A stretch of 64,000 nt of DNA from assembly GCF_025175675.1 (NCBI RefSeq), contig NZ_JANIOA010000004.1, positions 1 through 64,000 of the forward strand, read 5' to 3'. Below, one piece after another: positions 1 through 64,000 of this stretch (within the stretch, counting starts at the first letter, position 1; the number at the start of each line of letters is the position of its first letter). The notes beneath the pieces are model-generated. The model made no database searches. It was not told the origin of the DNA and saw only the letters and a program-made list of their open reading frames with translations. Both the position numbers and the translations under genes were made by a program. This stretch comes from Sedimenticola hydrogenitrophicus. GTDB taxonomy: Bacteria; Pseudomonadota; Gammaproteobacteria; Chromatiales; Chromatiaceae.

Positions 1-3
1 CGG

Positions 4-555
4 TCAGACCCCCTTGCGCCAATATACCTCTTCCCCGCCATTCTGCCTTGCCAGGACGCGGGCAATGACGAACAGCAGGTCCGATAGCCGGTTGAGGTAC
101 TTGAGGCCGGTGCGGTTGACCTGTTCATTCTCGTCCCGGGCGAGCTGGGTCAGGCGCCGTTCGGCACGCCGGCAGACCGCCCGGGCGTGGTGGCAACTGG
201 CCGCCAACGGGTTGCCGGCGGGGAGGATGAACTCCTTCAATGGCGGGAGTTCCGTGTTGAGCTGATCCAGCGGCTGTTCGAGGTCGGTGACCGACTGCTC
301 GTTCAGCACGCTGTGACCGGGTATGGCCAGTTCGCCGCCCAGGTCGAACAGGCGATGCTGGATTCCGGTCAGCAGCCGGGCGATCTCCTCTGGCGGGTTT
401 TGGGTGATCAGGACGCCGATCAGGCAGTTCAGCTCGTCGACGGTGCCGATCGCCTCGATGCGGGCGCTGTCCTTCTCCACCCGGCGGCCGTCGCCCAGGC
501 CGGTAGTGCCCTTGTCGCCGGTGCGGGTGTATATCTTGGAGAGTCTGTAGCCCAT
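4..555 (-). CDS. cob(I)alamin adenosyltransferase, PduO type
   Basis: This 183-residue protein is a PduO-type ATP:corrinoid adenosyltransferase. It transfers the adenosyl group of ATP to cob(I)alamin or cob(I)yrinate diamide in the cytoplasm to make coenzyme B12. The N-terminus carries the family signature KIYTRTGDKGTTGL followed by the GTVDELN segment, and an Arg-rich helix (RRAERR) near residue 130 matches the conserved ATP/corrinoid site. Length is normal for the family. It stands alone next to the left edge of the window, so the rest of its operon cannot be judged. The ATG at 555 has only a weak ribosome-binding site, but the conserved N-terminal motif begins within a few residues, so this start is likely. 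Confidence 0.93.
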   Translation of the reverse strand: MGYRLSKIYTRTGDKGTTGLGDGRRVEKDSARIEAIGTVDELNCLIGVLITQNPPEEIARLLTGIQHRLFDLGGELAIPGHSVLNEQSVTDLEQPLDQLNTELPPLKEFILPAGNPLAASCHHARAVCRRAERRLTQLARDENEQVNRTGLKYLNRLSDLLFVIARVLARQNGGEEVYWRKGV

Positions 556-667
556 AACGCGAGTCTGCCGTGGGAAAAGGCCAGATTATAGCAAGAGAGT
601 GGCAGGGCGTCTTTGTGTCGCGGATGCGTTAAATCGGTTGTGTTCGCGGCGTGCGGAAACTAAGCTA

Positions 668-695
668 TTGCCACAGGCTGAATATGGTTTATACT
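668..695 (+). promoter_or_regulatory. sigma-70-type promoter
   Basis: TTGCCA at 668-673 and TATACT at 690-695 are separated by 16 bases, in an AT-rich stretch that stands out from the GC-rich surroundings. It lies about 40 bases upstream of the small reading frame at 734. Predicted from sequence only. Confidence 0.5.
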
Positions 696-733
696 ATTGT
701 TCATCCAATAACTCATAATAATGTGATAATGCC

Positions 734-928
734 ATGTTTTTAAAAGAAAACAGCAGTATCAACCGTCTTCCTCTCTATGAAGTCAAAGAGTTAAGCGTGG
801 AAGAGGCGCTCCTGGTACTGGCGGCGGAAAAGGAGACTCTGCTGCAGCGGGTGCATGAGACCGGCCTCGCCCAGTCTCGCCGCCCCCTGTTGTTCAGCGC
901 TTCCAGGCCTGTGCCGGTTGTTGTCTGA
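734..928 (+). CDS. hypothetical small protein
   Basis: A 64-residue reading frame preceded by a good sigma-70-like promoter but without a clear ribosome-binding site. The first two thirds look like a charged amphipathic helix (KELSVEEALLVLAAEKETLLQRV); the C-terminal third is Arg/Pro/Val-rich and less convincing. I do not recognise a family. The promoter and the protein-like composition of the N-terminal part are the only support. It converges with the small membrane protein at 961-1101. Confidence 0.4.
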   Translation: MFLKENSSINRLPLYEVKELSVEEALLVLAAEKETLLQRVHETGLAQSRRPLLFSASRPVPVVV

Positions 929-960
929 CGCACAGCCGCGGGAAGCTCTGCCGGGCATGC

Positions 961-1101
961 TCAGGTGAGCAGTTCCTGGGTGATGAAGAGATAGCCGAGA
1001 ACGCCGAGCAGGACCGCGATACTGGCGTATTGAAGGATGATACAGATGCCGGGAAGGCTGTTACACGCTTTACTGAAACCACACAACTTGCAATTTTTCA
1101 A
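961..1101 (-). CDS. 46-residue cysteine-rich single-span membrane protein (TTG start)
   Basis: On the minus strand a TTG at 1101-1099 follows a GAGG ribosome-binding site with an 8-base gap and opens a 46-residue frame. The N-terminal half has four cysteines at residues 4, 7, 13 and 20 (pattern C-x2-C-x5-C-x6-C, starting MKNCKLCGFSKAC and followed by SLPGIC). The second half is one hydrophobic span (residues about 20-40) ending QELLT. The cysteine layout suggests a metal, Fe-S or disulfide-bearing domain held at the membrane. I cannot name a family. The non-ATG start, the good ribosome-binding site and the ordered architecture argue that it is real; a longer minus-strand frame in another phase over the same bases has no protein-like features. 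Confidence 0.6.
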   Translation of the reverse strand: MKNCKLCGFSKACNSLPGICIILQYASIAVLLGVLGYLFITQELLT

Positions 1102-1402
1102 TCGGTATACCTCGTCAACTGCCCAGGTGCCGGGCACCGTTTTGTGGCGGCATCCGGCCCGCCGTGGCGAAATATCCTCTCATACATCCTGATCAGGATT
1201 TCCCGCATAATATTTTATTTGCCGATAAGTCATACTTATTAGGCTGCGGCACATCTCATCGCTGATATTGCCTCGCCCCACCCCACTGCAAGCCCTTACT
1301 CCCCGGGAGGCTATTATCGGCGTCCCGATGGGGTAGAATTGACTGCCAACCGCCGCTGAACAGCCGGGCGGAGTAGAACCGAATTGCAGTGAGGAGCAGA
1401 CG
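1102..1402. other. intergenic region with one operator-like palindrome
   Basis: I find no gene in these 301 bases. They contain a perfect inverted repeat ATAAGT-CAT-ACTTAT at 1225-1239 within an AT-rich patch, which could be a regulator site for the gene starting at 1403, and the strong GAGGAG ribosome-binding site of that gene near the right end. Confidence 0.4.
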
Positions 1403-1747
1403 ATGCTGATCGAAGGGCCAATGAATATCACCATTTCCGATCCGGCGGACGGTCAAGGCAAGGTGCTGGTGATCCTGTTTACCCCGGAATTCCAGGCGCT
1501 GGCCCTGGAGGAACAGGGGCGACAGTTTCGGGACTATATGCAGCTGCTGTTCCGGCATATCGAGTCGAAGGATGCCCTCGATGAGCGGAACCGGGCCGGC
1601 ATGGCGATCATCTATCAGTTTGCCGACCAGCTGCTGCCCCATATCGTCAGTGGTGATCTGGCCCTGGAGGAGCGCATCGTGCTGCAGATCCGCCAGGAGT
1701 CCCAGGCGGTCGCCCTGACCGACCTGCTGGCCCCGAAACTCAACTGA
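1403..1747 (+). CDS. conserved-looking hypothetical protein upstream of rimO
   Basis: A 114-residue soluble protein with no signal peptide or membrane span. The start at 1403 is chosen because GAGGAG lies six bases upstream; an in-frame ATG at 1421 is the alternative. The sequence is acidic and Leu/Gln-rich with a probable helical C-terminal half (residues 40-110). I do not recognise the family. It ends only five bases before rimO, so the two are probably co-transcribed, which weakly hints at a link to translation or ribosome modification. Confidence 0.7.
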
Positions 1748-1752
1748 TTGTC

Positions 1753-3072
1753 ATGAATAGCCCGTCACCCCAAATCGGTTTTGTCAGCCTCGGCTGCCCC
1801 AAGAATCTGGTCGACTCCGAGCGTATCCTGACCCAGCTTCGGGCCGAGGGCTATGCCATCGCCTACAGCTACGAGGGGGCCGATCTGGTGGTGGTCAACA
1901 CCTGCGGCTTTATCGACGCGGCGGTGGAGGAATCGTTGGAGACCATCGGCGAGGCGCTGAGCGAGAATGGCCGGGTGATCGTCACCGGCTGTCTCGGGGT
2001 CAAGGAGGACGCGGTGCGCGCGGTACACCCGGGTGTGCTGGCGGTGACCGGTCCGCACGCCTACGAGGCGGTGATGGCGGCGGTGCATGCCCACCTGCCG
2101 GCGCCCCATGATCCCTACGTCAGTCTGGTTCCGCCCCAGGGGGTCAAGCTGACACCGCGTCACTATGCCTACCTGAAGATCTCCGAGGGGTGCAATCACC
2201 GCTGCACCTTCTGCATCATCCCGCAACTGCGCGGGGACCTGGTGAGTCGGCCGCTGGGCGAGGTGATGCGCGAGGCGGAGAATCTGGTCACCGCCGGGGT
2301 GCGCGAACTGCTGGTGGTGTCGCAGGATACCAGCGCCTACGGGGTGGATCTCAAATACCGTAGCGATCTGGTCGGCGGCAAGGTGCTGAAGACACGGCTG
2401 AAGGAGATGGCGACGGCCCTGGGGGATCTGCCGGCCTGGACGCGGTTGCATTATGTCTACCCTTATCCGAGCGTGGACGACCTGATCCCGCTGATGGCGG
2501 AGGGGCTCATCCTGCCCTACCTGGATATGCCGCTGCAGCACGCCGACCGCGCTATCCTCAAGGCCATGCAGCGTCCGGCGGCCAGCGAAAAGGTGCTGGA
2601 GCGGATCCGCCGCTGGCGCCAGATATGTCCCGATCTGACCCTGCGCAGCACCTTTATCGTCGGGTTCCCGGGCGAGACCGAGGCATCATTCGATGAACTG
2701 CTGGGGTTTCTGCAGGAGGCGCGGCTGGACCGGGTCGGTTGCTTTACCTACTCCCCGGTGGAGGGGGCCACGGCCAACGCCCTGCCGGACCCGGTCCCGG
2801 AGTCGCTGAAGCAGGAGCGCCTGGAGCGGTTCATGGCGGTACAGGAGCAGATCAGCCGCGAACGCCTGGCGGAAAAGGTGGGCAGACAGATGATCGTGCT
2901 GGTGGACGGCGTGACCGAGGAGGCGGTGATCTCCCGCAGTTCGGCGGATGCCCCGGAGATCGACGGCAATGTGCTGATCGGCGGGGGCTGGGATCTGGAG
3001 CCGGGGGATTTCGTCGAGGTGAAAATCACCGGTTCGGACGCCCACGATCTGTACGCCGAGCCGGTGTTGTAG
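1753..3072 (+). CDS. rimO: ribosomal protein S12 methylthiotransferase RimO
   Basis: This 439-residue radical-SAM enzyme adds a methylthio group to the conserved aspartate of ribosomal protein S12. The order is typical: an N-terminal UPF0004 domain ([12 protein letters not shown] near residue 12, NTCGFI near 50) whose cysteines bind the second Fe-S cluster, a radical-SAM core with the cluster motif CNHRCTFC at residues 147-154, and a C-terminal TRAM domain from about residue 370. The [12 protein letters not shown] motif separates RimO from the related tRNA enzyme MiaB. All key cysteines are present and the length is normal. Confidence 0.97.
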
Positions 3073-3113
3073 TCGGAATTGAGCCTATCCTGAATAGCCA
3101 TCAAAGCTGTTGG

Positions 3114-3276
3114 GGTAGGATGCCGGTGAGCTTGCGAACCGCATCATTCCCTCCTCGGGTCCGTAAACGGTGCTTGGCATCCTCGGCTCCGTAAACGGTA
3201 CATCCCTGTACCACTCCTCCTGCACCACTCCTTGCGGAACGGCCTGATGCGGTTCGTGTTACTCACCGCATCCTAC
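3114..3276. repeat. palindromic intergenic repeat, family B (GGATGCGGTGAG type)
   Basis: The ends are inverted copies: GGTAGGATGCCGGTGAGC at the left and CTCACCGCATCCTACC at the right, with GAACCGCAT / ATGCGGTTC inside. The centre contains GTCCGTAAACGGT twice, a motif also present in inverted orientation at 7542-7646. Related copies are at 53746-53841, 59285-59363 and, partially, 63427-63463. No coding potential. Confidence 0.7.
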
Positions 3277-3292
3277 CAAACCGGGGTTTGAT

Positions 3293-3422
3293 TGTAGGAG
3301 CGAGTAGACGGATGGGTGGAGGAGGTACGACGTAACCCATCTTCGGCTACGGGAGCGATGGGTTACGCGCCGGGGAAGTGCCGGAAGATGCCGTATGGGA
3401 GGGGGCGCTCCACCCATCCTAC
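3293..3422. repeat. palindromic intergenic repeat, family A (GGATGGGTGGAG type)
   Basis: Inverted ends GATGGGTGGAG and CTCCACCCATCCTAC enclose a second inverted pair, GTAACCCATC and GATGGGTTAC. The same architecture recurs at 5756-5912, 17995-18155 and 51096-51170. This is a dispersed REP/MITE-like element rather than a gene. Confidence 0.7.
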
Positions 3423-3455
3423 AGCTATAACTTCAGCTGGCTACCTGATGGCCGA

Positions 3456-3662
3456 TCAGGCGGGTTTCACGCCCACCGCCTTGAGGATACTGGCCAGCGG
3501 GCAGAACCCGGTGAAGGCCGACTGAAACAGGTTCAACCCGACAAAGGCGGTAAACCAGTGCCAGTGGGTGTTGTGGAAGATCGGGCTCCGCTCCCAGCCG
3601 AGTGCCAGGCTGAGCAGGATGAAAAAGCCGGCGAAGGCGAGAATCATTCGGTCGATGGTCAT
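3456..3662 (-). CDS. DUF2892 (YgaP-like) small inner-membrane protein
   Basis: A 68-residue protein of the DUF2892 family, the membrane part of YgaP-like rhodanese proteins, usually linked to sulfur or thiosulfate handling. It starts [14 protein letters not shown], has two hydrophobic spans (about residues 6-22 and 36-52) and ends with the family-typical [14 protein letters not shown], including the conserved cysteine-proline. The start at 3662 is preferred because AGG lies six bases upstream; an in-frame ATG at 3698 has the ribosome-binding site too close. There is no fused rhodanese domain. A palindrome about 60 bases upstream resembles a BigR/ArsR-type operator, which would fit a persulfide-responsive role. 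Confidence 0.85.
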
Positions 3663-3718
3663 GCTATACCTCATACTGTTCGGTCGAAGGGCGATCATTA
3701 CCCTGAAGATCGCGGTAC

Positions 3719-3734
3719 ATTAGCATATACTAAT
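3719..3734. promoter_or_regulatory. palindromic operator between divergent genes, BigR/ArsR-like
   Basis: ATTAG-CATATA-CTAAT, perfect 5-base arms and 14 of 16 symmetrical positions, lies in an AT-rich patch between the DUF2892 gene (minus) and the kinase fusion (plus). DUF2892 genes are often controlled by persulfide-sensing ArsR-family repressors that bind AT-rich palindromes. No such regulator gene is in the window. Confidence 0.45.
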
Positions 3735-3751
3735 ATTATGTCAATTCAAGA

Positions 3752-5497
3752 ATGGAGACGAGGCGCTTGAGCCCATCCGGAGAGCGTCATGCACGGCTGA
3801 TCGAGCGACTCCGACAGCCGGGGTGCTGGCCCGACGGCATCGGGCCGGACCGGGTGATCGAGACCCACATCTCCAGCGTGCTGCTGGTGGGCGAACACGC
3901 CTACAAGATCAAGAAGCCGCTGGATCTCGGTTTTCTCGATTTCTCCACCCTGGCGCGGCGTCGCCATTTCTGTGAGGAGGAGATCCGCCTCAACGGCCGC
4001 CTGGCGCCCGATATCTACCTCGACGTGATCCCGATCGGCGGCTCGCCGGACGCCCCCGAACCCTTCGGTAAGGGCCCGGCCATCGAGTATGCCGTGCGTA
4101 TGCGCCGCTTCGATCCGGAGGGCCTGCTGTCCGAACACCTGGAACTGATCTCGCGAGCGCGGGTGAATGATCTGGCCGAGCGCCTGGCGGACTTCCATGC
4201 CGGGATCGCTGTGGTGGACAAGGCGGCTGAATATGGCGAGCCCGAGGCGGTGCTTCTCCCCATGCGGGAAAATTTCAGCCAGATCCGCGGCTTGAACCAT
4301 GAGCCGGCGGTCCGGGATCTGCTGGCACGTCTCGAGCACTGGACCGAGACGCGGGCACGACAGCTGGGGCCGCTGATGTGCGAGCGCAAGGCCGGCGGTT
4401 TTATCCGCGAGTGTCACGGGGATCTGCACCTGGGCAACATTGCCCTGGATGGGGCTAAGGGCTCGCGTAAGAATAATTCCGCAGTACCGAGGGCGTCACT
4501 GGGCCACTCCGGCAAGGCACGCTTTGCGGGCAATGGCGGTTCCCTTGCCAAAAAGCGTAACGCCGGCGGCGGGGTCCAGGGGCGACCGAATACCGGAACT
4601 TATTCTTGCGCGAGTCCTAGACTGCTGATCTTCGACGGCATCGAGTTCAATCCGGCGCTGCGCTGGATCGACGTGATCAGCGAGCTGGCCTTCCTGCTGA
4701 TGGATCTGGATGAAAAGGGGTTGGACGGGTACGCCCGACAGCTGCTCAACCGCTACCTCGAGCTAAGCGGGGACTACGCGGCGCTGCCGCTGCTGCGCTT
4801 CTACCAGGTCTACCGGGCCATGGTGCGGGCCAAGGTGACGGCGATCCGTCTGGCCCAGGCAGACATCACCAGCGATGAACAGAGGCGGCTGGCGGCCGAG
4901 TTCAACAACTACCTGCAACTGGCCCTGCGCTACACCGAGCCCGCGCAACCGGGCCTGGTCATTACCCACGGACACTCCGGCTCCGGCAAGAGCACCCGGA
5001 CCCTGGCCTGCATCGAACGGTTCCCGGCGGTGCGGGTGCGCTCGGACCTGGAACGCCGCCGGCTGGCGGGGATCGCGGCCGTCGGCTCGAGCGGCTCGTC
5101 GCCGGGCGGCGGGATCTACACGGCGAATCTCTCGGCCCGTACCTATGAACGTCTGGGGGCGCTGGCTGGAAAAATCATGGAAGCAGGGCTGGTGGCGATA
5201 GTGGACGCCACTTTCCTGCATCGGGCCGACCGGCAGCGTTTCCGCCGGCAGGCCGGGGATCTGGGCGTGCCCTTTGTGATACTCGATTTCCGGCTGCCGG
5301 AGGCGACGCTGCGCCAGCGCATCGAGCTACGCCGCAAGCAGGGGGACGATCCGTCGGAGGCGACCCTCGCCGTACTGGAACGGCAACTTGCCACGGCGGA
5401 ACCCCTGACAGCGGATGAGCTGAAATCCGTGGTGGTGGTGGAGAGTGACCACTTACCCATGGATGAGATCCTGGCACGCCTGAGCCTGCCACGCTAG
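3752..5497 (+). CDS. aminoglycoside-phosphotransferase-like / P-loop kinase fusion with an in-frame inserted element
   Basis: A 581-residue two-domain protein. Residues 1-370 resemble an aminoglycoside phosphotransferase/kinase-like domain (EYAVRMRRFDPEG near 110, the Brenner-type motif CHGDLHLGN at 221-229, and FDGIEFNPALRWIDVISELAFLLMD after the insertion). Residues 400-581 form a P-loop ATPase/kinase with Walker A GHSGSGKST at 407-415. This fusion is common in proteobacteria and its substrate is unknown. Residues 235-289 (KGSRKNNSAVPRASLG and onward) are foreign: they are encoded by a palindromic element inserted between the expected neighbours LDG and RLLIFDG without disrupting the frame. 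The insertion follows the probable catalytic motif, so activity is uncertain. A decayed copy of the gene's 3' end lies downstream. Confidence 0.85.
   Translation: METRRLSPSGERHARLIERLRQPGCWPDGIGPDRVIETHISSVLLVGEHAYKIKKPLDLGFLDFSTLARRRHFCEEEIRLNGRLAPDIYLDVIPIGGSPDAPEPFGKGPAIEYAVRMRRFDPEGLLSEHLELISRARVNDLAERLADFHAGIAVVDKAAEYGEPEAVLLPMRENFSQIRGLNHEPAVRDLLARLEHWTETRARQLGPLMCERKAGGFIRECHGDLHLGNIALDGAKGSRKNNSAVPRASLGHSGKARFAGNGGSLAKKRNAGGGVQGRPNTGTYSCASPRLLIFDGIEFNPALRWIDVISELAFLLMDLDEKGLDGYARQLLNRYLELSGDYAALPLLRFYQVYRAMVRAKVTAIRLAQADITSDEQRRLAAEFNNYLQLALRYTEPAQPGLVITHGHSGSGKSTRTLACIERFPAVRVRSDLERRRLAGIAAVGSSGSSPGGGIYTANLSARTYERLGALAGKIMEAGLVAIVDATFLHRADRQRFRRQAGDLGVPFVILDFRLPEATLRQRIELRRKQGDDPSEATLAVLERQLATAEPLTADELKSVVVVESDHLPMDEILARLSLPR
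4455..4620. mobile_element. MITE-like palindromic element inserted in frame in a kinase gene
   Basis: About 165 bases flanked by imperfect inverted repeats: CTCGCGTAAGAATAA and TTCCG at the left against CGGAACTTATTCTTGCGCGAG at the right, extended outward by CTAAGG and CCTAG. It interrupts the conserved kinase sequence and adds 55 codons with no stop. The related string TTAATTCTTGCGCA at 21463-21476 looks like an end of the same or a related element. No transposase is encoded, so movement would need one in trans. Confidence 0.7.
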
Positions 5498-5552
5498 CAC
5501 GACAGGCTCCTAGCCCTGCCCTTTTTTACCCACAAATGCCGATGAACACGCG
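5422..5552 (+). repeat. tandem duplication, unit 1 (3' end of the kinase gene)
   Basis: The last 25 codons of the kinase gene plus about 55 following bases are repeated almost exactly at 5629-5755, including GAGAGTGACCACTTACC, GGATGAGATCCTGGCACG and TAGCACGACAGGCTCCTAG. Unit 1 holds the functional stop codon. Confidence 0.75.
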
Positions 5553-5628
5553 TAGGGTGGATAAGCCCGAAGGGCGCATCCACCATTGCCGCAGGGTATG
5601 CATTCCCCCGCGGAGCGTGGGAACGAGG

Positions 5629-5755
5629 AAATCCGAGGTGGCCGTGGAGAGTGACCACTTACCTATGGATGAGATCCTGGCACGAATGGGCCTGCCACGG
5701 TAGCACGACAGGCTCCTAGCCCTGCCCTTTACCCACAAATACCGATGAACACGCG
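5629..5755 (+). pseudogene. duplicated, non-functional 3' fragment of the kinase gene (unit 2)
   Basis: This is a second, slightly diverged copy of the final codons and downstream flank of the kinase gene (compare 5422-5552). It has no upstream coding sequence and therefore cannot be expressed as a protein domain. Between the units lie a family-A-like fragment (CGTAGGGTGGATAAGC with GCGCATCCACC) and ATTCCCCCGCGGAGCGTGG. A recombination or replication-slippage event carrying the flanking repeat is the simplest origin. Confidence 0.65.
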
Positions 5756-5952
5756 TGTAGGATGGGTGGAGGCGCGGCACCCTTGTTGCCGGCTGTTCGC
5801 GGTGGTCGGGCGCGCCGTAACCCATCTTCGGATGCGGAAGCAGGTGCACGATGGGTTGCGCGCCGGAGAGGGAGCCGGCGGAGGGTTCATGGGGGCGCTC
5901 CACCCATCCTACGCCCGGATGCAGACCGGCCCACTTATGGGTAAAGGGTAGT
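5716..5952. mobile_element. MITE-like element with CTAGCCCTGCCCTTTACCCA terminal repeats, containing a family-A repeat
   Basis: The left end reads CTAGCCCTGCCCTTTACCCA and the right end TTATGGGTAAAGGGTAG, a terminal inverted repeat. Between them is a full family-A palindrome (GATGGGTGGAGGCGCGGC to CGCTCCACCCATCCTAC). A second, shorter copy with the same outer ends and matching left interior is at 51057-51210. No open frame; the rest of 5953-6053 is empty. Confidence 0.65.
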
Positions 5953-6053
5953 CCTAGCCACACGCCGGTGGTGGGACATGCGCTACGCTCCGCCCGGCTT
6001 GACTCCGACCCCTGTTCCACCCGAACGGAGTGGCCACACATAGGGCGGGCTTG

Positions 6054-6413
6054 CTACAGCAGTTCGGTGTCCTCGTGCCGGTAGGGCGGCGCGCAGCAGC
6101 AGAGGATCAGCAGCTCCTCTTTCCCGTTATTGCAAATGGCGTGCGGCATGCCAGGCGGGATCAGGATGCTGTCCCCGGCCTGAACCGTGAACTCCTCCGC
6201 GCCCAGGCGCATCACCCCGCTGCCCCGGGTGATGTGGTAGATCTCTTCCGCCAGCCGGTGCCGGTGCAGGTGAGTGGTCACTCCGGGCGCAACCCTGGCC
6301 TCGGCCAGGCTCTGGTTTTTCACCGGGTGATGGTCCGGGTGCAGCAGCTCGCGAATCCAGGAGCCGTCCCTGGTTTGGTAGCACTCGCTATCCCGTTTGG
6401 TCCATTTCAGCAT
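6054..6413 (-). CDS. cupin-domain protein
   Basis: A 119-residue single-domain cupin. The first cupin motif is visible as HLHRHRLAEEIYHITRGSG (metal-binding His, His and Glu) and the second as GDSILIPPGMPHAICN with its histidine, so a metal-binding beta-barrel is likely. Unusually, three consecutive cysteines (LCCCAPP) follow the last strand near residue 109. The substrate is unknown; single-domain cupins include isomerases, dioxygenases and sensor domains. The start codon overlaps the last codons of dusA by seven bases, so the two are translated from one message. Confidence 0.85.
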   Translation of the reverse strand: MLKWTKRDSECYQTRDGSWIRELLHPDHHPVKNQSLAEARVAPGVTTHLHRHRLAEEIYHITRGSGVMRLGAEEFTVQAGDSILIPPGMPHAICNNGKEELLILCCCAPPYRHEDTELL

Positions 6414-7375
6414 CCCGGTACCCGCCTGGCCGCTTCCCGTATCACCTCGGGGGTGGCGCCGTCCCGGTGGGCGTTCTCACTGATGTGCCGACGCCAGGCC
6501 CGAGCCCGTGGCTGGCCCTGGAACAGCCCCAGGATATGCCGACTGATGCGGTTGACCGGTGCCCCCTCGGCATGGACCCACTCGGCGAACGGCATCAGCC
6601 GCTCTATGACTTCATGGCGACTGGGGACCGGGTGGTCGTCGCCGTAAAGCCGGCGATCGGCCTCGGCCAGGATCCAGGGGTTCTGGTAGGCCTCGCGTCC
6701 GATCATCACCCCATCCACCTGTTGCAGTTGCGCCGCGGCCTGATCCAGGCTGGCGATGCCGCCGTTGATGATGATCTCCAGGTGGGGGAAGTCGTGCTTG
6801 ATCCGGTGCACCACGTCATAGCGCAGCGGCGGGATCTCCCGGTTCTCCTTCGGGCTGAGACCGTTCAGCCACGCCTTGCGGGCGTGGATGATGAAGGTCT
6901 CGCAGCCGGCTTCGGCCACGGTGGCCACGAAGTCGACCAGCAGCTCATAGCTGTCCAGCTCATCGATGCCGATGCGGTGCTTGACCGTGACCGGCAGGGA
7001 GGTGGCGGCGCGCATCGCGGCAACCCCGTCGGCAACCACCCCGGGGGTGGCCATCAGGCAGGCACCGAAGCGGCCCGACTGCACCCGGTCCGAGGGGCAG
7101 CCGACGTTCAGGTTGACCTCGTCATAGCCCCAATGCTCGGCCAGGCGGGCACAGGCCGCCAGCTCGTTCGGATCGCTGCCGCCCAGTTGCAGTGCCACCG
7201 GGTGCTCGGCGGGATCGAAGTCGAGATGGCGCGGCTGGTTGCCGTGCAGCAGGGCAACGGTGGTCACCATTTCGGTATAGAGCAGGGCGTGGCGGGTGAT
7301 CAGACGCAGGAAGTAGCGACAGTAACGGTCGGTCCAGTCCAGCATCGGGGCAATGCAGAGGCGGCGGTCAATCAT
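6407..7375 (-). CDS. dusA: tRNA-dihydrouridine(20/20a) synthase DusA
   Basis: A 322-residue flavoenzyme that reduces uridines in the D-loop of tRNA. It begins with the DusA signature CIAPMLDWTDRYCRYFLRL, contains the catalytic-loop segment NVGCPSDRVQSGRFGACLM (near residue 95, with the catalytic Cys), the FMN-binding IGREAYQNPW region and the typical C-terminal helical domain (RISRHILGLFQGQPRARAWRRHIS), which distinguishes DusA from DusB and DusC. The ATG at 7375 places the signature at the expected position; an in-frame TTG at 7435 would add 20 residues. The downstream cupin gene overlaps its 3' end. Confidence 0.95.
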   Translation of the reverse strand: MIDRRLCIAPMLDWTDRYCRYFLRLITRHALLYTEMVTTVALLHGNQPRHLDFDPAEHPVALQLGGSDPNELAACARLAEHWGYDEVNLNVGCPSDRVQSGRFGACLMATPGVVADGVAAMRAATSLPVTVKHRIGIDELDSYELLVDFVATVAEAGCETFIIHARKAWLNGLSPKENREIPPLRYDVVHRIKHDFPHLEIIINGGIASLDQAAAQLQQVDGVMIGREAYQNPWILAEADRRLYGDDHPVPSRHEVIERLMPFAEWVHAEGAPVNRISRHILGLFQGQPRARAWRRHISENAHRDGATPEVIREAARRVPGC

Positions 7376-7515
7376 TGGCGGTGGTTTATGGGCCGTAAAT
7401 GGCTGAATTGTATCCCTTTGCAACAGCGATACCAAATCCAGTCAGGCAACGGATTGCCTTTTCCGTCATCGGCTGGACAGGCTCCTGGGAGTGCTTCAAG
7501 TTGATGAACTACTTT

Positions 7516-7671
7516 TGTAGGGTGAGGAGTGGTACAAGGATGTACCGTTTACGGACCTGAGGATGGCATAAGCGACAGCGCATCCACCGCGACAATGGTG
7601 AAGAGCGGTATGGGGGTGTACCGTTCACGGACCTGAGGATGGCATGCGCCTACCGGCTTATCCACCCTACG
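7516..7671. repeat. composite palindromic repeat with an internal direct repeat
   Basis: Ends TGTAGGGTGAGGAG and TATCCACCCTACG are roughly inverted. Inside, GTACCGTTTACGGACCTGAG and GATGGCAT occur twice (7542-7568 and 7619-7646). The same unit appears inverted within 3114-3276. The rest of 7376-7714 has nothing recognisable. Confidence 0.6.
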
Positions 7672-7714
7672 AAACTGAAACAGCTTTCCCCGGCAGTATT
7701 AGATTGGGAGACTC

Positions 7715-8014
7715 CTAGATATCCTGGGCGCCGATCCAGACCGAACCGTCTTCTTCAAATTCCTCGTTTTCGATCAGCTTACGCGCCGCCGCCTGGATGG
7801 TCAGTCGGTGTTTGGTGACGGAGCGCATGGGCTCTTCCAATGACGCTCCGAATCGGTCGCGCAACAAATCCAGCGGAATCCGGCACAACACCCGTTTTTT
7901 GTTTACATCCGCGGCGACAGTCGCCACTTTTGTGTGTGCATTCCAGCATTCCAGCTTGGGGAACGAGATCACGGTATCTCCTGTTACGGGTGTTTGATGA
8001 CGGGTCAGTAGCAT
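7715..8014 (-). CDS. DUF1488 family protein
   Basis: A 99-residue cytoplasmic protein with the DUF1488 pattern: an ISFPKLECWN start, a central strand region ending RVLCRIPLDLLRDRFGA, and a C-terminal helix with HRLTIQAAARKLI followed by the DGSVWIGAQDI strand. The function of the family is unknown. AGGAG five bases upstream of the ATG at 8014 supports the start. It is monocistronic, with its own upstream region shared with the next small gene on the same strand. Confidence 0.8.
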   Translation of the reverse strand: MLLTRHQTPVTGDTVISFPKLECWNAHTKVATVAADVNKKRVLCRIPLDLLRDRFGASLEEPMRSVTKHRLTIQAAARKLIENEEFEEDGSVWIGAQDI

Positions 8015-8111
8015 GTTGACTCCTGATGGCTGATGTCATGCGCTCCGTTGCTTGCCGGCAGCGCATGCGGAAAATTGCCCATACCGGGGCGGGAAGACCG
8101 CGCTTGTAAAA

Positions 8112-8240
8112 TCAACGCGCCCGCTCATGGCTCAAAAATGGTTGAGTCTCTTTTTTGGTTTTCTTCGCGGCACGCTTCTCTTGCAGTGTCAAAGTCGGTT
8201 TTTTCTTTGCTTCCTTGTTGCTGTGTTGACCCTTGCTCAT
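8112..8240 (-). CDS. small lysine-rich conserved-type protein
   Basis: A 42-residue, highly basic protein beginning MSKGQHSNKEAKKKPTLT and continuing LQEKRAAKKTKKE. Very short proteins with this MSKG...KKKP.KTL.EKRAAKK layout are common in proteobacterial genomes, usually without assigned function; nucleic-acid binding is a guess from charge. AGGAAG lies at a suitable distance upstream of the ATG at 8240. A longer in-frame extension to 8390 lacks a ribosome-binding site and reads as non-protein sequence. Confidence 0.65.
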   Translation of the reverse strand: MSKGQHSNKEAKKKPTLTLQEKRAAKKTKKETQPFLSHERAR

Positions 8241-8999
8241 GGTGATATCTTCCTGGTGGAGTGGCTGTGGTGCCTGATGGATGATGCTGCGTGAGCCGGA
8301 GGTGTTATCGGCTTCCTTCATCCAGGGCAGGAGTGCGGGTTCATGGGGCGGTGGAGCGGGTGTGCCGGTGACCTCCTTGCAACTGCGCATCGGTCATGGC
8401 GTATGGACGATACGGTATTTATTGATCAGGCAACCGGGATGGATTCGCGATTTATGCGATCAGACTTCTCTGCAGCGGCCGAGGTAAGAAAGTAAATCCT
8501 TTACCCGATCCTGCCGGCCGCCGGATCATTATACAAAAAGGGATTGCCCACCTGCTCAATATAGTCCAATTCGCGTCGGATTGTGGGTTTATTTGCCGAA
8601 AGGGTAAGGCTGTCGGTGTGCGCGGTACGCCGGATTGAGCATCTGGCCACTCCCCCGGGGCCTCTTTCCACAGCGTGTCGCATGCTCCCCGATAGATGAT
8701 CTCCAGCGGCCACGGAGCGTCAGTGAACTGCTGCCGGAGGGAAAAAATGTGTTAGGCTCATTCCGGGTATGGATATTCCGCTCCCGGTCAGGTTGTGCCT
8801 GGCCGGTACGGTGCGAGCCCGTGACGAGATTCAGCGGGAGGCGTGACGCCAGCGCGGCTGCGGTTGCCAGACCAGGAACGCCATTAGGTGGGTAAAAAAC
8901 CGAAATGACGGCGATCCGTGTCGAGAGACGGCAAGTTTTCGTCACCAATGTTTTGGTCGAGCCGTCGATCCAGACGGACATAGGCTACAGGTCCAGGTC
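8241..8999. other. long intergenic region without a recognised feature
   Basis: These 759 bases separate the small basic protein from the Cache-GGDEF-EAL gene. Frames here are short, Arg/Ser-rich and look like non-coding translation. I looked for a c-di-GMP riboswitch before the downstream gene and did not find the conserved GEMM elements. The region presumably contains divergent promoters, but no convincing -35/-10 pair stands out. Confidence 0.4.
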
Positions 9000-11900
9000 A
9001 TGTGGTTTGCCGCTTATAAATCCAAGGGTGTCCCGTTACGCGTCATTTTGATCGTTCCGTTTGTGCTGCTGATGCTGTTCATGGTCGGGCTGACCGGATA
9101 CCTGGCGTTCCGCGACGGGCGACTCGCCGTACAGGATGTGGCGGCGCAGCTGCGTAACGAGATCAGCAGCAAGATACAACGCCACCTGCAAAGCTACCTC
9201 GCCACCCCGGAGTTGATCAATCGGATCAACGCCTCGGTAATCGAGCAGGGACTGCTTGACGTGAATAATCCCGTGGCCATGGAGCGCTACTTCTGGAAGC
9301 AGATCCAGGTATTCGACAGCGTCACCAGTATCTACTTCGGCAATACGCGAGGCGGGCTGGCGGATGCCGGGCGCGAGGGCGCCGACGGTGCGCTGTACCT
9401 TATTACTACCGATGATTTTGGCAGCGGTCCGTTTCGGAAATATGCCGCGGACAGCCAGGGCCGGCGCGGCGAACTGCTGCTCACGGTGCCGGATTTCGAT
9501 GCCCGTAGCCGTCCCTGGTTCGCGCGCGCCGCCGCCAGCGGGCAGGTCGCCTGGAGCGATATCTACATCCTGTTCACCGGACAGGACCTGGCGATTGCCG
9601 CCAGCCGTCCGGTGTACGACGGCGACGGCGGGTTGCTGGGCGTGGTCTCCAGCGACATCTTCCTCTCCCAGCTGAACGGTTTCCTGCGGGAACTGGCGGT
9701 CGGTAAGACTGGAGAGGCATTTATCATCGAGCGCTCCGGATTGCTGGTGGCCAGTTCCAGCGGAGAGCCGCTGTTCTCGGGAGCCGCCCAGGACCGGCCG
9801 CGACAGCGGCTGGCCGCCAGTGTCAGCGCCAATCCTCTGGTGCGCGAGGCCGTCCACCAGTTGACCGGCCAGTTCGGTGAGCTGGCTGGCCTGGATCAAG
9901 GCCGGCCCTACCGGTTCAGTCTGGACGGGGAACACTACTTCGCCCAGGTCACGCCGCTGCTCGAGGGGAGCGGCCCGGACTGGCTGATCCTGGTGGTGAT
10001 CCCGGAGGCCGATTTCATGGCCCGGATCAATGCCAATGCCCGCCTGACTCTGCTGCTCATCCTGCTGCTGCTGGGATTCACCGTGGCCAGCGGTATCCTC
10101 GGCGCGCGCTGGCTGAGCCGGCCGTTGCTGCGCCTGGGTCAGGCGGCCAATGACCTGATTATTGGGCAGCCCGCAGGACCGGTGGGACGCAGCCGGATCC
10201 GTGAGGTCGACGACCTGAGCGGCTCGTTCAGCACCCTGACCCATTGGCTGGAACAGTCGCTGGCGGACCTGAATCGGGAGATCGGCGATCGGCGCCGCGC
10301 GGAGGAGCGGCTGCAGAGCATTATCGAAGGGACCCAGGCCGCCACCTGGGAGTGGCGGGTGCCCAGTGGCGAGCTGTCGGTAAACGAGCGCTGGGCCGAG
10401 ATCATCGGCTACCGCCTGGAGACCTTGCCGCCGGTCACTTTTGCCACCTGGGAGCGTTATGTACACCCCGATGACCTCGTTCGCTCCAACGACCTGTTGC
10501 AGCGCCACTTCTCCGGAGAGCTCGATTATTACGAGTGCGAGGTGCGCATGCGCCACCAGGCGGGGCATTGGGTCTGGGTGCTGGATCGCGGCAAACTGAT
10601 CTCACGCACGGAGGATGGCGCGCCACTGCTGATGGTGGGCATCCACGTGGATATCAGCCAGATCAAGGAGTCCCAGGCCGATCTGGACCATCTGGCGCAC
10701 CACGATGCGCTTACCGGTCTACCCAACCGCCTGCTGTGGACCGAGCGCCTGGAGCATGCCATCCGCCGGGCCGAACGCCATGATGTGTCCCTGGCGGTGA
10801 TCTTCATCGATCTGGATAATTTCAAGCATATCAATGACAGCCTCGGGCATCCTATGGGGGACCTGTTGCTGCAAAAAGTCGCCACCGCCCTGCAGGGTAT
10901 CCTGCGGGCCGAGGATACCATCGCCCGTATCGGCGGCGATGAGTTTGTGCTTCTGTTTGAGGAGATAGCCGGTGCGGAGGCCGCCATCGTTATGGCACGC
11001 AAGCTGATGGCGCTGTTCGACCGGCCTTTCGTGCTCGATGGACAGGAGATCAGCGTCACCGCCAGTCTCGGCATCTGTCTCTATCCGGGGGACGGCAAGG
11101 ATCCCGATGCCCTGCTGCGCAATGCCGATGCCGCCATGTACCGCGCCAAGGAGGCGGGGCGCAACAACTACCACTTTTATACCGAGGAGCTGACGCGCAG
11201 GTCGATTGAGCGGGTGCGCATGGAGAACGCCCTGCGTCAGGCGCTTAAGACCGATGAGCTGCACCTGGTGTATCAGCCGCAGGTGGATCTACGCACGGGA
11301 CGGGTCGTTGGTGTCGAGGCCCTGATCCGCTGGCAGCACGCCGAGATGGGCCTGGTGATGCCGGATCGCTTCATTGCGTTGGCCGAGGAGTCCGGGCTGA
11401 TCCATCCGATCGGCGAGTGGGTACTGCGCACCGCCTGTCGACAGGGCCGGGCGTGGCTGGACCGGGGAGTGGAGTTTGGCCGCATCGCCATCAATATCTC
11501 CGGTCGCCAGATCCAGCAGGGGCTATTGCCACAACAGGTACGGCGACTGCTGGAGGAGACCGGACTGCCCGCGGCCAGTCTGGAACTGGAAGTGACCGAG
11601 GGGTTCATCATGCGCCAGGCCGAGGCGGCCATCGATCAGCTGGCTGAGCTCCGCGGGCTGGGAGTGACCCTGGCGATCGACGATTTCGGCACCGGCTACT
11701 CCTCACTCAGTTACCTGAAGCAGTTACCGATCCATAAGCTGAAGATCGACCGCTCCTTTGTCCGGGACATCCCGGATGATCCGAATGACATGGCGATCAC
11801 CGCCGCGGTGATCGCCATGGGCATCAGTCTTGGTCTGACGGTGATCGCCGAAGGGGTGGAGAGCGATGCCCAGGTCGATTTCCTCTGCCAACATGACTGT

Positions 11901-12020
11901 CATGAGGGTCAGGGCTACCTGTTCAGCCGACCGATCCGGGCGGAGGCGATGGCCGCCTTTCTCTCAGCCCGGTCGGGCGCGGCCGATCCCGATCCAGCGA
12001 CGGAAAATGATCCATCCTAG
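9000..12020 (+). CDS. membrane sensor with Cache, HAMP, PAS, GGDEF and EAL domains
   Basis: A 1006-residue bifunctional c-di-GMP enzyme. A transmembrane helix (about residues 16-37) precedes a periplasmic double-Cache sensor domain (about 40-330), then a second helix (about 345-365), HAMP (365-420), PAS/PAC (about 435-560), GGDEF (570-735) and EAL (745-990). The cyclase motif GGDEF is intact at about 645-649 and the phosphodiesterase motif EAL is intact at about 773-775, with DDFGTGYSSLSYLKQLP also present, so both activities are possible. The Cache domain predicts sensing of a small extracytoplasmic ligand. It is monocistronic. The start ATG at 9000 is followed directly by the signal-anchor segment. 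Confidence 0.93.
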   Translation: MWFAAYKSKGVPLRVILIVPFVLLMLFMVGLTGYLAFRDGRLAVQDVAAQLRNEISSKIQRHLQSYLATPELINRINASVIEQGLLDVNNPVAMERYFWKQIQVFDSVTSIYFGNTRGGLADAGREGADGALYLITTDDFGSGPFRKYAADSQGRRGELLLTVPDFDARSRPWFARAAASGQVAWSDIYILFTGQDLAIAASRPVYDGDGGLLGVVSSDIFLSQLNGFLRELAVGKTGEAFIIERSGLLVASSSGEPLFSGAAQDRPRQRLAASVSANPLVREAVHQLTGQFGELAGLDQGRPYRFSLDGEHYFAQVTPLLEGSGPDWLILVVIPEADFMARINANARLTLLLILLLLGFTVASGILGARWLSRPLLRLGQAANDLIIGQPAGPVGRSRIREVDDLSGSFSTLTHWLEQSLADLNREIGDRRRAEERLQSIIEGTQAATWEWRVPSGELSVNERWAEIIGYRLETLPPVTFATWERYVHPDDLVRSNDLLQRHFSGELDYYECEVRMRHQAGHWVWVLDRGKLISRTEDGAPLLMVGIHVDISQIKESQADLDHLAHHDALTGLPNRLLWTERLEHAIRRAERHDVSLAVIFIDLDNFKHINDSLGHPMGDLLLQKVATALQGILRAEDTIARIGGDEFVLLFEEIAGAEAAIVMARKLMALFDRPFVLDGQEISVTASLGICLYPGDGKDPDALLRNADAAMYRAKEAGRNNYHFYTEELTRRSIERVRMENALRQALKTDELHLVYQPQVDLRTGRVVGVEALIRWQHAEMGLVMPDRFIALAEESGLIHPIGEWVLRTACRQGRAWLDRGVEFGRIAINISGRQIQQGLLPQQVRRLLEETGLPAASLELEVTEGFIMRQAEAAIDQLAELRGLGVTLAIDDFGTGYSSLSYLKQLPIHKLKIDRSFVRDIPDDPNDMAITAAVIAMGISLGLTVIAEGVESDAQVDFLCQHDCHEGQGYLFSRPIRAEAMAAFLSARSGAADPDPATENDPS

Positions 12021-12037
12021 CCCGGGCGCGACTCTGC

Positions 12038-12406
12038 TCACACCAGTCCCGACTTGATCATGCGGCCGAGGTCGCAACCGGCGAAGATATGCAGGTGAAA
12101 ATGGGCCACCTCCTGGTGGGCGTCGGCGCCGGTGTTGGCCAGGATGCGGTAGCCCCCCGCCTGCAGTCCCAGGATCTCTGTCACCTGTTGAGCGGCGCGG
12201 TAGAAACCGGCCATGAACTCGGCCGTTGCATCGCGCGAGAAGTCGTCGAACGAGATGTACTCGCCCTTGGGGATCACCAGCACATGCACCGGTGCCTGGG
12301 GGGCGATGTCATGGAAGGCCAGGGCGTATTCGTCTTCGTACACTTTGTTGCAAGGGATCTCGCCGCGCAGAATCCGGGCAAAGATATTGTTGGGATCATA
12401 GGACAT
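12038..12406 (-). CDS. HIT-family nucleotide hydrolase (HinT-like)
   Basis: A 122-residue histidine-triad protein of the HINT branch, which hydrolyses adenosine 5'-phosphoramidates and aminoacyl adenylates. It starts with the HINT pattern NNIFARILRGEIPCNKVYED, and the catalytic triad HFHLHIF occupies residues 102-108, with His102, His104 and His106 all present. The length is normal for bacterial HinT. GGAG lies upstream of the ATG at 12406. It is encoded on its own, convergent with the upstream GGDEF-EAL gene (17 bases between the stops). Confidence 0.95.
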   Translation of the reverse strand: MSYDPNNIFARILRGEIPCNKVYEDEYALAFHDIAPQAPVHVLVIPKGEYISFDDFSRDATAEFMAGFYRAAQQVTEILGLQAGGYRILANTGADAHQEVAHFHLHIFAGCDLGRMIKSGLV

Positions 12407-12502
12407 GGCTGGTCTCCAGGTTCAATGCGGTGGTGCGGAGCGCCTGCTCCGCTATTTGCTGCGCAGTTTAGCCCATCGCTACCCTGGATGCGAAGGCGAT
12501 TT

Positions 12503-12530
12503 GGGGCAGGCACAGGGGCCTGCCCCTACG
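12503..12530. repeat. family D palindrome (GGGGCAGGC type)
   Basis: GGGGCAGGCACAGGGGCCTGCCCCTAC is a short near-palindrome between gltA and the HIT gene. Related copies are at 59539-59564 and 63526-63602. It could also act as a transcriptional hairpin, but it has no T-tract. Confidence 0.55.
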
Positions 12531-12555
12531 ACTGGCCATTCAGTATTCCGGCCGC

Positions 12556-13848
12556 CTACCAGCCCCGTTTGGTGCGCACGGTATAGGCGCTCTGTTTGTT
12601 GCCGGTATAGACCTGGCGCGGCCGCCAGATCTTGCCGTCGGTCTGGCGTTTCTGCTCATACCAGTGGGCGATCCAGCCGGGTAGTCGGCCGATGGCGAAG
12701 ATCACCGTAAACATATTGGTCGGGATGCCGATGGCCCGCAGGATGATGCCGCTGTAGAAATCCACGTTCGGATAGAGTTTGCGCTCGATGAAATAACTGT
12801 CCTTGAGGGCGATCTCCTCCAGCTTGCGGGCGATGCTCAACAGCGGATCCTTCCGGCCCATCCGCTCCAGCAGTTTTTCGCTCACTTCACGCAGGATGGT
12901 GGCGCGCGGGTCGAAGTTTCGATAGACCCGGTGGCCAAAGCCCATCAGCCGTACCGGGCTATCCTTGTCCTTGGCCAGCGCCACATACTCCTCCGCCGTC
13001 ATGTTGCCCTTATGGATCGCCTCCAGCATCTCGATCACCGCCATGTTGGCGCCGCCGTGCAGCGGCCCCCAGAGGGCGCTGACCCCGGCCGCACAGGAGG
13101 CGAACAGGTTGGCGCCGCTGGAGCCGACCATGCGCACCGTGGAGGTGCTGCAGTTCTGTTCATGATCGGCGTGTAGGATCAGCACCATGTTCAGGGCCGC
13201 CAGCACTTCGTCGTCGATGCTGTACTGCCGATAGGGTTCGGAGAACATCATGTGCAGGAAGTTGGAGACATAGGGCAGCGACGGGTCGGGGTAGTTGTAG
13301 GGAAGGCCGAGTGAGCGCCGATAGGCGTAGGCGGCCAGGGTGCGCACCTTGCTGATCAGCCGCGCGGCCACCCGCTCCACCTGGGTGGCGTCTTCCAGCT
13401 CCAGGAATTCGGGGTGGAAACAGGAGAGGGTGGAGATCATGGCCGAGAGCACGGCCATCGGGGGTGCCGAGCGGGGAAAGCCGGCAAAGTGGTGCTTCAT
13501 GTCCTCATCCAGGTTGGCATTGTTGGTGAGGCTGGTGCTGAAGCGTTCGTATTGCGCCTTGCTGGGCAGTTCGCCAAAGATCAGCATCAGTGCGACCTCG
13601 ACAAAGTTGGGGTGGTGCTCCAGCGCGTCGAGGGAGATACCTCGATAGCGGAGAATGCCCTTTTCGCCGTCGATAAAGGTCACTTCGCTCTGACAACTTC
13701 CGGTGTTCCCCAGGCCGGGATCGAAGGTGATCAGGCCGCTCTCCTTGCGCAGGTTGCGGATATCGATGGCGTCATCGCCCTCGGTACCGTAGATCAGCGG
13801 CAGCTCATACTCCGCCCCTTTGTAGATCAGTTTTGCAGTGTCAGACAT
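12556..13848 (-). CDS. gltA: citrate synthase, type II
   Basis: A 430-residue hexameric-type citrate synthase that condenses acetyl-CoA and oxaloacetate at entry to the TCA cycle. The catalytic residues are visible in their usual contexts: the first His in LWGPLHGGANMA, the second in GFGHRVYRNFDPRA, and the Asp in NVDFYSGI. The N-terminal beta-rich NADH-type domain (YELPLIYGTEG...DIRNLRKESG) and the length match the type II Gram-negative enzyme. GGGAG six bases upstream supports the ATG at 13848. It is monocistronic. Confidence 0.97.
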   Translation of the reverse strand: MSDTAKLIYKGAEYELPLIYGTEGDDAIDIRNLRKESGLITFDPGLGNTGSCQSEVTFIDGEKGILRYRGISLDALEHHPNFVEVALMLIFGELPSKAQYERFSTSLTNNANLDEDMKHHFAGFPRSAPPMAVLSAMISTLSCFHPEFLELEDATQVERVAARLISKVRTLAAYAYRRSLGLPYNYPDPSLPYVSNFLHMMFSEPYRQYSIDDEVLAALNMVLILHADHEQNCSTSTVRMVGSSGANLFASCAAGVSALWGPLHGGANMAVIEMLEAIHKGNMTAEEYVALAKDKDSPVRLMGFGHRVYRNFDPRATILREVSEKLLERMGRKDPLLSIARKLEEIALKDSYFIERKLYPNVDFYSGIILRAIGIPTNMFTVIFAIGRLPGWIAHWYEQKRQTDGKIWRPRQVYTGNKQSAYTVRTKRGW

Positions 13849-14078
13849 GGGTAGCTCCCGGGGAATAGGGGTAAATCGGGTTGGCGCCGGCAGCGCTGGA
13901 ACGCGCTGTCGTCATCGGCCTATGTTGAGGCCACAGCGGGTTGTCAGGAAGGGTTTCACAACAAAACTTTTTCACCGGCTCGACAAAAAATTTTTGTTTC
14001 TCAAGCATCGGGGATTGGTTTAAATCTCTGCGCCGTGGATGCCGCGGGGCATCATTGACCAGACAGGAGATTGCCGTT

Positions 14079-14252
14079 GTGAGCAGAAGGGTGCGGAGTG
14101 GGTTCGTCGATGAGTTCGATGAGCCGGGGTATAGGTCGTTTCAGCGCAATCGTGACGGCCGGAATCGTGACCGGTTGGCCGAGGAGGCGCGCCCACGCAG
14201 CCGCAACCGAAACCGTACCCGACCGGCGCGGCGCGGCCACGACGACGATTGA
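14079..14252 (+). CDS. small arginine-rich hypothetical protein (GTG start)
   Basis: A GTG at 14079 follows AGGAG with a nine-base gap and opens a 57-residue frame. The N-terminal third is mixed (VRSGFVDEFDEPGYRSFQ); the rest is dominated by Arg, Asn and Asp, and it ends RRGHDDD. Such a composition suggests a disordered nucleic-acid-binding or substrate-like peptide. I do not recognise a family. It lies just upstream of the RMD1, C39-GNAT and ATP-grasp genes and is closed by a strong hairpin. Confidence 0.45.
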   Translation: MSRRVRSGFVDEFDEPGYRSFQRNRDGRNRDRLAEEARPRSRNRNRTRPARRGHDDD

Positions 14253-14259
14253 TGATTAC

Positions 14260-14283
14260 CCGGCAGGGGGTTCCCCCTGCCGG
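14260..14283 (+). terminator. very stable GC-rich hairpin after the small arginine-rich gene
   Basis: CCGGCAGGGGG-TT-CCCCCTGCCGG forms an 11-base-pair stem with a two-base loop as written, eight bases after the TGA of the 57-residue frame. There is no T-run, so it may act as an mRNA 3' stabiliser or an inefficient terminator. The following 240 bases to 14525 hold no recognised feature. Confidence 0.55.
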
Positions 14284-14525
14284 CCACCTTGCTCACCCGG
14301 GGTTTCCTCGGGACTTTGCCGAAAACCGGCCCCTGACCGCGTTGGCTGGCGCGCGGGATATGTTCCTTGCCACAGCCGTCCCGGTGCACTCTAATAAACA
14401 ACAGGGGCAGTGTTGAACCGACTCCGGGCGGTGTGGCATTCCGGGATAAAGAAAAACCCTGACTGAAGCCCGTGGGGCGCCCCCTCGCCGCAACAGCCAA
14501 GAATCGTAATGACCGGGACACTCTC

Positions 14526-15314
14526 ATGCTGCAATCCATCACCACGGTGCGTTCACTTCTGGTCGGGCAGGGGATCGAGCTGCGCCGCCTCCACCAGGTA
14601 AAGATCCTGTCGCGCGATCCCACCACCATCGAGGTGGAGGAGGGCGGCTACGCCGTGCTGTTCCGTTTCGGCGTGGTGGTGCTGTTCAATGTAGCGGCCC
14701 TGGCCGAGGCCTCCTTCCTGCAACGGCTGCGCGATTTTGTGATCGAGCCCTACGACAGCCTGACGGTGGAATCCCTGGAAATCGAGGTGGTGCCCGATGC
14801 CGCCGAACGGCTGGAGGAGGGGCGGCTGATCCTGCCGGAGGCCGACCTTCCGCTGCTCCAGGTGGTGGCGGATATCCTGGCCAAGAGTCTGGTGCTGGAC
14901 GACTACGAGAAGCGTGCCGCCGGGGCATTCGATCGTATCGAGCCGCTGGCGGAACGCATGCAGTCCGGCGGCCGCCTGCCCCGCCAGGTGAATGAGCTGC
15001 TGCGCCACGTAGGCGAGATCCTGCAGATCCAGCACCGCATGGTGGGGCGTGCCCAGGTCGGGGAGAAGCCCGATATCCTGTGGGACCATCCGGAGCTGGA
15101 GCGGATCTGGAAACGCCTGGAGAACGAGTACGAGATCGGCGAACGGCAGATCGCCCTGGAGCGCAAGCTGGACCTGATCAGCAACACCGCCGAGACCCTG
15201 CTCGGGCTGTTGCAGGACCGCCGCACCCTGCGGGTGGAGTGGTATATCGTCATCCTGATCGTGGTGGAGATCGTCCTCACCCTGTATGAGCTGTTCTTCA
15301 GGCATGCCGAATGA
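14526..15314 (+). CDS. RMD1/DUF155 family membrane-anchored protein
   Basis: A 262-residue member of the RMD1/YagE (DUF155) family. The conserved core runs through GYAVLFRFGVVVLFNV near residue 45 and the helical ERIWKRLENEYEIGERQIALERKLDLISNTAETLLGLLQDRRTLRVEW segment, and a C-terminal hydrophobic helix (about 236-255) anchors it to the membrane. Yeast relatives are mitochondrial inner-membrane proteins; the bacterial role is unknown. The ATG at 14526 is chosen because homologous sequence starts nearby; a GTG at 14472 is possible. Its TGA overlaps the ATG of the GNAT-peptidase gene in an ATGA junction, so the two are translationally coupled. Confidence 0.87.
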   Translation: MLQSITTVRSLLVGQGIELRRLHQVKILSRDPTTIEVEEGGYAVLFRFGVVVLFNVAALAEASFLQRLRDFVIEPYDSLTVESLEIEVVPDAAERLEEGRLILPEADLPLLQVVADILAKSLVLDDYEKRAAGAFDRIEPLAERMQSGGRLPRQVNELLRHVGEILQIQHRMVGRAQVGEKPDILWDHPELERIWKRLENEYEIGERQIALERKLDLISNTAETLLGLLQDRRTLRVEWYIVILIVVEIVLTLYELFFRHAE

Positions 15315-16432
15315 ACCAGGCAACCCCAATCGGCGGTGTGCGGATACGCAAGGCGCTGCCCGAAGACCTGGCCGCGCTGGTGGCGCTGGAGCAGCAAAGT
15401 TTCGACAGCGACCGCATCTCGCAACGCCAGTTCCGTTACCTCCTGACCAAGGGCAACGCCTCGATCCTGGTGGCCGAGACGAACGGCCGGTTGCAGGGCG
15501 ACGTGGTGCTACTGTACTCGCGCGCCACCTCGGTGGCCCGGCTCTACTCGATCGCGGTGATCGCCGAGGCGCGCGGCAAGGGACTCGGGCGCAGCCTGAT
15601 GAAGGCGGCGGAGAACGCCGCCTGGGAACATCACCGGGCCTATCTGCGGCTGGAGGTGCGCAAGGATAACCGGGACGCGGTACGCCTCTACGAGTCGCTG
15701 GGTTATCGCCGCCTGGGCGAGTTCTCCGACTACTACCAGGACCACATGGATGCCTGGCGCCTGGAGAAATCGCTGGCCCCGGACCTGCATCCGGATCTGA
15801 CCCAGGTCCCCTTCTATGAACAGAGCCTGGAATTCACCTGCGGCGCCGCTTCATTGATGATGGCGATGAAGGCATTGACCCCGCCGCTGGAATTTTCCCG
15901 CACCCTGGAGCTGCGTCTGTGGCGCGAGGCGACCACCATCTTTATGACCTCGGGGCATGGCGGCTGCGGCCCCTATGGCCTGGCGCTGGCCGCGGTCAAG
16001 CGTGGTTACGGGATCGATGTCTACGTCAGTGACGAGGGTACCCATCTGGGCGACTCGGTACGCAGCGAACACAAGCGCGAGGTGATGCGCCTGGTGCAGG
16101 AGGATATGTACCAGCAGCTGCAGTCACTGGGGGTGCCGATCAACTGTACCGGGGTCACCGTGGAGACCATCGAGGAGTGTCTGGGGCGTGGCGGTATACC
16201 CCTTGTGCTGATCAGCTCCTGGCAGATCTACAAGGCGCGGGTGCCGCACTGGGTGGTGGTGACCGGCTCGGATGAAAACTTCATCTACGTGAACGACCCG
16301 TTTGTCGATCGCGAAGAGGGGGAGACCCTGATCGACTCCATACACATGCCCATCCTCAAGGACAAATTTGCCAGCATGGCCCGCTATGGGCGGGTCGGCC
16401 TGCAGGCGATGGTGGTGCTCTATCATGACTGA
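15311..16432 (+). CDS. GNAT acetyltransferase fused to a C39-like cysteine peptidase domain
   Basis: A 373-residue fusion. Residues 10-152 are a RimI-like GNAT domain with the acetyl-CoA loop EARGKGLGRSLM at 86-97 and the usual RLYESLGYRRLGEF end. Residues about 165-373 are a peptidase-C39-like (DUF3335-type) domain with the oxyanion Gln and nucleophile in EQSLEFTCGAAS (Cys177), His313 in VPHWVVVTG and the Asp329 partner in YVNDPF. There is no signal peptide, so it acts in the cytoplasm. It lies between the RMD1 protein and the RimK-like ligase, 25 bases before the latter. Peptide or N-terminus modification is the likely theme, by analogy with described amidoligase gene neighbourhoods. Confidence 0.92.
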   Translation: MNQATPIGGVRIRKALPEDLAALVALEQQSFDSDRISQRQFRYLLTKGNASILVAETNGRLQGDVVLLYSRATSVARLYSIAVIAEARGKGLGRSLMKAAENAAWEHHRAYLRLEVRKDNRDAVRLYESLGYRRLGEFSDYYQDHMDAWRLEKSLAPDLHPDLTQVPFYEQSLEFTCGAASLMMAMKALTPPLEFSRTLELRLWREATTIFMTSGHGGCGPYGLALAAVKRGYGIDVYVSDEGTHLGDSVRSEHKREVMRLVQEDMYQQLQSLGVPINCTGVTVETIEECLGRGGIPLVLISSWQIYKARVPHWVVVTGSDENFIYVNDPFVDREEGETLIDSIHMPILKDKFASMARYGRVGLQAMVVLYHD

Positions 16433-16457
16433 CTTGACTTCGGAGCGGTAACGACAC

Positions 16458-17942
16458 ATGGCTGAACATCTCATACTGGTGGAAAGGCGCAGCCACTGGA
16501 AGGAGCCGATCGACGGCTGCCCGGTGGTGACCGCCGCGGAGTACCTGACCGACCCGCTGTGGCAGCAGAAGAAGGGGTTGCGCATTGTCAACCTGTGCCG
16601 TTCCCAGCGCTATCTCGGCGAGGGCTACTACTGTTCGCTGCTGGCCGAGGCGCGTAGTCACAAGGTGATCCCCTCGGTGCGCACCCTGCGCGACCTGAGC
16701 CGCAAGTCGCTTTACTCGCTGGAGACGGAGGACCTGGACAAGCAGGTACAGCGCATCCTGGGACGCCGTCACAAGGGGGTGGAGACCACCTCCTTCAGTG
16801 TCACCATGATGTTCGGCAACTCACCGTTACGCGACTTCCAGGCCCTGGGGCGCGAGCTGTTCGAGCTGTTCCGTGCGCCGCTGATGCGGGTGGCGTTCGA
16901 AAAGAAGGGGGAGTGGCACATTACCGGTATCCGCGCGCTGGGCATCCAGGATCTCAGTGATGAGCAGGATGAGGCGTTCGGCGAGGCGCTTACGGGTTAC
17001 CTCAGCAAGCGCTGGCAGGCGCCGCGCCAGCGACGCCAGGGGCGCTACGACCTGGCCATCCTGCACAATCCCCAGGAGGCGATGCCGCCATCCGACCCAA
17101 AGGCGCTGAAGAAGTTTGTCCGCGCGGCAAAAAAGTATGGCCTGGACGCGGAGCTGATCTCGCCCCGGGATTTCAGTCGTCTCAGTGAATTCGACGCCCT
17201 GTTCATCCGTGAAACCACGGCCATCGACCACCACACCTACCGCTTCGCCCGCAAGGCCGCCTCCGAGGGGTTGGTGGTGATCGACGATCCCGATTCCATC
17301 CTGCGCTGCACCAACAAGATCTACCTGGCGGAGTTGCTGAAATCCCATCGGGTCTCCACTCCGGAGACGGTGGTGGTGCGCACCGACGGACTGGATGAAC
17401 TGGAGCAGCGGCTGGACTATCCAATCGTGCTCAAGGTGCCGGACGGCTCGTTCTCCCTGGGGGTGTACAAGGTGGAGAACCGGCAGCAGCTGGAGCAGGT
17501 GGCGCGGCGCCTGTTCAAGGACTCGGACCTGCTGCTGGGCCAGGCCTACACCTACACCCCGTTCGACTGGCGGGTCGGCATCCTCAACCGCAAGCCGCTC
17601 TACGTCTGCCAGTACTTCATGTCCAAGGATCATTGGCAGATCTATGACCATGCGAGCCAGGAGAAAGAGGGGGATTTCCGCACCTTCGCGGTGAGCGAGG
17701 CGCCGAAAAAGGTGGTGGCGACGGCGCTCAAGGCGGCCAACCTGATCGGCAACGGCCTCTATGGCGTGGATCTGAAGGAGACCAGCGAGGGGGTGGTGGT
17801 GATCGAGGTGAATGACAACCCGAGCATCGAGGCCGGGGTCGAGGACCAGGTGCTGGGTGATACCCTGTATGACGAGATCATGGCGGAGTTCCTGGCGCGT
17901 ATCGAAGTGGGCAAGAGTCCGGCTACCGGTGGCCGTGGCTGA
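16458..17942 (+). CDS. RimK-family ATP-grasp amidoligase
   Basis: A 494-residue protein with an N-terminal RimK-like accessory domain (about 1-200) and a C-terminal ATP-grasp ligase domain (about 280-480). ATP-grasp hallmarks include NKIYLAELLKSHRVSTPET, the lysine strand YPIVLKVPDGSFSLGV, a GQAYTYTPFDWRVGIL strand and the Mg-binding end GVDLKETSEGVVVIEVNDNPSIEAGVED. Such enzymes form peptide-like amide bonds, often adding Glu to a protein C-terminus or making small peptides; the substrate here is unknown. The ATG at 16458 follows the peptidase fusion closely and the pair is a recurrent neighbour set. It is the last gene of the unit. Confidence 0.93.
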   Translation: MAEHLILVERRSHWKEPIDGCPVVTAAEYLTDPLWQQKKGLRIVNLCRSQRYLGEGYYCSLLAEARSHKVIPSVRTLRDLSRKSLYSLETEDLDKQVQRILGRRHKGVETTSFSVTMMFGNSPLRDFQALGRELFELFRAPLMRVAFEKKGEWHITGIRALGIQDLSDEQDEAFGEALTGYLSKRWQAPRQRRQGRYDLAILHNPQEAMPPSDPKALKKFVRAAKKYGLDAELISPRDFSRLSEFDALFIRETTAIDHHTYRFARKAASEGLVVIDDPDSILRCTNKIYLAELLKSHRVSTPETVVVRTDGLDELEQRLDYPIVLKVPDGSFSLGVYKVENRQQLEQVARRLFKDSDLLLGQAYTYTPFDWRVGILNRKPLYVCQYFMSKDHWQIYDHASQEKEGDFRTFAVSEAPKKVVATALKAANLIGNGLYGVDLKETSEGVVVIEVNDNPSIEAGVEDQVLGDTLYDEIMAEFLARIEVGKSPATGGRG

Positions 17943-17994
17943 TCCGTGCCGGGTATCCGCCCTGTTCTGCCCGATTACCCACTCAACTTCGTTT

Positions 17995-18155
17995 CGTAGG
18001 GTGGGTTAGCGGCGCACCGGCACGACACTCTCATGCTGCGACAACGCCCGGGCGCCGCGTAACCCACCGACTCCGCAACCGCCAGACGGTGGGTTACGGC
18101 GCGCACAGTGCAATGCAACCGACCCCCCCGTGCAAGACACCTCCTAACCCACCCG
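17995..18155. repeat. palindromic intergenic repeat, family A (GGGTGGGTTAG variant)
   Basis: CGTAGGGTGGGTTAGCGGCG at the left is inverted relative to CTCCTAACCCACCC at the right, with CGCGTAACCCACCG / CGGTGGGTTACGGCGCG inside. It lies just after the ATP-grasp gene. The rest of 18156-18238 has the small AT palindrome TTCTTAAGAA near 18197. Confidence 0.65.
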
Positions 18156-18238
18156 CTCATAGCCCTGTCAATGCCCCCGGTCCACCGGGCTCCTCTTTCT
18201 TAAGAAAAGCTTAAGAAATTAAGCTTACCCTCAGTGAG

Positions 18239-18439
18239 TTAATCGGTTACAGAACCTGTGGTTCCCGGTGGTGGATGTTGCCTTTCCAGGGTTGGGATAA
18301 CCACCCGCTGACCCGGTAGCTGAACTGTCGATGCCGGTAGTACTTCACTATGTAGAGTAGGGGGGTAAATGATGAAAGCAACAATAGTTGCCAACGCTAA
18401 CAGGGCCCGCGGTTCGATTTTGGCGGGGCTCATGTTCAT
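18239..18439 (-). CDS. hypothetical small secreted protein
   Basis: A 66-residue frame with a plausible Sec signal: a charged start MNMSPAKIEPRA, a hydrophobic core LLALATIVAFIIYPPTL and a short mature part rich in Pro/Val. I do not recognise it and it lacks a clear ribosome-binding site. It is divergent from the cytochrome gene at 18579. It could be chance coding. Confidence 0.35.
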   Translation of the reverse strand: MNMSPAKIEPRALLALATIVAFIIYPPTLHSEVLPASTVQLPGQRVVIPTLERQHPPPGTTGSVTD

Positions 18440-18578
18440 GCCACTTTATCGATTGTGGGGCGGGGAAAGCGGTTGCTAGTTTTTGAGATCGGCACCCATA
18501 CCAACTTTGCTGAAAGGAAGTTATATCTCTCTGTCTTCTGAATTAAGAATAAAAACTCACCTAAATAAGGAATTCGCC

Positions 18579-19301
18579 ATGAACAAACATAGGATTTTTT
18601 CAACCTCCGTAGTGAAATTTTGTCTCTCTGTCGTCGCTGCCGGGGGACTCCTGGTCGGGGCCATGGCCACTGCCCTGGCAGACGAGGCGTCCATTGCCCG
18701 TGGTGGTCGTCTTTATGACAAGTGGTGGAATGAAAATGGGGCCGAGAAACCGGCCGACACTCATCCGGCCTATCCCGGAAAAAATTACAAGGGTAATGCC
18801 ACCTGGCGCTGCAAGGAGTGCCACGGCTGGGACATGCAGGGCAAGGACGGTGCCTATAGCAAGGGGAAGCACGCGACCGGTATCAAGGGAGTGAAAGGCT
18901 CTGTCGGGAAGGATACGGCAGCAATCGCTGCCATTATTCGTGATGATACCCATCGTTATACCCCCGCCATGCTGACCGATGCCGATGTCGCTGATCTTGC
19001 GAACTTTGTTGCCAATGGGCAGATCGACATGACTCAGTATATTGCATATCCCTCGTTCAAATCCAAGGGTGACGCAGCCAAGGGCAAGGTCTACTTCGAG
19101 ACCATCTGCGCCGGCTGTCACGGTACTGATGGCAAGAAGGTTGCCGACGCCGACCCTATCGGCACCGTAGCCAGCAATGGCCCGGAGATGATGATGAAGG
19201 TGCTCAATGGACAGCCCAAGGAGCCGATGCCTGCGTTGCGCGCCCTCGACCGCCAGATTGTGACCGATATCGTCGCTCACCTGCAGACGCTACCCCGCTG
19301 A
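18579..19301 (+). CDS. periplasmic diheme c-type cytochrome
   Basis: A 240-residue secreted cytochrome. A signal peptide covers roughly residues 1-34 (hydrophobic SVVAAGGLLVGAMATALA, cleavage before DEAS). Two c-type heme sites are present: CKECH in the WRCKECHGWDMQG context of the first domain, and CAGCH in the second, with a distal Met likely in EPMPALRAL. AAGGA upstream fits the ATG at 18579. It is the first gene of a run with a NapC-type quinol dehydrogenase and a related tetraheme cytochrome, suggesting electron transfer from the quinol pool to a periplasmic acceptor. The partner oxidoreductase is not in the window. Confidence 0.92.
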   Translation: MNKHRIFSTSVVKFCLSVVAAGGLLVGAMATALADEASIARGGRLYDKWWNENGAEKPADTHPAYPGKNYKGNATWRCKECHGWDMQGKDGAYSKGKHATGIKGVKGSVGKDTAAIAAIIRDDTHRYTPAMLTDADVADLANFVANGQIDMTQYIAYPSFKSKGDAAKGKVYFETICAGCHGTDGKKVADADPIGTVASNGPEMMMKVLNGQPKEPMPALRALDRQIVTDIVAHLQTLPR

Positions 19302-19386
19302 TCATCCCGGGATCGACGCCCGCCGCGCGGATTTATGCCGTGCGGCGGGGTCCGGTCCTGTTCTGCCTTGACCAAGGAGAACTTGA

Positions 19387-19977
19387 ATGACATTGAATGA
19401 AGGCGGGCGATCCGGCCTGGGGCGCATATGGCGTGCGCTCTGGAAGCCCTCGAAGCGCTTCTCCATCGCAGGGCTGGCTATTTTCTGGACTGTGTTTGGC
19501 ATCCTCTTGTGGGGTGGTGTCAACTGGGGTATGGAAAAAACCAATACCCTGGAGTTCTGCATCTCTTGCCATGAAATGGAGCAGACCGTCTATCAGGAAT
19601 ATATCCAATCAGCACATTATAAAAATCCCTCCGGTGTGCGCGCCATCTGCTCGGATTGTCATGTTCCAAAATCGTGGGGCGCCAAGGTGTGGCGCAAGAT
19701 AAAGGCGAGCGGTGAGATCTACCATAAGCTCGTGGGTACCATTGATACACCGGAAAAATTCGAGGAGCGTCGCGCCGAACTCGCCGAGCGGGTGTGGACG
19801 GGTATGCGCGAAACCGGTTCTCGTGAGTGTCGCAACTGCCATGACTTCGACACCATGCAGATAACGGATCAGCGGCCACGGGCCCAGCAACGCCATCCCG
19901 AGGCTATTCAGGAAGGCAAAACCTGTATTGACTGCCATCGTGGGCTTACCCATCAACTACCGCCGCGTGATGATTGA
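19387..19977 (+). CDS. NapC/NirT-family tetraheme quinol dehydrogenase
   Basis: A 196-residue membrane-anchored tetraheme cytochrome. One N-terminal helix (about residues 25-48) anchors it in the inner membrane; heme motifs CISCH, CSDCH, CRNCH and CIDCH follow in the periplasmic domain, matching NapC/NirT spacing. Such proteins oxidise quinol and pass electrons to periplasmic reductases. AAGGAG precedes the ATG. It sits between the diheme (18579-19301) and tetraheme (20011-21333) cytochromes, all on the same strand with gaps of 85 and 33 bases, so the three probably work as one chain. No nitrate or nitrite reductase gene is nearby, so its terminal partner is unknown. Confidence 0.93.
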   Translation: MTLNEGGRSGLGRIWRALWKPSKRFSIAGLAIFWTVFGILLWGGVNWGMEKTNTLEFCISCHEMEQTVYQEYIQSAHYKNPSGVRAICSDCHVPKSWGAKVWRKIKASGEIYHKLVGTIDTPEKFEERRAELAERVWTGMRETGSRECRNCHDFDTMQITDQRPRAQQRHPEAIQEGKTCIDCHRGLTHQLPPRDD

Positions 19978-20010
19978 TCAAGCACCGTTATCGGAATCAA
20001 GGAGATTGGT

Positions 20011-21333
20011 ATGAACAGGTGGTTCATGGTCCTGATGGCGAGCATCACCGGAATCCTGTTTTTTGGGGTGACGACTACCGCTACCGCCCAGGCCGACGCT
20101 AATGCGGTAGTCCGGGGTGGCAGACTTTATGATAACTGGTATCGAGAGCTGCATCTGCAGCCGCCCCGGAGTGCACATCCGCTGCTGGCGAAACGCTCTG
20201 ATGCCGCCAGTGCTATTGCTGAACCCTGGCGCTGCACCTCCTGCCATGGCTGGGACTACCGCGGTGTCAACGGGATGCCCGGAATCGAACGCTACCAAGG
20301 TGCCGATCCCGAGGCCGTTGTCACTATACTGACCTCGGCCGGACATGCTTATGGGGATATTTTACGTCCCGAGGAGTTGCGCGCCCTTGGCCACTTCGTC
20401 AGTGCCGGTCAGGTGGATATGGCTGCACTGATTCAATCCGGGACGGTCGGTACAGCACCAGGTGTGGCCTCCCATGAGGATCGCTTCGCCACCATCTGCT
20501 CGGGTTGTCATGGGCATGACGGCAAGCGGGTACGTGAGGTGCCGCCACTGGGGGAGGTGGCGAGGGATCGGCCACGCGAGGCGTTGCACATGATCCTCAA
20601 TGGCCATCCCGGGGGCAATATGCCGCCACTGCGGGTGCTGGGTACCAGCAATGCTGCCGGTATGCTGGCCTATCTTCGGCAACTCCCCGCCCAGAATCTG
20701 GCCGCATCCATTGTTCGGGGCGGCCGCCTCTACGACAACTGGCAGCAGGAGTTGCAGGCGCTACCGCCCCCCGTCCCACACCCTGCCTACCCCGCCGATG
20801 CCGGCTATGCCGAGGATGCCCCCAGAACCTGGCGCTGCAAGGAGTGCCATGGCTGGGATTACCGTGGACGGGACGGCAGTTATGGCAGTGGTCCGCATGC
20901 CACCGGGATAACGGGCATACAAGGGTATGCGGGTTCCAAGCCGGAAGTGATTATCGAACTGCTGCGAAACCCGACTCATCGTTACGGGGCAGTACTGAAG
21001 TACGGAGATCTTGTTGACCTGGCCCGTTTCATCAGCATGGGGCAGCTGGATATGGATACGGTGATTGAACGCGAAACCCGGCGCGTCCGTGGTGATGCGG
21101 CGCGTGCCACTGATTACTTTGGTACTATCTGTGCCACTTGTCATGGTCGCGATGGACGTGGAATCATGAATACTATCCCATTGGGGCGTCTTGCAAAGAC
21201 GAGTCCGTGGGAGGCTTTGCACAAGATCCGCAATGGGCACCCTAATGAACCGATGCCGGCATTGCAGGTACTTGATGATCAGCTTCTAGTGGATATACTC
21301 GCCTATCTGCAGACGCTGCCGGAGGGCCGTTGA
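20011..21333 (+). CDS. internally duplicated tetraheme c-type cytochrome
   Basis: A 440-residue secreted cytochrome with a signal peptide (about residues 1-31). It holds two tandem copies of the diheme module seen in the protein encoded at 18579: each copy begins with RGGRLYDNW, has a first heme (CTSCH, then CKECH) in a WRC..CHGWDYRG context and a second heme (CSGCH, then CATCH) before a PMPAL-like or NMPPL segment. The second copy resembles the upstream diheme protein more closely. AAGGAG precedes the ATG. The duplication gives four hemes on one chain and suggests that it acts as a longer electron wire downstream of the NapC-type protein. Confidence 0.92.
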   Translation: MNRWFMVLMASITGILFFGVTTTATAQADANAVVRGGRLYDNWYRELHLQPPRSAHPLLAKRSDAASAIAEPWRCTSCHGWDYRGVNGMPGIERYQGADPEAVVTILTSAGHAYGDILRPEELRALGHFVSAGQVDMAALIQSGTVGTAPGVASHEDRFATICSGCHGHDGKRVREVPPLGEVARDRPREALHMILNGHPGGNMPPLRVLGTSNAAGMLAYLRQLPAQNLAASIVRGGRLYDNWQQELQALPPPVPHPAYPADAGYAEDAPRTWRCKECHGWDYRGRDGSYGSGPHATGITGIQGYAGSKPEVIIELLRNPTHRYGAVLKYGDLVDLARFISMGQLDMDTVIERETRRVRGDAARATDYFGTICATCHGRDGRGIMNTIPLGRLAKTSPWEALHKIRNGHPNEPMPALQVLDDQLLVDILAYLQTLPEGR

Positions 21334-21349
21334 TACCACCCAGCCCCTT

Positions 21350-21402
21350 CCACCTTTTTAGATGGATGATAAAAGGCGGGATAAAACCGTTGTAAAAGGT
21401 GG
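21350..21402 (+). terminator. inverted repeat after the cytochrome run
   Basis: CCACCTTTT and AAAAGGTGG are perfect nine-base inverted arms separated by 35 bases, 16 bases after the tetraheme cytochrome stop. It might terminate transcription or be a decayed element end. The string CTAAGTTAATTCTTGCGCA at 21458-21476 just beyond resembles the terminal repeat of the element inserted at 4455-4620. Confidence 0.35.
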
Positions 21403-21567
21403 CGCCCATTAGCCGACTCCGGCCAATAGCACGATAAACAATCTGGCATCTTGTGCCCTAAGTTAATTCTTGCGCATACGGTTGCTTAATACGCACCCCG
21501 ATTTTCTACCGTCGATGTCGCCATAAACTGAGGCGCATCAGTCACCCATCAGGTTCAAGGCGGTCCC

Positions 21568-21706
21568 GGATGGGCTTTCACAAACAGTCACGTCGGGCCC
21601 GGGAGAAACTGGAACAGGGGCTAAGGGACGGCAAAACCTGTATCGATTGTCACAAGGGTATCGCCCATAAAAAACCACGCGAGGACGATTGGTACGCCCC
21701 CGAAGT
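21568..21706 (+). pseudogene. remnant of a NapC/TorC-type multiheme cytochrome C-terminus
   Basis: The frame starting at 21570 begins with residues matching a NapC/NirT C-terminus: SRRAREKLEQGLRDGKTC, then a CIDCH heme motif and KGIAHKKPRED, before running into unrelated repeat sequence. The intact gene at 19387 ends similarly (GKTCIDCHRGLTH), so this is the 3' tail of a lost paralogue. No other heme motifs or a membrane anchor remain upstream. Confidence 0.7.
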
Positions 21707-21735
21707 TGGGGGCGACAGCCACTGCAGGTGCCTGC

Positions 21736-21945
21736 GATGCGGCTCGTATCACTCACCGCTACTTGCTTATTCATCGGATTACGCTGCGCTAACTCGACAA
21801 TTGAGTTTGAAGCCTTGATGGAGCCTTTGCCGCGGGAACCGAGCAGGTATGCAGCTCCATACGGGCTGAATCCAGGGCGGTGTAGTGCTGGGCCGACTCC
21901 CGGATTCCGCCGCCGTGCGCGCATGCGGTTTATCTCGTTATGGAA
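21736..21945. repeat. dispersed 210-base repeat, copy 1
   Basis: This segment matches 33740-33957 along most of its length: both begin GATGCGG(C/T)TCGT, share ACTTGCTTATTC.TCGGATTA and end CTCCCGGATTCCGCCGCCGT followed by GCGGTTTATC. It abuts the cytochrome remnant. It is probably a non-autonomous repeat or part of one, and has no coding potential of its own. Confidence 0.65.
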
Positions 21946-22156
21946 TCTCTCCATTTCGGGTTGGAGAGCGCCTGGCAGGGGAACCTGAAACCAAGCTCAA
22001 AACGGCGGCGGGATTTCGATCGCTGAGAGTTCATGGCAGAGTGGGTTGGCTTGGCCCGCCGTGCGTGCTCGCTCTGCCTACGCTAGTCTGTTTCCATGTC
22101 AGCAATCGCCACTGGATTTGTAAACCGTTATGAGAGGTATTGGAATTGGAGTGCCG

Positions 22157-22288
22157 ATGTTCGCCTTGTCATTGCTGTTGATTACGCTACATCTATCAAT
22201 TGGTGTTGGCCTGCTGTTCTCGGATGACGTGCGGACCATTATTCTGATGCTGTTCCGTCGATTAACCTACTGCTGCCGCGTTTGCTGA
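22157..22288 (+). CDS. possible 43-residue membrane peptide
   Basis: GGAG lies five bases upstream of an ATG opening a short frame with one hydrophobic span (MFALSLLLITLHLSIGVGLLF) followed by a basic, Cys-containing tail (RRLTYCCRVC). It may be a small membrane protein or the last trace of a decayed gene in this degenerate stretch. The neighbouring 22289-22462 holds an 11-base G tract at 22438-22448 and nothing else I can name. Confidence 0.3.
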   Translation: MFALSLLLITLHLSIGVGLLFSDDVRTIILMLFRRLTYCCRVC

Positions 22289-22462
22289 GTTAGGCCGACC
22301 CGCCTGTTGATTATCTATCGACCCCGCTCGGGATGACCCCGTCGAGGCTGATCCGATCGGCTCCGCCTGAATCGTTGCGCTTCGCCATGGCCCGGTTGAT
22401 TTCGATCCCGGCATTTACCAGGCGCGCTGCTTTTTCCGGGGGGGGGGGCGACGCACAGGCGT

Positions 22463-24718
22463 TTAGGCGGTCAGTCGAAAGTAGAGCATAGGAAGTTTTT
22501 CCGGCAACCGTTCAAGCCGGTCGATCTGCACCACATTGCGCCGGCCGAAGATCCGGGTCAGGTAACTGTCGCCCCCGGAATCCAGCCCTACGCAGAACAC
22601 ATCGATCCCCTCCATCGCCAGCAGATGGACGACATGTCGGGCATCCTCCACCAGATATTGGCTATCCGTAACGTCGATATCGGAAGGCTCCCCATCCGTC
22701 ACCACCAGCAGTAACCGCCGGTGGGTCTGTTGCCGTTTCAGCGCTTCCGCGGCGTGGCGCATGGCGGCACCGAGCCGGGTTGAATAGCCGCTCTGCAGGC
22801 CAGCCAGATTGGCCATCGCCTTGCTATTGTAGGGTTTGTCAAAATCCTTGAGTCGATAGTAGCGGACCTGTTCCCGGCGATTGGAACAGAACGCCGCGAT
22901 GGCGAAAGGGTCGTCCAGACCGGCCATGGCATGTGCCAGTAACGCCGTCGCCTGCCGCTCAAGATCCAAAATCCGGGCATTGGAACCGACGACCCTATCG
23001 CTGGTTGACTCGGATATGTCGAGCAGAACCTGAACCGAGAGATCCCGTCCGCGACGCTCGGTACGTCCAAACACCCGGGTATCGGGGGGCTCTCCCACGC
23101 GCCGGCTGATCATGGCCTCGATACTGGCGTTGAGATCAAGAAATTCGCCCTCCGGCTGGCGATAGAATTTTTGGGGTCGACTCACCCTGGCTGACCTGAT
23201 CAGTGTCTGGAGGCGACTGACCATATCGGCCTGCGTCTCGAGGATCTGCTCAATCATAGATGCCTTGCCTGGCGGAGGGGCATACTCGACGAGGGTGGTC
23301 CATTCAGGCCGGGAGCGCCCGGTGAGGTAATCGTACTCCGGGTAACGGGCGACCGGTATACCCCCCTCATCCTCGACACTGAAGCTCACCCTGTTGGCAT
23401 CTGCCTCTTCGGTTTCAAGCTGCTCCTCCCGCTCCCGATCGGGCGATGCAGCGTCGTCCTCCTCCTGCTTCTCGATATCGACAGCATCAAACAGAAGCTC
23501 TGTCTCCAGCGTCTCCGCCTGTTCCTGATCGCCAAAGTCCCACAATCCGAGGTTGTCATCGCGATAGGCGGGCTCGCTAACATAGGTACGGGCATTGAAC
23601 TGAATACGCATCTGCCCCAGATCGTTACCGATCAGTCCGCCGATCTCGCGACTGATCAGCGGGTTCTCCCACTCCTGCTGGCGCCGGTAGAACATCGCCT
23701 TGGCCTTGCAGACCCAGGGGTTGTCATCCTTGAACGCCGGATCGATCAATGCCCGCGATAGCCTGGCCATCAAACTGGGAGCGGTAACCGCGCCCGCCGC
23801 CCGCGCAGTGTGAAACGGCGTCCACAGGCGATGAAGACCGGGCATGTCGCGCATCGCCAACTGCTCCACCCGGGCATCCTCGATCAACGAGATCAGGGCA
23901 ACCTGCAGGGGTTTCAGTTCTGCCACAGGAAATCGATTTCCCGAATACTGCAGATGCGCACCGATATGCGCCACCACTGCCTGAAACAAGGCCTCAGCCT
24001 GGGCGCCGATGAAGCCGGGAAAGGTGGAGGGTATGAAGGCAATGCCAGGTCCGAACCCGGCCCTGCGTCGGCCTTGCCCGGTGGTGATCGAGTTGCTCTC
24101 ACGCAACGGTACTGGTTGACCCCAGAGGGCGACCATATAGGCCTTCAGTTGATCACTGATGTCGGAGAAAACCAGTGAGCCCGATTCATGGTCGAGCCAG
24201 CGCGCCGCCTCCGGATCATCGAACGAAAAAAAGGCGCGCCGCCTCTGTGCATCGGAACCTGACGACCTGACACCGGCCAGCAGCCAGGCCTCCAGACGCG
24301 AAACATCCAGCCTCGAAAGCAGCTGGTCCATCCTCTCCAGAACCATCGAAGTCGACTCTGGTGCAAGATAGGCCAACCGCTCCATTAATTGCAGCCAGGC
24401 AGCGTACTCGCCTCGATCCCGATTTAACCGGACAGCGGCCCGGGCGGCAACCGCCGGCAATATTTCGGCGGCCCTGCAACTGGCCTTGATGGCGATCAGC
24501 GAGACCCTGTCGGCAAGTCCGATCGCCAGCTGGGGGCCGACCAGCTCCGCAATTTTTGGGGCATTGTATCGGTAGGCGTCATACACCGCTGCACCATAGC
24601 CGGCCTCCGCGATCCGCTTGCATGCCGCCTGCCACGGGCCTGCCCAGGATTCCGGAAAGACACCCTGCCCGCTATCCGCCAACATGCGCGCGTCATCGCT
24701 GCCCCTACCCAGCTTCAT
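22463..24718 (-). CDS. NorD/CbbO-like VWA-domain protein
   Basis: A 751-residue protein of the NorD/CbbO class. The N-terminal two thirds are helical and of unknown fold. The C-terminal third (about 550-751) is a von Willebrand A domain with an intact metal site: DISEST near the first strand, followed by the threonine and VTDGEPSDID segments. Such proteins pair with MoxR/NorQ ATPases to insert metals or remodel enzymes such as rubisco and NO reductase. GAGG upstream supports the ATG at 24718. It is the last gene of the amide operon, 51 bases after its AAA+ partner; neither NO reductase nor rubisco is nearby, so the client is probably an amide-pathway protein. Confidence 0.88.
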   Translation of the reverse strand: MKLGRGSDDARMLADSGQGVFPESWAGPWQAACKRIAEAGYGAAVYDAYRYNAPKIAELVGPQLAIGLADRVSLIAIKASCRAAEILPAVAARAAVRLNRDRGEYAAWLQLMERLAYLAPESTSMVLERMDQLLSRLDVSRLEAWLLAGVRSSGSDAQRRRAFFSFDDPEAARWLDHESGSLVFSDISDQLKAYMVALWGQPVPLRESNSITTGQGRRRAGFGPGIAFIPSTFPGFIGAQAEALFQAVVAHIGAHLQYSGNRFPVAELKPLQVALISLIEDARVEQLAMRDMPGLHRLWTPFHTARAAGAVTAPSLMARLSRALIDPAFKDDNPWVCKAKAMFYRRQQEWENPLISREIGGLIGNDLGQMRIQFNARTYVSEPAYRDDNLGLWDFGDQEQAETLETELLFDAVDIEKQEEDDAASPDREREEQLETEEADANRVSFSVEDEGGIPVARYPEYDYLTGRSRPEWTTLVEYAPPPGKASMIEQILETQADMVSRLQTLIRSARVSRPQKFYRQPEGEFLDLNASIEAMISRRVGEPPDTRVFGRTERRGRDLSVQVLLDISESTSDRVVGSNARILDLERQATALLAHAMAGLDDPFAIAAFCSNRREQVRYYRLKDFDKPYNSKAMANLAGLQSGYSTRLGAAMRHAAEALKRQQTHRRLLLVVTDGEPSDIDVTDSQYLVEDARHVVHLLAMEGIDVFCVGLDSGGDSYLTRIFGRRNVVQIDRLERLPEKLPMLYFRLTA

Positions 24719-24769
24719 GAACACCTCGATCCTCCAGCGCAATACGCCAGGACTGAATTGATACGGGTC

Positions 24770-25567
24770 TTATGTGCATGCCGCGATGGCCGATGTCAGT
24801 GCCTTGCGAATATCGTGATCATCGGTGATCGGTAGAACCAGGGCGATGTCACAAGCCTCGGCCAGGGGTATGCCGCGGTTGATCAGCTGGCCGACATGGA
24901 TAAGCATCCGCGTCGAGGCCCCCTCATCCAGGCCATGCCCCTTCAGGTTGCGGGACTTTTCTGCAAGCTTGACCAGGGTGGCGGCAATCTTCTCGTCAAC
25001 ACCCGATTCGTGAGCGATGATGCGGGCTTCGACATCGAGCGCCGGGTAACCGAAGTCGACGGCCCCAAAACGCTGCTTGGTCGACTCCTTCAGATCCTTG
25101 AGCACACTTTGATAGCCGGGATTGTAGGAGATTACCATCTGGAAATCCGGGTGGGCCTTGAGTACCTCGTTTTTCTTCTCCAGCGGCAACATGCGCCGGT
25201 CGTCGGTTAACGAGTGAATGACCACGGTGGTGTCCTGACGAGCCTCGACGATCTCATCCAGATAACAGATCGCACCATGCCGAACTGCCAGGGTGAGCGG
25301 TCCGTCATGCCAGACGGTTCCGTCGGCATCCAGCAGGTAGCGCCCCACCAGATCCGATGCCGTCATATCCTCGTGGCAGGCAACACTGACCAGCGGCTTG
25401 TTAAGCCGCCAGGCCATATGCTCCACAAAGCGTGTCTTGCCACAGCCGGTCGGCCCCTTGAGCATGATCGGCATACGATCGGCATAGGCGGCTTCAAAAT
25501 GTGCCACCTCCCGGCCCGTGGCATGGTAATAGGGTTCGTCGGTGATCAGGTAATCTTTCAAAGACAT
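24770..25567 (-). CDS. MoxR-family AAA+ ATPase (NorQ/CbbQ-like)
   Basis: A 265-residue AAA+ ATPase. Walker A is GPTGCGKT near residue 39-46, Walker B is [10 protein letters not shown] near 95, sensor 1 lies in [10 protein letters not shown], and the arginine-finger/sensor-2 region follows, as in NorQ, CbbQ and NirQ. These proteins form hexamers that work with a VWA partner to activate a client enzyme. Here the partner is encoded directly downstream and the upstream gene is the amidase amiE. Pseudomonas amide operons also carry an ATPase gene, amiB, so a similar role is likely, though whether it is orthologous cannot be decided from the sequence alone. Confidence 0.92.
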
Positions 25568-25632
25568 GGCTATAACTCATCAGTAATACAAGTTCGGCTG
25601 CTTCGTCGATCCAGTCGAAACCGGGTAACGGC

Positions 25633-25671
25633 ATTTCGGGGGACCAGGCCCGCTGGGCCTGCCCCCGAAAT
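25633..25671 (-). other. long stem-loop between amiE and the AAA+ ATPase gene
   Basis: ATTTCGGGGG and CCCCCGAAAT are perfect arms with a second inner stem AGGCCC-GCT-GGGCCT. The hairpin lies between the stop of amiE and the start of the ATPase gene and has no T-run, so processing or differential mRNA stability is more likely than termination. Confidence 0.6.
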
Positions 25672-25681
25672 TGCGAAGAGG

Positions 25682-26722
25682 CTAACGGTGGGAACTTGTC
25701 TTCTGGTTGGGGATGCCCTCTATCGGGCACTCTTCGGTGCCGACGGTTTGCCGCGTGATGGCCTCCACCTCCTTGCGTGTTGCCTCGGGATCGTTGACCC
25801 ATTTTTTGTAGAAGTCGAAGGGGCATTCAGCAACACCGGTATCGCCGTCGCCGGATTTTATCTGGCCGGTATAACCGCGATGCAACAGTTTGAACAGATG
25901 ATTCTGCGATTGACCATTCTTGCGTGCATCGCGAATCATGGAGACGGAGAGCTGGGCATACTGGATACCCATCTCCTCTTCGGCACAGGCACCCAGGGTC
26001 CGGCCATCAAAGCCAATGATGGATGAGTAACCAAAGTAGGAGTAGACACCATCGAAGCCGGTGGCATTGGCGACCGCCACATAGCAGTTGTTGGACCAGG
26101 CCATCGCCTTGGCCATGGTGACCTGCTGCTCCTTTGCCGGGTACATGTAACCCTGACAGCGGACAATCAGCTCGGCACCCTTCATGGCGCAATCACGCCA
26201 GATCTCCGGGTAGTTACCGTCATCACAGATGATCAGACTGATCTTCATACCCTTGGGGCCTTCGTTGACATAGGTGCAGTTGCCCGGATACCAGCCTTCA
26301 ATCGGCACCCAGGGCATGATCTTGCGGTATTTCTGAACGATCTCGCCCTGATCGTTCATCAGGATCAGGGTATTGTAGGGCGCCTTGTTCGGGTGCTCTT
26401 CATGCCGTTCACCGGTCAGGGAGAAGACACCCCATACACCGGCTTCACGGCAGGCCTCGGAGAAGATCTCCGTCTCGGCACCGGGACACTGCGAAGCGGT
26501 TTCATACATCTCCTTTTCGTCATACATGATCCCGTGGGTGCTGTATTCCGGGAAGATAACCAGGTCCATTCCCGGTAGACCCACTTTCATGCCCTTGATC
26601 ATGTCGGCTATCTTGTGACAATTTTCCAGAACCTCGTCTCTGGTATGCAAGCGAGGCATCTTGTAGTTGACGACGGCAACTCCGACAGTATCGTTACTAC
26701 TGGTTATATCTCCATGAAACAT
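25682..26722 (-). CDS. amiE: aliphatic amidase AmiE
   Basis: A 346-residue nitrilase-superfamily amidase that hydrolyses short-chain aliphatic amides (acetamide, propionamide) to the carboxylate and ammonia. It closely follows Pseudomonas AmiE from the start ([19 protein letters not shown]). The catalytic triad is intact at the canonical numbers: Glu59 in FPEYS, Lys134 in KYRKIMPW and Cys166 in [10 protein letters not shown]. The C-terminus carries the AmiE-specific HRGYTG...[12 protein letters not shown] segment. One visible difference is Val139 where I recall Cys in Pseudomonas AmiE. It follows the ABC transporter genes, showing that the operon imports and cleaves amides rather than urea. 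Confidence 0.96.
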
Positions 26723-26760
26723 ATGCTTTACCCTCTGCTGTGATTGGACTTTACTTGCTG

Positions 26761-27456
26761 TTAAACGGTCATATGCCGATGCACCACCTCATCGGTCAGT
26801 TCACCGATGCCACCCTCTGCCGCGACCTGCCCCTTTTCCAGAACCATGAACTGGTTCGAGGCACGACGGACAAAGGGAATATTCTGTTCCACCAGAATGA
26901 TGGTCAGTTTCATCTCCCGGTTGAGCATCAGGATCGCCTGCTCAATCTGCTCCACGATATTCGGCTGTATACCCTCGGTAGGTTCGTCCAAAAGAAGCGC
27001 CTTGGGATCCGCCGCCAGGGCCCGGGCGATGGCGAGTTGCTGCTGTTGTCCGCCCGACAGATTGCCGGCCCGTCGATGGAGATTCTGTTTAAGGTAGGGA
27101 AATATCTCGAGTGCCTGCTCGGGAAGTTCGCGGGATTTCCCTTTACGGGCAAAGGTGCCCATGAGGATATTTTCCCTTACCGTGAATTTGGGCAGGATGC
27201 CGCGTCCCTGGGGGACATAGGCGATACCCCGTTTTGCCCGGGCATGGGTCGACAAGCCACCGATCTCCTCACCGGCAAAAAACAATCCGCCACTGGAGCG
27301 GTCGGTGAGCCCCAGGATGGTCCGCATCAGGGTTGTCTTACCAACGCCATTGCGTCCCAGGACACTGACCAGTTCACCTTCGCCTACGGAGAAATTGACC
27401 TTCTGCAGTACCGGACTGTTGCCATAGAAGGAGTCGACCTGGTTCATTTTAAGCAT
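26761..27456 (-). CDS. urtE: amide/urea ABC transporter ATPase, UrtE type
   Basis: A 231-residue branched-chain-type ABC ATPase of the UrtE/LivF kind. Walker A is GRNGVGKTT near residue 34, the ABC signature is [15 protein letters not shown] and Walker B is [18 protein letters not shown] eight bases upstream of the ATG at 27456 sets the start, overlapping the end of the preceding ATPase gene by eight bases. With UrtD it forms the nucleotide-binding pair of the importer. Given amiE downstream and no urease, the cargo is probably a short-chain amide; FmdDEF of methylotrophs is a precedent for such use. Confidence 0.9.
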
Positions 27457-28198
27457 GGGAGATTCCTCCACTACCCAGGTAGGCTTCCTGTACCCTGGGA
27501 TTAATCTCGATCTCACCCACTGTGCCTTCGGCCAGCAGCTTGCCCTGATGCAGCACCGTAATGATCTCCGCGATTTCGCGTACGAAGGTCATGTCATGCT
27601 CGACGACCACCAGGGTGTGGTGGCCCTTCAGTGAATTGAAAATCGCAGCGGTTTTCTGGGTCTCGCCGATGGTCATGCCGGCGGTGGGTTCATCCATCAG
27701 GATGATTTTCGAATCCTGGATGATCAACATGCTGATCTCCAACCACTGGGTTTCGCCGTGCGATAGAAATGATGCCTGGGTGTCCAGCCTGTCCCGAAGT
27801 CCGGTCAGCTCCACCACCTCTTCAATGCGCTCGCGCCCGGCAGAGCCGGGCCAGCTGAAGATGTTGTGCCGGATGGATGTCTGCTTGCTGTAGGCCAGTT
27901 GCAGATTCTCTCGAACGGTCAGTTCAGAGAATATACTGGGGACCTGAAACTTACGGCCGATTCCCGCCCTGGCACGGTGGTGTTCATGCTTGTCGGTGAT
28001 ATCCACCCCATCCAGCAGGATGGATCCGGCGGACTGTCGGGTCTTGCCGGATATGATATCCAGGGTGGTTGATTTTCCAGCGCCGTTGGCGCCTATCAGA
28101 CATCGCAACTCCCCCTGGTTGACCGAGAAGTCGAGACCATCGACCGCCTTGAATCCATCAAAGCTGACCTCCAGCCCTTTTGTCTCAAGATATGCCAT
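27449..28198 (-). CDS. urtD: amide/urea ABC transporter ATPase, UrtD type
   Basis: A 249-residue ABC ATPase of the UrtD/LivG kind. Walker A is GANGAGKST near 37, the signature is the UrtD-typical LSHGETQWLEISMLI (the SHGE variant), and Walker B is IILMDEPTAGM. The UrtD-like RAGIGRKFQVPSIF segment near 80 is also present. Its ATG shares one base with the stop of the permease gene urtC, and its 3' end overlaps urtE, so the transporter genes are tightly coupled. Confidence 0.92.
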   Translation of the reverse strand: MAYLETKGLEVSFDGFKAVDGLDFSVNQGELRCLIGANGAGKSTTLDIISGKTRQSAGSILLDGVDITDKHEHHRARAGIGRKFQVPSIFSELTVRENLQLAYSKQTSIRHNIFSWPGSAGRERIEEVVELTGLRDRLDTQASFLSHGETQWLEISMLIIQDSKIILMDEPTAGMTIGETQKTAAIFNSLKGHHTLVVVEHDMTFVREIAEIITVLHQGKLLAEGTVGEIEINPRVQEAYLGSGGISHA

Positions 28199-29304
28199 CA
28201 GCTAATCCCCCTGGCGCGTTTGGTAGAGGAGAGCACCTGCACCTGGACCCTGTCGGTGCGCTTACGTCGCCAGCGAATCAGTTCGCCAATGCTGATCAGC
28301 CCTTTAGGCAAAAACAGCACGATAAGGACGAAGAAGCCGCCGAGAATCAGCTGCCATGTCTCCAGGAAGTTTTCAGAAAGGCTGCCCTGCGCGGCGTTCA
28401 CCAGAATCGCACCGAGGGTGGCAGCCAACAGGGAACCCCGACCACCTACGGCACACCAGATCACCATCGACAGACTGAGCGATACCCCGACAAATGTGGG
28501 TGAGGCAAATTCCAGCACCATCGCGTACAGCATGCCGGCCAACCCGGCAATCCCTGCCGACAGGGCAAAGGCAAGTATCTGGTAGGCCGATACGTCATAG
28601 CCCAGGAAACGGACCCGATCGGGATCGTTGCGGATTGCCTGCAGTATCAACCCCGCCTTGGTGTGGGTAAAAATCCCCGTGCCTAGCAGACAGACCACCA
28701 GGGATCCGGCGGAGAGATAGTAAAAGGTCTTGCTGTAGGGATCGAATTCTATGCCGCCAATGGTCAGCCAGGCGAGATCGGTAATCCCGTTAAAACCACC
28801 GGTGTAGCGTTGCTGATCAATCAGCAAGAGATTGATGATCACCAACATGGCAAGGGTAATGATGGCGACAAATACGCCGGCGATGCGAGCCCGGAACACA
28901 AACCAGCCGAGCATTACCGCCAGCAGCACAGGGATGCCGATGCCGGCCGTGATGGCGAGATAGCTCCAGTGGAACGGTTCCCAGAACCAGGGTAGCTGTT
29001 CAACATTGTTCCAGACCATAAAATCCGGCAGCCCGCCGGTGCCGGTATGCACCGGGACTGTCTGCAGTTTCAGGTACATCGCCATGCAGTAGGCGCCGAG
29101 ACCAAAAAAGGCGGCATGTCCCAGGTTGAGAATACCGGTATAGCCCCAGGCGAGACTCAGCCCCAGTGTTGCCAACCCCAGGATCAAATAGCGGGAAAAC
29201 TTGTTCAGGGTGTAGGCGTCGTCAATCAATAACGGCAGCAGCAACACAGCCGCCGAAAAGATGGTGTAGCCAATAAGTGTCCGAAGAGATTTGCTGTTCA
29301 TCAT
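28198..29304 (-). CDS. urtC: amide/urea ABC transporter permease, UrtC type
   Basis: A 368-residue integral membrane protein of the LivM/UrtC family with about ten predicted hydrophobic spans. It carries the family segments ILGLATLGLSLAWGYTG near residue 40, NLGHAAFFGLGAYCMAMYL near 60 and the loop AIRNDPDRVRFLGYDV near 240. The N-terminus MMNSKSLRTLIGY has no cleavable signal. It pairs with UrtB to form the membrane channel of the importer. The start is nine bases after urtB. Confidence 0.92.
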   Translation of the reverse strand: MMNSKSLRTLIGYTIFSAAVLLLPLLIDDAYTLNKFSRYLILGLATLGLSLAWGYTGILNLGHAAFFGLGAYCMAMYLKLQTVPVHTGTGGLPDFMVWNNVEQLPWFWEPFHWSYLAITAGIGIPVLLAVMLGWFVFRARIAGVFVAIITLAMLVIINLLLIDQQRYTGGFNGITDLAWLTIGGIEFDPYSKTFYYLSAGSLVVCLLGTGIFTHTKAGLILQAIRNDPDRVRFLGYDVSAYQILAFALSAGIAGLAGMLYAMVLEFASPTFVGVSLSLSMVIWCAVGGRGSLLAATLGAILVNAAQGSLSENFLETWQLILGGFFVLIVLFLPKGLISIGELIRWRRKRTDRVQVQVLSSTKRARGIS

Positions 29305-29313
29305 ACGGTTTGC

Positions 29314-30183
29314 CTATTTTCTGACCAGTTGTGAGAACAGACCCTGTGGCCTGAATCGGATCAGCATCACCACGGCAATAAATACAATCACCTTGGCAAG
29401 GGTGTCATTGAGGAGGTAGGCCATGCCTGCGGTAACCTCGCCCAGAATGCCGGATGCGGCCGCGGTGCCCGCCACACTCCCCACGCCACCCAGTACCACG
29501 ACCATGAAGGCGTCCACCACGTAGTGGGTGCCCATGTCAGGAGACACGCTCTTGATCGGTGCCACCAGGGAGCCGGCCACACCTGCCAGACCGGCACCGA
29601 AGGCGAAGGTCAGTCCGAAAATCCGCTGACTGTCAATGCCGGAGCATTCGGCCATTTCCCGGTTTTGGGTGATGGCCCTGAGCTTGGTACCGTATTCGGT
29701 CCGCATCAGTAAAAGCCAGGTCAGGAGAATCAACAGACCGGTCACCAGCAGAATAAACAGTCGATAGACAGAGAAGTTGATGCCAAGCAGATCGACACTG
29801 CGGCTAAGACTTTCGGGCAGCTCGACATAACGCAGTTCGGCGCCCGCTGTCAGGCGCACCAACTGTTGAAGCATGATCCCGATACCCCAAGTCGCGAGGA
29901 TGGTGTCCAGGGGTCGGTGATAGAGATGGCGCACGATGCCGCGCTCAATCACCCAGCCGATACTGCCTACCATCAGGAATACCAGTACCAGACTTGGGAT
30001 CAGGCCAATGCCGGCATATTGCTGTAGAAACCAGGTGGCATAGGCCCCCAGCATGACAAACTCACCATGGGCCAGGTTGATGACGCCCATGGATCCATAG
30101 ATGATTGCCAGCCCCAGTGCGACCAATAACAGAATGGACGCGATACTGAGTCCGGTAAAAATTTGAGAAATGAAGACTTCCAT
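29314..30183 (-). CDS. urtB: amide/urea ABC transporter permease, UrtB type
   Basis: A 289-residue permease of the LivH/UrtB family. It shows GLAIIYGSMGVINLAHGEFVMLGAYAT near residue 30 and RAITQNREMAECSGIDSQRIF near 180, typical of this class. GGAGG seven bases upstream of the ATG at 30183 decides the start; an extension upstream is possible but lacks a ribosome-binding site. It lies 123 bases after the binding-protein gene with no gene between. Confidence 0.92.
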   Translation of the reverse strand: MEVFISQIFTGLSIASILLLVALGLAIIYGSMGVINLAHGEFVMLGAYATWFLQQYAGIGLIPSLVLVFLMVGSIGWVIERGIVRHLYHRPLDTILATWGIGIMLQQLVRLTAGAELRYVELPESLSRSVDLLGINFSVYRLFILLVTGLLILLTWLLLMRTEYGTKLRAITQNREMAECSGIDSQRIFGLTFAFGAGLAGVAGSLVAPIKSVSPDMGTHYVVDAFMVVVLGGVGSVAGTAAASGILGEVTAGMAYLLNDTLAKVIVFIAVVMLIRFRPQGLFSQLVRK

Positions 30184-30306
30184 GGACAAACCTCCGATTG
30201 ACACACAATCAAAATGCAGCTAGCCGTCCCCCCGACAATCCCGCCCCACTCACATTGCCATGCGACGATGCGAGTGGGGCCAGGAGGGGTGGAATGGGTG
30301 TGTGAA

Positions 30307-31548
30307 TCAGGCGCCCTTCAGCCCGCTGGCGGTACAGCTCTGCCCCTGGTACGCCCAGTAGGGTAGTGGCCGGACTCGCTCTGCGGATTGCTTGATCACC
30401 TTGAACTGGCCGTTGGATTGACAGACAGCAATCTTTGGCCACAGGTTTGTGTGTAGGTTTTCACCATCGATGCCGACCAGCCCCTGGGGTGCCATTAGCT
30501 CTTCGCCCTGAACCGCATCTCGGATATTCTCGGGACTGATGTCACTGGCGGCGAGTTTCGCCACCGCCTGTTTGAACAGGTGAACCTGAAAATAGGCCGG
30601 TTCCGAGACAAAATGGGTCACCGAGTCGGCGCCGTAGAGACGCTTGTAACTCTCTACAAATTTTTCATTTTCGGGAGATTCATGAACCATGAAGTAGGGC
30701 GCCGAAGTGAAATGTCCGGCACCGTACTCACCGCCCATTGCGGCAATCTCGACCTCGGAGGTGGTAAGGCTCGCCATGGGCATTTTTTCCGGGTCAAATC
30801 CAGCCGACTTGTATTGACGGTGCAGGGCGATGACTGAATCACCGACCACCGTGGAGAAGATTACATCCGGTTTGGTATCCCGGATCTTGTTGAGAACCGA
30901 GCTGAACTCCGAGTGTCCTAAAGGAACGTATTCTTCGCCGACGACCTCGCCACCCAATTGCTCCAGGAGAATCTTGCAGACGTTGTTCTCTTCCTTCGGA
31001 TAGATGTAGTTCGATCCGACCAAGAAGAAGCGTTTGCCAAAATTCTCTGTCAGCCAGGGGATGAAATCCTTCTGTTGCTGATTGGGTGTCGCCCCGGTGT
31101 AGATCACGTTTTTCGAGCACTCACGACCCTCATACAGCGTTGGATACCAATAGAGATTTCGACGCTTCTCGAATACCGGCAGTACCGCCTTGCGGCTGGC
31201 CGATGTGTAGGAACCGAAAACACTCACGCAACGATCGCCCATGACCAGCTTACGCGCTTTATCGGAGAAGGTTGCCGGGTCGGAAGCCGGGTCTTCGACG
31301 ATGGGTGTGATCTTCATTCCGTTGATTCCACCCTGGGCATTGATCTCTTCAATCGCCATCAGTGTGGCGTTATGCAGCGACTTCTCTACCACGGCTGTGG
31401 TGCCGGTCAGTGAATAGAGAACGCCAACCTTGATTTCGCCACCTGACGCGTAGGCCTGGCCCAGGTCCTTGACCCATATATGGGGGAAACCCACAGCCGC
31501 AGCGGCGCCTGCCGCTCCCTTAAGAAATGATCTTCTGTTTATAGCCAT
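30307..31548 (-). CDS. urtA: amide/urea ABC transporter substrate-binding protein, UrtA type, Tat-exported
   Basis: A 413-residue periplasmic binding protein. The N-terminus MAINRRSFLKGAAGAAAAVGF is a twin-arginine signal. The mature part follows the UrtA/AmiC periplasmic-binding fold (KVGVLYSLTGTTAVVEKS, YPTLYEGRECSKNVIYTGA, GSNYIYPKEENN). It is clearly paralogous to the AmiC sensor encoded two genes upstream, with long shared strings such as KAVLPV, YPTLYEG and PDVIFSTVVG. The ATG at 31548 is preferred because an upstream in-frame start would fall inside the terminator. Cargo is inferred to be an amide from the operon context. Confidence 0.93.
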   Translation of the reverse strand: MAINRRSFLKGAAGAAAAVGFPHIWVKDLGQAYASGGEIKVGVLYSLTGTTAVVEKSLHNATLMAIEEINAQGGINGMKITPIVEDPASDPATFSDKARKLVMGDRCVSVFGSYTSASRKAVLPVFEKRRNLYWYPTLYEGRECSKNVIYTGATPNQQQKDFIPWLTENFGKRFFLVGSNYIYPKEENNVCKILLEQLGGEVVGEEYVPLGHSEFSSVLNKIRDTKPDVIFSTVVGDSVIALHRQYKSAGFDPEKMPMASLTTSEVEIAAMGGEYGAGHFTSAPYFMVHESPENEKFVESYKRLYGADSVTHFVSEPAYFQVHLFKQAVAKLAASDISPENIRDAVQGEELMAPQGLVGIDGENLHTNLWPKIAVCQSNGQFKVIKQSAERVRPLPYWAYQGQSCTASGLKGA

Positions 31549-31569
31549 CTTATACTCTCTCCTCAGACT

Positions 31570-31610
31570 AAAAAAAAACCCCAACACCGGTTACCAAGCC
31601 GGTGTTGGGG
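31570..31610 (-). terminator. leader terminator T2 upstream of urtA
   Basis: On the minus strand CCCCAACACCGG and CCGGTGTTGGGG are perfect 12-base arms around an eight-base loop, followed by nine T residues. It lies between amiR and urtA, and its 5' arm overlaps the 3' arm of hairpin 31608-31621, so the two structures would exclude each other. Confidence 0.88.
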
Positions 31611-31644
31611 CTTCTTTGCCCTGGACTCTCGCTGGACGTAGCGA
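31608..31644 (-). promoter_or_regulatory. second ANTAR-type hairpin pair in the urtA leader
   Basis: Upstream hairpin at 31629-31644 is TCGCT-ACGTCC-AGCGA (loop with A1 but T4). The downstream hairpin at 31608-31621 is GGGC-AAAGAA-GCCC, a hexaloop with A1 and G4 as required for ANTAR recognition. Its 3' arm merges into terminator T2. One hairpin is canonical and one deviates. Confidence 0.6.
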
Positions 31645-31651
31645 AAAATCC

Positions 31652-31689
31652 AAAAAAAAGCCCTCCCAAGTCTAATGCTTGGTGAGGGC
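31652..31689 (-). terminator. leader terminator T1 downstream of amiR
   Basis: Minus-strand GCCCTC-A-CCAAG pairs with CTTGG-GAGGGC across a seven-base loop, followed by eight T residues. It lies about 50 bases after the amiR stop, ahead of a second terminator, so urtA and all later genes are shielded by two intrinsic terminators in series. Confidence 0.85.
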
Positions 31690-31726
31690 CTTGTTGCCTT
31701 GCGGAATACTAGAGCTCCCTTGCTCT
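31687..31726 (-). promoter_or_regulatory. first ANTAR-type hairpin pair in the urtA leader
   Basis: The upstream hairpin at 31711-31726 is AGAGC-AAGGGA-GCTCT, a five-base-pair stem with a six-base loop that has A1 and G4. The downstream candidate at 31687-31698 is GGC-AACAAG-GCC, weaker and with A rather than G at loop position 4; its 3' arm overlaps the 5' arm of terminator T1. It begins about 15 bases after the amiR stop codon. Confidence 0.6.
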
Positions 31727-31742
31727 GTTTCCTGGAAATATT

Positions 31743-32351
31743 CTAATCAGATTTCTGGAGCGATTGCAACAACTCATTCGCATTGATGATGGAGACCGCC
31801 ATCTCCTCGGTCGTTACACGCTTGGACATGGCACGGTCCCGTATCAGCTTGTAGGCTTCTTTTTCACTGATATTCAGGGTATCCATTAACATGGATTTTG
31901 CTTGATTAATTTTATTGATACTCATCATCTTACGCTGAAGCTTGTGCGCCTTTTCACGTTGCGCCTTCTCGCGTAGCCACACCTGGCGGGCTGTAACCAG
32001 ATTGGCCATAACGCCAAATGATCGTATCGGTCGCGTTATCACGGCATCGAAGTTGATATCAATAACCGCCTGTAACACCGTCGGCGCCTCATAGGAGACC
32101 AAGGCGATCAGGGTGGGTTTCAGAGGGCCATCATCGGAGCAGACTCTTCGCAGGTCATCCAGCGCATCCTCCTGTATGGTAATAAAAATTACATCGGCCA
32201 TCGCCGGCAGCGGGTCCGGCAGCGGCCATAGGGCCTCAATCTGACAGCCGATCCGATCGAGTTGCCGGATTAATATCTCACCCTCCTGGTCATGGGGATG
32301 CACGACCAAAACCCTTAGATCGCGTAGAGTTTTTAATACATTGGCGGCCAT
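31743..32351 (-). CDS. amiR: AmiR-type ANTAR transcription antitermination regulator
   Basis: A 202-residue regulator like Pseudomonas AmiR. Residues 1-125 form a pseudo-receiver domain (LRVLVVHPHDQEGEILIRQLDRIGC) that lacks the usual phosphorylatable Asp arrangement; a coiled-coil helix follows (QREKAHKLQRKMMSINKINQAK), and the C-terminal ANTAR domain (about 145-198) has the typical INQAKSMLMDTLNISEKEAYKLIRDRAM pattern. In the amidase system AmiR is held by AmiC until an amide binds, then stabilises antiterminator hairpins. Its ATG shares a base with the amiC stop (TAATG). Three target-like leaders are visible in the window. Confidence 0.95.
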   Translation of the reverse strand: MAANVLKTLRDLRVLVVHPHDQEGEILIRQLDRIGCQIEALWPLPDPLPAMADVIFITIQEDALDDLRRVCSDDGPLKPTLIALVSYEAPTVLQAVIDINFDAVITRPIRSFGVMANLVTARQVWLREKAQREKAHKLQRKMMSINKINQAKSMLMDTLNISEKEAYKLIRDRAMSKRVTTEEMAVSIINANELLQSLQKSD

Positions 32352-33550
32352 TATTTTAATTTACTTCGGTTTGCCATATGAGGAGCAGTCTGCATAATCT
32401 TGAACTGCCTGAGACTCCAATCATTAACCTGTGGAGAGACCAGGTAGGGATCCGGTTTAACCGCCGAGGAGGTTGTCGCCACGACGACGAAGCGGCCGTT
32501 CGCGTCAACGCGCGCAATGCGCGGCCAAAGATAGGTGTGACCGTTATCCGGATCGATCCTGACGCGACCCTGTGGTGCTGAATACTCACCCCCCATAAGC
32601 TCGTTACGCAATACTTCTGTCCCAATGTCACCGCTCTTTTTCAGTGCTTCGGCAAACAGATGTACCTGAAAATAGGCGGCTTCCGCACCACTGGTTACCG
32701 GCTCATCGGCGCCAAATCTTGCTCTGAAGCGGGCAACAAAACACTCATTTTCTTCTGTCTCAATACCCTCGAAATAAGGTGCCGAGGTATAGTGTCCACA
32801 GGCCACCTCAGCACCCATCTCGCGTATATCTGCTTCATTTGTGGTCAGGCTGGCTATCGGGATCATATCAGAATTCAAACCAGCCCGAGCATAGGCGCGG
32901 TAGAAATGGGCTGTCGCCTGGCCGACAACGGTGGAGAAGATTACATCAGGCTGGTTCTTGACAATGTCCACAACAACGGATTCAAAATCCTCCTCGACCG
33001 CGTCCAGCGGCAAGTAACGCTCATCGATAATTTCACCGCCACTCTGACGCACCAGGTCGCGCATGATGCGGTTGGACTCGTAAGGGTAGATGTAGTTGGA
33101 GCCGACAAAATAAAACCGCTTGCCGAAAGACTCCATGAGAAAGTGCGCCAATTGCACACTGTTCTGATTCGGTGCCGCCCCGGTATAGATGACATTCGGC
33201 GAGAATTCAAATCCTTCATACAGCGTCGGATAGAATAGCAACGCGTTGTGCCGTTCAACAACCGGAAGAACGGCTTTCCGGGTGCTGGACATATAACAGC
33301 CGAAAATGACGTTAACCTTGTCCACATTCGTCAGTTGCAGTGCTAAGTCACGGAATCGGTACGGCTCGGAGGCGGGATCATAGATCACAGGCTCAATCTG
33401 ACGGCCCAGCACGCCGCCTGCACTATTGAGCTCCTCAATGGCCAGCAGGGTGCCATTCAATTGTGTCTTTTCAATAACCGAAGTGACGCCCGTCTGAGAA
33501 AACAAGACACCAACCCTCCAGGATTGCGTCCGTTCACTGTGTCTCGGCAT
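32351..33550 (-). CDS. amiC: AmiC-type amide sensor, negative regulator of AmiR
   Basis: A 399-residue cytoplasmic periplasmic-binding-fold protein without a signal peptide, as expected for AmiC. It begins WRVGVLFSQTGVTSVIEK and shares long blocks with UrtA of the same operon and with Pseudomonas AmiC (YPTLYEGFEFSPNVIYTGA, GSNYIYPYESNR, ASLTTNEADIREMG, YFQVHLFAEAL). AmiC binds amides such as acetamide and releases AmiR. It leads the operon and lies behind an RNA leader with a terminator, so amiCR would be autoregulated. Confidence 0.93.
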   Translation of the reverse strand: MPRHSERTQSWRVGVLFSQTGVTSVIEKTQLNGTLLAIEELNSAGGVLGRQIEPVIYDPASEPYRFRDLALQLTNVDKVNVIFGCYMSSTRKAVLPVVERHNALLFYPTLYEGFEFSPNVIYTGAAPNQNSVQLAHFLMESFGKRFYFVGSNYIYPYESNRIMRDLVRQSGGEIIDERYLPLDAVEEDFESVVVDIVKNQPDVIFSTVVGQATAHFYRAYARAGLNSDMIPIASLTTNEADIREMGAEVACGHYTSAPYFEGIETEENECFVARFRARFGADEPVTSGAEAAYFQVHLFAEALKKSGDIGTEVLRNELMGGEYSAPQGRVRIDPDNGHTYLWPRIARVDANGRFVVVATTSSAVKPDPYLVSPQVNDWSLRQFKIMQTAPHMANRSKLK

Positions 33551-33577
33551 GATTCATACTCTCAATTAGGTATCCAT

Positions 33578-33611
33578 AAAAAAGGCCCCAAGGTACCTTG
33601 ACCAAGGAGCC
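33578..33611 (-). terminator. leader terminator upstream of amiC
   Basis: On the minus strand GGCTCC pairs with GGGGCC (one G-T pair), with the inner CCTTGG/CCTTGG region giving an imperfect extension, followed by six T residues. It lies 28 bases upstream of the amiC start and its 5' arm is part of the preceding hexaloop hairpin. Confidence 0.75.
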
Positions 33612-33650
33612 GCATTGCTCTACGGAAATGTATGGCGTCTCCGTTGACGC
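33607..33650 (-). promoter_or_regulatory. ANTAR dual-hexaloop leader upstream of amiC
   Basis: Two consecutive hairpins on the transcript: P1 at 33635-33650, GCGTC-AACGGA-GACGC, and P2 at 33607-33620, GAGC-AATGCG-GCTC. Both loops are six bases with A at position 1 and G at position 4, the recognition rule for ANTAR proteins. The 3' arm of P2 is also the 5' arm of the terminator, so binding of AmiR to P2 would block termination. Confidence 0.85.
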
Positions 33651-33667
33651 AAATTTCCCTAAGCCCA

Positions 33668-33696
33668 AAGATAGAGCATCAAGATTTCATTTGCAA
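33668..33696 (-). promoter_or_regulatory. sigma-70-type promoter of the amide operon
   Basis: Minus-strand TTGCAA at 33696-33691 and TATCTT at 33673-33668 are separated by 17 bases. A transcript from here would start just before the two hexaloop hairpins. Both boxes match 4 of 6 consensus positions. Confidence 0.55.
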
Positions 33697-33739
33697 CAAC
33701 CTGTCGATCCGGGATGGGCCCGCCACTGTCCGGACCTGA

Positions 33740-33957
33740 GATGCGGTTCGTTTCACGTACCGCAACTTGCTTATTCGTCGGATTATGCTGCGCTAACCCG
33801 ACAAAGCAATTGAGTCGGTACCCCGGATGGCGCCCGCGCTACGGGAACCCAACCGGCGCGCAGCCCCATGTGGGCGGAATCCAGGGCAGAGTTGTGCCGG
33901 GCTGAGCCGGCTCCCGGATTCCGCCGCCGTGGGCGCAAGCGGTTTATCCTGTTGGGG
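33740..33957. repeat. dispersed 210-base repeat, copy 2
   Basis: This segment matches 21736-21945: same GATGCGG.TCGT start, ACTTGCTTATTC.TCGGATTA, a shared GGATTCCGCCGCCGTG.GCGCA and a GCGGTTTATC end. It fills the space between the amide operon promoter and the DHC gene. Confidence 0.65.
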
Positions 33958-33986
33958 ACATAGCGGCTTCATCCAGGCTACGATGC

Positions 33987-34562
33987 TCAATCCTCCCAGC
34001 GGCCAAAGCCGGGAATCCTGACATCATGTTCATCATACAGCCCCTGTTTGGCGCTCTGGTGACAGCTGTCGCAGTTGCTGAAGGAGCGGACCTCGGGATT
34101 GTCTTGAACCAGGTCCCGGCGAAGATCACTGTGCTCATATACAAAGTAGCGCAGCTCTGTGATACGCAGCGGCAGCGGCCGCTCGCCCTGGGCCGCCATA
34201 AGCTTGTTCGGCAGGCCATAGTTGGCGCGGCCGGCGGCGTTGTTGAGCAGAAAGTTACGGATGGCATCGCGGTTACTCTCGGTCAACTCCGCATTCTCCC
34301 CGAAATGGTCATCCAGGTGGCCCATGATCTGTTCCCAGGAGGTGGCGGGCAGCAGTCCGGGCTGATAGGGGAAATGACAGCCGCCGCACTCCCTGGTATA
34401 GAGCTGGGTCGTTTTTGGGTCGATCCCCGGGTTGGTGTTGGTAAACCAGGAGAGTAGCGATTTATCGCCATCGCTCAGCGCCACGCCGGCCGTGGTCAGC
34501 AGCGATACCGCCAGCACGCCGGCATTCAGCCAATATCTTTGTTTCATTTTATTGCCCTTCAT
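33987..34562 (-). CDS. diheme cytochrome c (DHC family)
   Basis: A 191-residue secreted diheme cytochrome of the DHC family. A signal peptide precedes residue about 30 (LAVSLLTTAGVALS). The heme sites are CGGCH near residue 59 and CDSCH near 166 in the family-typical FSNCDSCH context, and the C-terminus ends IPGFGRWED, as in DHC. GGAGG upstream of the ATG at 34562 fixes the start. DHC is usually encoded with the heme protein SHP and a cytochrome b, exactly the two genes that precede it here, forming an electron-delivery chain from the membrane to SHP. Confidence 0.92.
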   Translation of the reverse strand: MKGNKMKQRYWLNAGVLAVSLLTTAGVALSDGDKSLLSWFTNTNPGIDPKTTQLYTRECGGCHFPYQPGLLPATSWEQIMGHLDDHFGENAELTESNRDAIRNFLLNNAAGRANYGLPNKLMAAQGERPLPLRITELRYFVYEHSDLRRDLVQDNPEVRSFSNCDSCHQSAKQGLYDEHDVRIPGFGRWED

Positions 34563-34583
34563 GTTGTCCTCCCGGCCAAGTGC

Positions 34584-34985
34584 CTATCCGTTCGGTTGTT
34601 GAATAAACAGGAGCAGGTCGCCCTTCTCCTGCGCCGTGCACTCCCGGCCGAAGGTCCATTTGCAGTTACGCAGGAACCACTTCTCGATCTTTTCCCTGTC
34701 CGACAGGCGTTGTGGATTAACCGCCGGTTTCATCGGCTCGATCACCTTGCCGGTGCGGATATGTTTGCCGGGGAGTTCCAGGTTCTGTCCGTGACAATCA
34801 CTGCAGCTCCGTTCGTTGCCGCCTGTATCCGGCCGGTTACTGCTGAGCCAGAGCCTTCGACCGGTCTGTGCATCGAACGGCCCGGCTCCCAGGCTCCGGT
34901 AGTCGTTGAGCGACTGTTCCGCTGCCGCAAAGAGCTGGGTGGTAGTCGTCAGCAGTAGCAGGCCAGTAAAAGTTTTGAAACGCAT
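34584..34985 (-). CDS. sphaeroides heme protein (SHP), DUF1924 family
   Basis: A 133-residue secreted monoheme cytochrome of the SHP type. A signal peptide covers about residues 1-20, and the single heme motif CSDCH (in RSCSDCHGQNL) is followed by the SHP-typical GKVIEPMKPAVNPQRLSD, the RNCKWTFGREC disulfide pair and a helical end. SHP has an open heme site that can bind oxygen or nitric oxide; its physiological role is unresolved. AGGAG lies upstream of the ATG at 34985. It lies between the cytochrome b gene (20 bases upstream) and DHC (21 bases downstream). Confidence 0.93.
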   Translation of the reverse strand: MRFKTFTGLLLLTTTTQLFAAAEQSLNDYRSLGAGPFDAQTGRRLWLSSNRPDTGGNERSCSDCHGQNLELPGKHIRTGKVIEPMKPAVNPQRLSDREKIEKWFLRNCKWTFGRECTAQEKGDLLLFIQQPNG

Positions 34986-35005
34986 CGTTGTGTCTCCTGT
35001 GTGTA

Positions 35006-35587
35006 TCAGTGCGGGGCCTGCTTGCGGCCGTTGATCATGGCGCGGACCAGGTTTTCCCCGTGCTGCAGGCTTGCCAGCAGCACGCCGGCCAGGTGGAACA
35101 GCACCAGCAACAGGGTAAGGTTGGCGAAGAACTCGTGCACCTCCTCGGCGGCCTTGCCGATGGCGTCGGGAACGCCGCTCATCAGCGTGGCCAACGGTCC
35201 GGCCGCTTGCTCGGCGCCATAGGTGACCAGGCCCGAGACGATGGTCAGGGTCAGGGCGATCAGCAGGGCGAACACCATGGCGCCGCCGGCCGGATTGTGG
35301 CCGAGGTAGCGCGCCGCGCGGAAGCGGATCACCTGTTTCAGGTAGGCCAGCACGCTGCCGGGGGGATGGGCGAAATCGCTGAAGCGGGCATGCCGCGGAC
35401 CGACGATACCCCACACCAGCCGGAACAGAATCAGACCGATGATGGTATAGCCGGCCAGGGTGTGCAGGGCGATGAAATCGTCCTCGGTGAGGTAGGCGAT
35501 CATGAAGCTGCCAGCGAGTGTCCAGTGGAAAACGCGGGTCGGCAGATCCCAGACCTTGATCTCGTTGTCGGGCAGTGGTGTGTTCAT
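35006..35587 (-). CDS. cytochrome b561-family membrane protein
   Basis: A 193-residue four-helix cytochrome b of the b561/Ni-hydrogenase b-type class. Heme-ligating histidines are visible in RVFHWTLAGSF near 20, FIALHTLAGYT near 42 and LLVLFHLAGVL near 165. It starts with the conserved VWDLPTRVFHW, and it is the first gene of a three-gene unit with SHP and DHC. It would oxidise quinol and pass electrons to DHC. Confidence 0.92.
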   Translation of the reverse strand: MNTPLPDNEIKVWDLPTRVFHWTLAGSFMIAYLTEDDFIALHTLAGYTIIGLILFRLVWGIVGPRHARFSDFAHPPGSVLAYLKQVIRFRAARYLGHNPAGGAMVFALLIALTLTIVSGLVTYGAEQAAGPLATLMSGVPDAIGKAAEEVHEFFANLTLLLVLFHLAGVLLASLQHGENLVRAMINGRKQAPH

Positions 35588-35706
35588 CGGGTCTCTCCAT
35601 CATTGAGTTGCGGGAAGCCTAACAGCGGAAGCTGAAACCAAACTTAAAACATGAGCTGAAAACGGCGGCGTTATCTTCCGTACTGCGATCCGTCAGTGAG
35701 CGGAAA

Positions 35707-36021
35707 TCACCGGTTTCGGCGCTGTTTCTGCGCCACCTCGCGCATCAGTGCGTTCACCATCTCCTGTTCGGATATACGCCCGTCCGCGTCGCTGTCCACG
35801 CTTTCGAACGCCCAGATGTCCGGACTGGCCGAGCGTTTGCGCCGGGCCTGCGCGAACGGTTCGAACTCGTCCCTGTCCAGGTATCCATCCCGGTTGGCGT
35901 CATAACCCGAGTAGGTCCCGCCGCCATCGGCGGCGACCGGTTGGATGGATACCAGCGACAGCGCGATGCTGCCCGCCAGGAGGATGGATTTCAGCGGCTG
36001 GGAGTAAGGTTTCAAGGTCAT
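35707..36021 (-). CDS. secreted EF-hand protein
   Basis: A 104-residue protein with a signal peptide (about residues 1-31, LAGSIALSLVSIQPVAA) and two EF-hand loops, DANRDGYLDRDE near 41 and DSDADGRISEQE near 76, each with the expected acidic ligand positions. AGGAG upstream of the ATG at 36021 sets the start. It is preceded by the eight-heme cytochrome, 25 bases upstream on the same strand, suggesting calcium-dependent interaction with that redox complex, although the pairing is only an inference. Confidence 0.85.
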   Translation of the reverse strand: MTLKPYSQPLKSILLAGSIALSLVSIQPVAADGGGTYSGYDANRDGYLDRDEFEPFAQARRKRSASPDIWAFESVDSDADGRISEQEMVNALMREVAQKQRRNR

Positions 36022-36046
36022 GTCAATGCTCCTGTCTGTGGGTCGG

Positions 36047-36841
36047 TCAGTCATCATGCTCCCGGCTTCGATTCTGCCAGGCTTGCGATCCGCCGTTTTC
36101 CGGCCGGCGCAATAATCCGTTCCTGTAGCCCCCGGATCGCCAGATCCGCTTGGCCTCGTCCTCGTCGCCGCTGCGATGGCACTCGGTGCAGTTCTCGTAG
36201 TCCCGGATACCCTCCTCGAAATGCTCCTCGCGGATCTTCGAACGGGAGTGTTCGTGACAGCCGTAGCAGGTGTATTTGGCATAGTCATCATTGATGTGGC
36301 AGGTGGCGCACTCGGTGTCATGGTGTCGATCGAATCGGAAGTACTCCCGATGGTCGAAGGTGGCGGGCCGCCAGGCGTCGTTGCTGTGGCACTGCGCGCA
36401 ATTGCCCTTGATCTTCCGGTGCAGGGCGTCTCCGGGGTTGCTGTGGCAGCTGTCACACTGCTCCTGCACCGATGCCCGCAGCAGTTCATGGGAGAATCGG
36501 CCGATGGGCCGGAACGGCTGCACCCCCTTGTGTTCGCTGTGGCAAGCCATGCAGTCATCTTCGACCAGCTGCTGATGGAAGGCGACGTTCTTCTGCTCCT
36601 TGTCGATGGCGATCCCCCGGGTGGTCTTCAGGCCGATCTCCGCGACCTGGTGGCAGGCGATACACTGCCGTGACGTACTGCCAATGAAGGGGACATGGCA
36701 GGCGAAGCAGTCGTTTGCGAGCTCACCGTGGGCCGCGATCGGTTTGCCCGGGCTGATCATCCATTGCGGCGCGAAGATCGCCAGCAGGAGCAGGACTGCC
36801 AGGTTCGCCATGACGATGCGGGTGATCAGTTTTTTGTTCAT
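36047..36841 (-). CDS. periplasmic eight-heme c-type cytochrome, membrane-anchored
   Basis: A 264-residue multiheme cytochrome with eight CxxCH sites: CFACH, CIACH, CMACH, CDSCH, CAQCH, CATCH, CYGCH and CTECH. The N-terminal hydrophobic segment (about residues 8-28) is uncleaved-looking and probably anchors it. The spacing and extra histidines (HSEHKG, FDHREYF, FDRHHD) suggest bis-His c3/c7-like packing. The start ATG at 36841 overlaps the TGA of the membrane protein in an ATGA junction, an argument for this start over an ATG at 36847. The cluster reductase, membrane protein and cytochrome form a plausible cross-membrane electron route. Confidence 0.92.
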   Translation of the reverse strand: MNKKLITRIVMANLAVLLLLAIFAPQWMISPGKPIAAHGELANDCFACHVPFIGSTSRQCIACHQVAEIGLKTTRGIAIDKEQKNVAFHQQLVEDDCMACHSEHKGVQPFRPIGRFSHELLRASVQEQCDSCHSNPGDALHRKIKGNCAQCHSNDAWRPATFDHREYFRFDRHHDTECATCHINDDYAKYTCYGCHEHSRSKIREEHFEEGIRDYENCTECHRSGDEDEAKRIWRSGGYRNGLLRRPENGGSQAWQNRSREHDD

Positions 36842-37416
36842 CGCCATTGCCAGAAAAGAAGGATACCGAGGATGTGTGTACTTGCCAGCACGGCGAAGGC
36901 CAGGGTGATCGGCAGGTGGACGGTACGCCACTGTTTCATCAGGTCGTAGGTGGTGGCGTCCCAGAACAGCCGCTTCTCAACCTCCACCTCGGTCAGCCCC
37001 TCCTGCAGATACAGCTCCTTTTTCTGTGCCAGGAAGCTGCGCGAGCGATCCAGGAGGTACTTGCCGGTCATGCCGCTGATGATGTTGATCAACATGGCGA
37101 TCAGGGCGAGCCAGGGCAGAATGGCATACACGTGAATGCCGGCGTGCACCAGGACAAACAGGGCACCCACCCAGGTCAGGGTTTCGTGCAGGACGAGCAG
37201 CGTTTTGGGTTTGCCGAAGTGAATCTTTTTTCGCTTGCGCAGCGAGTAGAGGAAGGATGACAGGATCAGCAATGTACCGGGTATGCCGAGCCAGCGACCG
37301 ATCCAGGCCAGTCCGAACAGGTGCAGCAGGGCATCGGCGATGATGGTGGCCAGGATCAGTGAGCCGAACATCAGCAGGAAGGGGAGCACTTCTTTGCGTA
37401 ACAGGGAGCGTTGCAT
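36838..37416 (-). CDS. b-type-like integral membrane protein of the cytochrome cluster
   Basis: A 192-residue protein with about five hydrophobic spans. Histidines sit at membrane positions typical of heme ligands (LVLHETLTWVGALFVLVHAGIHVY and RTVHLPITLAFAVLASTHIL), so a quinol- or flavin-linked b-type cytochrome is likely. I do not recognise the exact family. It is encoded nine bases after the flavin/2Fe-2S reductase and overlaps the eight-heme cytochrome gene by four bases. Confidence 0.85.
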   Translation of the reverse strand: MQRSLLRKEVLPFLLMFGSLILATIIADALLHLFGLAWIGRWLGIPGTLLILSSFLYSLRKRKKIHFGKPKTLLVLHETLTWVGALFVLVHAGIHVYAILPWLALIAMLINIISGMTGKYLLDRSRSFLAQKKELYLQEGLTEVEVEKRLFWDATTYDLMKQWRTVHLPITLAFAVLASTHILGILLFWQWR

Positions 37417-37425
37417 GGCGATTCT

Positions 37426-38646
37426 CTAGGCGGCCAGGGTCAGGTCGTTTTTCGGCCGGGTGATACACAGCAGGCAGTGGCCGGGCTCCACCTCGGCAAC
37501 GGCCGGCTGGTCGTACACCACGTCACCCGATTCAATGGGGGTCTGGCAGCCGCCGCAACTGCCGGCACGACAGCCCGCGTCCACCTCGATGCCCTGGGCC
37601 TCGGCGAACTCCAGCAGGGAGCCGGCCTGCCGGTCCCAGGCGATCTGCCTGCCGGATCGGCCGAAGGTAACGCTGATCTCCGCGGCGGCCGTCTCGGATT
37701 GCGTCTCGGTCGCACCAGGCCGGGCGAGTGTGGCGGGCCCGAAGGATTCGTAGAAGATGTCGCCAATACCCAGTTCTTCCAGGCCGGGCGCCAGGCTCTC
37801 CATCATGGCCGGGGGGCCGCACAGGTAGAACTGGTAGTGCGCCGGTTTCAGGGTGGCACGCAGCAACGGCACATCCACCCGGCCGCGATGCTGAAAATCG
37901 AGCCCCGCGGTTTCCCCGTCGGCCGGAGCGCTGTAGCAGCGGTACAGGTGGAAGTTGGCGTGCCGTTCGGCCAGGGATCGGAGGTGATCCCCCATGATCT
38001 CCTCGCGGCCGTTGCGTATGCCGTAGAAAAGCCAGATCTCACGTGGGCTGCCGCTCTCCAGCAGCCGGTTGAGCATGCTCAGCATCGGGGTGATGCCAAT
38101 GCCGCCGCCGATCAGCACCACCGGCGACTGATCCTGCTCCCGTAGATGGAAATGGCCGGCGGGGGCGCGGACCTTGAGACGCGAGCCCTCCGTCACCCGA
38201 TCATGGAAAAAGTTGGAGGCGACTCCCGGCGGCTGCACCGGCTGTCCGGGCAGTGCCGGCACCCGTTTGATCGAGACCCGGTAATAGTCCGGATGAGGGG
38301 CGTCGGACAGGGAGTAGCAGCGGATCACGGATCCGCTTCGGCCGCCGGCCGGGTCGTCCACGGGCAGCCGGAAGGTCAGGAACTGGCCTGGCTTGAAAGG
38401 GGGGAGCGGCCGGCCGTCCACCGGGCGCAGATAGAAGGAGCAGATGGTGCCCTGCGGGTCCTCGCTGACACGGCGTTGTACCACAAACTCCCGGAATCCT
38501 TTCCAGGTGGATGCCGCGGTGGCGGGCGGTACGGACGCGGCCGCGCAAAATAGGGCGCGCCGACGATACAGTGCAGTCAGGGTGAATAGGCCGACCTGCA
38601 GGCTGATCGCCGCCAGGATAATGAATGCGAGGGTGCCGGTGGTCAT
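37426..38646 (-). CDS. membrane-anchored ferredoxin-NAD(P) reductase-type flavoprotein with C-terminal 2Fe-2S domain
   Basis: A 406-residue oxidoreductase. An N-terminal hydrophobic helix (about residues 5-26) anchors it. Residues about 48-160 are the FAD-binding barrel with RCYSLSDAP; 170-290 are the NAD-binding domain (VLIGGGIGITPMLSML, YLCGPPAMM). The C-terminal ferredoxin domain has the 2Fe-2S cysteines in CRAGSCGGCQT plus a later CLLC. It moves electrons between NAD(P)H and the ferredoxin domain. Reverse electron flow or reduction of the b-type partner and multiheme cytochrome is inferred from the gene order. Confidence 0.92.
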   Translation of the reverse strand: MTTGTLAFIILAAISLQVGLFTLTALYRRRALFCAAASVPPATAASTWKGFREFVVQRRVSEDPQGTICSFYLRPVDGRPLPPFKPGQFLTFRLPVDDPAGGRSGSVIRCYSLSDAPHPDYYRVSIKRVPALPGQPVQPPGVASNFFHDRVTEGSRLKVRAPAGHFHLREQDQSPVVLIGGGIGITPMLSMLNRLLESGSPREIWLFYGIRNGREEIMGDHLRSLAERHANFHLYRCYSAPADGETAGLDFQHRGRVDVPLLRATLKPAHYQFYLCGPPAMMESLAPGLEELGIGDIFYESFGPATLARPGATETQSETAAAEISVTFGRSGRQIAWDRQAGSLLEFAEAQGIEVDAGCRAGSCGGCQTPIESGDVVYDQPAVAEVEPGHCLLCITRPKNDLTLAA

Positions 38647-38921
38647 CTGGTATCCGTCAATTGGGTAGCCGGGTGGTTAATTCTTGAGAGGGATTGTGAC
38701 GCGGTAGCATGAAATGAAGCTGAAAATGGCACCGGAGCGCCGGGCGCTGCCTTCGCTCAGGTGCCGGTTCCGGGGTAGGGATTGCCCGGTTGCCGCAGCC
38801 GGGTGGATATCGCAACATAGCGGCCATACGGCGGCCTGCTCCCTTCCAATGGCCCTTTAGATGCGGGAGAAATTGCCGCTATAGCCTTGTGAACGCCCAA
38901 CAAATTGGCAAAGGGGGGCTG

Positions 38922-40055
38922 ATGCATACCGTACAGAATCGCTGGCAACCGGAGCACGGCTGGCTGTGGCCGCTGGGAGAGCGCAACAGAAGTCAGCTGT
39001 TGCTGGTCTTCGCAGCAAAACGCCTGCTGGCCGAGGGCGAATTGCTGCGGCAGATCCGGGAGACCTATCCGTCCGCTCTGATCATCGGCTGCTCCACCGC
39101 CGGCGAGATCATGGGGCGGCGCGTCTATGACGACACTCTCTGCCTGACCGCGATAGAGTTCGAGAAGACCCGGGTCAAGGGGGCTCGGGTGCGGGTGGAG
39201 GATGCCGCCGAGAGCCACGCCGCCGGCCGGGAGCTGGCCCGGCAGCTGGCGGCGGACGACCTGAAACATCTGTTCGTGCTCTCCGATGGCCTGCACATCA
39301 ACGGCAGCGAGCTGGTGCGCGGTGTCACCGAGCACCTCCCGCCCGGGGTGACGGTCAGCGGCGGCCTGTCCGGCGACGGTGACCGCTTTGAACAGACCCT
39401 GGTGGCCTGGGGTGACGAGATCCGGGAGCGGCAGATTTCGGCCATCGGGCTGTATGGCGAACATATCTCTGTGGGCTGCGGTTCGCTCGGCGGCTGGGAC
39501 AGCTTCGGACCGGAGCGGCTGATCACCCGCGCCAGCGGCAATGTGCTCTACGAACTGGATGGGCAGTCGGCCCTGGATCTGTACAAGACCTACCTGGGGG
39601 AGCACGCCATGGGGCTGCCGGCCACCGGCCTGCTGTTTCCCCTCAGCCTGCGCCTGCCGGAGAACGAGAAGCCGATCGTGCGCACCATCCTGGCGGTGGA
39701 CGAAAAGGAACAGAGCATGACCTTTGCCGGGGACATACCGCAGGGCTGCTATGTACGGCTGATGAAGGCCAATTTCGACCGCCTGGTGGATGGCGCGCTC
39801 GGGGCGGCGGAGACCGCCGGCCACGGCTTGCGCCAGGGTGCCCCGGAACTGGCCATCCTGATCAGCTGCGTCGGCCGCAAACTGATCCTGAAACAGCGGG
39901 TCGAGGAGGAGGTGGAGGCGGTGCACGAGGTGCTGGGTGACCAGGCCGTGTACACCGGGTTCTACTCCTACGGCGAGATCTCCCCCTTCACCCCGGATGC
40001 GCGCTGTGAACTGCACAACCAGACCATGACCATTACCGCCCTGTCGGAGCGCTGA
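38922..40055 (+). CDS. FIST-domain sensor protein
   Basis: A 377-residue soluble protein with FIST N- and C-terminal domains. The N-terminal half shows SALIIGCSTAGEIMG and VSGGLSGDGDRF; the C-terminal part has the FIST_C features ending in a helical AYTGFYSYGEISP region. FIST domains are thought to sense small molecules and commonly accompany signalling enzymes. The ribosome-binding AGGGGGG sits just upstream of the ATG at 38922. Its stop overlaps the ATG of the GGDEF-EAL gene in TGATG, so the two are coupled and the FIST protein is the likely input. Confidence 0.9.
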   Translation: MHTVQNRWQPEHGWLWPLGERNRSQLLLVFAAKRLLAEGELLRQIRETYPSALIIGCSTAGEIMGRRVYDDTLCLTAIEFEKTRVKGARVRVEDAAESHAAGRELARQLAADDLKHLFVLSDGLHINGSELVRGVTEHLPPGVTVSGGLSGDGDRFEQTLVAWGDEIRERQISAIGLYGEHISVGCGSLGGWDSFGPERLITRASGNVLYELDGQSALDLYKTYLGEHAMGLPATGLLFPLSLRLPENEKPIVRTILAVDEKEQSMTFAGDIPQGCYVRLMKANFDRLVDGALGAAETAGHGLRQGAPELAILISCVGRKLILKQRVEEEVEAVHEVLGDQAVYTGFYSYGEISPFTPDARCELHNQTMTITALSER

Positions 40056-41881
40056 TGCACAAACTGTTGACCAGACAGCTGCGCCGACACCTCCCGCCGG
40101 AGTGGCTGGAAAAGCCTGAGTTGCGCGGACTGCTGGAGGCGATCGATACGGCCTACGCGCAGCATGACCAGGACCGTACCCTGCTGGAGCGGGCCATGGA
40201 TCTCAGTTCGGGGGAGCTGACCAGCGCCAACAAGAGCCTGAAGCTGATCCTGGATTCGATCCCCGACGATATTTATGAATTCAATGCCGACAAGCACGTA
40301 CGGCACCGTACCCTCAACAACCACCCGCCCTTCATGCTCTGCCACAGCGCGGGCTGCAGTGGGCTGTATGAGGTATTCGTCCAGGATGTGGCCGAGCAGT
40401 ACGACAGTGCCCTGATCGAGGTGCTGCGCAGCCGGGAACCGGTGGAGTTCGAGTTCAGCTTTCCGGACGGTGACACAAATCTCTACTACGAGGCGAGGCT
40501 GGTGCCGGTGCAGCATGACCGGGTGCTGGCCCTTACCCGCGACATCACCAAGCGCAAGCTGTCGGAGGAGCAGATCGCCTGGCTGGCCTACCACGACAGC
40601 CTCACCGGGCTGCCCAACAAGCGGCTGTTCCGCGAGCGGGTCGATCAGGCCATCATCAACGCCCGGCGCCATGACCGGAAGCTGGCGGTGCTGGTGCTCG
40701 ACCTGGATGGCTTCAAGTTGATCAACGACACCATGGGACACCCGGTCGGCGACCTGCTGCTGAAGGAGATTGCCAGACGGCTGCTGGAGTGTCTGCGCTC
40801 CAGCGACCTGACCGAGGCGCAGCACGTGGCCCGACTGGGCGGTGATGAATTCACCATCCTGTTCGATGATGTGGAGCAGGTGGCGCACATCTCACGAATC
40901 CTGCCGTGTATCACTTCGACCATAGCCCGACCGCTGCTGCTGGGCGACCAGGAGCTGGTGATCTCCTCCAGCATGGGTATTGCGGTCTATCCGCAGGATG
41001 GCGAGGATGCCGATCAGCTGATCAAGAACGCGGACGCGGCCATGTACCACGCCAAGGAGCTGGGCAAAAACAACTTTCAGTTCTTCACCGAGCAGTTGAA
41101 CAAGGTCTCCATGGAGCGGCTGTTGCTGGAGACCGGCTTGCGTCGGGCGCTGGAAAAGGGCGAGTTCGAACTCTATTACCAGCCGCAGATCGACCTGGCC
41201 AGCGAGCGCCTGATCGGCTTGGAGGCGCTGCTGCGCTGGAAGCACCCGGAGTTGGGGGGCGTGTCGCCGAATGTTTTTATTCCTATTGCCGAGGAGAGCG
41301 GCCAGATCATCCGCATCGGCGAGTGGGTGATCAGCCGCGCCATCGAGCAGTCGCTGGCGTGGCAGAGCGAGGGCTATGAGCCGGTGCGGATCTCCGTCAA
41401 CCTCTCCGGCAAGCATCTGCAGAACCATGAATTCACCGACTATCTGGTGGAGCTGCTGGAGACCACCGGTATCGATACCGATCTGCTGGGAATCGAGATC
41501 ACCGAGTCCTCATTGCTGTTCAATCGCGAGCAGACCCTGCTCACCCTGGGCGATATCAAGGCGATGAATATCAAGCTGAGCATGGATGACTTCGGCACCG
41601 GCTACTCCTCCCTGGGCTATCTGAAACAGTTTCCGATCGACGTGCTGAAGATTGACCGGAGTTTCATCCAGGATATCCAAGTGCGGGACGCCGAGACCGG
41701 CCTGGTGAAGACCATCATCGACATGGGGCACGTGCTGGGCATGGAGGTGGTGGCGGAAGGGGTGGAGACCCGGGAGCAGCTGGAGTACCTGAAAAAGCAC
41801 GGCTGCGATGCGGTGCAGGGCTTCTTCTTCAGCCGTCCGCTGCCGGCCGCGGAGATCGTCAATCTGTTGCATAAGGTCTGA
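40055..41881 (+). CDS. PAS-GGDEF-EAL c-di-GMP enzyme
   Basis: A 608-residue cytoplasmic protein. An N-terminal helical part (1-60) is followed by a PAS-like domain (about 70-170), GGDEF (about 185-345) and EAL (about 360-605). The GGDEF motif is intact at about 262-266 and EAL is intact at about 390-392, with DDFGTGYSSLGYLKQFP present, so it may make and break c-di-GMP. No membrane segment is seen. It is translationally coupled to the FIST gene and resembles the GGDEF-EAL half of the protein encoded at 9000. Confidence 0.93.
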   Translation: MHKLLTRQLRRHLPPEWLEKPELRGLLEAIDTAYAQHDQDRTLLERAMDLSSGELTSANKSLKLILDSIPDDIYEFNADKHVRHRTLNNHPPFMLCHSAGCSGLYEVFVQDVAEQYDSALIEVLRSREPVEFEFSFPDGDTNLYYEARLVPVQHDRVLALTRDITKRKLSEEQIAWLAYHDSLTGLPNKRLFRERVDQAIINARRHDRKLAVLVLDLDGFKLINDTMGHPVGDLLLKEIARRLLECLRSSDLTEAQHVARLGGDEFTILFDDVEQVAHISRILPCITSTIARPLLLGDQELVISSSMGIAVYPQDGEDADQLIKNADAAMYHAKELGKNNFQFFTEQLNKVSMERLLLETGLRRALEKGEFELYYQPQIDLASERLIGLEALLRWKHPELGGVSPNVFIPIAEESGQIIRIGEWVISRAIEQSLAWQSEGYEPVRISVNLSGKHLQNHEFTDYLVELLETTGIDTDLLGIEITESSLLFNREQTLLTLGDIKAMNIKLSMDDFGTGYSSLGYLKQFPIDVLKIDRSFIQDIQVRDAETGLVKTIIDMGHVLGMEVVAEGVETREQLEYLKKHGCDAVQGFFFSRPLPAAEIVNLLHKV

Positions 41882-41893
41882 AGGCCGGGGCCG

Positions 41894-42859
41894 TCAGCGC
41901 CAGATCCGGAAAAACAGCCGGTGACGGGGCGGCCGCACCCGGCCGAACTCCCCCGGCAACCGGCCACCCCGGACATCGTCCGGGAGTATCGGGTAGTTCG
42001 GTATCTCCGGGTCGTCCCGCAGTTCCAGCAGTCGCCGCACGCGCTCGGCGGTTTCCGGATGGGTGCGCAGCAGCGAGGGTTCCGGGTCGCGGTAGCCCGG
42101 CAGCAGGATGCGCCGCCACAGGCTGGTTTCCCGGTCCTCGATCTTGCCCAGGGCCGAGGCCAGCCCCACCGGATCACCGGTGATGCGCGCCGCGCTCAGG
42201 TCGGCCTGGAACTCCCGCACCCGGGAGAGGCCGAGTTGCAGCAGGGCGCTCAGGGTGGGCGCGGCGATCAGCAGCAACAGGCCGATCAGCGGCAGCGGGG
42301 CTATGCCCAGCAACACCAGCGGCAGCGAAATCAGCGCCAGCAGGATGCCCGTCAGCGACAACATGTGGGTGAGGCGGCTGATCACGTCCGCCAGATTCAT
42401 CAGGCGCATGTCGTGATTGGCGATGTGGCTGGTCTCATGGGCCAGCACCCCGGCCAGCTCCCGCGGTGTCAGCAGCTTCAGCAGGCCGTCGGTCAGGGCG
42501 ATGGCCGCTTCGTCGCGGCTGCCGACGGAGAAGGCGTTGATGGCGCTGCTGGGTATCCAGTAGAGGGCCGGGGTCGGGGTGACGCCGGCGCGGTGGCCGA
42601 TCTGCTCCATCAGGCGGGTCAGGTCCGGGGCCTGTTGGGGGTGGAGCCGACGTGCGTGGTAGAGCCGCAACAGCCAGTGGGGTGAGATATCGGGCAGGGT
42701 GCTCATGGCGAGGATCACCCCGACAAACACCCAGGGCCAGACCCCCTCGCCGAACAGCACTCCGCTGATCAGCGCCAGCAGCAGCGCCATGCCCCCGATC
42801 AACAACAGGGTATGGAGCAGATTGCGCAGCCTGTGTTCGGCGGTCAGCGATTGGTTCAT
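41894..42859 (-). CDS. M48-family membrane metalloprotease (HtpX-like)
   Basis: A 321-residue peptidase with zinc motif HETSH (HExxH) near residue 141 and a downstream Glu in VREFQADLSAARI. Two N-terminal helices (about 18-60) and two central helices (about 165-215) fit the HtpX layout of an inner-membrane protease with a cytoplasmic active site. HtpX removes misfolded membrane proteins. The N-terminus MNQSLTAEHRLRN differs from typical HtpX, so a general M48 annotation is safest. It converges with the GGDEF-EAL gene. Confidence 0.9.
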   Translation of the reverse strand: MNQSLTAEHRLRNLLHTLLLIGGMALLLALISGVLFGEGVWPWVFVGVILAMSTLPDISPHWLLRLYHARRLHPQQAPDLTRLMEQIGHRAGVTPTPALYWIPSSAINAFSVGSRDEAAIALTDGLLKLLTPRELAGVLAHETSHIANHDMRLMNLADVISRLTHMLSLTGILLALISLPLVLLGIAPLPLIGLLLLIAAPTLSALLQLGLSRVREFQADLSAARITGDPVGLASALGKIEDRETSLWRRILLPGYRDPEPSLLRTHPETAERVRRLLELRDDPEIPNYPILPDDVRGGRLPGEFGRVRPPRHRLFFRIWR

Positions 42860-43115
42860 CCGGATTTACCGAGAGTCTGTCCCTAAGGATGAGGGTTGTG
42901 CAAACGGGGATGATTTGCAAGTTTCGACACTGGGGGCGCGCTGTTCGTTCGCCCCTGTCTGGAACCTGTATCCGTGACTTTACGGCGTGCACTGGAGGTC
43001 TTGGGTGATTGTATGCCGCGGGGGTGACGCATCCAAGCATGCAGATCCTCTCTCACAAGCATTGGCGCGTTTAGATGATGTGGCCCCGCGATTCCGTGCC
43101 CGTCATTGCCACGGG

Positions 43116-43889
43116 TCAGCCGAATTCAAACATCGACATGCCGAGGTTGCCGTAGCTGTAACTGTGGTGGAAGCGCCGGCCGGGACGTTGGCGATCGCCC
43201 GCCGCCCAGGCGGTCAGCAGTGGGGCGAAGTGCTCGCTGGTCGGATGGGCGGCGGGAAACAGCGGGCTGGATTGTTCGGCGCTCAACAACTCCTCGAAGC
43301 GGTTGCCTTCCACGGTCTCCCGCAGCCATTGTTCAAAGTCGCTGGCCCAGGTGTCGGTCCGCTCCTCGCGGTTCATGGCGCGCAGATTGTGCACCGAGCC
43401 GCCGGAGCCGATGATCAGTACCTCCTCGTCGCGCAGCGGCCGTAGCGCCTCGCCCAGGCGGGCGCATTCCGGCAGATCCGCGGACGGCAGCGAGACCTGG
43501 ATCACCGGGACCCTCGCCTGTGGATGGCTCAGCAGCAGCGGTATCCAGGCGCCGTGATCGAGCCCCCGGTCCGGAATCAGTTCACTCGCGATGCCATGGG
43601 CGCGCAGCCGGTCGGCAATGTTTGCCGCCAGTCCCGGGTCGCCTTTCGCCGGATAGGTCAGTTGGTACAGCGCCTCGGCAAAGCCGCTGAAGTCGTGGAT
43701 GGTGCCGTGGGCCTCGCCCGCGGTGACGCCGACCGGCCGGCGGATCCAGTGGGCGGAGACGACGACAATCGCCCGCGGTTGCGGGTAGCGCTCGCCGAGC
43801 TGGCGCAGCGCCGTGACCGCCGCCTGCTCCGTGAGGATGAAATCGGGGGCGCCGTGGGAGATGAAAAGTGCGGGATAACGCGATGGCAT
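43116..43889 (-). CDS. class III extradiol dioxygenase (DODA/YgiD-like)
   Basis: A 257-residue class III extradiol ring-cleavage dioxygenase-family protein. It opens LFISHGAPDF, contains the YgiD-type metal site (SAHW near residue 46 and the second His in IHDFSGF near 64) and GLDHGAWIPL near 110, and ends MSMFEFG. E. coli YgiD cleaves 4,5-DOPA; the substrate here is unknown. GGAG precedes the ATG. The flanking 42860-43115 and 43890-44155 hold no gene I recognise. Confidence 0.9.
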   Translation of the reverse strand: MPSRYPALFISHGAPDFILTEQAAVTALRQLGERYPQPRAIVVVSAHWIRRPVGVTAGEAHGTIHDFSGFAEALYQLTYPAKGDPGLAANIADRLRAHGIASELIPDRGLDHGAWIPLLLSHPQARVPVIQVSLPSADLPECARLGEALRPLRDEEVLIIGSGGSVHNLRAMNREERTDTWASDFEQWLRETVEGNRFEELLSAEQSSPLFPAAHPTSEHFAPLLTAWAAGDRQRPGRRFHHSYSYGNLGMSMFEFG

Positions 43890-44155
43890 GGGCTGCTCCG
43901 GGGATCGATTCGATCTATGATAAACCGACAGCTGGGATTGTGGATGGCTACCTGGCCGGGCTCTGGTGACGCCGCTTCGCTCATAAGATCCGGGGTAAGA
44001 TCCGGGGGAGCTGTAATCAGGTGACCCCGCCGGAAACGGGCATTGCCTGATTCTGTCCGGCTGTTTATGGTTACCAACAGTGTATCTTCAAAAGGGGTTG
44101 CCAGGGGAAGTTTGGGCGGCAAATCGAGTCAATAGGGACGGCATAATTTCAAATC

Positions 44156-46981
44156 ATGAATATAAGACAATTTTTCCAGCCAATGGGGCTGTGTTGCCTG
44201 CTGGGTTTGGCCCAAAGCGGGGCTGCATACGCCGTAGTGGAGCCGCTGGGTGGCTCATCTCTGTATGAAGAGGCGTTGATCAGGTTTCAGGAAAATGAGC
44301 TGTCAACGGCGGTGATCCATTTGAAGAATGCCTTGAGGGATGATCCGGATTTCCTTGCGGCGCATTTGCTGCTGGGGCGTGCGTACCTGGAACAGGGAGA
44401 AGGTGCCCTGGCGGAAAGGGAATTGAATGTGTCCCTGAAACTGGGGGCCGACCGGGCACTGGTGTCGGTGCCGCTGGGTCAGGCCTATAAGCAGCAGAGG
44501 AAGTATCGGCAGATTCTGGATGAGATAGGGGAGGGTGAATTTCTTCCGGACGTGAATGCCGAAATCATGGTGCTTCGGGGTGATGCCCATCTGGAACTGG
44601 GTGAGATCGAAAACGCGGACCAGGCCTTTAGAAAGGCGATGCGGTACAACACGACCGCGGTCTCCCCGGTGCTGGGGCTGATTTCGGTGCTGCTGCGAAA
44701 AGGTGAATTCAATGCCATTGAGCCGCTTTTGCTGCAGGCGATGGATCTGGCTCCACAGGACCCCGATGTATGGCATACCAAAGGTGCGGTCGCCCATGCC
44801 CGGCATCAGTTCGAGGCGGCTGTGCAATCCTACAGTAAGGCCTTGGAACTGAATCCGGACTACTACAAGGTCCGGCTCGCCAGGGCGGGCGCCTATATGG
44901 ATATGGGCAAGTATGACCTGGCTCTGGTAGAGCTGGATGAAATTGCCGAGAAACAGGCATTCGACCCCCAGCTATCCTATCTGCGCGGGGTGGCCTATTC
45001 ACGTCTCGGCGATCCCCAGGCATCCAGGGAGGCCATGATGGAGGCCCACGGCGTCATGGCCAAATTGCCCACCGAGGTGAAACAGGAACACCTGGAGACC
45101 CTGCTGTTGTCGGGCTTGATCGACTACAGCATGAACAACATGGATGAGGCCTATGCCAGCCTGGAACTCTATCTCAAACGTGTCCCGGAGAATCCGGGTG
45201 CGCGCAAGCTCATGGCTACCATCCTGTTTGACAGGGGCCAGTACGACAGGGTAATCCAGGTGCTCAAACCGGCGCTCAGCCAGGTACCGAACGACTATAA
45301 ACTGCTTACCATGCTGGGAACCGCCTACATGAGAAACGGGCGGCACCTGAAGGCCATTGAACTGCTGGACAGGGCGGTGGCACAAGGGGGTGATGCCGTC
45401 GAGGCCCGCACCCAGATAGCCTTGAGCCACCTGGCGCAGGGGCGGAGCGAGGTAGGCGTGGAGCAGTTGAGCGAGGTGTTCGCCATGACCGTGGAGGCAC
45501 GCATGGCCGGGGTGACCCTGGTTCTGGAACACCTCAGACGTAAGGAAAATGAACAGGCGGTTAAAATCGCCAAACTACTCAGCGAGCACAATCCACAAAA
45601 CCTGGAACTGATGAACCTGCTGGCATCGACCGAGATAGCGGCCGGTGATATCGCCGCCGCGACCGGCCATCTTGAGCGGATTCTGAAGCAAGATGACAAA
45701 TTTCTCGGTGCGGAATTAAACCTGGTCAAGATCGATCTGGCGGCAGGCAGGATTGAACAGGCAAGAGGGCGAATCGAAAAGGTCAAACTGGATCACCCTG
45801 GAAACATCCTGGCCATGGTTGAGCAGGCCAGGCTGGAGGAGGCCGACGGCAACCCCACGGCGGCGCTTGAACTGCTCCTCAAGGCGGTCGCCCTGGATGA
45901 GCGGTCGGTCGCCAATAACCTGTATCTGGGCGAGCTGTACATGCGGCTGGGAATGTCCCGGGAGCTTGATCAACATATGCAGAAACTGGAGCGGCTGTTT
46001 CCGGATGACCTGCAGGTGATGCGTCTGATCGGACTCAGTCACCTTGCCCGGAATAACCACGAACTGGCGAGAACCCAGTTTCGGCGCATGTCCAATGCGG
46101 CTGGCTATAGCAAACCCGTGCTGCTGGATGCGTCGCGGCTGTTGCGGGCCGCCACGGACCCGGACGGCGCCACCTGGGCGCTGATGAAAATACTCGAGGA
46201 CAGTCCCCGTTCGGTTCCGGCTCAGACCGCCTTGGCGGAGGTACTGCTTGCCGCGGGGAAGCGTGAGCAGGCGGAAAAGACCATCGGCCAGCTCATGCAT
46301 TTTCATCCCGACGAACCGGCCAGCCATCGCTTGCAGGCAGAGCTCGCCCTGGCGAGGGGTGACTTTGTCGCGGCGATTGCCGGCTACAAGCAGGCGATTG
46401 CCATGGGCGCACGCGACGCCGTTCTGCGGTTGTATCAGGCCTATCTGTTCAGCGGAGATGTGGAGCGCGGGGTGCGGTTTCTGGAAACGACGCTGCAGGC
46501 GGACCCGCGGGCCGGTGATCGCGGTGTATTAAAAAAGGCCCTGGCGGAAGGTTACCTTCGACTGGAGGATCTGCAGGCGGCGGGTGACATCTACGCGACG
46601 CTGACGGAGGCCGGTAACCGTGATCCCGAAGTGTTTAACAACCTTGCCATGATCCGTTTCCAGCAGGGTGACGCCGGCGCCATGGCGCTGGCGCGCCGGG
46701 CTTATGAACTGGCGCCGGACAGTCCGGTCATCAACGATACCCTGGGTTGGATTCTGGTAAAAAGTGGCGAGCCTGCCGAGGGTCTGCGGTATCTGCGTAA
46801 CGCCAGCCTTATGGCGGCGGCCAACAAACGCATCCGCTTCCATATCGCTACTGCCCTGGTCTCGCTTGGACGCCGGGGCGAGGCCCGCCAGGAGTTGCAG
46901 GGACTGGTCGCGACCGGCGAGGCGTTCGCGGACCTGGTCGCGGCCAGGGCCTTGCTGGAGCGGTTGGAAACCGATGATTAG
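44156..46981 (+). CDS. prsT: PEP-CTERM system TPR-repeat protein PrsT
   Basis: A 941-residue protein with a signal peptide (about residues 1-26) and TPR repeats filling the rest, starting ALIRFQENELSTAVIHLKNALRDDPDF. This arrangement is typical of PrsT, the TPR protein of the XrtA/PEP-CTERM exopolysaccharide and sorting system. Long runs of 34-residue helix pairs and Gly-free loops give the expected curved solenoid. The associated sortase XrtA is not in the window. Its neighbour downstream is a PEP-CTERM substrate. Confidence 0.87.
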   Translation: MNIRQFFQPMGLCCLLGLAQSGAAYAVVEPLGGSSLYEEALIRFQENELSTAVIHLKNALRDDPDFLAAHLLLGRAYLEQGEGALAERELNVSLKLGADRALVSVPLGQAYKQQRKYRQILDEIGEGEFLPDVNAEIMVLRGDAHLELGEIENADQAFRKAMRYNTTAVSPVLGLISVLLRKGEFNAIEPLLLQAMDLAPQDPDVWHTKGAVAHARHQFEAAVQSYSKALELNPDYYKVRLARAGAYMDMGKYDLALVELDEIAEKQAFDPQLSYLRGVAYSRLGDPQASREAMMEAHGVMAKLPTEVKQEHLETLLLSGLIDYSMNNMDEAYASLELYLKRVPENPGARKLMATILFDRGQYDRVIQVLKPALSQVPNDYKLLTMLGTAYMRNGRHLKAIELLDRAVAQGGDAVEARTQIALSHLAQGRSEVGVEQLSEVFAMTVEARMAGVTLVLEHLRRKENEQAVKIAKLLSEHNPQNLELMNLLASTEIAAGDIAAATGHLERILKQDDKFLGAELNLVKIDLAAGRIEQARGRIEKVKLDHPGNILAMVEQARLEEADGNPTAALELLLKAVALDERSVANNLYLGELYMRLGMSRELDQHMQKLERLFPDDLQVMRLIGLSHLARNNHELARTQFRRMSNAAGYSKPVLLDASRLLRAATDPDGATWALMKILEDSPRSVPAQTALAEVLLAAGKREQAEKTIGQLMHFHPDEPASHRLQAELALARGDFVAAIAGYKQAIAMGARDAVLRLYQAYLFSGDVERGVRFLETTLQADPRAGDRGVLKKALAEGYLRLEDLQAAGDIYATLTEAGNRDPEVFNNLAMIRFQQGDAGAMALARRAYELAPDSPVINDTLGWILVKSGEPAEGLRYLRNASLMAAANKRIRFHIATALVSLGRRGEARQELQGLVATGEAFADLVAARALLERLETDD

Positions 46982-47060
46982 TGTCGGAATTTTTTACACT
47001 TTGACCGGGGTGAATGAAATGCTGGTGTATAACCACTTGAAATAAGTTCATATTTTATCT

Positions 47061-47076
47061 TGGCATTTAAGTTGCA
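47061..47076 (+). promoter_or_regulatory. sigma-54-type promoter
   Basis: TGGCATTTAAGTTGCA has GG and GC separated by exactly 10 bases, the -24/-12 spacing. It lies 41 bases upstream of the PEP-CTERM protein start. PEP-CTERM substrates in many proteobacteria are under the sigma-54-dependent PrsR regulator, which fits. Confidence 0.7.
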
Positions 47077-47116
47077 ATAAATTATTTACTCAGGTTCTGC
47101 CGGCACTGCCGCGTGG

Positions 47117-47950
47117 ATGAATAGCATGACTGCCAGGGTTGCACAGATGAGAACCAACAACAAAATTGCAACGATCACACTTCCGGGGATACTGACCCTG
47201 TTGCTATCGGGTCAGGTGATGGCCGACTGGTCCTGGGACTTTACCAGCGCTTACACAGGCAACAGCTCCGGCATGTCCTTCGATGGCAGCGGCGGGGCAC
47301 CGGATGTCAGCGTGACCGGCTGGTCCAATGCCAACTATGCCTCCGGTTCCGGGAGCAGCAGCTATGGGACCGGTGATCTGGTGCAGCGCAACCTCGCTCA
47401 ATGGAGCGGGGGGCTCGGTGTCTACAGCGGAGAGGATTGGGGCAGCCCGTCTCACGCCATGGATAACCAGTATCGCATCGATGCCATTCTCCTCAGCTTT
47501 GGCGGCACGGCGGTTACCCTGAATCAGGTGAAGTTTGGCTGGAACGACAATGGCGGGACGGATACCGATTTCTCTCTGAGTGCATATACCGGCGGCGGCA
47601 GCACCAACCTGAGCAGCATGGAGTACGCTGATCTGGCGAGTAGCGGCTGGACCACCATCGGCAGCTATTATGACGCAGGAACCAGCGTTAAGTCGGTAAA
47701 TGTCGGAGATGTCTCTTCCAGCTACTGGCTGATCAGCGCGCTCAACCCCAATCTGGGCGGTACCAGCAACACCAACTTTTACGGCAATGATTTTTTCAAG
47801 CTGACCGGCGCCGCTGGTATAGGGCCGTCCACCACCACCGAGGTGCCTGAACCCTCCACCCTGCTACTACTGGGTGGTGTGCTGCTCATCCTGTCATTGC
47901 GCTCCAGGGCGGCAAACAACCGGCAGTCAGGCTACACGGTACAGGTCTAG
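47117..47950 (+). CDS. PEP-CTERM surface protein
   Basis: A 277-residue exported protein. The N-terminal 36 residues carry a signal peptide (ITLPGILTLLLSGQVMA). The middle is Gly/Ser/Thr/Asn-rich, fitting an extracellular, possibly exopolysaccharide-associated protein. The C-terminus has the PEP-CTERM signal: VPEPSTLLLLGGVLLILSL followed by RSR and a short tail. The tail after the basic cluster is longer than usual (about 18 residues). A possible second start at 47147 gives a shorter leader. It should be processed by an XrtA-type sortase encoded elsewhere. Confidence 0.88.
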   Translation: MNSMTARVAQMRTNNKIATITLPGILTLLLSGQVMADWSWDFTSAYTGNSSGMSFDGSGGAPDVSVTGWSNANYASGSGSSSYGTGDLVQRNLAQWSGGLGVYSGEDWGSPSHAMDNQYRIDAILLSFGGTAVTLNQVKFGWNDNGGTDTDFSLSAYTGGGSTNLSSMEYADLASSGWTTIGSYYDAGTSVKSVNVGDVSSSYWLISALNPNLGGTSNTNFYGNDFFKLTGAAGIGPSTTTEVPEPSTLLLLGGVLLILSLRSRAANNRQSGYTVQV

Positions 47951-47977
47951 CGCGAAAACAGCGACGAGTTGGGGATA

Positions 47978-48016
47978 ACAAACGGGTTACCGGAGCAATT
48001 CGGTAACCCGTTTTGT
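47978..48016 (+). terminator. bidirectional-looking intrinsic terminator
   Basis: AACGGGTTACCG and CGGTAACCCGTT are perfect 12-base arms around an eight-base loop, followed by TTG. It separates the PEP-CTERM gene from mgtE, which converges on it. Confidence 0.75.
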
Positions 48017-48047
48017 GTGGTGTGTGTTGTTCCGGTCAGGTGGCGGT

Positions 48048-49409
48048 TCAGATCAGGAACAGCGTCGCCAGGCCGAGGAAGCTGAGAAAACCGATCACGT
48101 CGGTGACCGTGGTCAGGATCACCGCCCCCGACAGTGCCGGGTCGATACCCCAGCGGTGCAGCAGCAGCGGGATGGTGATGCCGGAGAGAGCCGCCGCCAG
48201 CAGGTTGAGCACCAGCGCCGCGCCGATGATCAGCGCGATACCCGGGTCGCCGAACCAGAGGTAGGTAACCAGGGAGACCACCAGGGCCCAGACCAGGCCG
48301 TTGACCGCCCCCACCAGCAGCTCCTTGATGGTGAGCCAGCGCACGTGGGCGCTGGCGATCTGGTTCAGGGCCAGGCTGCGGATGGTCAGGGTCAGGGTCT
48401 GGCTGCCGGCGATGCCGCCCATGCTGGCGACGATCGGCATCAGCACCGCCAGGGCGACGATCTGGTCCAGCGCCTGCTCAAAGCGGCCGATCACCCAGGC
48501 GGCGGCAAATACGGTGATCAGATTGATCCCCAGCCAGAGACCGCGGCGCCGGGCGCTGGGCAGCACCGGGGCGAACATGTCCTCCTCTTCATTCAGGCCG
48601 GCACTGCGCAGCAGGGTGCGGTCGGACTCCTCACGGATGACGTCGACGATGTCATCGATGGTGATGCGCCCGAGCAGCTTGCCGGCCGCGTCCAGCACCG
48701 CCACCGAGATCAGGTCGCGGCGCTCGAACAGGGCGGCCACGTCGTGCTCGCTGAGGTCGGCGCGCACCGTGGCGGCCTCCGGCTGCATCACCGCCTCCAC
48801 CCGGGTGGCGGGATTGCTGGTGAGCAGGTCGGCGACATCCAGCTTGCCGAGATAGCCGCCGTCGTCATCGATCACCATCAGGCTGTCGGTATGGGGCGGC
48901 AGGGACTCGTGGCGGCGCAGCCAGCGCATCACCACCGCGATGCAGACATCCGGACGCACGCTGATGACGTCGGTACTCATGAGCCGCCCGGCGCTCCCCT
49001 CCTCGTAGTTGAGCACGCTGTCCAGGCGTTTGCGGTGGTCGGCATCCAGTGCCAGCAGCAGTGTGGCGGTCAGATCCTCCGGCAGCTCATCGATGAACTC
49101 GGCCAGGTCTTCCGGGGCCATCGATCCGGCCGCCGCCACCAGTTCGCCCTGATCCATCTCGTCGACGATGGTGGTACGCGCCTCGTCGTGTAGAAACGAG
49201 AGTACCTCGCTCTCCTGCGCCACCGGCACCGCTTCCCACAGGTCGCTGCGTTGTTCCGGCGGCAGGGATTCGAGCAGGCTGGCGACCTCGGCCGGGTGGG
49301 TGGCGAGCAGGGTGCGGGTCAACGCCTCCTGGCTGCCGGCCTCCAGGTCGGCAATCACCTGATCCAGCAACTGGGTCTGGGACGGGGTGGTTTCGAGTTC
49401 GCTGATCAT
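48048..49409 (-). CDS. mgtE: magnesium transporter MgtE
   Basis: A 453-residue Mg2+ channel. The N-terminal MgtE domain (about 15-130; ALTRTLLATHPAEVASLLESLPPEQRSDLW) is followed by a CBS pair (about 140-260; MSTDVISVRPDVCIAVVMRWLR and VEAVMQPEAATVRADLSEHD) and five transmembrane helices (about 285-453), with the pore region near PIVASMGGIAGSQTLTLTIR. The acidic Mg-sensing surface is visible. It is monocistronic. An upstream stretch has a 10-base G tract at 49497-49506. Confidence 0.95.
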   Translation of the reverse strand: MISELETTPSQTQLLDQVIADLEAGSQEALTRTLLATHPAEVASLLESLPPEQRSDLWEAVPVAQESEVLSFLHDEARTTIVDEMDQGELVAAAGSMAPEDLAEFIDELPEDLTATLLLALDADHRKRLDSVLNYEEGSAGRLMSTDVISVRPDVCIAVVMRWLRRHESLPPHTDSLMVIDDDGGYLGKLDVADLLTSNPATRVEAVMQPEAATVRADLSEHDVAALFERRDLISVAVLDAAGKLLGRITIDDIVDVIREESDRTLLRSAGLNEEEDMFAPVLPSARRRGLWLGINLITVFAAAWVIGRFEQALDQIVALAVLMPIVASMGGIAGSQTLTLTIRSLALNQIASAHVRWLTIKELLVGAVNGLVWALVVSLVTYLWFGDPGIALIIGAALVLNLLAAALSGITIPLLLHRWGIDPALSGAVILTTVTDVIGFLSFLGLATLFLI

Positions 49410-49553
49410 GATGCGCGCTTCTTTGCCGGTCGTTCGGCATGGGTTGGGTTGATCGCGGCGCCTGCCGGGCAGGCGGTTTCTCTTTTCGAGTGTAGCGGGG
49501 GGGGGGCTCCCAGCCCGGCGGGGTGTCAGGCGGGGCTCAGGGGGGAGACTCGT

Positions 49554-50882
49554 TCACAGCCCCTTGATGAAAACTTTGGAGTTGCGCTGATAGTTGTACA
49601 GCTGCTGCCTGGCCAGCGGCAGAGAGTTGACCTGGGTCGGGACGAAGCCCCGCTCCCTGAACCAGTGGGCGGTCTGGGTGGTGAGCACAAACAGGCGCTC
49701 GATGCCGGCGGTCAGTGCCCGCTTCTCCATGTGGGCGAGCAGGGCATCGCCGCGCCCGCTGTTGCGGTAGTCCGGGTGCACGGCGACCCCGGCCAGCTCG
49801 CCGATCCGTTCCTCGGGATAGGGGTGCAGGGAGGCGCAGCCGATGATCGCGCCATCCAGTTCCACCACGGTGAAGCGTTCGATCTCGGTCTCCAGCAAGT
49901 CGCGAGAGCGCCGCACCAGGGTGCCGTTGGCCTCCAGCGGTCCGAGCAGCTCCAGGATACCGCCGATATCGTCGATGCGCGCGCCGCGGATCTCCTCGTA
50001 GGGTTCGGCGGTCAACAGGGTGCCGACACCGTCACGGGTGAACAGCTCCTTGAGCAGGGCGCCATCCATCTGGCGGTCGATCAGGTGGGTCCGCTTCACG
50101 CCCCCCCGGCACGCCTTTACCGCATGGTTCAGTTGCTGGACCAACTCCTCCGGCAGGCTTTTGCGCCGTTGCAGGATCGACTCCACCTCGCGCGGTATCA
50201 CGTTGGTCCGCACCTTGCCCCGGGTGTCGGTGAGGCCCTTGCCTTCGACCAGCATGATCAGCTTGTCGGCGCCGAGGGCGATGGCCACGGCACTGGCCAC
50301 GTCGGCTGCGCCGAGGTTGAATACCTCGCCGGTGGGCGAGTAGCCGAGCGAGGGCACCAGGGCAATCGCTCCGGCATCCACCACGCGCTGGATCGCCCCG
50401 GCGTCGATACGCCGCACCATGCCGGTGTGGCCGTAGTCGATACCGTCGCGGATACCGATCGGCTGGGCGGTGACGAAGTTGCCGGAGACCACGCGGATAT
50501 GCACCCCGGCCATGGGCGAGTTGGCCAGCCCCATGGAGAGGCGCGCCTCGATCTCCACCCGTACCGCGCCGGTGGCGTCCTTGACACAGGACAGTGCCGC
50601 CTCATCGGTTACCCGCAGGCCGTTGATATACTGCATTTCGGTCTGGTGCAGGCCGAGCCGCTCCTCGATCTGCGGACGCGCGCCGTGTACCAGCACCAGT
50701 TTGATGCCGAGCCCGTGCAACAGGGAGATGTCGTGGATCAGGTCGGCAAAGCTCTCCTCGGCCACCGCCTCGCCGCCGAACAGGATAACCACCGTCTTGC
50801 CGCGGTGGGCATGGATATAGGGGGAAGAGTTGCGAAACCAATCGACGAAAGGGTCATGTTTGTTTTTGCTGTTTTTTGCCAC
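49554..50882 (-). CDS. argA: N-acetylglutamate synthase ArgA (kinase-GNAT fusion)
   Basis: A 442-residue classical bacterial N-acetylglutamate synthase, the first step of arginine synthesis. Residues about 20-290 are an amino-acid-kinase domain (KTVVILFGGEAV, VSGNFVTAQPIGIRDGIDYGHTG) that serves the arginine-feedback site; residues about 295-442 are the GNAT catalytic domain (AGVAVHPDYRNSGRGDALL near 385). The ArgE gene, which acts further down the pathway, lies 3 kb away on the same strand but is not in the same unit. Confidence 0.96.
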   Translation of the reverse strand: MAKNSKNKHDPFVDWFRNSSPYIHAHRGKTVVILFGGEAVAEESFADLIHDISLLHGLGIKLVLVHGARPQIEERLGLHQTEMQYINGLRVTDEAALSCVKDATGAVRVEIEARLSMGLANSPMAGVHIRVVSGNFVTAQPIGIRDGIDYGHTGMVRRIDAGAIQRVVDAGAIALVPSLGYSPTGEVFNLGAADVASAVAIALGADKLIMLVEGKGLTDTRGKVRTNVIPREVESILQRRKSLPEELVQQLNHAVKACRGGVKRTHLIDRQMDGALLKELFTRDGVGTLLTAEPYEEIRGARIDDIGGILELLGPLEANGTLVRRSRDLLETEIERFTVVELDGAIIGCASLHPYPEERIGELAGVAVHPDYRNSGRGDALLAHMEKRALTAGIERLFVLTTQTAHWFRERGFVPTQVNSLPLARQQLYNYQRNSKVFIKGL

Positions 50883-51056
50883 GCGTACTGTTTCCGTTGG
50901 GCCAACATCCAGGGTGAAGCTCCAGGCCCGGCCTGGAGTTCCCTAATGTAAACCGCATTACGGAATAATTCGAGTGTTAACCGGAGATAATGGTGCATCT
51001 GCCCGGCCGCTGCCGGGAGTGCCCTGCGCTGCGGTCCTGTGACGAGATGGCTGCGG

Positions 51057-51210
51057 CTAGGGCTACCCTTTCCCACAAATGCCGATGAACACGCGTGTAG
51101 GATGGGTGGAGGCGCGGCACCCTTGTTGACGGCTATTCGCGGTGGTCGGGCGCGCCGTAACCCATCTTCGGATGCGATCCGGCCCACTTATGGGTAAAGG
51201 GCAGGGCTAA
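51057..51210. mobile_element. MITE-like element, short copy
   Basis: The left end CTAGGGCTACCCTTTCCCAC and right end TTATGGGTAAAGGGCAGG/GCTAA repeat the terminal inverted sequences of the element at 5716-5952, with the same interior (GATGGGTGGAGGCGCGGC, GGTCGGGCGCGCCGTAACC) but without the middle part. The right terminal repeat supplies the stop codon of the adjacent minus-strand gene. The remaining 50883-51056 holds only a GC-rich hairpin. Confidence 0.7.
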
Positions 51211-51485
51211 CCGTCGTAGGGTGAAATCCGGTCGAGCAACTCCCGCCCGATCCGCCCCAGGTAGGCGTAGCTGCGTACCGCGAGCAGCCCCAGGAACAGC
51301 AGCCACCAATTCCACAAGGCGAAGCCGGCGGCAATCAGCGCGAGGGCGGCGATAAAGGATCCGATGAGCGCCCAGAAGTAGAGGATCATGCCGAATCCGT
51401 CGTAACCTCTGAACAGCGCCAGCAGACGTTCCTCGACAGTATGGGCCGGGTGCGGGGTGGTGAGCGGGGGGGATTTGCGGGACAT
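51207..51485 (-). CDS. hypothetical small membrane protein
   Basis: A 92-residue protein with two hydrophobic spans (about 33-54 and 58-72) and a charged C-terminus (YLGRIGRELLDRISPYDG). I do not recognise the family. AGGAG is found nine bases upstream of the ATG at 51485. The TAG stop lies in the terminal repeat of the mobile element at 51057-51210, so the element probably truncated or reshaped the C-terminus. Confidence 0.7.
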   Translation of the reverse strand: MSRKSPPLTTPHPAHTVEERLLALFRGYDGFGMILYFWALIGSFIAALALIAAGFALWNWWLLFLGLLAVRSYAYLGRIGRELLDRISPYDG

Positions 51486-51540
51486 GGTTGGTTACTCCTT
51501 TCTGAGTCGCTGTTGTGTGTTGCCGTTAACGACGGCGCCT

Positions 51541-52032
51541 CTATTCTCCCCTTGGTTGGTCGCTGTTTGCCGCGCGGGCGGCATCGCCGCACCACTCGTG
51601 CTCAGGCATCACCGACTCCAGCAGCGGAAAGATGGTCTGTTCTTCGATCGCCATCTGCTCGCGGAATGCGCTGACAAAATCATCGGCGAGCCGCTGCAGC
51701 TGTTCCGGTGGGAGTCGGGCGCCCGCTTGGGCGGCACGCACCCCGCTTTCCAGGGCCATCCCCTTGTCAACCACCCCTCGATGGAGCGTCTCCATCCGCG
51801 TCACTGTCCCGTGTTGGGGGCCGGCGTATTGTGAAAGTCTCTGCCACAACGCCAACTCTTCCGCCTGGTGGCTACCCTTCAGGGCGGGCTTGAGATAGGT
51901 TATCAGCTCGATGAATTCCGCGTAATCCGGTTCCTCGTTACGCTCTAAACCCTCCACAATGCCTACCAGGTAGTTTAGCAGTGCCGTAAAACGCAGGTGA
52001 TCCCACTTCAGTAATTCGAGCAGATGCCTCAT
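51541..52032 (-). CDS. hemerythrin HHE-domain protein
   Basis: A 163-residue protein of the hemerythrin HHE cation-binding class. Histidines likely to bind the diiron site appear in KWDHLRFTALL, KGSHQAEELALW and RMETLHRGVVDKG, with an acidic EQMAIEEQTIFPLLE near residue 130. Such proteins bind oxygen, nitric oxide or iron and often act in nitrosative stress. The ATG at 52032 gives a start before the first His; an in-frame GTG at 52089 is possible but less likely. It is divergent from a LysR regulator gene. Confidence 0.85.
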   Translation of the reverse strand: MRHLLELLKWDHLRFTALLNYLVGIVEGLERNEEPDYAEFIELITYLKPALKGSHQAEELALWQRLSQYAGPQHGTVTRMETLHRGVVDKGMALESGVRAAQAGARLPPEQLQRLADDFVSAFREQMAIEEQTIFPLLESVMPEHEWCGDAARAANSDQPRGE

Positions 52033-52187
52033 TAGAGTCGTACCCCGCTGCGTGATCTGGCCGGGAGAGGTGAAGGAGGGGTGATCCACCGAACGGGACG
52101 CTGGTCTCCCTTCCTGTGAAATTTGCAGCTTAATTCACCCTAGCTCAGGAAATTTGATTACACAAACGATAAATAATCACGGTTCAT

Positions 52188-52202
52188 ATTACTAATTGTA
52201 AT
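52188..52202. promoter_or_regulatory. LysR-type operator candidate
   Basis: ATTAC-TAATT-GTAAT is a perfect 5-base inverted repeat with a five-base spacer (a T-N11-A type box) in the AT-rich region between the divergent hemerythrin gene and the LysR gene, 34 bases upstream of the LysR start. The rest of this intergenic region is AT-rich and likely carries both promoters. Confidence 0.5.
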
Positions 52203-52236
52203 ATTATTGGCGCGGCACACAGGCTCTGGGGGCACC

Positions 52237-53106
52237 ATGAATATCGAATTCGCACGTACCTTTTTGAAAGTGGTGGATACCGGCAGTTTTATCCGCGCCG
52301 CCCGGGCGCTGCATGTCACCCAGGCGGCGGTAAGCCGGCGGATCCGTACCCTGGAGCAGTACCTCGGCTGCGAGCTGTTTGTCCGCAACAAGGCCGGCGC
52401 CGTCCTGACCCCCAGTGGCCGGCGCTTCCTGCGCTATGCCGCCAATATGGTGCAGACCCTGGAGCGCGCCCGGCACGAGATTGGCGTGGCGCGCGAATTC
52501 AACGGCTCATTGACCATCGGCGGCCGCTTCGGCCTGTGGGACGGGCTGCTGCTGCGGCTGCTGGAGCGCATGCGCGCGGAGCGGTCCGATATCCAGATCC
52601 GTGCCCGGATCGGATTCGAGGAGGGGTTGATGCAGGCCCTGGTGGATGGCAGCCTGGATATCGGCATCATGTACACACCTCAGAACCGCCCGGCACTGCA
52701 GGTCGAGCGGTTGCTGGAAGAGGAGCTGGTGCTGGTGACCAGCCACCGGCAGGGGCGGCGGATGCCCGATCCGGACAGCTATGTGCATGTGGACTGGGGG
52801 CCGGAGTTCCTGGCCCAGTTGAGCGGTGGCCTGCCGGAGCTGAGCAGCCCCCGGGTGATCGTGGGCATCAGCTGGCTGGGGCTGCAGCTGATCCTCACGG
52901 ACGGCGGGGCGGGCTATTTTCCGTACCGCCTGGTGCGGGAGCTGATCCGGCAGGAGCGGTTGTACCGGGTGGCCGGGGCACCGAGTTTCCAGTTGCCGGC
53001 CTACGTCGTCTATCCCGGGGCCGGCAACAATCCGCTGATCGCCCCGACCGTGGCGCGCCTGCATCGGGTGGCCGCTGAGGTCATGGAGGAGACGGTCGCC
53101 GAATGA
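52237..53106 (+). CDS. LysR-family transcriptional regulator
   Basis: A 289-residue LysR regulator. The N-terminal helix-turn-helix (NIEFARTFLKVVDTGSFIRAARALHVTQAAVSRRIRTLEQYLGCELF) is clear, followed by a periplasmic-binding-like effector domain (about 90-285). The ligand is unknown. GGGGG four bases before ATG 52237 supports this start rather than 52207. It is divergently transcribed from the hemerythrin gene over a shared operator, so regulation of that gene is a reasonable inference. Confidence 0.93.
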   Translation: MNIEFARTFLKVVDTGSFIRAARALHVTQAAVSRRIRTLEQYLGCELFVRNKAGAVLTPSGRRFLRYAANMVQTLERARHEIGVAREFNGSLTIGGRFGLWDGLLLRLLERMRAERSDIQIRARIGFEEGLMQALVDGSLDIGIMYTPQNRPALQVERLLEEELVLVTSHRQGRRMPDPDSYVHVDWGPEFLAQLSGGLPELSSPRVIVGISWLGLQLILTDGGAGYFPYRLVRELIRQERLYRVAGAPSFQLPAYVVYPGAGNNPLIAPTVARLHRVAAEVMEETVAE

Positions 53107-53179
53107 TTGTTTTCGCCCGCCGGCAGGGACTAGAATCGTCTTCAGCCGGATATCGACCATTGAAAACGAAGCTGCTGAA

Positions 53180-53620
53180 TTGAAACCGACCCTGCGACAT
53201 ACCACGCTGCTGCTATTCACCCTCCTGCTGACGGGCTGCCTGGAGTCCCGCCAAGTGTCGCTGCTGGTGGACAACATCAACGCCCGGGTCGAGGTGGCGG
53301 CCTCCCCCAAAGCACGTCAACGTGGCCTGATGTATCGCGAATCCATGGGCAAGGACGAGGGGCTGCTGATGATCTTCCCCGAACCCCGGGAGGTGAGCCT
53401 GTGGATGCTCAATACCCGGATACCCCTGGATGTGGGCTTTTTTGATGATCAGGGGGTGCTGCGCGCGGTGGTGAGCATGCAGCCGGACGGGGGCAAACAG
53501 CTCTACCACTCGCCGCCCCGGACCCTCTACGCCCTGGAGATGAACCGCGGCTGGTTCGCCCGCTACGCCCTGGCCCCGGGGGCGCACCTCAAGCTGCCCT
53601 ATGCCATGACCGGCGAGTGA
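53180..53620 (+). CDS. DUF192 lipoprotein
   Basis: A 146-residue DUF192 protein. The N-terminal lipobox LLTGC (Cys20) predicts a lipoprotein. The DUF192 core has VEVAASPKARQRGLMYRESMGKDEGLLMIFP, then WMLNTRIPLDVGFFD and ALEMNRGWFARYAL, all typical. The function is unknown. It starts at a TTG (53180); no better start in frame is available because earlier codons run into a stop. It lies 73 bases downstream of the LysR gene. Confidence 0.85.
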   Translation: MKPTLRHTTLLLFTLLLTGCLESRQVSLLVDNINARVEVAASPKARQRGLMYRESMGKDEGLLMIFPEPREVSLWMLNTRIPLDVGFFDDQGVLRAVVSMQPDGGKQLYHSPPRTLYALEMNRGWFARYALAPGAHLKLPYAMTGE

Positions 53621-53745
53621 GCGGCGGCCAGCCAGACGCATCGCAGCATACAGCTGGTGGGGTGGCAGAATTTTCGTGCCCGACGAAACCGCCTGCCCCT
53701 ATCCACGCCAGAGAGACACCGAGATCAGGCGATGCCACTTTTCGG

Positions 53746-53841
53746 ACGTAGGGTGCCGGTGAGCTTGCGAACCGCACCAACCGTCGCTGGAAACGGCGCA
53801 AGCGCCCTGATGCGGTTCGTCTTACTCACCGCATCCTACGA
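53746..53841. repeat. family B palindromic repeat
   Basis: GTAGGGTGCCGGTGAGCTTG and TTACTCACCGCATCCTAC form the ends, with GCGAACCGCA / TGCGGTTCG inside. Same family as 3114-3276. The rest of 53621-53922 contains nothing I recognise. Confidence 0.7.
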
Positions 53842-53922
53842 GTTGAATGTCAATGTTGAAGCCAATCACTCACGGGGTGATTGGTCCGCCTGGTGCCTGA
53901 AACTGAACTCCGAGCGCTGGCA

Positions 53923-55068
53923 TCAAAGACAGAAGTGGCGGATCAGCCCCTGCAGCAGGTTGACCATCGGCTGGATGCGTTCCAGGCCAAGAAACTCGTT
54001 CGGCTGGTGCGCCTGGTCGATATCGCCCGGCCCCAGGATCAGGGTCTCCATGCCGAGCTGCTGCAGATAGGGGCCCTCGGTGCCGAAGGCGACCGAACCG
54101 GCGGTGTGGCCGGTGAGTCGTTCGGCGGTGCGCACGATCTCGCTGTCGGCGGCGGTCTCCAGCGACGGGATGCCGGGAAACGGGGTGATGATCTCCAGGC
54201 GCAGGCCGCTGCCCTCCATCAACCGCTCCAGCCGCCGCACCAGTTCGTCGTGCAAATCCTCCAGCACCATGCCCGGCAGCGGCCGCAGGTCGATCTGCAG
54301 TTCGCAACTGGCGCAGATGCGGTTGGGATTGTCGCCGCCGTGGATGTGCCCCAGGTTGAGGGTCGGCACCTCCACCTCGAACAGCGGGTTTTTATGCCGC
54401 GCCTGCAGCTCATCGCGCCAGGCCAGGATGGCGCCGATCACCCGATACATCCCCTCCAGCGCGCTCACCCCCAGGGCCGGGTTGCTGGAGTGGCCGGAGC
54501 GTCCGTGCAGGCGGATCACCTCCATGCCGATCCCCTTGTGCATGCGCACCGGGCGGAGTCCGGTGGGCTCGCCGATCACCGCGTAGCGACCGAGCCGGCG
54601 GTGGGTATCCAGCAGCGCCTGGGCGCCGCACATGTTGCTCTCCTCATCGGCCGTGGCGAGCAGGGTGAGGGGGTGCTTCAGCCGGTTCAGGTCTATTTCC
54701 CGTACCGCCTCCAGCACCAGGGCGAAGAATGCCTTCATGTCCGAGGTGCCGAGGCCGTAGAGCCTATTGTCCCGCTCCTCCAGCCGGAACGGGTCGCTCT
54801 GCCAGCGCTGCTCGTCGTAGGGGACCGTGTCGGTATGGCCGGAGAGCACCAGCCCGCCCGGTCCCGTGCCGGCGCCGGCCACCAGGTTGAACTTGTTGGT
54901 CTGGCCCGGGATCGGCAGTACCTTCACGCGGAATCCGGCGGCGCGGCACCAGTCGGCCAGATGCTGGATCACCTGTTCGTTGGACTGGTCCCACTGCGGG
55001 CTGATACTGCTCACCGAGGGGGCGGCGATCAGTTGTTGGATCATCGGGATCAGGGCGGGTGTGGACAT
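53923..55068 (-). CDS. argE: acetylornithine deacetylase ArgE
   Basis: A 381-residue M20-family metallohydrolase that removes acetate from N-acetylornithine in the arginine pathway. Metal-site motifs LSGHTDTVPYDE near residue 75, GTSDMKAFFAL near 109 and TADEESNMCGAQALLD near 140 are present, along with a dimerisation domain (GRSGHSSNPALG) typical of ArgE. The gene stands alone; argA is 3 kb away. The ATG at 55068 is preceded by only a modest ribosome-binding site. Confidence 0.93.
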   Translation of the reverse strand: MSTPALIPMIQQLIAAPSVSSISPQWDQSNEQVIQHLADWCRAAGFRVKVLPIPGQTNKFNLVAGAGTGPGGLVLSGHTDTVPYDEQRWQSDPFRLEERDNRLYGLGTSDMKAFFALVLEAVREIDLNRLKHPLTLLATADEESNMCGAQALLDTHRRLGRYAVIGEPTGLRPVRMHKGIGMEVIRLHGRSGHSSNPALGVSALEGMYRVIGAILAWRDELQARHKNPLFEVEVPTLNLGHIHGGDNPNRICASCELQIDLRPLPGMVLEDLHDELVRRLERLMEGSGLRLEIITPFPGIPSLETAADSEIVRTAERLTGHTAGSVAFGTEGPYLQQLGMETLILGPGDIDQAHQPNEFLGLERIQPMVNLLQGLIRHFCL

Positions 55069-55146
55069 AGGTTCTCTTAATCGGGTCTGCTAATGGATGT
55101 GCGGGATGCCGGAGCGGGGTGGATATGCGCACTCGAATTTCGTACA

Positions 55147-55222
55147 GGGGTCGGAGTCAAATGGCACTGGATGCCGGGTCCGAGCCGGCGGGGCCTAAAC
55201 CCATTTGACTCCAACTCCTTGG
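55147..55222. repeat. palindrome with GGTCGGAGTCAAATGG arms
   Basis: GGGTCGGAGTCAAATGG at the left and CCATTTGACTCCAACTCC at the right are near-perfect inverted arms with a GC-rich centre. It resembles the REP-like targets of IS200/RAYT-type Y1 transposases; the related palindrome at 59596-59665 shares GTCGGAGTCA. It overlaps the space after the TetR gene. Confidence 0.55.
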
Positions 55223-55245
55223 AGAATCAGGCGCTTTCACAAGCT

Positions 55246-55824
55246 TCAGGCATAGCGGTCGAGGTTTTCCAGCCAGCGGTTGATCTCCTTGGTGCCGCGT
55301 TCGAGAAATCCCGGGTCCTGATAGACCTGGGCGATGACGATGATCCCCTGGCCCCGGGCCAGCAGTTCCAGGGAGAGTTCCCGCGCCTCTTCCGGATAGC
55401 CCATCTGGGTGAACTGTTTCGCCAGCCACTGCTGGAACAGGTCGAACAACTGCTTGGCGTCGCTCTTCAGCTCCGGCTGATCCTTGGCCAGCTCCACGTT
55501 CAGCGAGCCCATCGGGCAGCCGGAACGGAGCAGCGCCGGGGTGCTGTCGTACATGATCTGCACGAACCGCTCCAGCCGGTCGAGCGGGGTCTTGATGCTC
55601 TTCTCCCACTCCGACAGCATCAGGGTGGTGGTCTCCATGCGGTGCTTGATCACCGCTTTCAGCATCTCTTCCTTGGTCTTGAAATAGTAGTAGATATTTC
55701 CCCGCGGCACCTCCGCCTCATCCACCACGTCGGTGAAGGAGGTGCGGTTGTAGCCCTTGCGGTAGAACAGCTGGTTGGCCGCATCGATGATGCGTTGCTG
55801 GGTGCGTTCGCTTTTGGTTGCCAT
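55246..55824 (-). CDS. TetR-family transcriptional regulator
   Basis: A 192-residue TetR regulator. Residues 8-55 form the helix-turn-helix (RIIDAANQLFYRKGYNRTSFTDVVDEAEVPRGNIYYYFKTKEEML). The ligand-binding part contains a conserved-looking SGCPMGSLNVEL with one cysteine near residue 102, a feature shared with NemR-like redox and electrophile sensors. The sequence GGATTATAGTCC at 55853-55864 upstream could be its operator. It is divergent from the PQQ-type dehydrogenase gene. Confidence 0.9.
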   Translation of the reverse strand: MATKSERTQQRIIDAANQLFYRKGYNRTSFTDVVDEAEVPRGNIYYYFKTKEEMLKAVIKHRMETTTLMLSEWEKSIKTPLDRLERFVQIMYDSTPALLRSGCPMGSLNVELAKDQPELKSDAKQLFDLFQQWLAKQFTQMGYPEEARELSLELLARGQGIIVIAQVYQDPGFLERGTKEINRWLENLDRYA

Positions 55825-55852
55825 AGTGGGGACCGTGCTCCAATCGTGGTTT

Positions 55853-55864
55853 GGATTATAGTCC
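55853..55864. promoter_or_regulatory. possible TetR operator
   Basis: GGATTATAGTCC is a 12-base imperfect palindrome (10 of 12 symmetrical) between the TetR gene and the divergent sugar dehydrogenase, in a short AT-rich stretch. It is weak evidence on its own. Confidence 0.35.
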
Positions 55865-55928
55865 TAAATTTTTGCCGGAAAGGGAATCGACTATGCTAAT
55901 TAATTATTGCTGACGACGGGAGCGGCTT

Positions 55929-57011
55929 ATGCGACGGATGGCTTTGGGGTTGATGCTGCTGCTGTGGGGTGGCGCTCTGGCGGCGCTGGAGTTGGGAGCG
56001 ATCCGCATGCCGGACGGGTTCCGGATCGAGGTGGCGGTCGCCGACGTGGCGGATGCCCGCTCCCTGGCGCTGGGGGAACGGGGCACCCTGTTCATTGCCA
56101 CCCGCCGTGCCGGGCGGGTCTATGCGGTAACCGACGCGAACGGTGACGGCCGGTTCGATCCGCCACGGGTGCTGCTCGACGGGCTGCGCATGCCCAACGG
56201 CATCGCCATCCACGAGGGGGCGCTCTACGTGGCGGAGAACCACCGCATCGTGCGTTACGACGGCATAGAACAGCGCCTGCAATCACCCCCCGAGCCGGTG
56301 CTGCTGGCGCGTCTGCCCACCGAGACCCACCACGGCTGGCGCTACCTGGCATTCGGCCCCGACGGCCGGCTTTACGTGGCCATCGGCGCCCCCTGCAACA
56401 TCTGCGACGAGCCGGGCTTCGCCACCATCCTGCGCATGCGCGCGGACGGCAGCGAGCGCGAGGTGATGGCCGCCGGGGTGCGCAATTCGGTCGGCTTCGA
56501 CTGGCAGCCGGAAACCGGTGTCCTCTGGTTCAGCGACAACGGCCGCGACTGGTTGGGCGACGACCGGCCACCGGATGAGCTGAACCGGGCGCCGCAGTCG
56601 GGGCTGCACTTCGGCTATCCCTATTGTCATGGCGGCGATCTCCCCGATCCGCTGTACGGTCGCGCCCGCGACTGCGCGGAGTTCACCCCGCCGGCGCTCA
56701 GGCTGGGGGCCCACGTGGCTGCGCTGGGGGTGCGCTTCTACACCGGATCGCAGTTCCCACCGGAGTATCGGGGGCAGCTGTTCATCGCCGAACACGGCTC
56801 CTGGAACCGCAGCGAACCGGTGGGCTACCGCCTCGGCCTGGCACGCATCGAGGAGGGGCGGGTGGTCTCCTACTCCCCCTTTGCCGAGGGCTGGCTGGGT
56901 GCCGCCGGGGCGAGCGGCCGCCCGGTGGACCTGCTGGTGCTGTCGGACGGTTCGCTGCTGGTGTCGGACGACCATGCCGGGGTGGTTTACCGGATATCCT
57001 ATAACCCTTAG
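55929..57011 (+). CDS. PQQ-dependent sugar dehydrogenase-like (glucose/sorbosone dehydrogenase family)
   Basis: A 360-residue beta-propeller protein with a signal peptide (about residues 1-19). Sequence typical of the GSDH family includes RMPDGFRIEV, ADARSLALGERGTLFIATRRAGRVYAV, THHGWRYLAFGPDGRLYVAIGAPCNICDE and GLHFGYPYCHGGDLPDP, with EHGSWNRSEPVGYRLG near the end. The gene family includes PQQ sugar dehydrogenases and related enzymes of unknown substrate. GGGAG precedes the ATG at 55929. It lies alone, divergent from the TetR regulator. Confidence 0.88.
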   Translation: MRRMALGLMLLLWGGALAALELGAIRMPDGFRIEVAVADVADARSLALGERGTLFIATRRAGRVYAVTDANGDGRFDPPRVLLDGLRMPNGIAIHEGALYVAENHRIVRYDGIEQRLQSPPEPVLLARLPTETHHGWRYLAFGPDGRLYVAIGAPCNICDEPGFATILRMRADGSEREVMAAGVRNSVGFDWQPETGVLWFSDNGRDWLGDDRPPDELNRAPQSGLHFGYPYCHGGDLPDPLYGRARDCAEFTPPALRLGAHVAALGVRFYTGSQFPPEYRGQLFIAEHGSWNRSEPVGYRLGLARIEEGRVVSYSPFAEGWLGAAGASGRPVDLLVLSDGSLLVSDDHAGVVYRISYNP

Positions 57012-57061
57012 TCCTGAGGGGTGCCGGAAAGGGCCAAATGGTGGATAATCGATCTATTATT

Positions 57062-57320
57062 GTAACTACTCACCCGGTCTGCAAGCGATTGGCCTGCCTT
57101 GTTGGCCGATCTTGATGGCGCCTCGAATCCGGTCCCTTTTTCAGATTCAAGCCTGCCCTTGTTTGAGCGAAGCGAGTTTTGTCCACGGATGGACTTATGC
57201 CGCGGAGGCCATGGATGGCCGGGAGCGGCTTGGGCAGGCGCTGAAAAAGGGACCGGATTCGAGGAAACAAGCCATCGTGTGAGGCCGGCAAGGCAGGCCA
57301 ATCACCTCGTGAGTAGTTAC
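57062..57320. mobile_element. 259-base nested palindrome between the sugar dehydrogenase gene and ilvD
   Basis: Outer arms GTAACTACTCAC and GTGAGTAGTTAC are perfect. Next come ATTGGCCTGCCTTG / AAGGCAGGCCAAT, and then 24 inverted bases at 57120-57143 and 57241-57264 (including GAATCCGGTCCCTTTTTCAG). The centre (57150-57240) carries GCCTGCCC / GGGCAGGC and a purine-rich core. It has no open frame and looks like a MITE or folded non-autonomous element. Confidence 0.7.
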
Positions 57321-57357
57321 CTATTGTTTACCGATTCTACCGAAGCTGGAGAAGCAC

Positions 57358-59208
57358 ATGCCCCAATACCGTTCCCGTACCACCACTCATGGCCGCAACA
57401 TGGCCGGCGCCCGCGCCCTGTGGCGCGCCACCGGCATGACCGACGGGGATTTCGACAAGCCGATCATCGCCGTGGTCAACTCCTTCACCCAGTTCGTGCC
57501 GGGGCATGTCCACCTCAAGGACATGGGCCAACTGGTGGCCCGCGAGATCGAAAAGGCCGGCGGCGTGGCCAAGGAGTTCAACACCATCGCCGTGGATGAC
57601 GGCATCGCCATGGGCCACGGCGGCATGCTCTATTCGCTGCCCTCGCGGGAGATCATCGCCGACTCGGTGGAGTACATGGTCAACGCCCACTGCGCCGATG
57701 CGATGGTCTGTATCTCCAACTGTGACAAGATCACCCCGGGGATGCTGATGGCCGCCCTGCGCCTCAATATCCCGGCGGTATTTGTCTCTGGCGGACCCAT
57801 GGAGTCGGGCAAGACCCGGCTGCATGGCAAGGAGATTAAGCTGGACCTGGTGGACGCCATGGTGATGGCGGTGGATGACAAGGAGTCGGACGAGGACGTG
57901 GATGCCATCGAGCGCTCCGCCTGTCCCACCTGCGGCTCCTGCTCCGGCATGTTCACCGCCAACTCCATGAACTGCCTGACCGAGGCGCTGGGGCTGAGCC
58001 TGCCGGGCAACGGCTCGCTGCTGGCCACCCACGCCGACCGCCGCGAACTGTTCCTGGAGGCGGGCCGCCTGGTGGTGGATATCGCCCGCCGCTATTACGA
58101 GCAGGACGAGGCGGCGGTGCTGCCCCGCGCCATCGCCAACTTCGCGGCGTTCGAGAACGCCATGTGCCTGGATATCGCCATGGGCGGCTCCACCAACACG
58201 GTATTGCACCTGCTGGCGGCGGCCCACGAGGCCGGCGTGGATTTCACCATGGCCGACATCGACCGGCTGTCGCGCCTGGTGCCGCACCTGTGCAAGGTGG
58301 CCCCCTCCACCCCGCTCTACCACATGGAGGATGTACATCGCGCCGGGGGTGTGATCAGCATCCTGGGCGAGCTGGAGAAGGGAAGCCTGATCCATGCGGA
58401 TGCCGGCAGCGTGCACAGCGGTACCCTGGGGCAGGCGATCGAAAAGTGGGATATCGGCCGCAGCAGCGACGAGACCGCCTGCAGCCGCTACCTGGCCGGT
58501 CCGGCGGGGATTCCCACCCAGACCGCCTTCAGTCAGGAGACCCGCTGGCCCGATCTGGACCTGGACCGGGCGGGCGGCTGTATCCGCGACATCGAACACG
58601 CCTACAGTCGGGACGGTGGACTGGCGGTGCTCTACGGCAACCTGGCTGAGGCCGGCTGTATCGTCAAGACCGCCGGGGTGGACGAGTCGATCCTCCAGTT
58701 CAGCGGTCCGGCGCGTATCTTCGAGAGCCAGGAGGCGGCGGTGGATGCCATCCTCCACGACCGGATCCAGGCCGGCGATGTGGTGCTGATCCGCTACGAG
58801 GGGCCCAAGGGCGGCCCCGGCATGCAGGAGATGCTCTATCCCACCAGCTACCTTAAATCCAAGGGGTTGGGCAAGGCGTGTGCCCTGATCACCGACGGCC
58901 GCTTCTCTGGTGGCACCTCGGGGCTCTCCATCGGCCACTGTTCACCGGAGGCGGCCGAGGGCGGTACTATCGGCCTGGTGGAGGAGGGCGACCGGATCGA
59001 GATCGATATCCCCGGCCGCACCATCCAGCTGGCGGTCCCGGAAGCGGAGTTGGCAACACGGCGCGTGGCGATGGACGCAAAGGGGGTGCAGGCCTGGCAG
59101 CCGGTCAACCGTGAACGGGTGGTCTCCCAGGCGCTACAGGCCTATGCCGCCCTGACCACCAGTGCCGCCCGCGGGGCGGTGCGCGATGTCAGCCAGTTGA
59201 AGCGCTGA
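57358..59208 (+). CDS. ilvD: dihydroxy-acid dehydratase IlvD
   Basis: A 616-residue Fe-S dehydratase that converts 2,3-dihydroxy-isovalerate to 2-oxoisovalerate in branched-chain amino acid synthesis. Cluster ligands are in place: the Cys in [11 protein letters not shown] near residue 123 and in [19 protein letters not shown] near 195. [25 protein letters not shown] near the C-terminus is the family signature. The length matches the 4Fe-4S form. GGAG precedes the ATG at 57358. Confidence 0.97.
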
Positions 59209-59284
59209 GCTTGTTGCACTCCGAGGTTGAGGCGGGCAAGGCCCGATTGGTTGGTTCTCGGAGATCTCCGGCACGGGACAGGTT

Positions 59285-59363
59285 CGTAGGATGCGGTGAG
59301 TGAAACGAACCGCATCGCATGAGTTCCGTCAACGGTGCGGTTCGCAGGCTCACCGGCACCCTA
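59285..59363. repeat. family B palindromic repeat
   Basis: CGTAGGATGCGGTGAGTG and CAGGCTCACCGGCACCCTACG form inverted ends, with GAACCGCAT and GGTGCGGTTCG inside. Third copy of the 3114-3276 family. Confidence 0.7.
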
Positions 59364-59538
59364 CGGTATCCGGGAGCGTGGTCCCGGCGGGAGGAACGAT
59401 GAGCGGCCAGTGCGCCGTCTTGTATAGGGCGCCCCGTGGGCGCCGTGAACCCTGACCGAGAAATAGCGGCGGGCAGGGTGCGCGGACCGGGGACGTGGGT
59501 TACAGGCCCCGCCCTATGGCCTACCTTTTGAAACCGTT

Positions 59539-59564
59539 GTAGGGGCAGGCCCCCGTGCCTGCCC
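59539..59564. repeat. family D palindrome (GTAGGGGCAGGC type)
   Basis: GTAGGGGCAGGCCCCCGTGC/CTGCCC is a near-palindrome found again at 63526-63551 and, variant, at 12503-12530. It lies in the 475-base space between ilvD and the SH3 protein. Confidence 0.55.
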
Positions 59565-59595
59565 TTTTCCCAATAGAACGCCGCCCACGAAAGCA

Positions 59596-59665
59596 AGGTG
59601 TCGGAGTCAGGCCGTAGTGTGCTGTTGTCCTTTTTGAAAACTTGGGCGGCCTGACTCCGACACCT
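59596..59665. repeat. inverted repeat, RAYT/REP-like
   Basis: AGGTGTCGGAGTCAGGCCG at 59596-59614 and CGGCCTGACTCCGACACCT at 59647-59665 are perfect 19-base inverted arms with a 32-base spacer. The motif GTCGGAGTCA is shared with 55147-55222. It lies 20 bases past the end of the SH3 protein gene. Confidence 0.6.
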
Positions 59666-59684
59666 GATTCTTGAACACCGTACC

Positions 59685-60353
59685 TTACAGCGAACCCCAG
59701 GAGCTCTTGCGCCGGCGTACCCGCAGGCTCGGCAGGATCAGTCCCAGGATGATGCCGCCGACCACCACGCCGCCGCCGATCAGGAACCAGCGCTGGGCGC
59801 TGTCGTTGCCCAGTTCGCGATTGCTCTGCTTCAGCTCCTCGGCTTCCCGGGTCAGGGTGGCGACCTGTTTGCGCAGCTCGTTGCGCTCGTCGGCGATGCG
59901 CACCGCGTTGGCGGCGGTGCGCTTGATCGATTGCAGCTCGTCGTCCAGGGTCTGTTTCTCCTGCTGCAGCTTGTCGTGCTGGCCGGTGAGGGCCTGGTAT
60001 TCGTCCTGCAGTTTGCTCAACCTGGCGCTCAACAGTCCCGGCGCCTCCTGCAGTTCGGCCAGTTTGGCTTCCGCCGACACCAGGCGGTCCCGGGCACTCG
60101 GGATCGCCATCAGCTGCCGGGTGAGAACATAGCCGGTGGTGCCATCACGGGTCCTTATCTGGGAATAGCCGTTTTCGTCATTGGAGTTGACTAATTCGAC
60201 CTGATCACCGCTGGGGAGCATGCGGATAATCTTGTGTGATGTGCTTTCCCCGGAACGCAGGGTGATCTTGAACTGGTCGGTGACGTAACGGGACTCGGCA
60301 TGCAGGCCGGACATCGCCGTCAGCAGTGCCAGGGGAATCAGGTATTTTTTCAC
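59685..60353 (-). CDS. SH3-domain, coiled-coil membrane protein (YgiM/TIGR04211 type)
   Basis: A 222-residue protein with a signal peptide (about 1-20), a bacterial SH3 domain (about 22-90; VTDQFKITLRSGESTSHKIIRMLPSGDQVELV), a long coiled coil (about 92-185) and a C-terminal transmembrane helix (WFLIGGGVVVGGIILGLILPSL). This is the architecture of YgiM, whose function is not settled. The start at GTG 60353 is preferred because GAGG lies upstream and the signal peptide begins at once. Confidence 0.9.
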   Translation of the reverse strand: MKKYLIPLALLTAMSGLHAESRYVTDQFKITLRSGESTSHKIIRMLPSGDQVELVNSNDENGYSQIRTRDGTTGYVLTRQLMAIPSARDRLVSAEAKLAELQEAPGLLSARLSKLQDEYQALTGQHDKLQQEKQTLDDELQSIKRTAANAVRIADERNELRKQVATLTREAEELKQSNRELGNDSAQRWFLIGGGVVVGGIILGLILPSLRVRRRKSSWGSL

Positions 60354-60862
60354 GCTCGCCTCTGAGTGGGTGGAAATTTTCGCGCATTCTTTCAGATAGG
60401 TTGCCGCCTGTCCAAGCCGGAGATCACAAATCCCTCGTACTCCGGGCCTGTTGGCGTCTGTTATGCACATCGATTTGTCTCTTCCTAACGCAGTTGGAAT
60501 ATAGAGTCAACAGCCGCGCCAACTTTTCTTCATTTTTTATAACGCATTGATTATAAAGAAAATAACTAACTGTATGAAAAATTATCAATTTAACCCAAAT
60601 TCACTGTTCTTGCGGCCTCAGGCCGGTTACCCAGAATTTGTCCACAAAGTTATCCACAGGTTCTGTGAATAACCGGTAAACAGCTTCTGTGACAAACGGA
60701 TGTCACTTTTGTTGCATGTTCTTCATTACGAAGTGTACCTAACCTACTGACTCTGCGTGTGAAGCCCAGAAATATGACCTCATACAGAGGATAGATGAGC
60801 CAGCCATCCTGAAGTTGTATATAATGCGCCGCCTTTAATCTACCTTGAATCGCGGTCCGGAC
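60354..60862. other. AT-rich intergenic region with clustered DnaA boxes
   Basis: This 509-base space has no gene. It contains an AT-rich stretch (about 60520-60600), followed by three DnaA-box-like nonamers within 35 bases: TTGTCCACA at 60638-60646 (one mismatch), TTATCCACA at 60650-60658 (perfect) and TTATTCACA on the other strand at 60664-60672 (matches the relaxed consensus). The typA promoter presumably lies near its right end. Confidence 0.6.
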
Positions 60863-62683
<1,821 letters not shown>

Positions 62684-62722
62684 GTTTGAGATGGCGCGGG
62701 CCCAATCGGGGATAGCGCCCAT

Positions 62723-62755
62723 AAAAAACCCCGGCAGCATTCCCTGCTGTCGGGG
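62723..62755 (-). terminator. intrinsic terminator oriented to the minus strand
   Basis: CCCCGGCAGCA and TGCTGTCGGGG pair around a five-base loop; on the minus strand the hairpin is followed by six T residues. Its orientation does not fit the flanking plus-strand genes, so it may be a decayed element or serve antisense transcription. The rest of 62684-62959 has nothing recognisable. Confidence 0.45.
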
Positions 62756-62959
62756 CATGTCGCCGGGCTTGGTTGGCAAAGGGTTCCAGTCCATGGAATC
62801 GTCCGTGAAGTGTGTTGCCGATCCGGTGGCAGTCCGTTGTTTTGGCGACAGCTATAGATTGCCACCGTCACCGGGATTTCGTTGTGCGCTGAATCCCGGG
62901 GCTACGTAGGATAAATCTGAAGCACGGGTATGGAAGTGCGAAGTTCGAAGGGGGGAGCC

Positions 62960-63397
62960 TTGATCGGTCTGCTACAACGCGTCACTTCAGCCCAGGTGGA
63001 GATCGCCGGCCGATCGGTCGCGCGGATAGAACGCGGCCTGCTGGTGCTGGTGGGGGTCGAGCCCCGGGACGGCGAGCGACAGGCGGAGCGGCTGCTGGAG
63101 CGGCTGCTCGGTTACCGGGTGTTTCCCGATGCCGAGGGGCGGATGAACCGGAGCCTGCGGGATATCGGCGGCGGACTCCTGCTGGTGCCCCAATTCACCC
63201 TGGCGGCCGACACCCGCAAGGGGAGCCGGCCCGGTTTCTCCACCGCCGCCGATCCGGAAACAGGCGCCCGTCTGTTCGACTACCTCTGCCAGCGGGCGGC
63301 CGACGCCCATGCCCCGGTCGGTTGCGGCCGGTTCGGTGCCGACATGCAGGTGAGCCTGACCAACGACGGGCCGGTCACTTTCTGGTTGCAGGTGTGA
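62960..63397 (+). CDS. dtd: D-aminoacyl-tRNA deacylase
   Basis: A 145-residue DTD that removes D-amino acids, and glycine mischarged on tRNA-Ala, from tRNA. The conserved segments are IGLLQRVTSAQVEI at the start, LLVPQFTLAADTRKGSRPGFS near residue 75 and TNDGPVTFWLQV at the end; the GP segment in NDGPVTFW is the active-site motif. The start at TTG 62960 gives the exact family length and follows GGGGGAG; the ATG at 62930 would add ten poorly conserved residues. Confidence 0.94.
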   Translation: MIGLLQRVTSAQVEIAGRSVARIERGLLVLVGVEPRDGERQAERLLERLLGYRVFPDAEGRMNRSLRDIGGGLLLVPQFTLAADTRKGSRPGFSTAADPETGARLFDYLCQRAADAHAPVGCGRFGADMQVSLTNDGPVTFWLQV

Positions 63398-63426
63398 GAT
63401 TGGGCTGCGCTGCATCGATCTGAGTG

Positions 63427-63463
63427 CGGTTGGTGCGGTTCGCAAGCTCACCGGCACCCTACA
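63427..63463. repeat. family B repeat fragment
   Basis: GTGCGGTTCGCAAGCTCACC/GGCACCCTAC matches one arm of the family B palindromes (3114-3276, 53746-53841, 59285-59363). Only half is present. Confidence 0.55.
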
Positions 63464-63525
63464 TGGTGTGGCAGGCGTGGGCCGGATCTCAAATATTGCC
63501 GCTCCCGGCTCTCCTGATTGTCGTC

Positions 63526-63602
63526 GTAGGGGCAGGCCCCCGTGCCTGCCCGAATTGCAGATGCCCGGAGCGCGCGGGCAACCACGGGGGGTTGCCCCTA
63601 CA
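63526..63602. repeat. family D palindrome, long form
   Basis: GTAGGGGCAGGCCCCCGTGC begins the element and GGGGGGTTGCCCCTAC ends it, giving inverted outer ends around a short centre. The rest of 63398-63768 is featureless apart from this and the preceding fragment. Confidence 0.55.
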
Positions 63603-63768
63603 TCCATCCCTGGCCTTCGCGGCATTAAGTCCATCCTTGGACAAACCAGCCATTTCCCATAGAATGCGCTATTGGTCGTGGTGATGCGGCCGGTCGCCGT
63701 GTCCGGAAACTGCCGGTCCGGCGCCCCGTCCCACCACGGACGCGATTTGAACCCGCTGGAGTCGACCC

Positions 63769-64000
63769 ATGCAGCGTCAAGCTGAGATCGAACGCAATAC
63801 CCTGGAGACCCGCATCCGGGTCAAGCTGAACCTGGACGGCACGGGCGCATCGAGCCTGGAAACCGGCATGCCGTTTCTCGAGCACATGCTGGACCAGGTG
63901 GCACGGCACGGCCTGATCGATCTTGAGGTCAGCGCGCAGGGTGATCTGCACATCGACGGACACCACTCGGCCGAGGATATCGGTATTACCATCGGTCAGG
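63769..64000 (+). CDS. hisB: imidazoleglycerol-phosphate dehydratase (5' part, runs off the window)
   Basis: The first 77 codons of a HisB homologue, a manganese dehydratase of histidine synthesis. It starts [20 protein letters not shown], reaches the conserved metal-ligand segments [14 protein letters not shown] and [12 protein letters not shown], and is cut by the window end. TGGAG seven bases upstream supports the ATG at 63769. It is the first his gene seen in the window; a longer his operon may continue beyond the edge. Confidence 0.93.

Follow-up and report, generated by a model that had tools for sequence, protein, structure and literature searches.

The spacer between amiR and a urtA-like gene in Sedimenticola hydrogenitrophicus holds two ANTAR-type leader units in tandem, each made of two hexaloop hairpins and an intrinsic terminator. 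This tandem layout is real and it is conserved among relatives. We give a probability of roughly 80% to the reading that both units are ANTAR attenuators opened by AmiR upon amide and that, with a third leader ahead of amiC, they form three gates in series through which leak multiplies. Descriptions of ANTAR attenuators have them acting singly, each ahead of one gene, or distributed along an operon. Two of them stacked and conserved, with a third before the sensor genes, form a natural setting in which to ask how several attenuators combine. The tandem leader is a variation on ANTAR attenuation, not a new kind of system. A first-pass annotation of the window (the whole 64,000-nucleotide stretch of DNA analyzed) had proposed such a duplicated leader in an AmiC/AmiR amide operon; anatomy, conservation, covariation and the ranking of sites by a covariance model all support it.

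The cluster lies on the minus strand in the order amiC, amiR, a 194-nt spacer, the urtA-like gene, urtB, urtC, urtD, urtE, the amidase gene and a gene for a CbbQ-type ATPase (Table 1). What identifies an AmiC/AmiR amide regulatory system is found here: an AmiC-type sensor and an AmiR-type pseudo-receiver-ANTAR protein clustered with an aliphatic amidase. The urtA-like protein matches the UrtA model at E 6.2e-122, yet falls under the curated cut-off of that model; an RBS-like GAGGAGAGAG stands ahead of its gene at 31555-31564. At E<=1e-10 this AmiR was found in its own genome alone among 55 genomes, which included that genome and eight more of the genus, and at E<=1e-20 an AmiR match occurs in 4 of 369 genomes of the class, its own included.

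Table 1. The amide cluster of the window and its leaders
Feature	Positions	Strand	Description	Basis
amiC	32351..33550	-	amide-sensor protein gene	closest PDB match P. aeruginosa AmiC 1pea, E 7.6e-103; Pfam Peripla_BP_5
amiR	31743..32351	-	ANTAR antiterminator gene	Pfam AmiR_N E 9.2e-39, ANTAR E 4.1e-13; PDB AmiR 1qo0 (P. aeruginosa) E 5e-29
urtA-like	30307..31548	-	solute-binding protein gene, Tat signal	first gene 3' of tandem leader
urtB, urtC, urtD, urtE	26761..30204	-	transporter genes	NCBIfam UrtB, UrtC, UrtD, UrtE, each over cut-off
amiE	25682..26722	-	aliphatic amidase gene	NCBIfam PRK13286 aliphatic amidase, E 2.1e-215
CbbQ/NirQ-type AAA ATPase gene	24770..25567	-	3' side of the cluster	Pfam AAA_5 + CbbQ_C
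amiC leader P1	33635..33650	-	GCGTC-AACGGA-GACGC, loop AACGGA (A1, G4)	sequence; R2 match 33578-33651
amiC leader P2	33607..33620	-	GAGC-AATGCG-GCTC, loop AATGCG (A1, G4), overlaps terminator	sequence
T0, amiC leader terminator	33578..33611	-	stem -14.1 kcal/mol, U6	sequence, stem energy
Unit 1 P1	31711..31726	-	AGAGC-AAGGGA-GCTCT, loop AAGGGA (A1, G4)	sequence
Unit 1 P2	31687..31698	-	GGC-AACAAG-GCC, loop AACAAG (A1, A4), 3' arm overlaps T1	sequence
T1 terminator	31652..31689	-	-17.9 kcal/mol, U8	sequence, stem energy
Unit 2 P1'	31629..31644	-	TCGCT-ACGTCC-AGCGA, loop ACGTCC (A1, T4)	sequence
Unit 2 P2'	31608..31621	-	GGGC-AAAGAA-GCCC, loop AAAGAA (A1, G4), 3' arm overlaps T2	sequence
T2 terminator	31570..31610	-	-24.0 kcal/mol, U9	sequence, stem energy

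All the hairpins quoted in the first-pass annotation, and both terminators between amiR and urtA, were found where it had placed them on the minus strand. In the RNA they follow one another as P1, P2, T1, P1', P2' and T2. The linkers between the paired hairpins, 12 nt in unit 1 and 7 nt in unit 2, lie inside the range of about 5-12 nt given for the E. faecalis eut leaders in the accessible text, and P1' begins 7 nt past the U-tract of T1. In both units P2 and the intrinsic terminator share sequence, the 3' arm of the one overlapping the 5' arm of the other (31687-31698 with T1; 31608-31621 with T2), which makes the two folds mutually exclusive. The gene for a cognate ANTAR protein, with AmiR_N and ANTAR domains, adjoins both units. 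The stem of T2 is more stable than that of T1 in all 15 tandem leaders computed (the window and 14 others), and the U-tract of T2 is interrupted in many relatives.

How might these gates work in series? In the known system, as far as the accessible parts of PMC3369931 describe it, AmiR gains access to the leader once AmiC has bound amide. By analogy, we infer the following course of events. Without amide, AmiC would keep AmiR, and the nascent RNA would form T0 ahead of amiC, followed by T1 and T2 ahead of urtA. Leak through T0 would yield a little sensor, with the transporter and amidase genes off behind two further terminators. With amide, the freed AmiR dimer would bind the hexaloops of P1 and then P2 in each unit; bound AmiR would keep the 3' arm of P2 away from the terminator stem and allow readthrough of T0, T1 and T2 into urtABCDE-amiE. 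The sensor genes would thus stand behind one weaker gate and the transporter and amidase genes behind three, and basal leak would multiply across all three. The unusually stringent switch proposed in the first-pass annotation would, like AmiR binding at each unit and activity of both terminators in vivo, be expected from the known ANTAR mechanism. More speculatively, the 7-nt distance from the T1 U-tract to P1' may allow a dimer that has opened T1 to pass to unit 2.

Could hairpins of this kind arise by chance? The folding energy of the spacer is -86 kcal/mol, whereas 200 dinucleotide shuffles give -52.8 (sd 4.16; z -7.98); the terminators account for most of the difference. With the terminators of the window fixed and the 60 nt upstream of them shuffled, a P1+P2 pair appeared in 0.3% of shuffles for unit 1 and 2.5% for unit 2. 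Because of the latter figure, unit 2 is a modest signal in the window sequence alone, and its case rests on conservation in relatives. There, searched blind to loop sequence in 15 tandem leaders, the P1+P2+terminator arrangement was present at 11 of the 15 first units and 12 of the 15 second units, where shuffles predict 0.14 and 0.16; the leaders share kinship, and these counts are not independent events. The hairpin annotation that was counted carried no loop-sequence bonus. On the strength of shuffles and conservation we reject chance hairpins. Rfam gave no match in the window at its gathering threshold, and over 31500-31800 its 19 matches at E<=10 were every one under their gathering scores.

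Relatives were gathered from plasmid records, GTDB contigs and genomes, oriented, and cut from the amiR stop to the urtA start. The genomes came in samples of 369, 398, 385, 249 and 199, and the counts describe these samples; they are not a census. An AmiR match occurs in 278 plasmid records, of which 60 were covered; a close UrtA occurs in 13, of which five were used, the other eight being Roseibium or Labrenzia. Loci in which the gene after amiR is not urtA-like were left out of the counts.

Two terminators are present in the spacer of 16 of the 23 sampled loci of the window's UrtA clade (the window included) and absent in seven; UrtA of the other 22 loci is 62-76% identical to that of the window. 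Comparison of the spacer in relatives, proposed in the first-pass annotation as a way to overturn its reading, instead came out in favor of a conserved tandem layout. amiR directly precedes the leader in every one of the 16 tandem loci. A script found the terminator pair in 15 of them, the second terminator of L069 being placed by hand; it found both units complete in 10, one unit in five and none in one. The hairpins it missed are short or wobble-closed and visible in the alignments, except P1' of L067, where no hexaloop is formed. Rhizobium etli 8C-3, Ciceribacter thiooxidans, Labrenzia sp. THAF187b and Roseibium algicola carry the tandem leader, as does a Roseateles sp. XES5 record flagged UNVERIFIED_ORG.

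The tandem is not essential for this type of operon, because the seven remaining close loci (L006, L061, L064, L065, L066, L068 and L075) show fewer than two terminators. L006 is a partial exception, described below. In L061 and L064 the script found no terminator, though one is visible by eye; in L066, L068 and L075, where BLAST located no amiR, the sequence read was the 400 nt ahead of urtA.

Covariation was examined in both units, with L041, which is near-identical to L042, excluded from the alignments as it was from the shuffles and the loop table. The unit 1 alignment holds 14 relatives without the window, trimmed to the start of P1. In it the antiterminator fold, P1+P2, reaches 98.6% pairing, and 5 of its 10 pairs are changed on both sides; for the exclusive fold, P1+T1, the figures are 99.5% and 5 of 13. 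When the partners were slid, pairing fell to 33-55% and two-sided pairs to at most two. When they were shuffled, none of 500 trials reached the covariation score for either fold. The count of two-sided pairs was reached by 7 (P1+P2) and 14 (P1+T1) of 500 trials, and that of further pair types by 7 and 98 trials, respectively. Unit 2, in an alignment of 15 rows that includes the window with its P1' a few columns off (so that the window's P1' counts are unreliable), has 90.4% pairing, and 9 of its 19 pairs are two-sided changes. Pairing and two-sided pairs were reached in 0 of 500 shuffles and further pair types in 88; slid versions were 34-47% paired, with 2 to 6 two-sided pairs. The shuffle control leaves the relatedness of the rows in place.

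A covariance model, R2, was built from unit 1 of the 14 relatives and contains no window sequence. Run unfiltered on 31400-33800 of the window (2.4 kb), it ranked unit 2 first (31573-31643, 25.8 bits, E 2.8e-6), the amiC leader second (33578-33651, 16.9 bits, E 5.8e-4) and unit 1 third (31654-31727, 13.9 bits, E 0.0035), with the following match at E 0.42; the E-values are rough, coming from a shortened calibration. With default filters on 26 sources (221 kb), unit 2 (E 2.6e-4) and the amiC leader (E 0.054) were found, unit 1 of the window was not found at E<=5, and three unrelated places in the window appeared at E 0.3 to 3.8. By its lowest rank, and by the missing match under default filters, unit 1 is the weakest of the window's three sites. 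A second model, R1, was built with unit 2 of the window and matches that unit by construction. It found the amiC leader at E 0.0017, did not find unit 1 in the window, and gave further matches in the genome (E 0.64 and 0.72). With R1 the amiC leader was narrowly outscored by an unrelated palindrome at 62.7 kb (62722-62816, E 8.6e-4); we rejected this palindrome as a leader, since it is a terminator region on the antisense strand at the 3' end of a gene that by eye is typA-like.

These data bear on the most ordinary explanation of the spacer, namely that amiCR ends in two end-of-gene terminators, T1 and T2, standing back to back, that urtA has its own promoter, and that the hexaloops are there by chance. 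Tandem terminators are common at gene ends, and a sigma-70-like match lies at the end of amiR (31769-31740), in a region where 4 such matches were found and 4.3 are expected by chance. Against this, hexaloop pairs accompany both terminators in many relatives, far over the shuffles; both exclusive folds of unit 1 covary; and R2 ranks the three sites of the window ahead of all else in the region. Conservation largely refutes this explanation, and we consider it hardly credible.

What of the loops themselves? P1 and P2' carry both A1 and G4, and P2 and P1' deviate at the fourth position. The first-pass annotation saw in this one canonical and one degenerate loop per unit, which is true of the window (A4 in P2, T4 in P1') but is no rule in the 14 relatives, counted without the window. 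Among these, G4 is present in 13 of 14 loops at P1, P2 and P1' alike and in 9 of 14 at P2', while A1 is present in 14 of 14 at P1, 9 of 14 at P2, 2 of 14 at P1' and 8 of 14 at P2'. The P1' loops begin with G1 in 8 of the 14 (the L067 row of P1' not being a formed hexaloop), and P2' has A4 in 5. P1 of unit 1 is the strictest loop site.

According to the portions available of two papers, A1 and G4 each mattered in vivo in E. faecalis, a G4-to-A change in either eutP loop lowered induction (PMC3369931), and in the EutV structure G4 stacks on Tyr164 (PMC8934654). Mapped by hand from an alignment, the EutV RNA contacts Tyr164, Met172, Lys149 and Glu160 correspond to Y167, M175, K152 and E163 in AmiR; Arg142, which the accessible text gives as another G4 contact, corresponds to Ile145. 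The four matching contacts count in favor of AmiR control of both units; Ile145 and the two G4-less loops of the window count against it. In the spacer of L041 and L042 (Labrenzia/Roseibium) three of the four hexaloops have A4 in place of G4, and their sequences hint that ANTAR specificity might have changed there. In two other loci, L008 and L017, the gene after amiR is by eye amidase-like; their P2 hexaloops, AATAAA and AAAAAA, stand ahead of a strong terminator and likewise have no G4. The loops suggest that searches requiring A1/G4 in every loop can miss real members.

The deviating loops raise the alternative that AmiR controls one unit and that the other is a decayed copy with a G4-less loop, its terminator acting as a constitutive attenuator that fixes how much sensor mRNA is made relative to transporter mRNA. 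P2 and P1' of the window do depart from A1/G4, unit 1 matches R2 weakly, and the second terminator is absent in 7 of the 23 close loci. Decay is nevertheless hard to square with the window's four hexaloop stems, which are all intact, or with the recurrence of G4-less loops in relatives, as with A4 in P2'. Moreover, a T2 of this strength that could not be opened would be expected nearly to silence urtA-amiE. We regard a decayed copy as unlikely.

A more elaborate possibility accepts both units as genuine ANTAR attenuators and assigns unit 2 to another ANTAR protein, which would make an AND gate of, for example, amide and nitrate. The genome has four ANTAR genes, and the P1' loops differ in type from those of P1, as their A1 counts and the frequent G1 of P1' illustrate. 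Yet amiR stands directly before the leader in each of the tandem loci, and on the window's contig no ANTAR gene other than amiR was found. This is quite improbable in our view, and control of both units by AmiR itself is the reading we prefer.

That reading includes a third gate. An ANTAR-type leader ahead of amiC, claimed in the first-pass annotation, is indeed present at 33578-33650, with P1, P2 and a terminator, and is matched by R2. Its linker of 14 nt lies outside the range of about 5-12 nt cited above for eut, and 14 nt is a linker length that failed in eutP in the available text of PMC3369931. In 10 of the 16 tandem loci R2 has a match no more than about 230 nt upstream of amiC: the window, L058-L060, and L081, L082, L083, L085, L086 and L088, which contain the amiC ends of L048, L067, L069, L071, L072 and L074. 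In L041 the match is upstream of a permease gene standing two genes before amiC. At E<=1, R2 detected no amiC leader in 4 of the 16 tandem loci (L079, L080, L084 and L087; L042 lay outside the comparison), and it detected none in four single-unit loci with amiC upstream (L089-L092).

A second group of 13 loci (L009, L010, L011, L012, L013, L014, L015, L033, L034, L037, L043, L044 and L045) has another layout: one unit, then a lone hexaloop hairpin. These are Ancylobacter, Rhizobium, Agrobacterium, Aminobacter, Shinella and one further genus; several are near-identical, and in L013 urtA was not located. All 13 spacers have an A1/G4 hexaloop hairpin that starts 7-13 nt beyond T1's first T-run (shuffles predict 0.24) and occupies the place of P1' in the window. 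In these 13 spacers no second terminator was found by script, which also missed T1 in five, or by eye. The lone hairpin may be a remnant of unit 2, a parking site for AmiR, or a feedback sponge like EutX/Rli55, which in the accessible text of PMC5821096 has ANTAR hexaloops without a terminator, as the lone hairpin does. The likeness has a limit: EutX/Rli55 is described there as a separate, riboswitch-controlled, trans-acting RNA, whereas the lone hairpin sits on the operon mRNA past T1.

The two groups meet in the phylogeny. In the AmiR tree the window joins L006 and the second group (support 100/99), apart from the 15 other tandem loci. The UrtA tree places it among the tandem loci, in a clade with support 95/90 in which the branching at the window itself is left open. 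Long-branch warnings apply, among others, to L043 and L011 among UrtA and to the window and L006 among AmiR. AmiR and UrtA of the window thus fall in different clades, and therefore tandem leaders occur with both AmiR clades. The layout may be old and partly lost, may have arisen twice, or the regulator may have been exchanged. The different sets of relatives of AmiR and UrtA in the window suggest, in themselves, regulator exchange or an old split.

Might a single AmiR dimer serve the whole chain? It would pass along P1, P2, P1' and P2' as each emerges, with the terminators multiplying repression without amide and costing little with amide. The lone hairpin of the second group would then be a remnant or minimal form of the same arrangement, either parking AmiR on the read-through mRNA as a feedback sponge or handing it to a second gate that we failed to recognize. 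We offer this tentatively and think it rather doubtful. If true, it would mean an ANTAR arrangement that is not composed of single, separate attenuators. In the parts of the papers available, an ANTAR dimer is described as holding P1 and P2 at once (Ramesh 2012, PMC3369931) and as moving from hexaloop to hexaloop (Walshe 2022, PMC8934654). The simultaneous-hold and moving models predict different readthrough for the natural constructs seen here, namely the chain of four hexaloops and the lone hexaloop past a terminator.

The operon resembles the P. aeruginosa ami operon in its AmiC and AmiR homologues, its aliphatic amidase and a dual-hexaloop leader overlapping a terminator. It differs in having the urtABCDE transporter inside and three leaders, two of them in tandem; in addition, the sensor genes come first, whereas the P. 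aeruginosa leader described in the available text lies before amiE in amiECBRS (PMC3369936). Like the E. faecalis eut locus (EutV), it has several ANTAR attenuators in one cluster and the P1-P2-terminator anatomy (PMC3369931, in the part accessible). The four eut sites stand before four different genes, eutP, eutG, eutS and eutA (PMC5821096, likewise), and the text examined describes none of the four as two units in one spacer. In E. coli bgl (BglG; PMC9499468, accessible portion), too, a regulator gene lies between antiterminator-controlled terminators, with transporter and enzyme genes behind the last. That system, as described there, belongs to the BglG and RAT families and not to the ANTAR hexaloops, and its two terminators are split by a gene rather than stacked.

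The first-pass annotation was aware of no described duplicated ANTAR leader. Among the titles and abstracts turned up by full-text searches of open papers we likewise found none in tandem; the hit lists of the 2012 motif search, which like other supplementary tables and subscription papers lay outside these searches, could contain stacked sites that passed without remark. In the accessible text of PMC3369931, PMC8934654, PMC7496416, PMC13209695, PMC5424462, PMC3369936, PMC9499468 and PMC5821096 we met no two-unit ANTAR spacer.

One further arrangement was seen in L006, a relative of the same class. Its 579-nt spacer has two R2 matches between amiR and urtA, at 2368-2440 and 2561-2647, and at the first of these a pair of hexaloops is followed by a T-run without a clear terminator stem.
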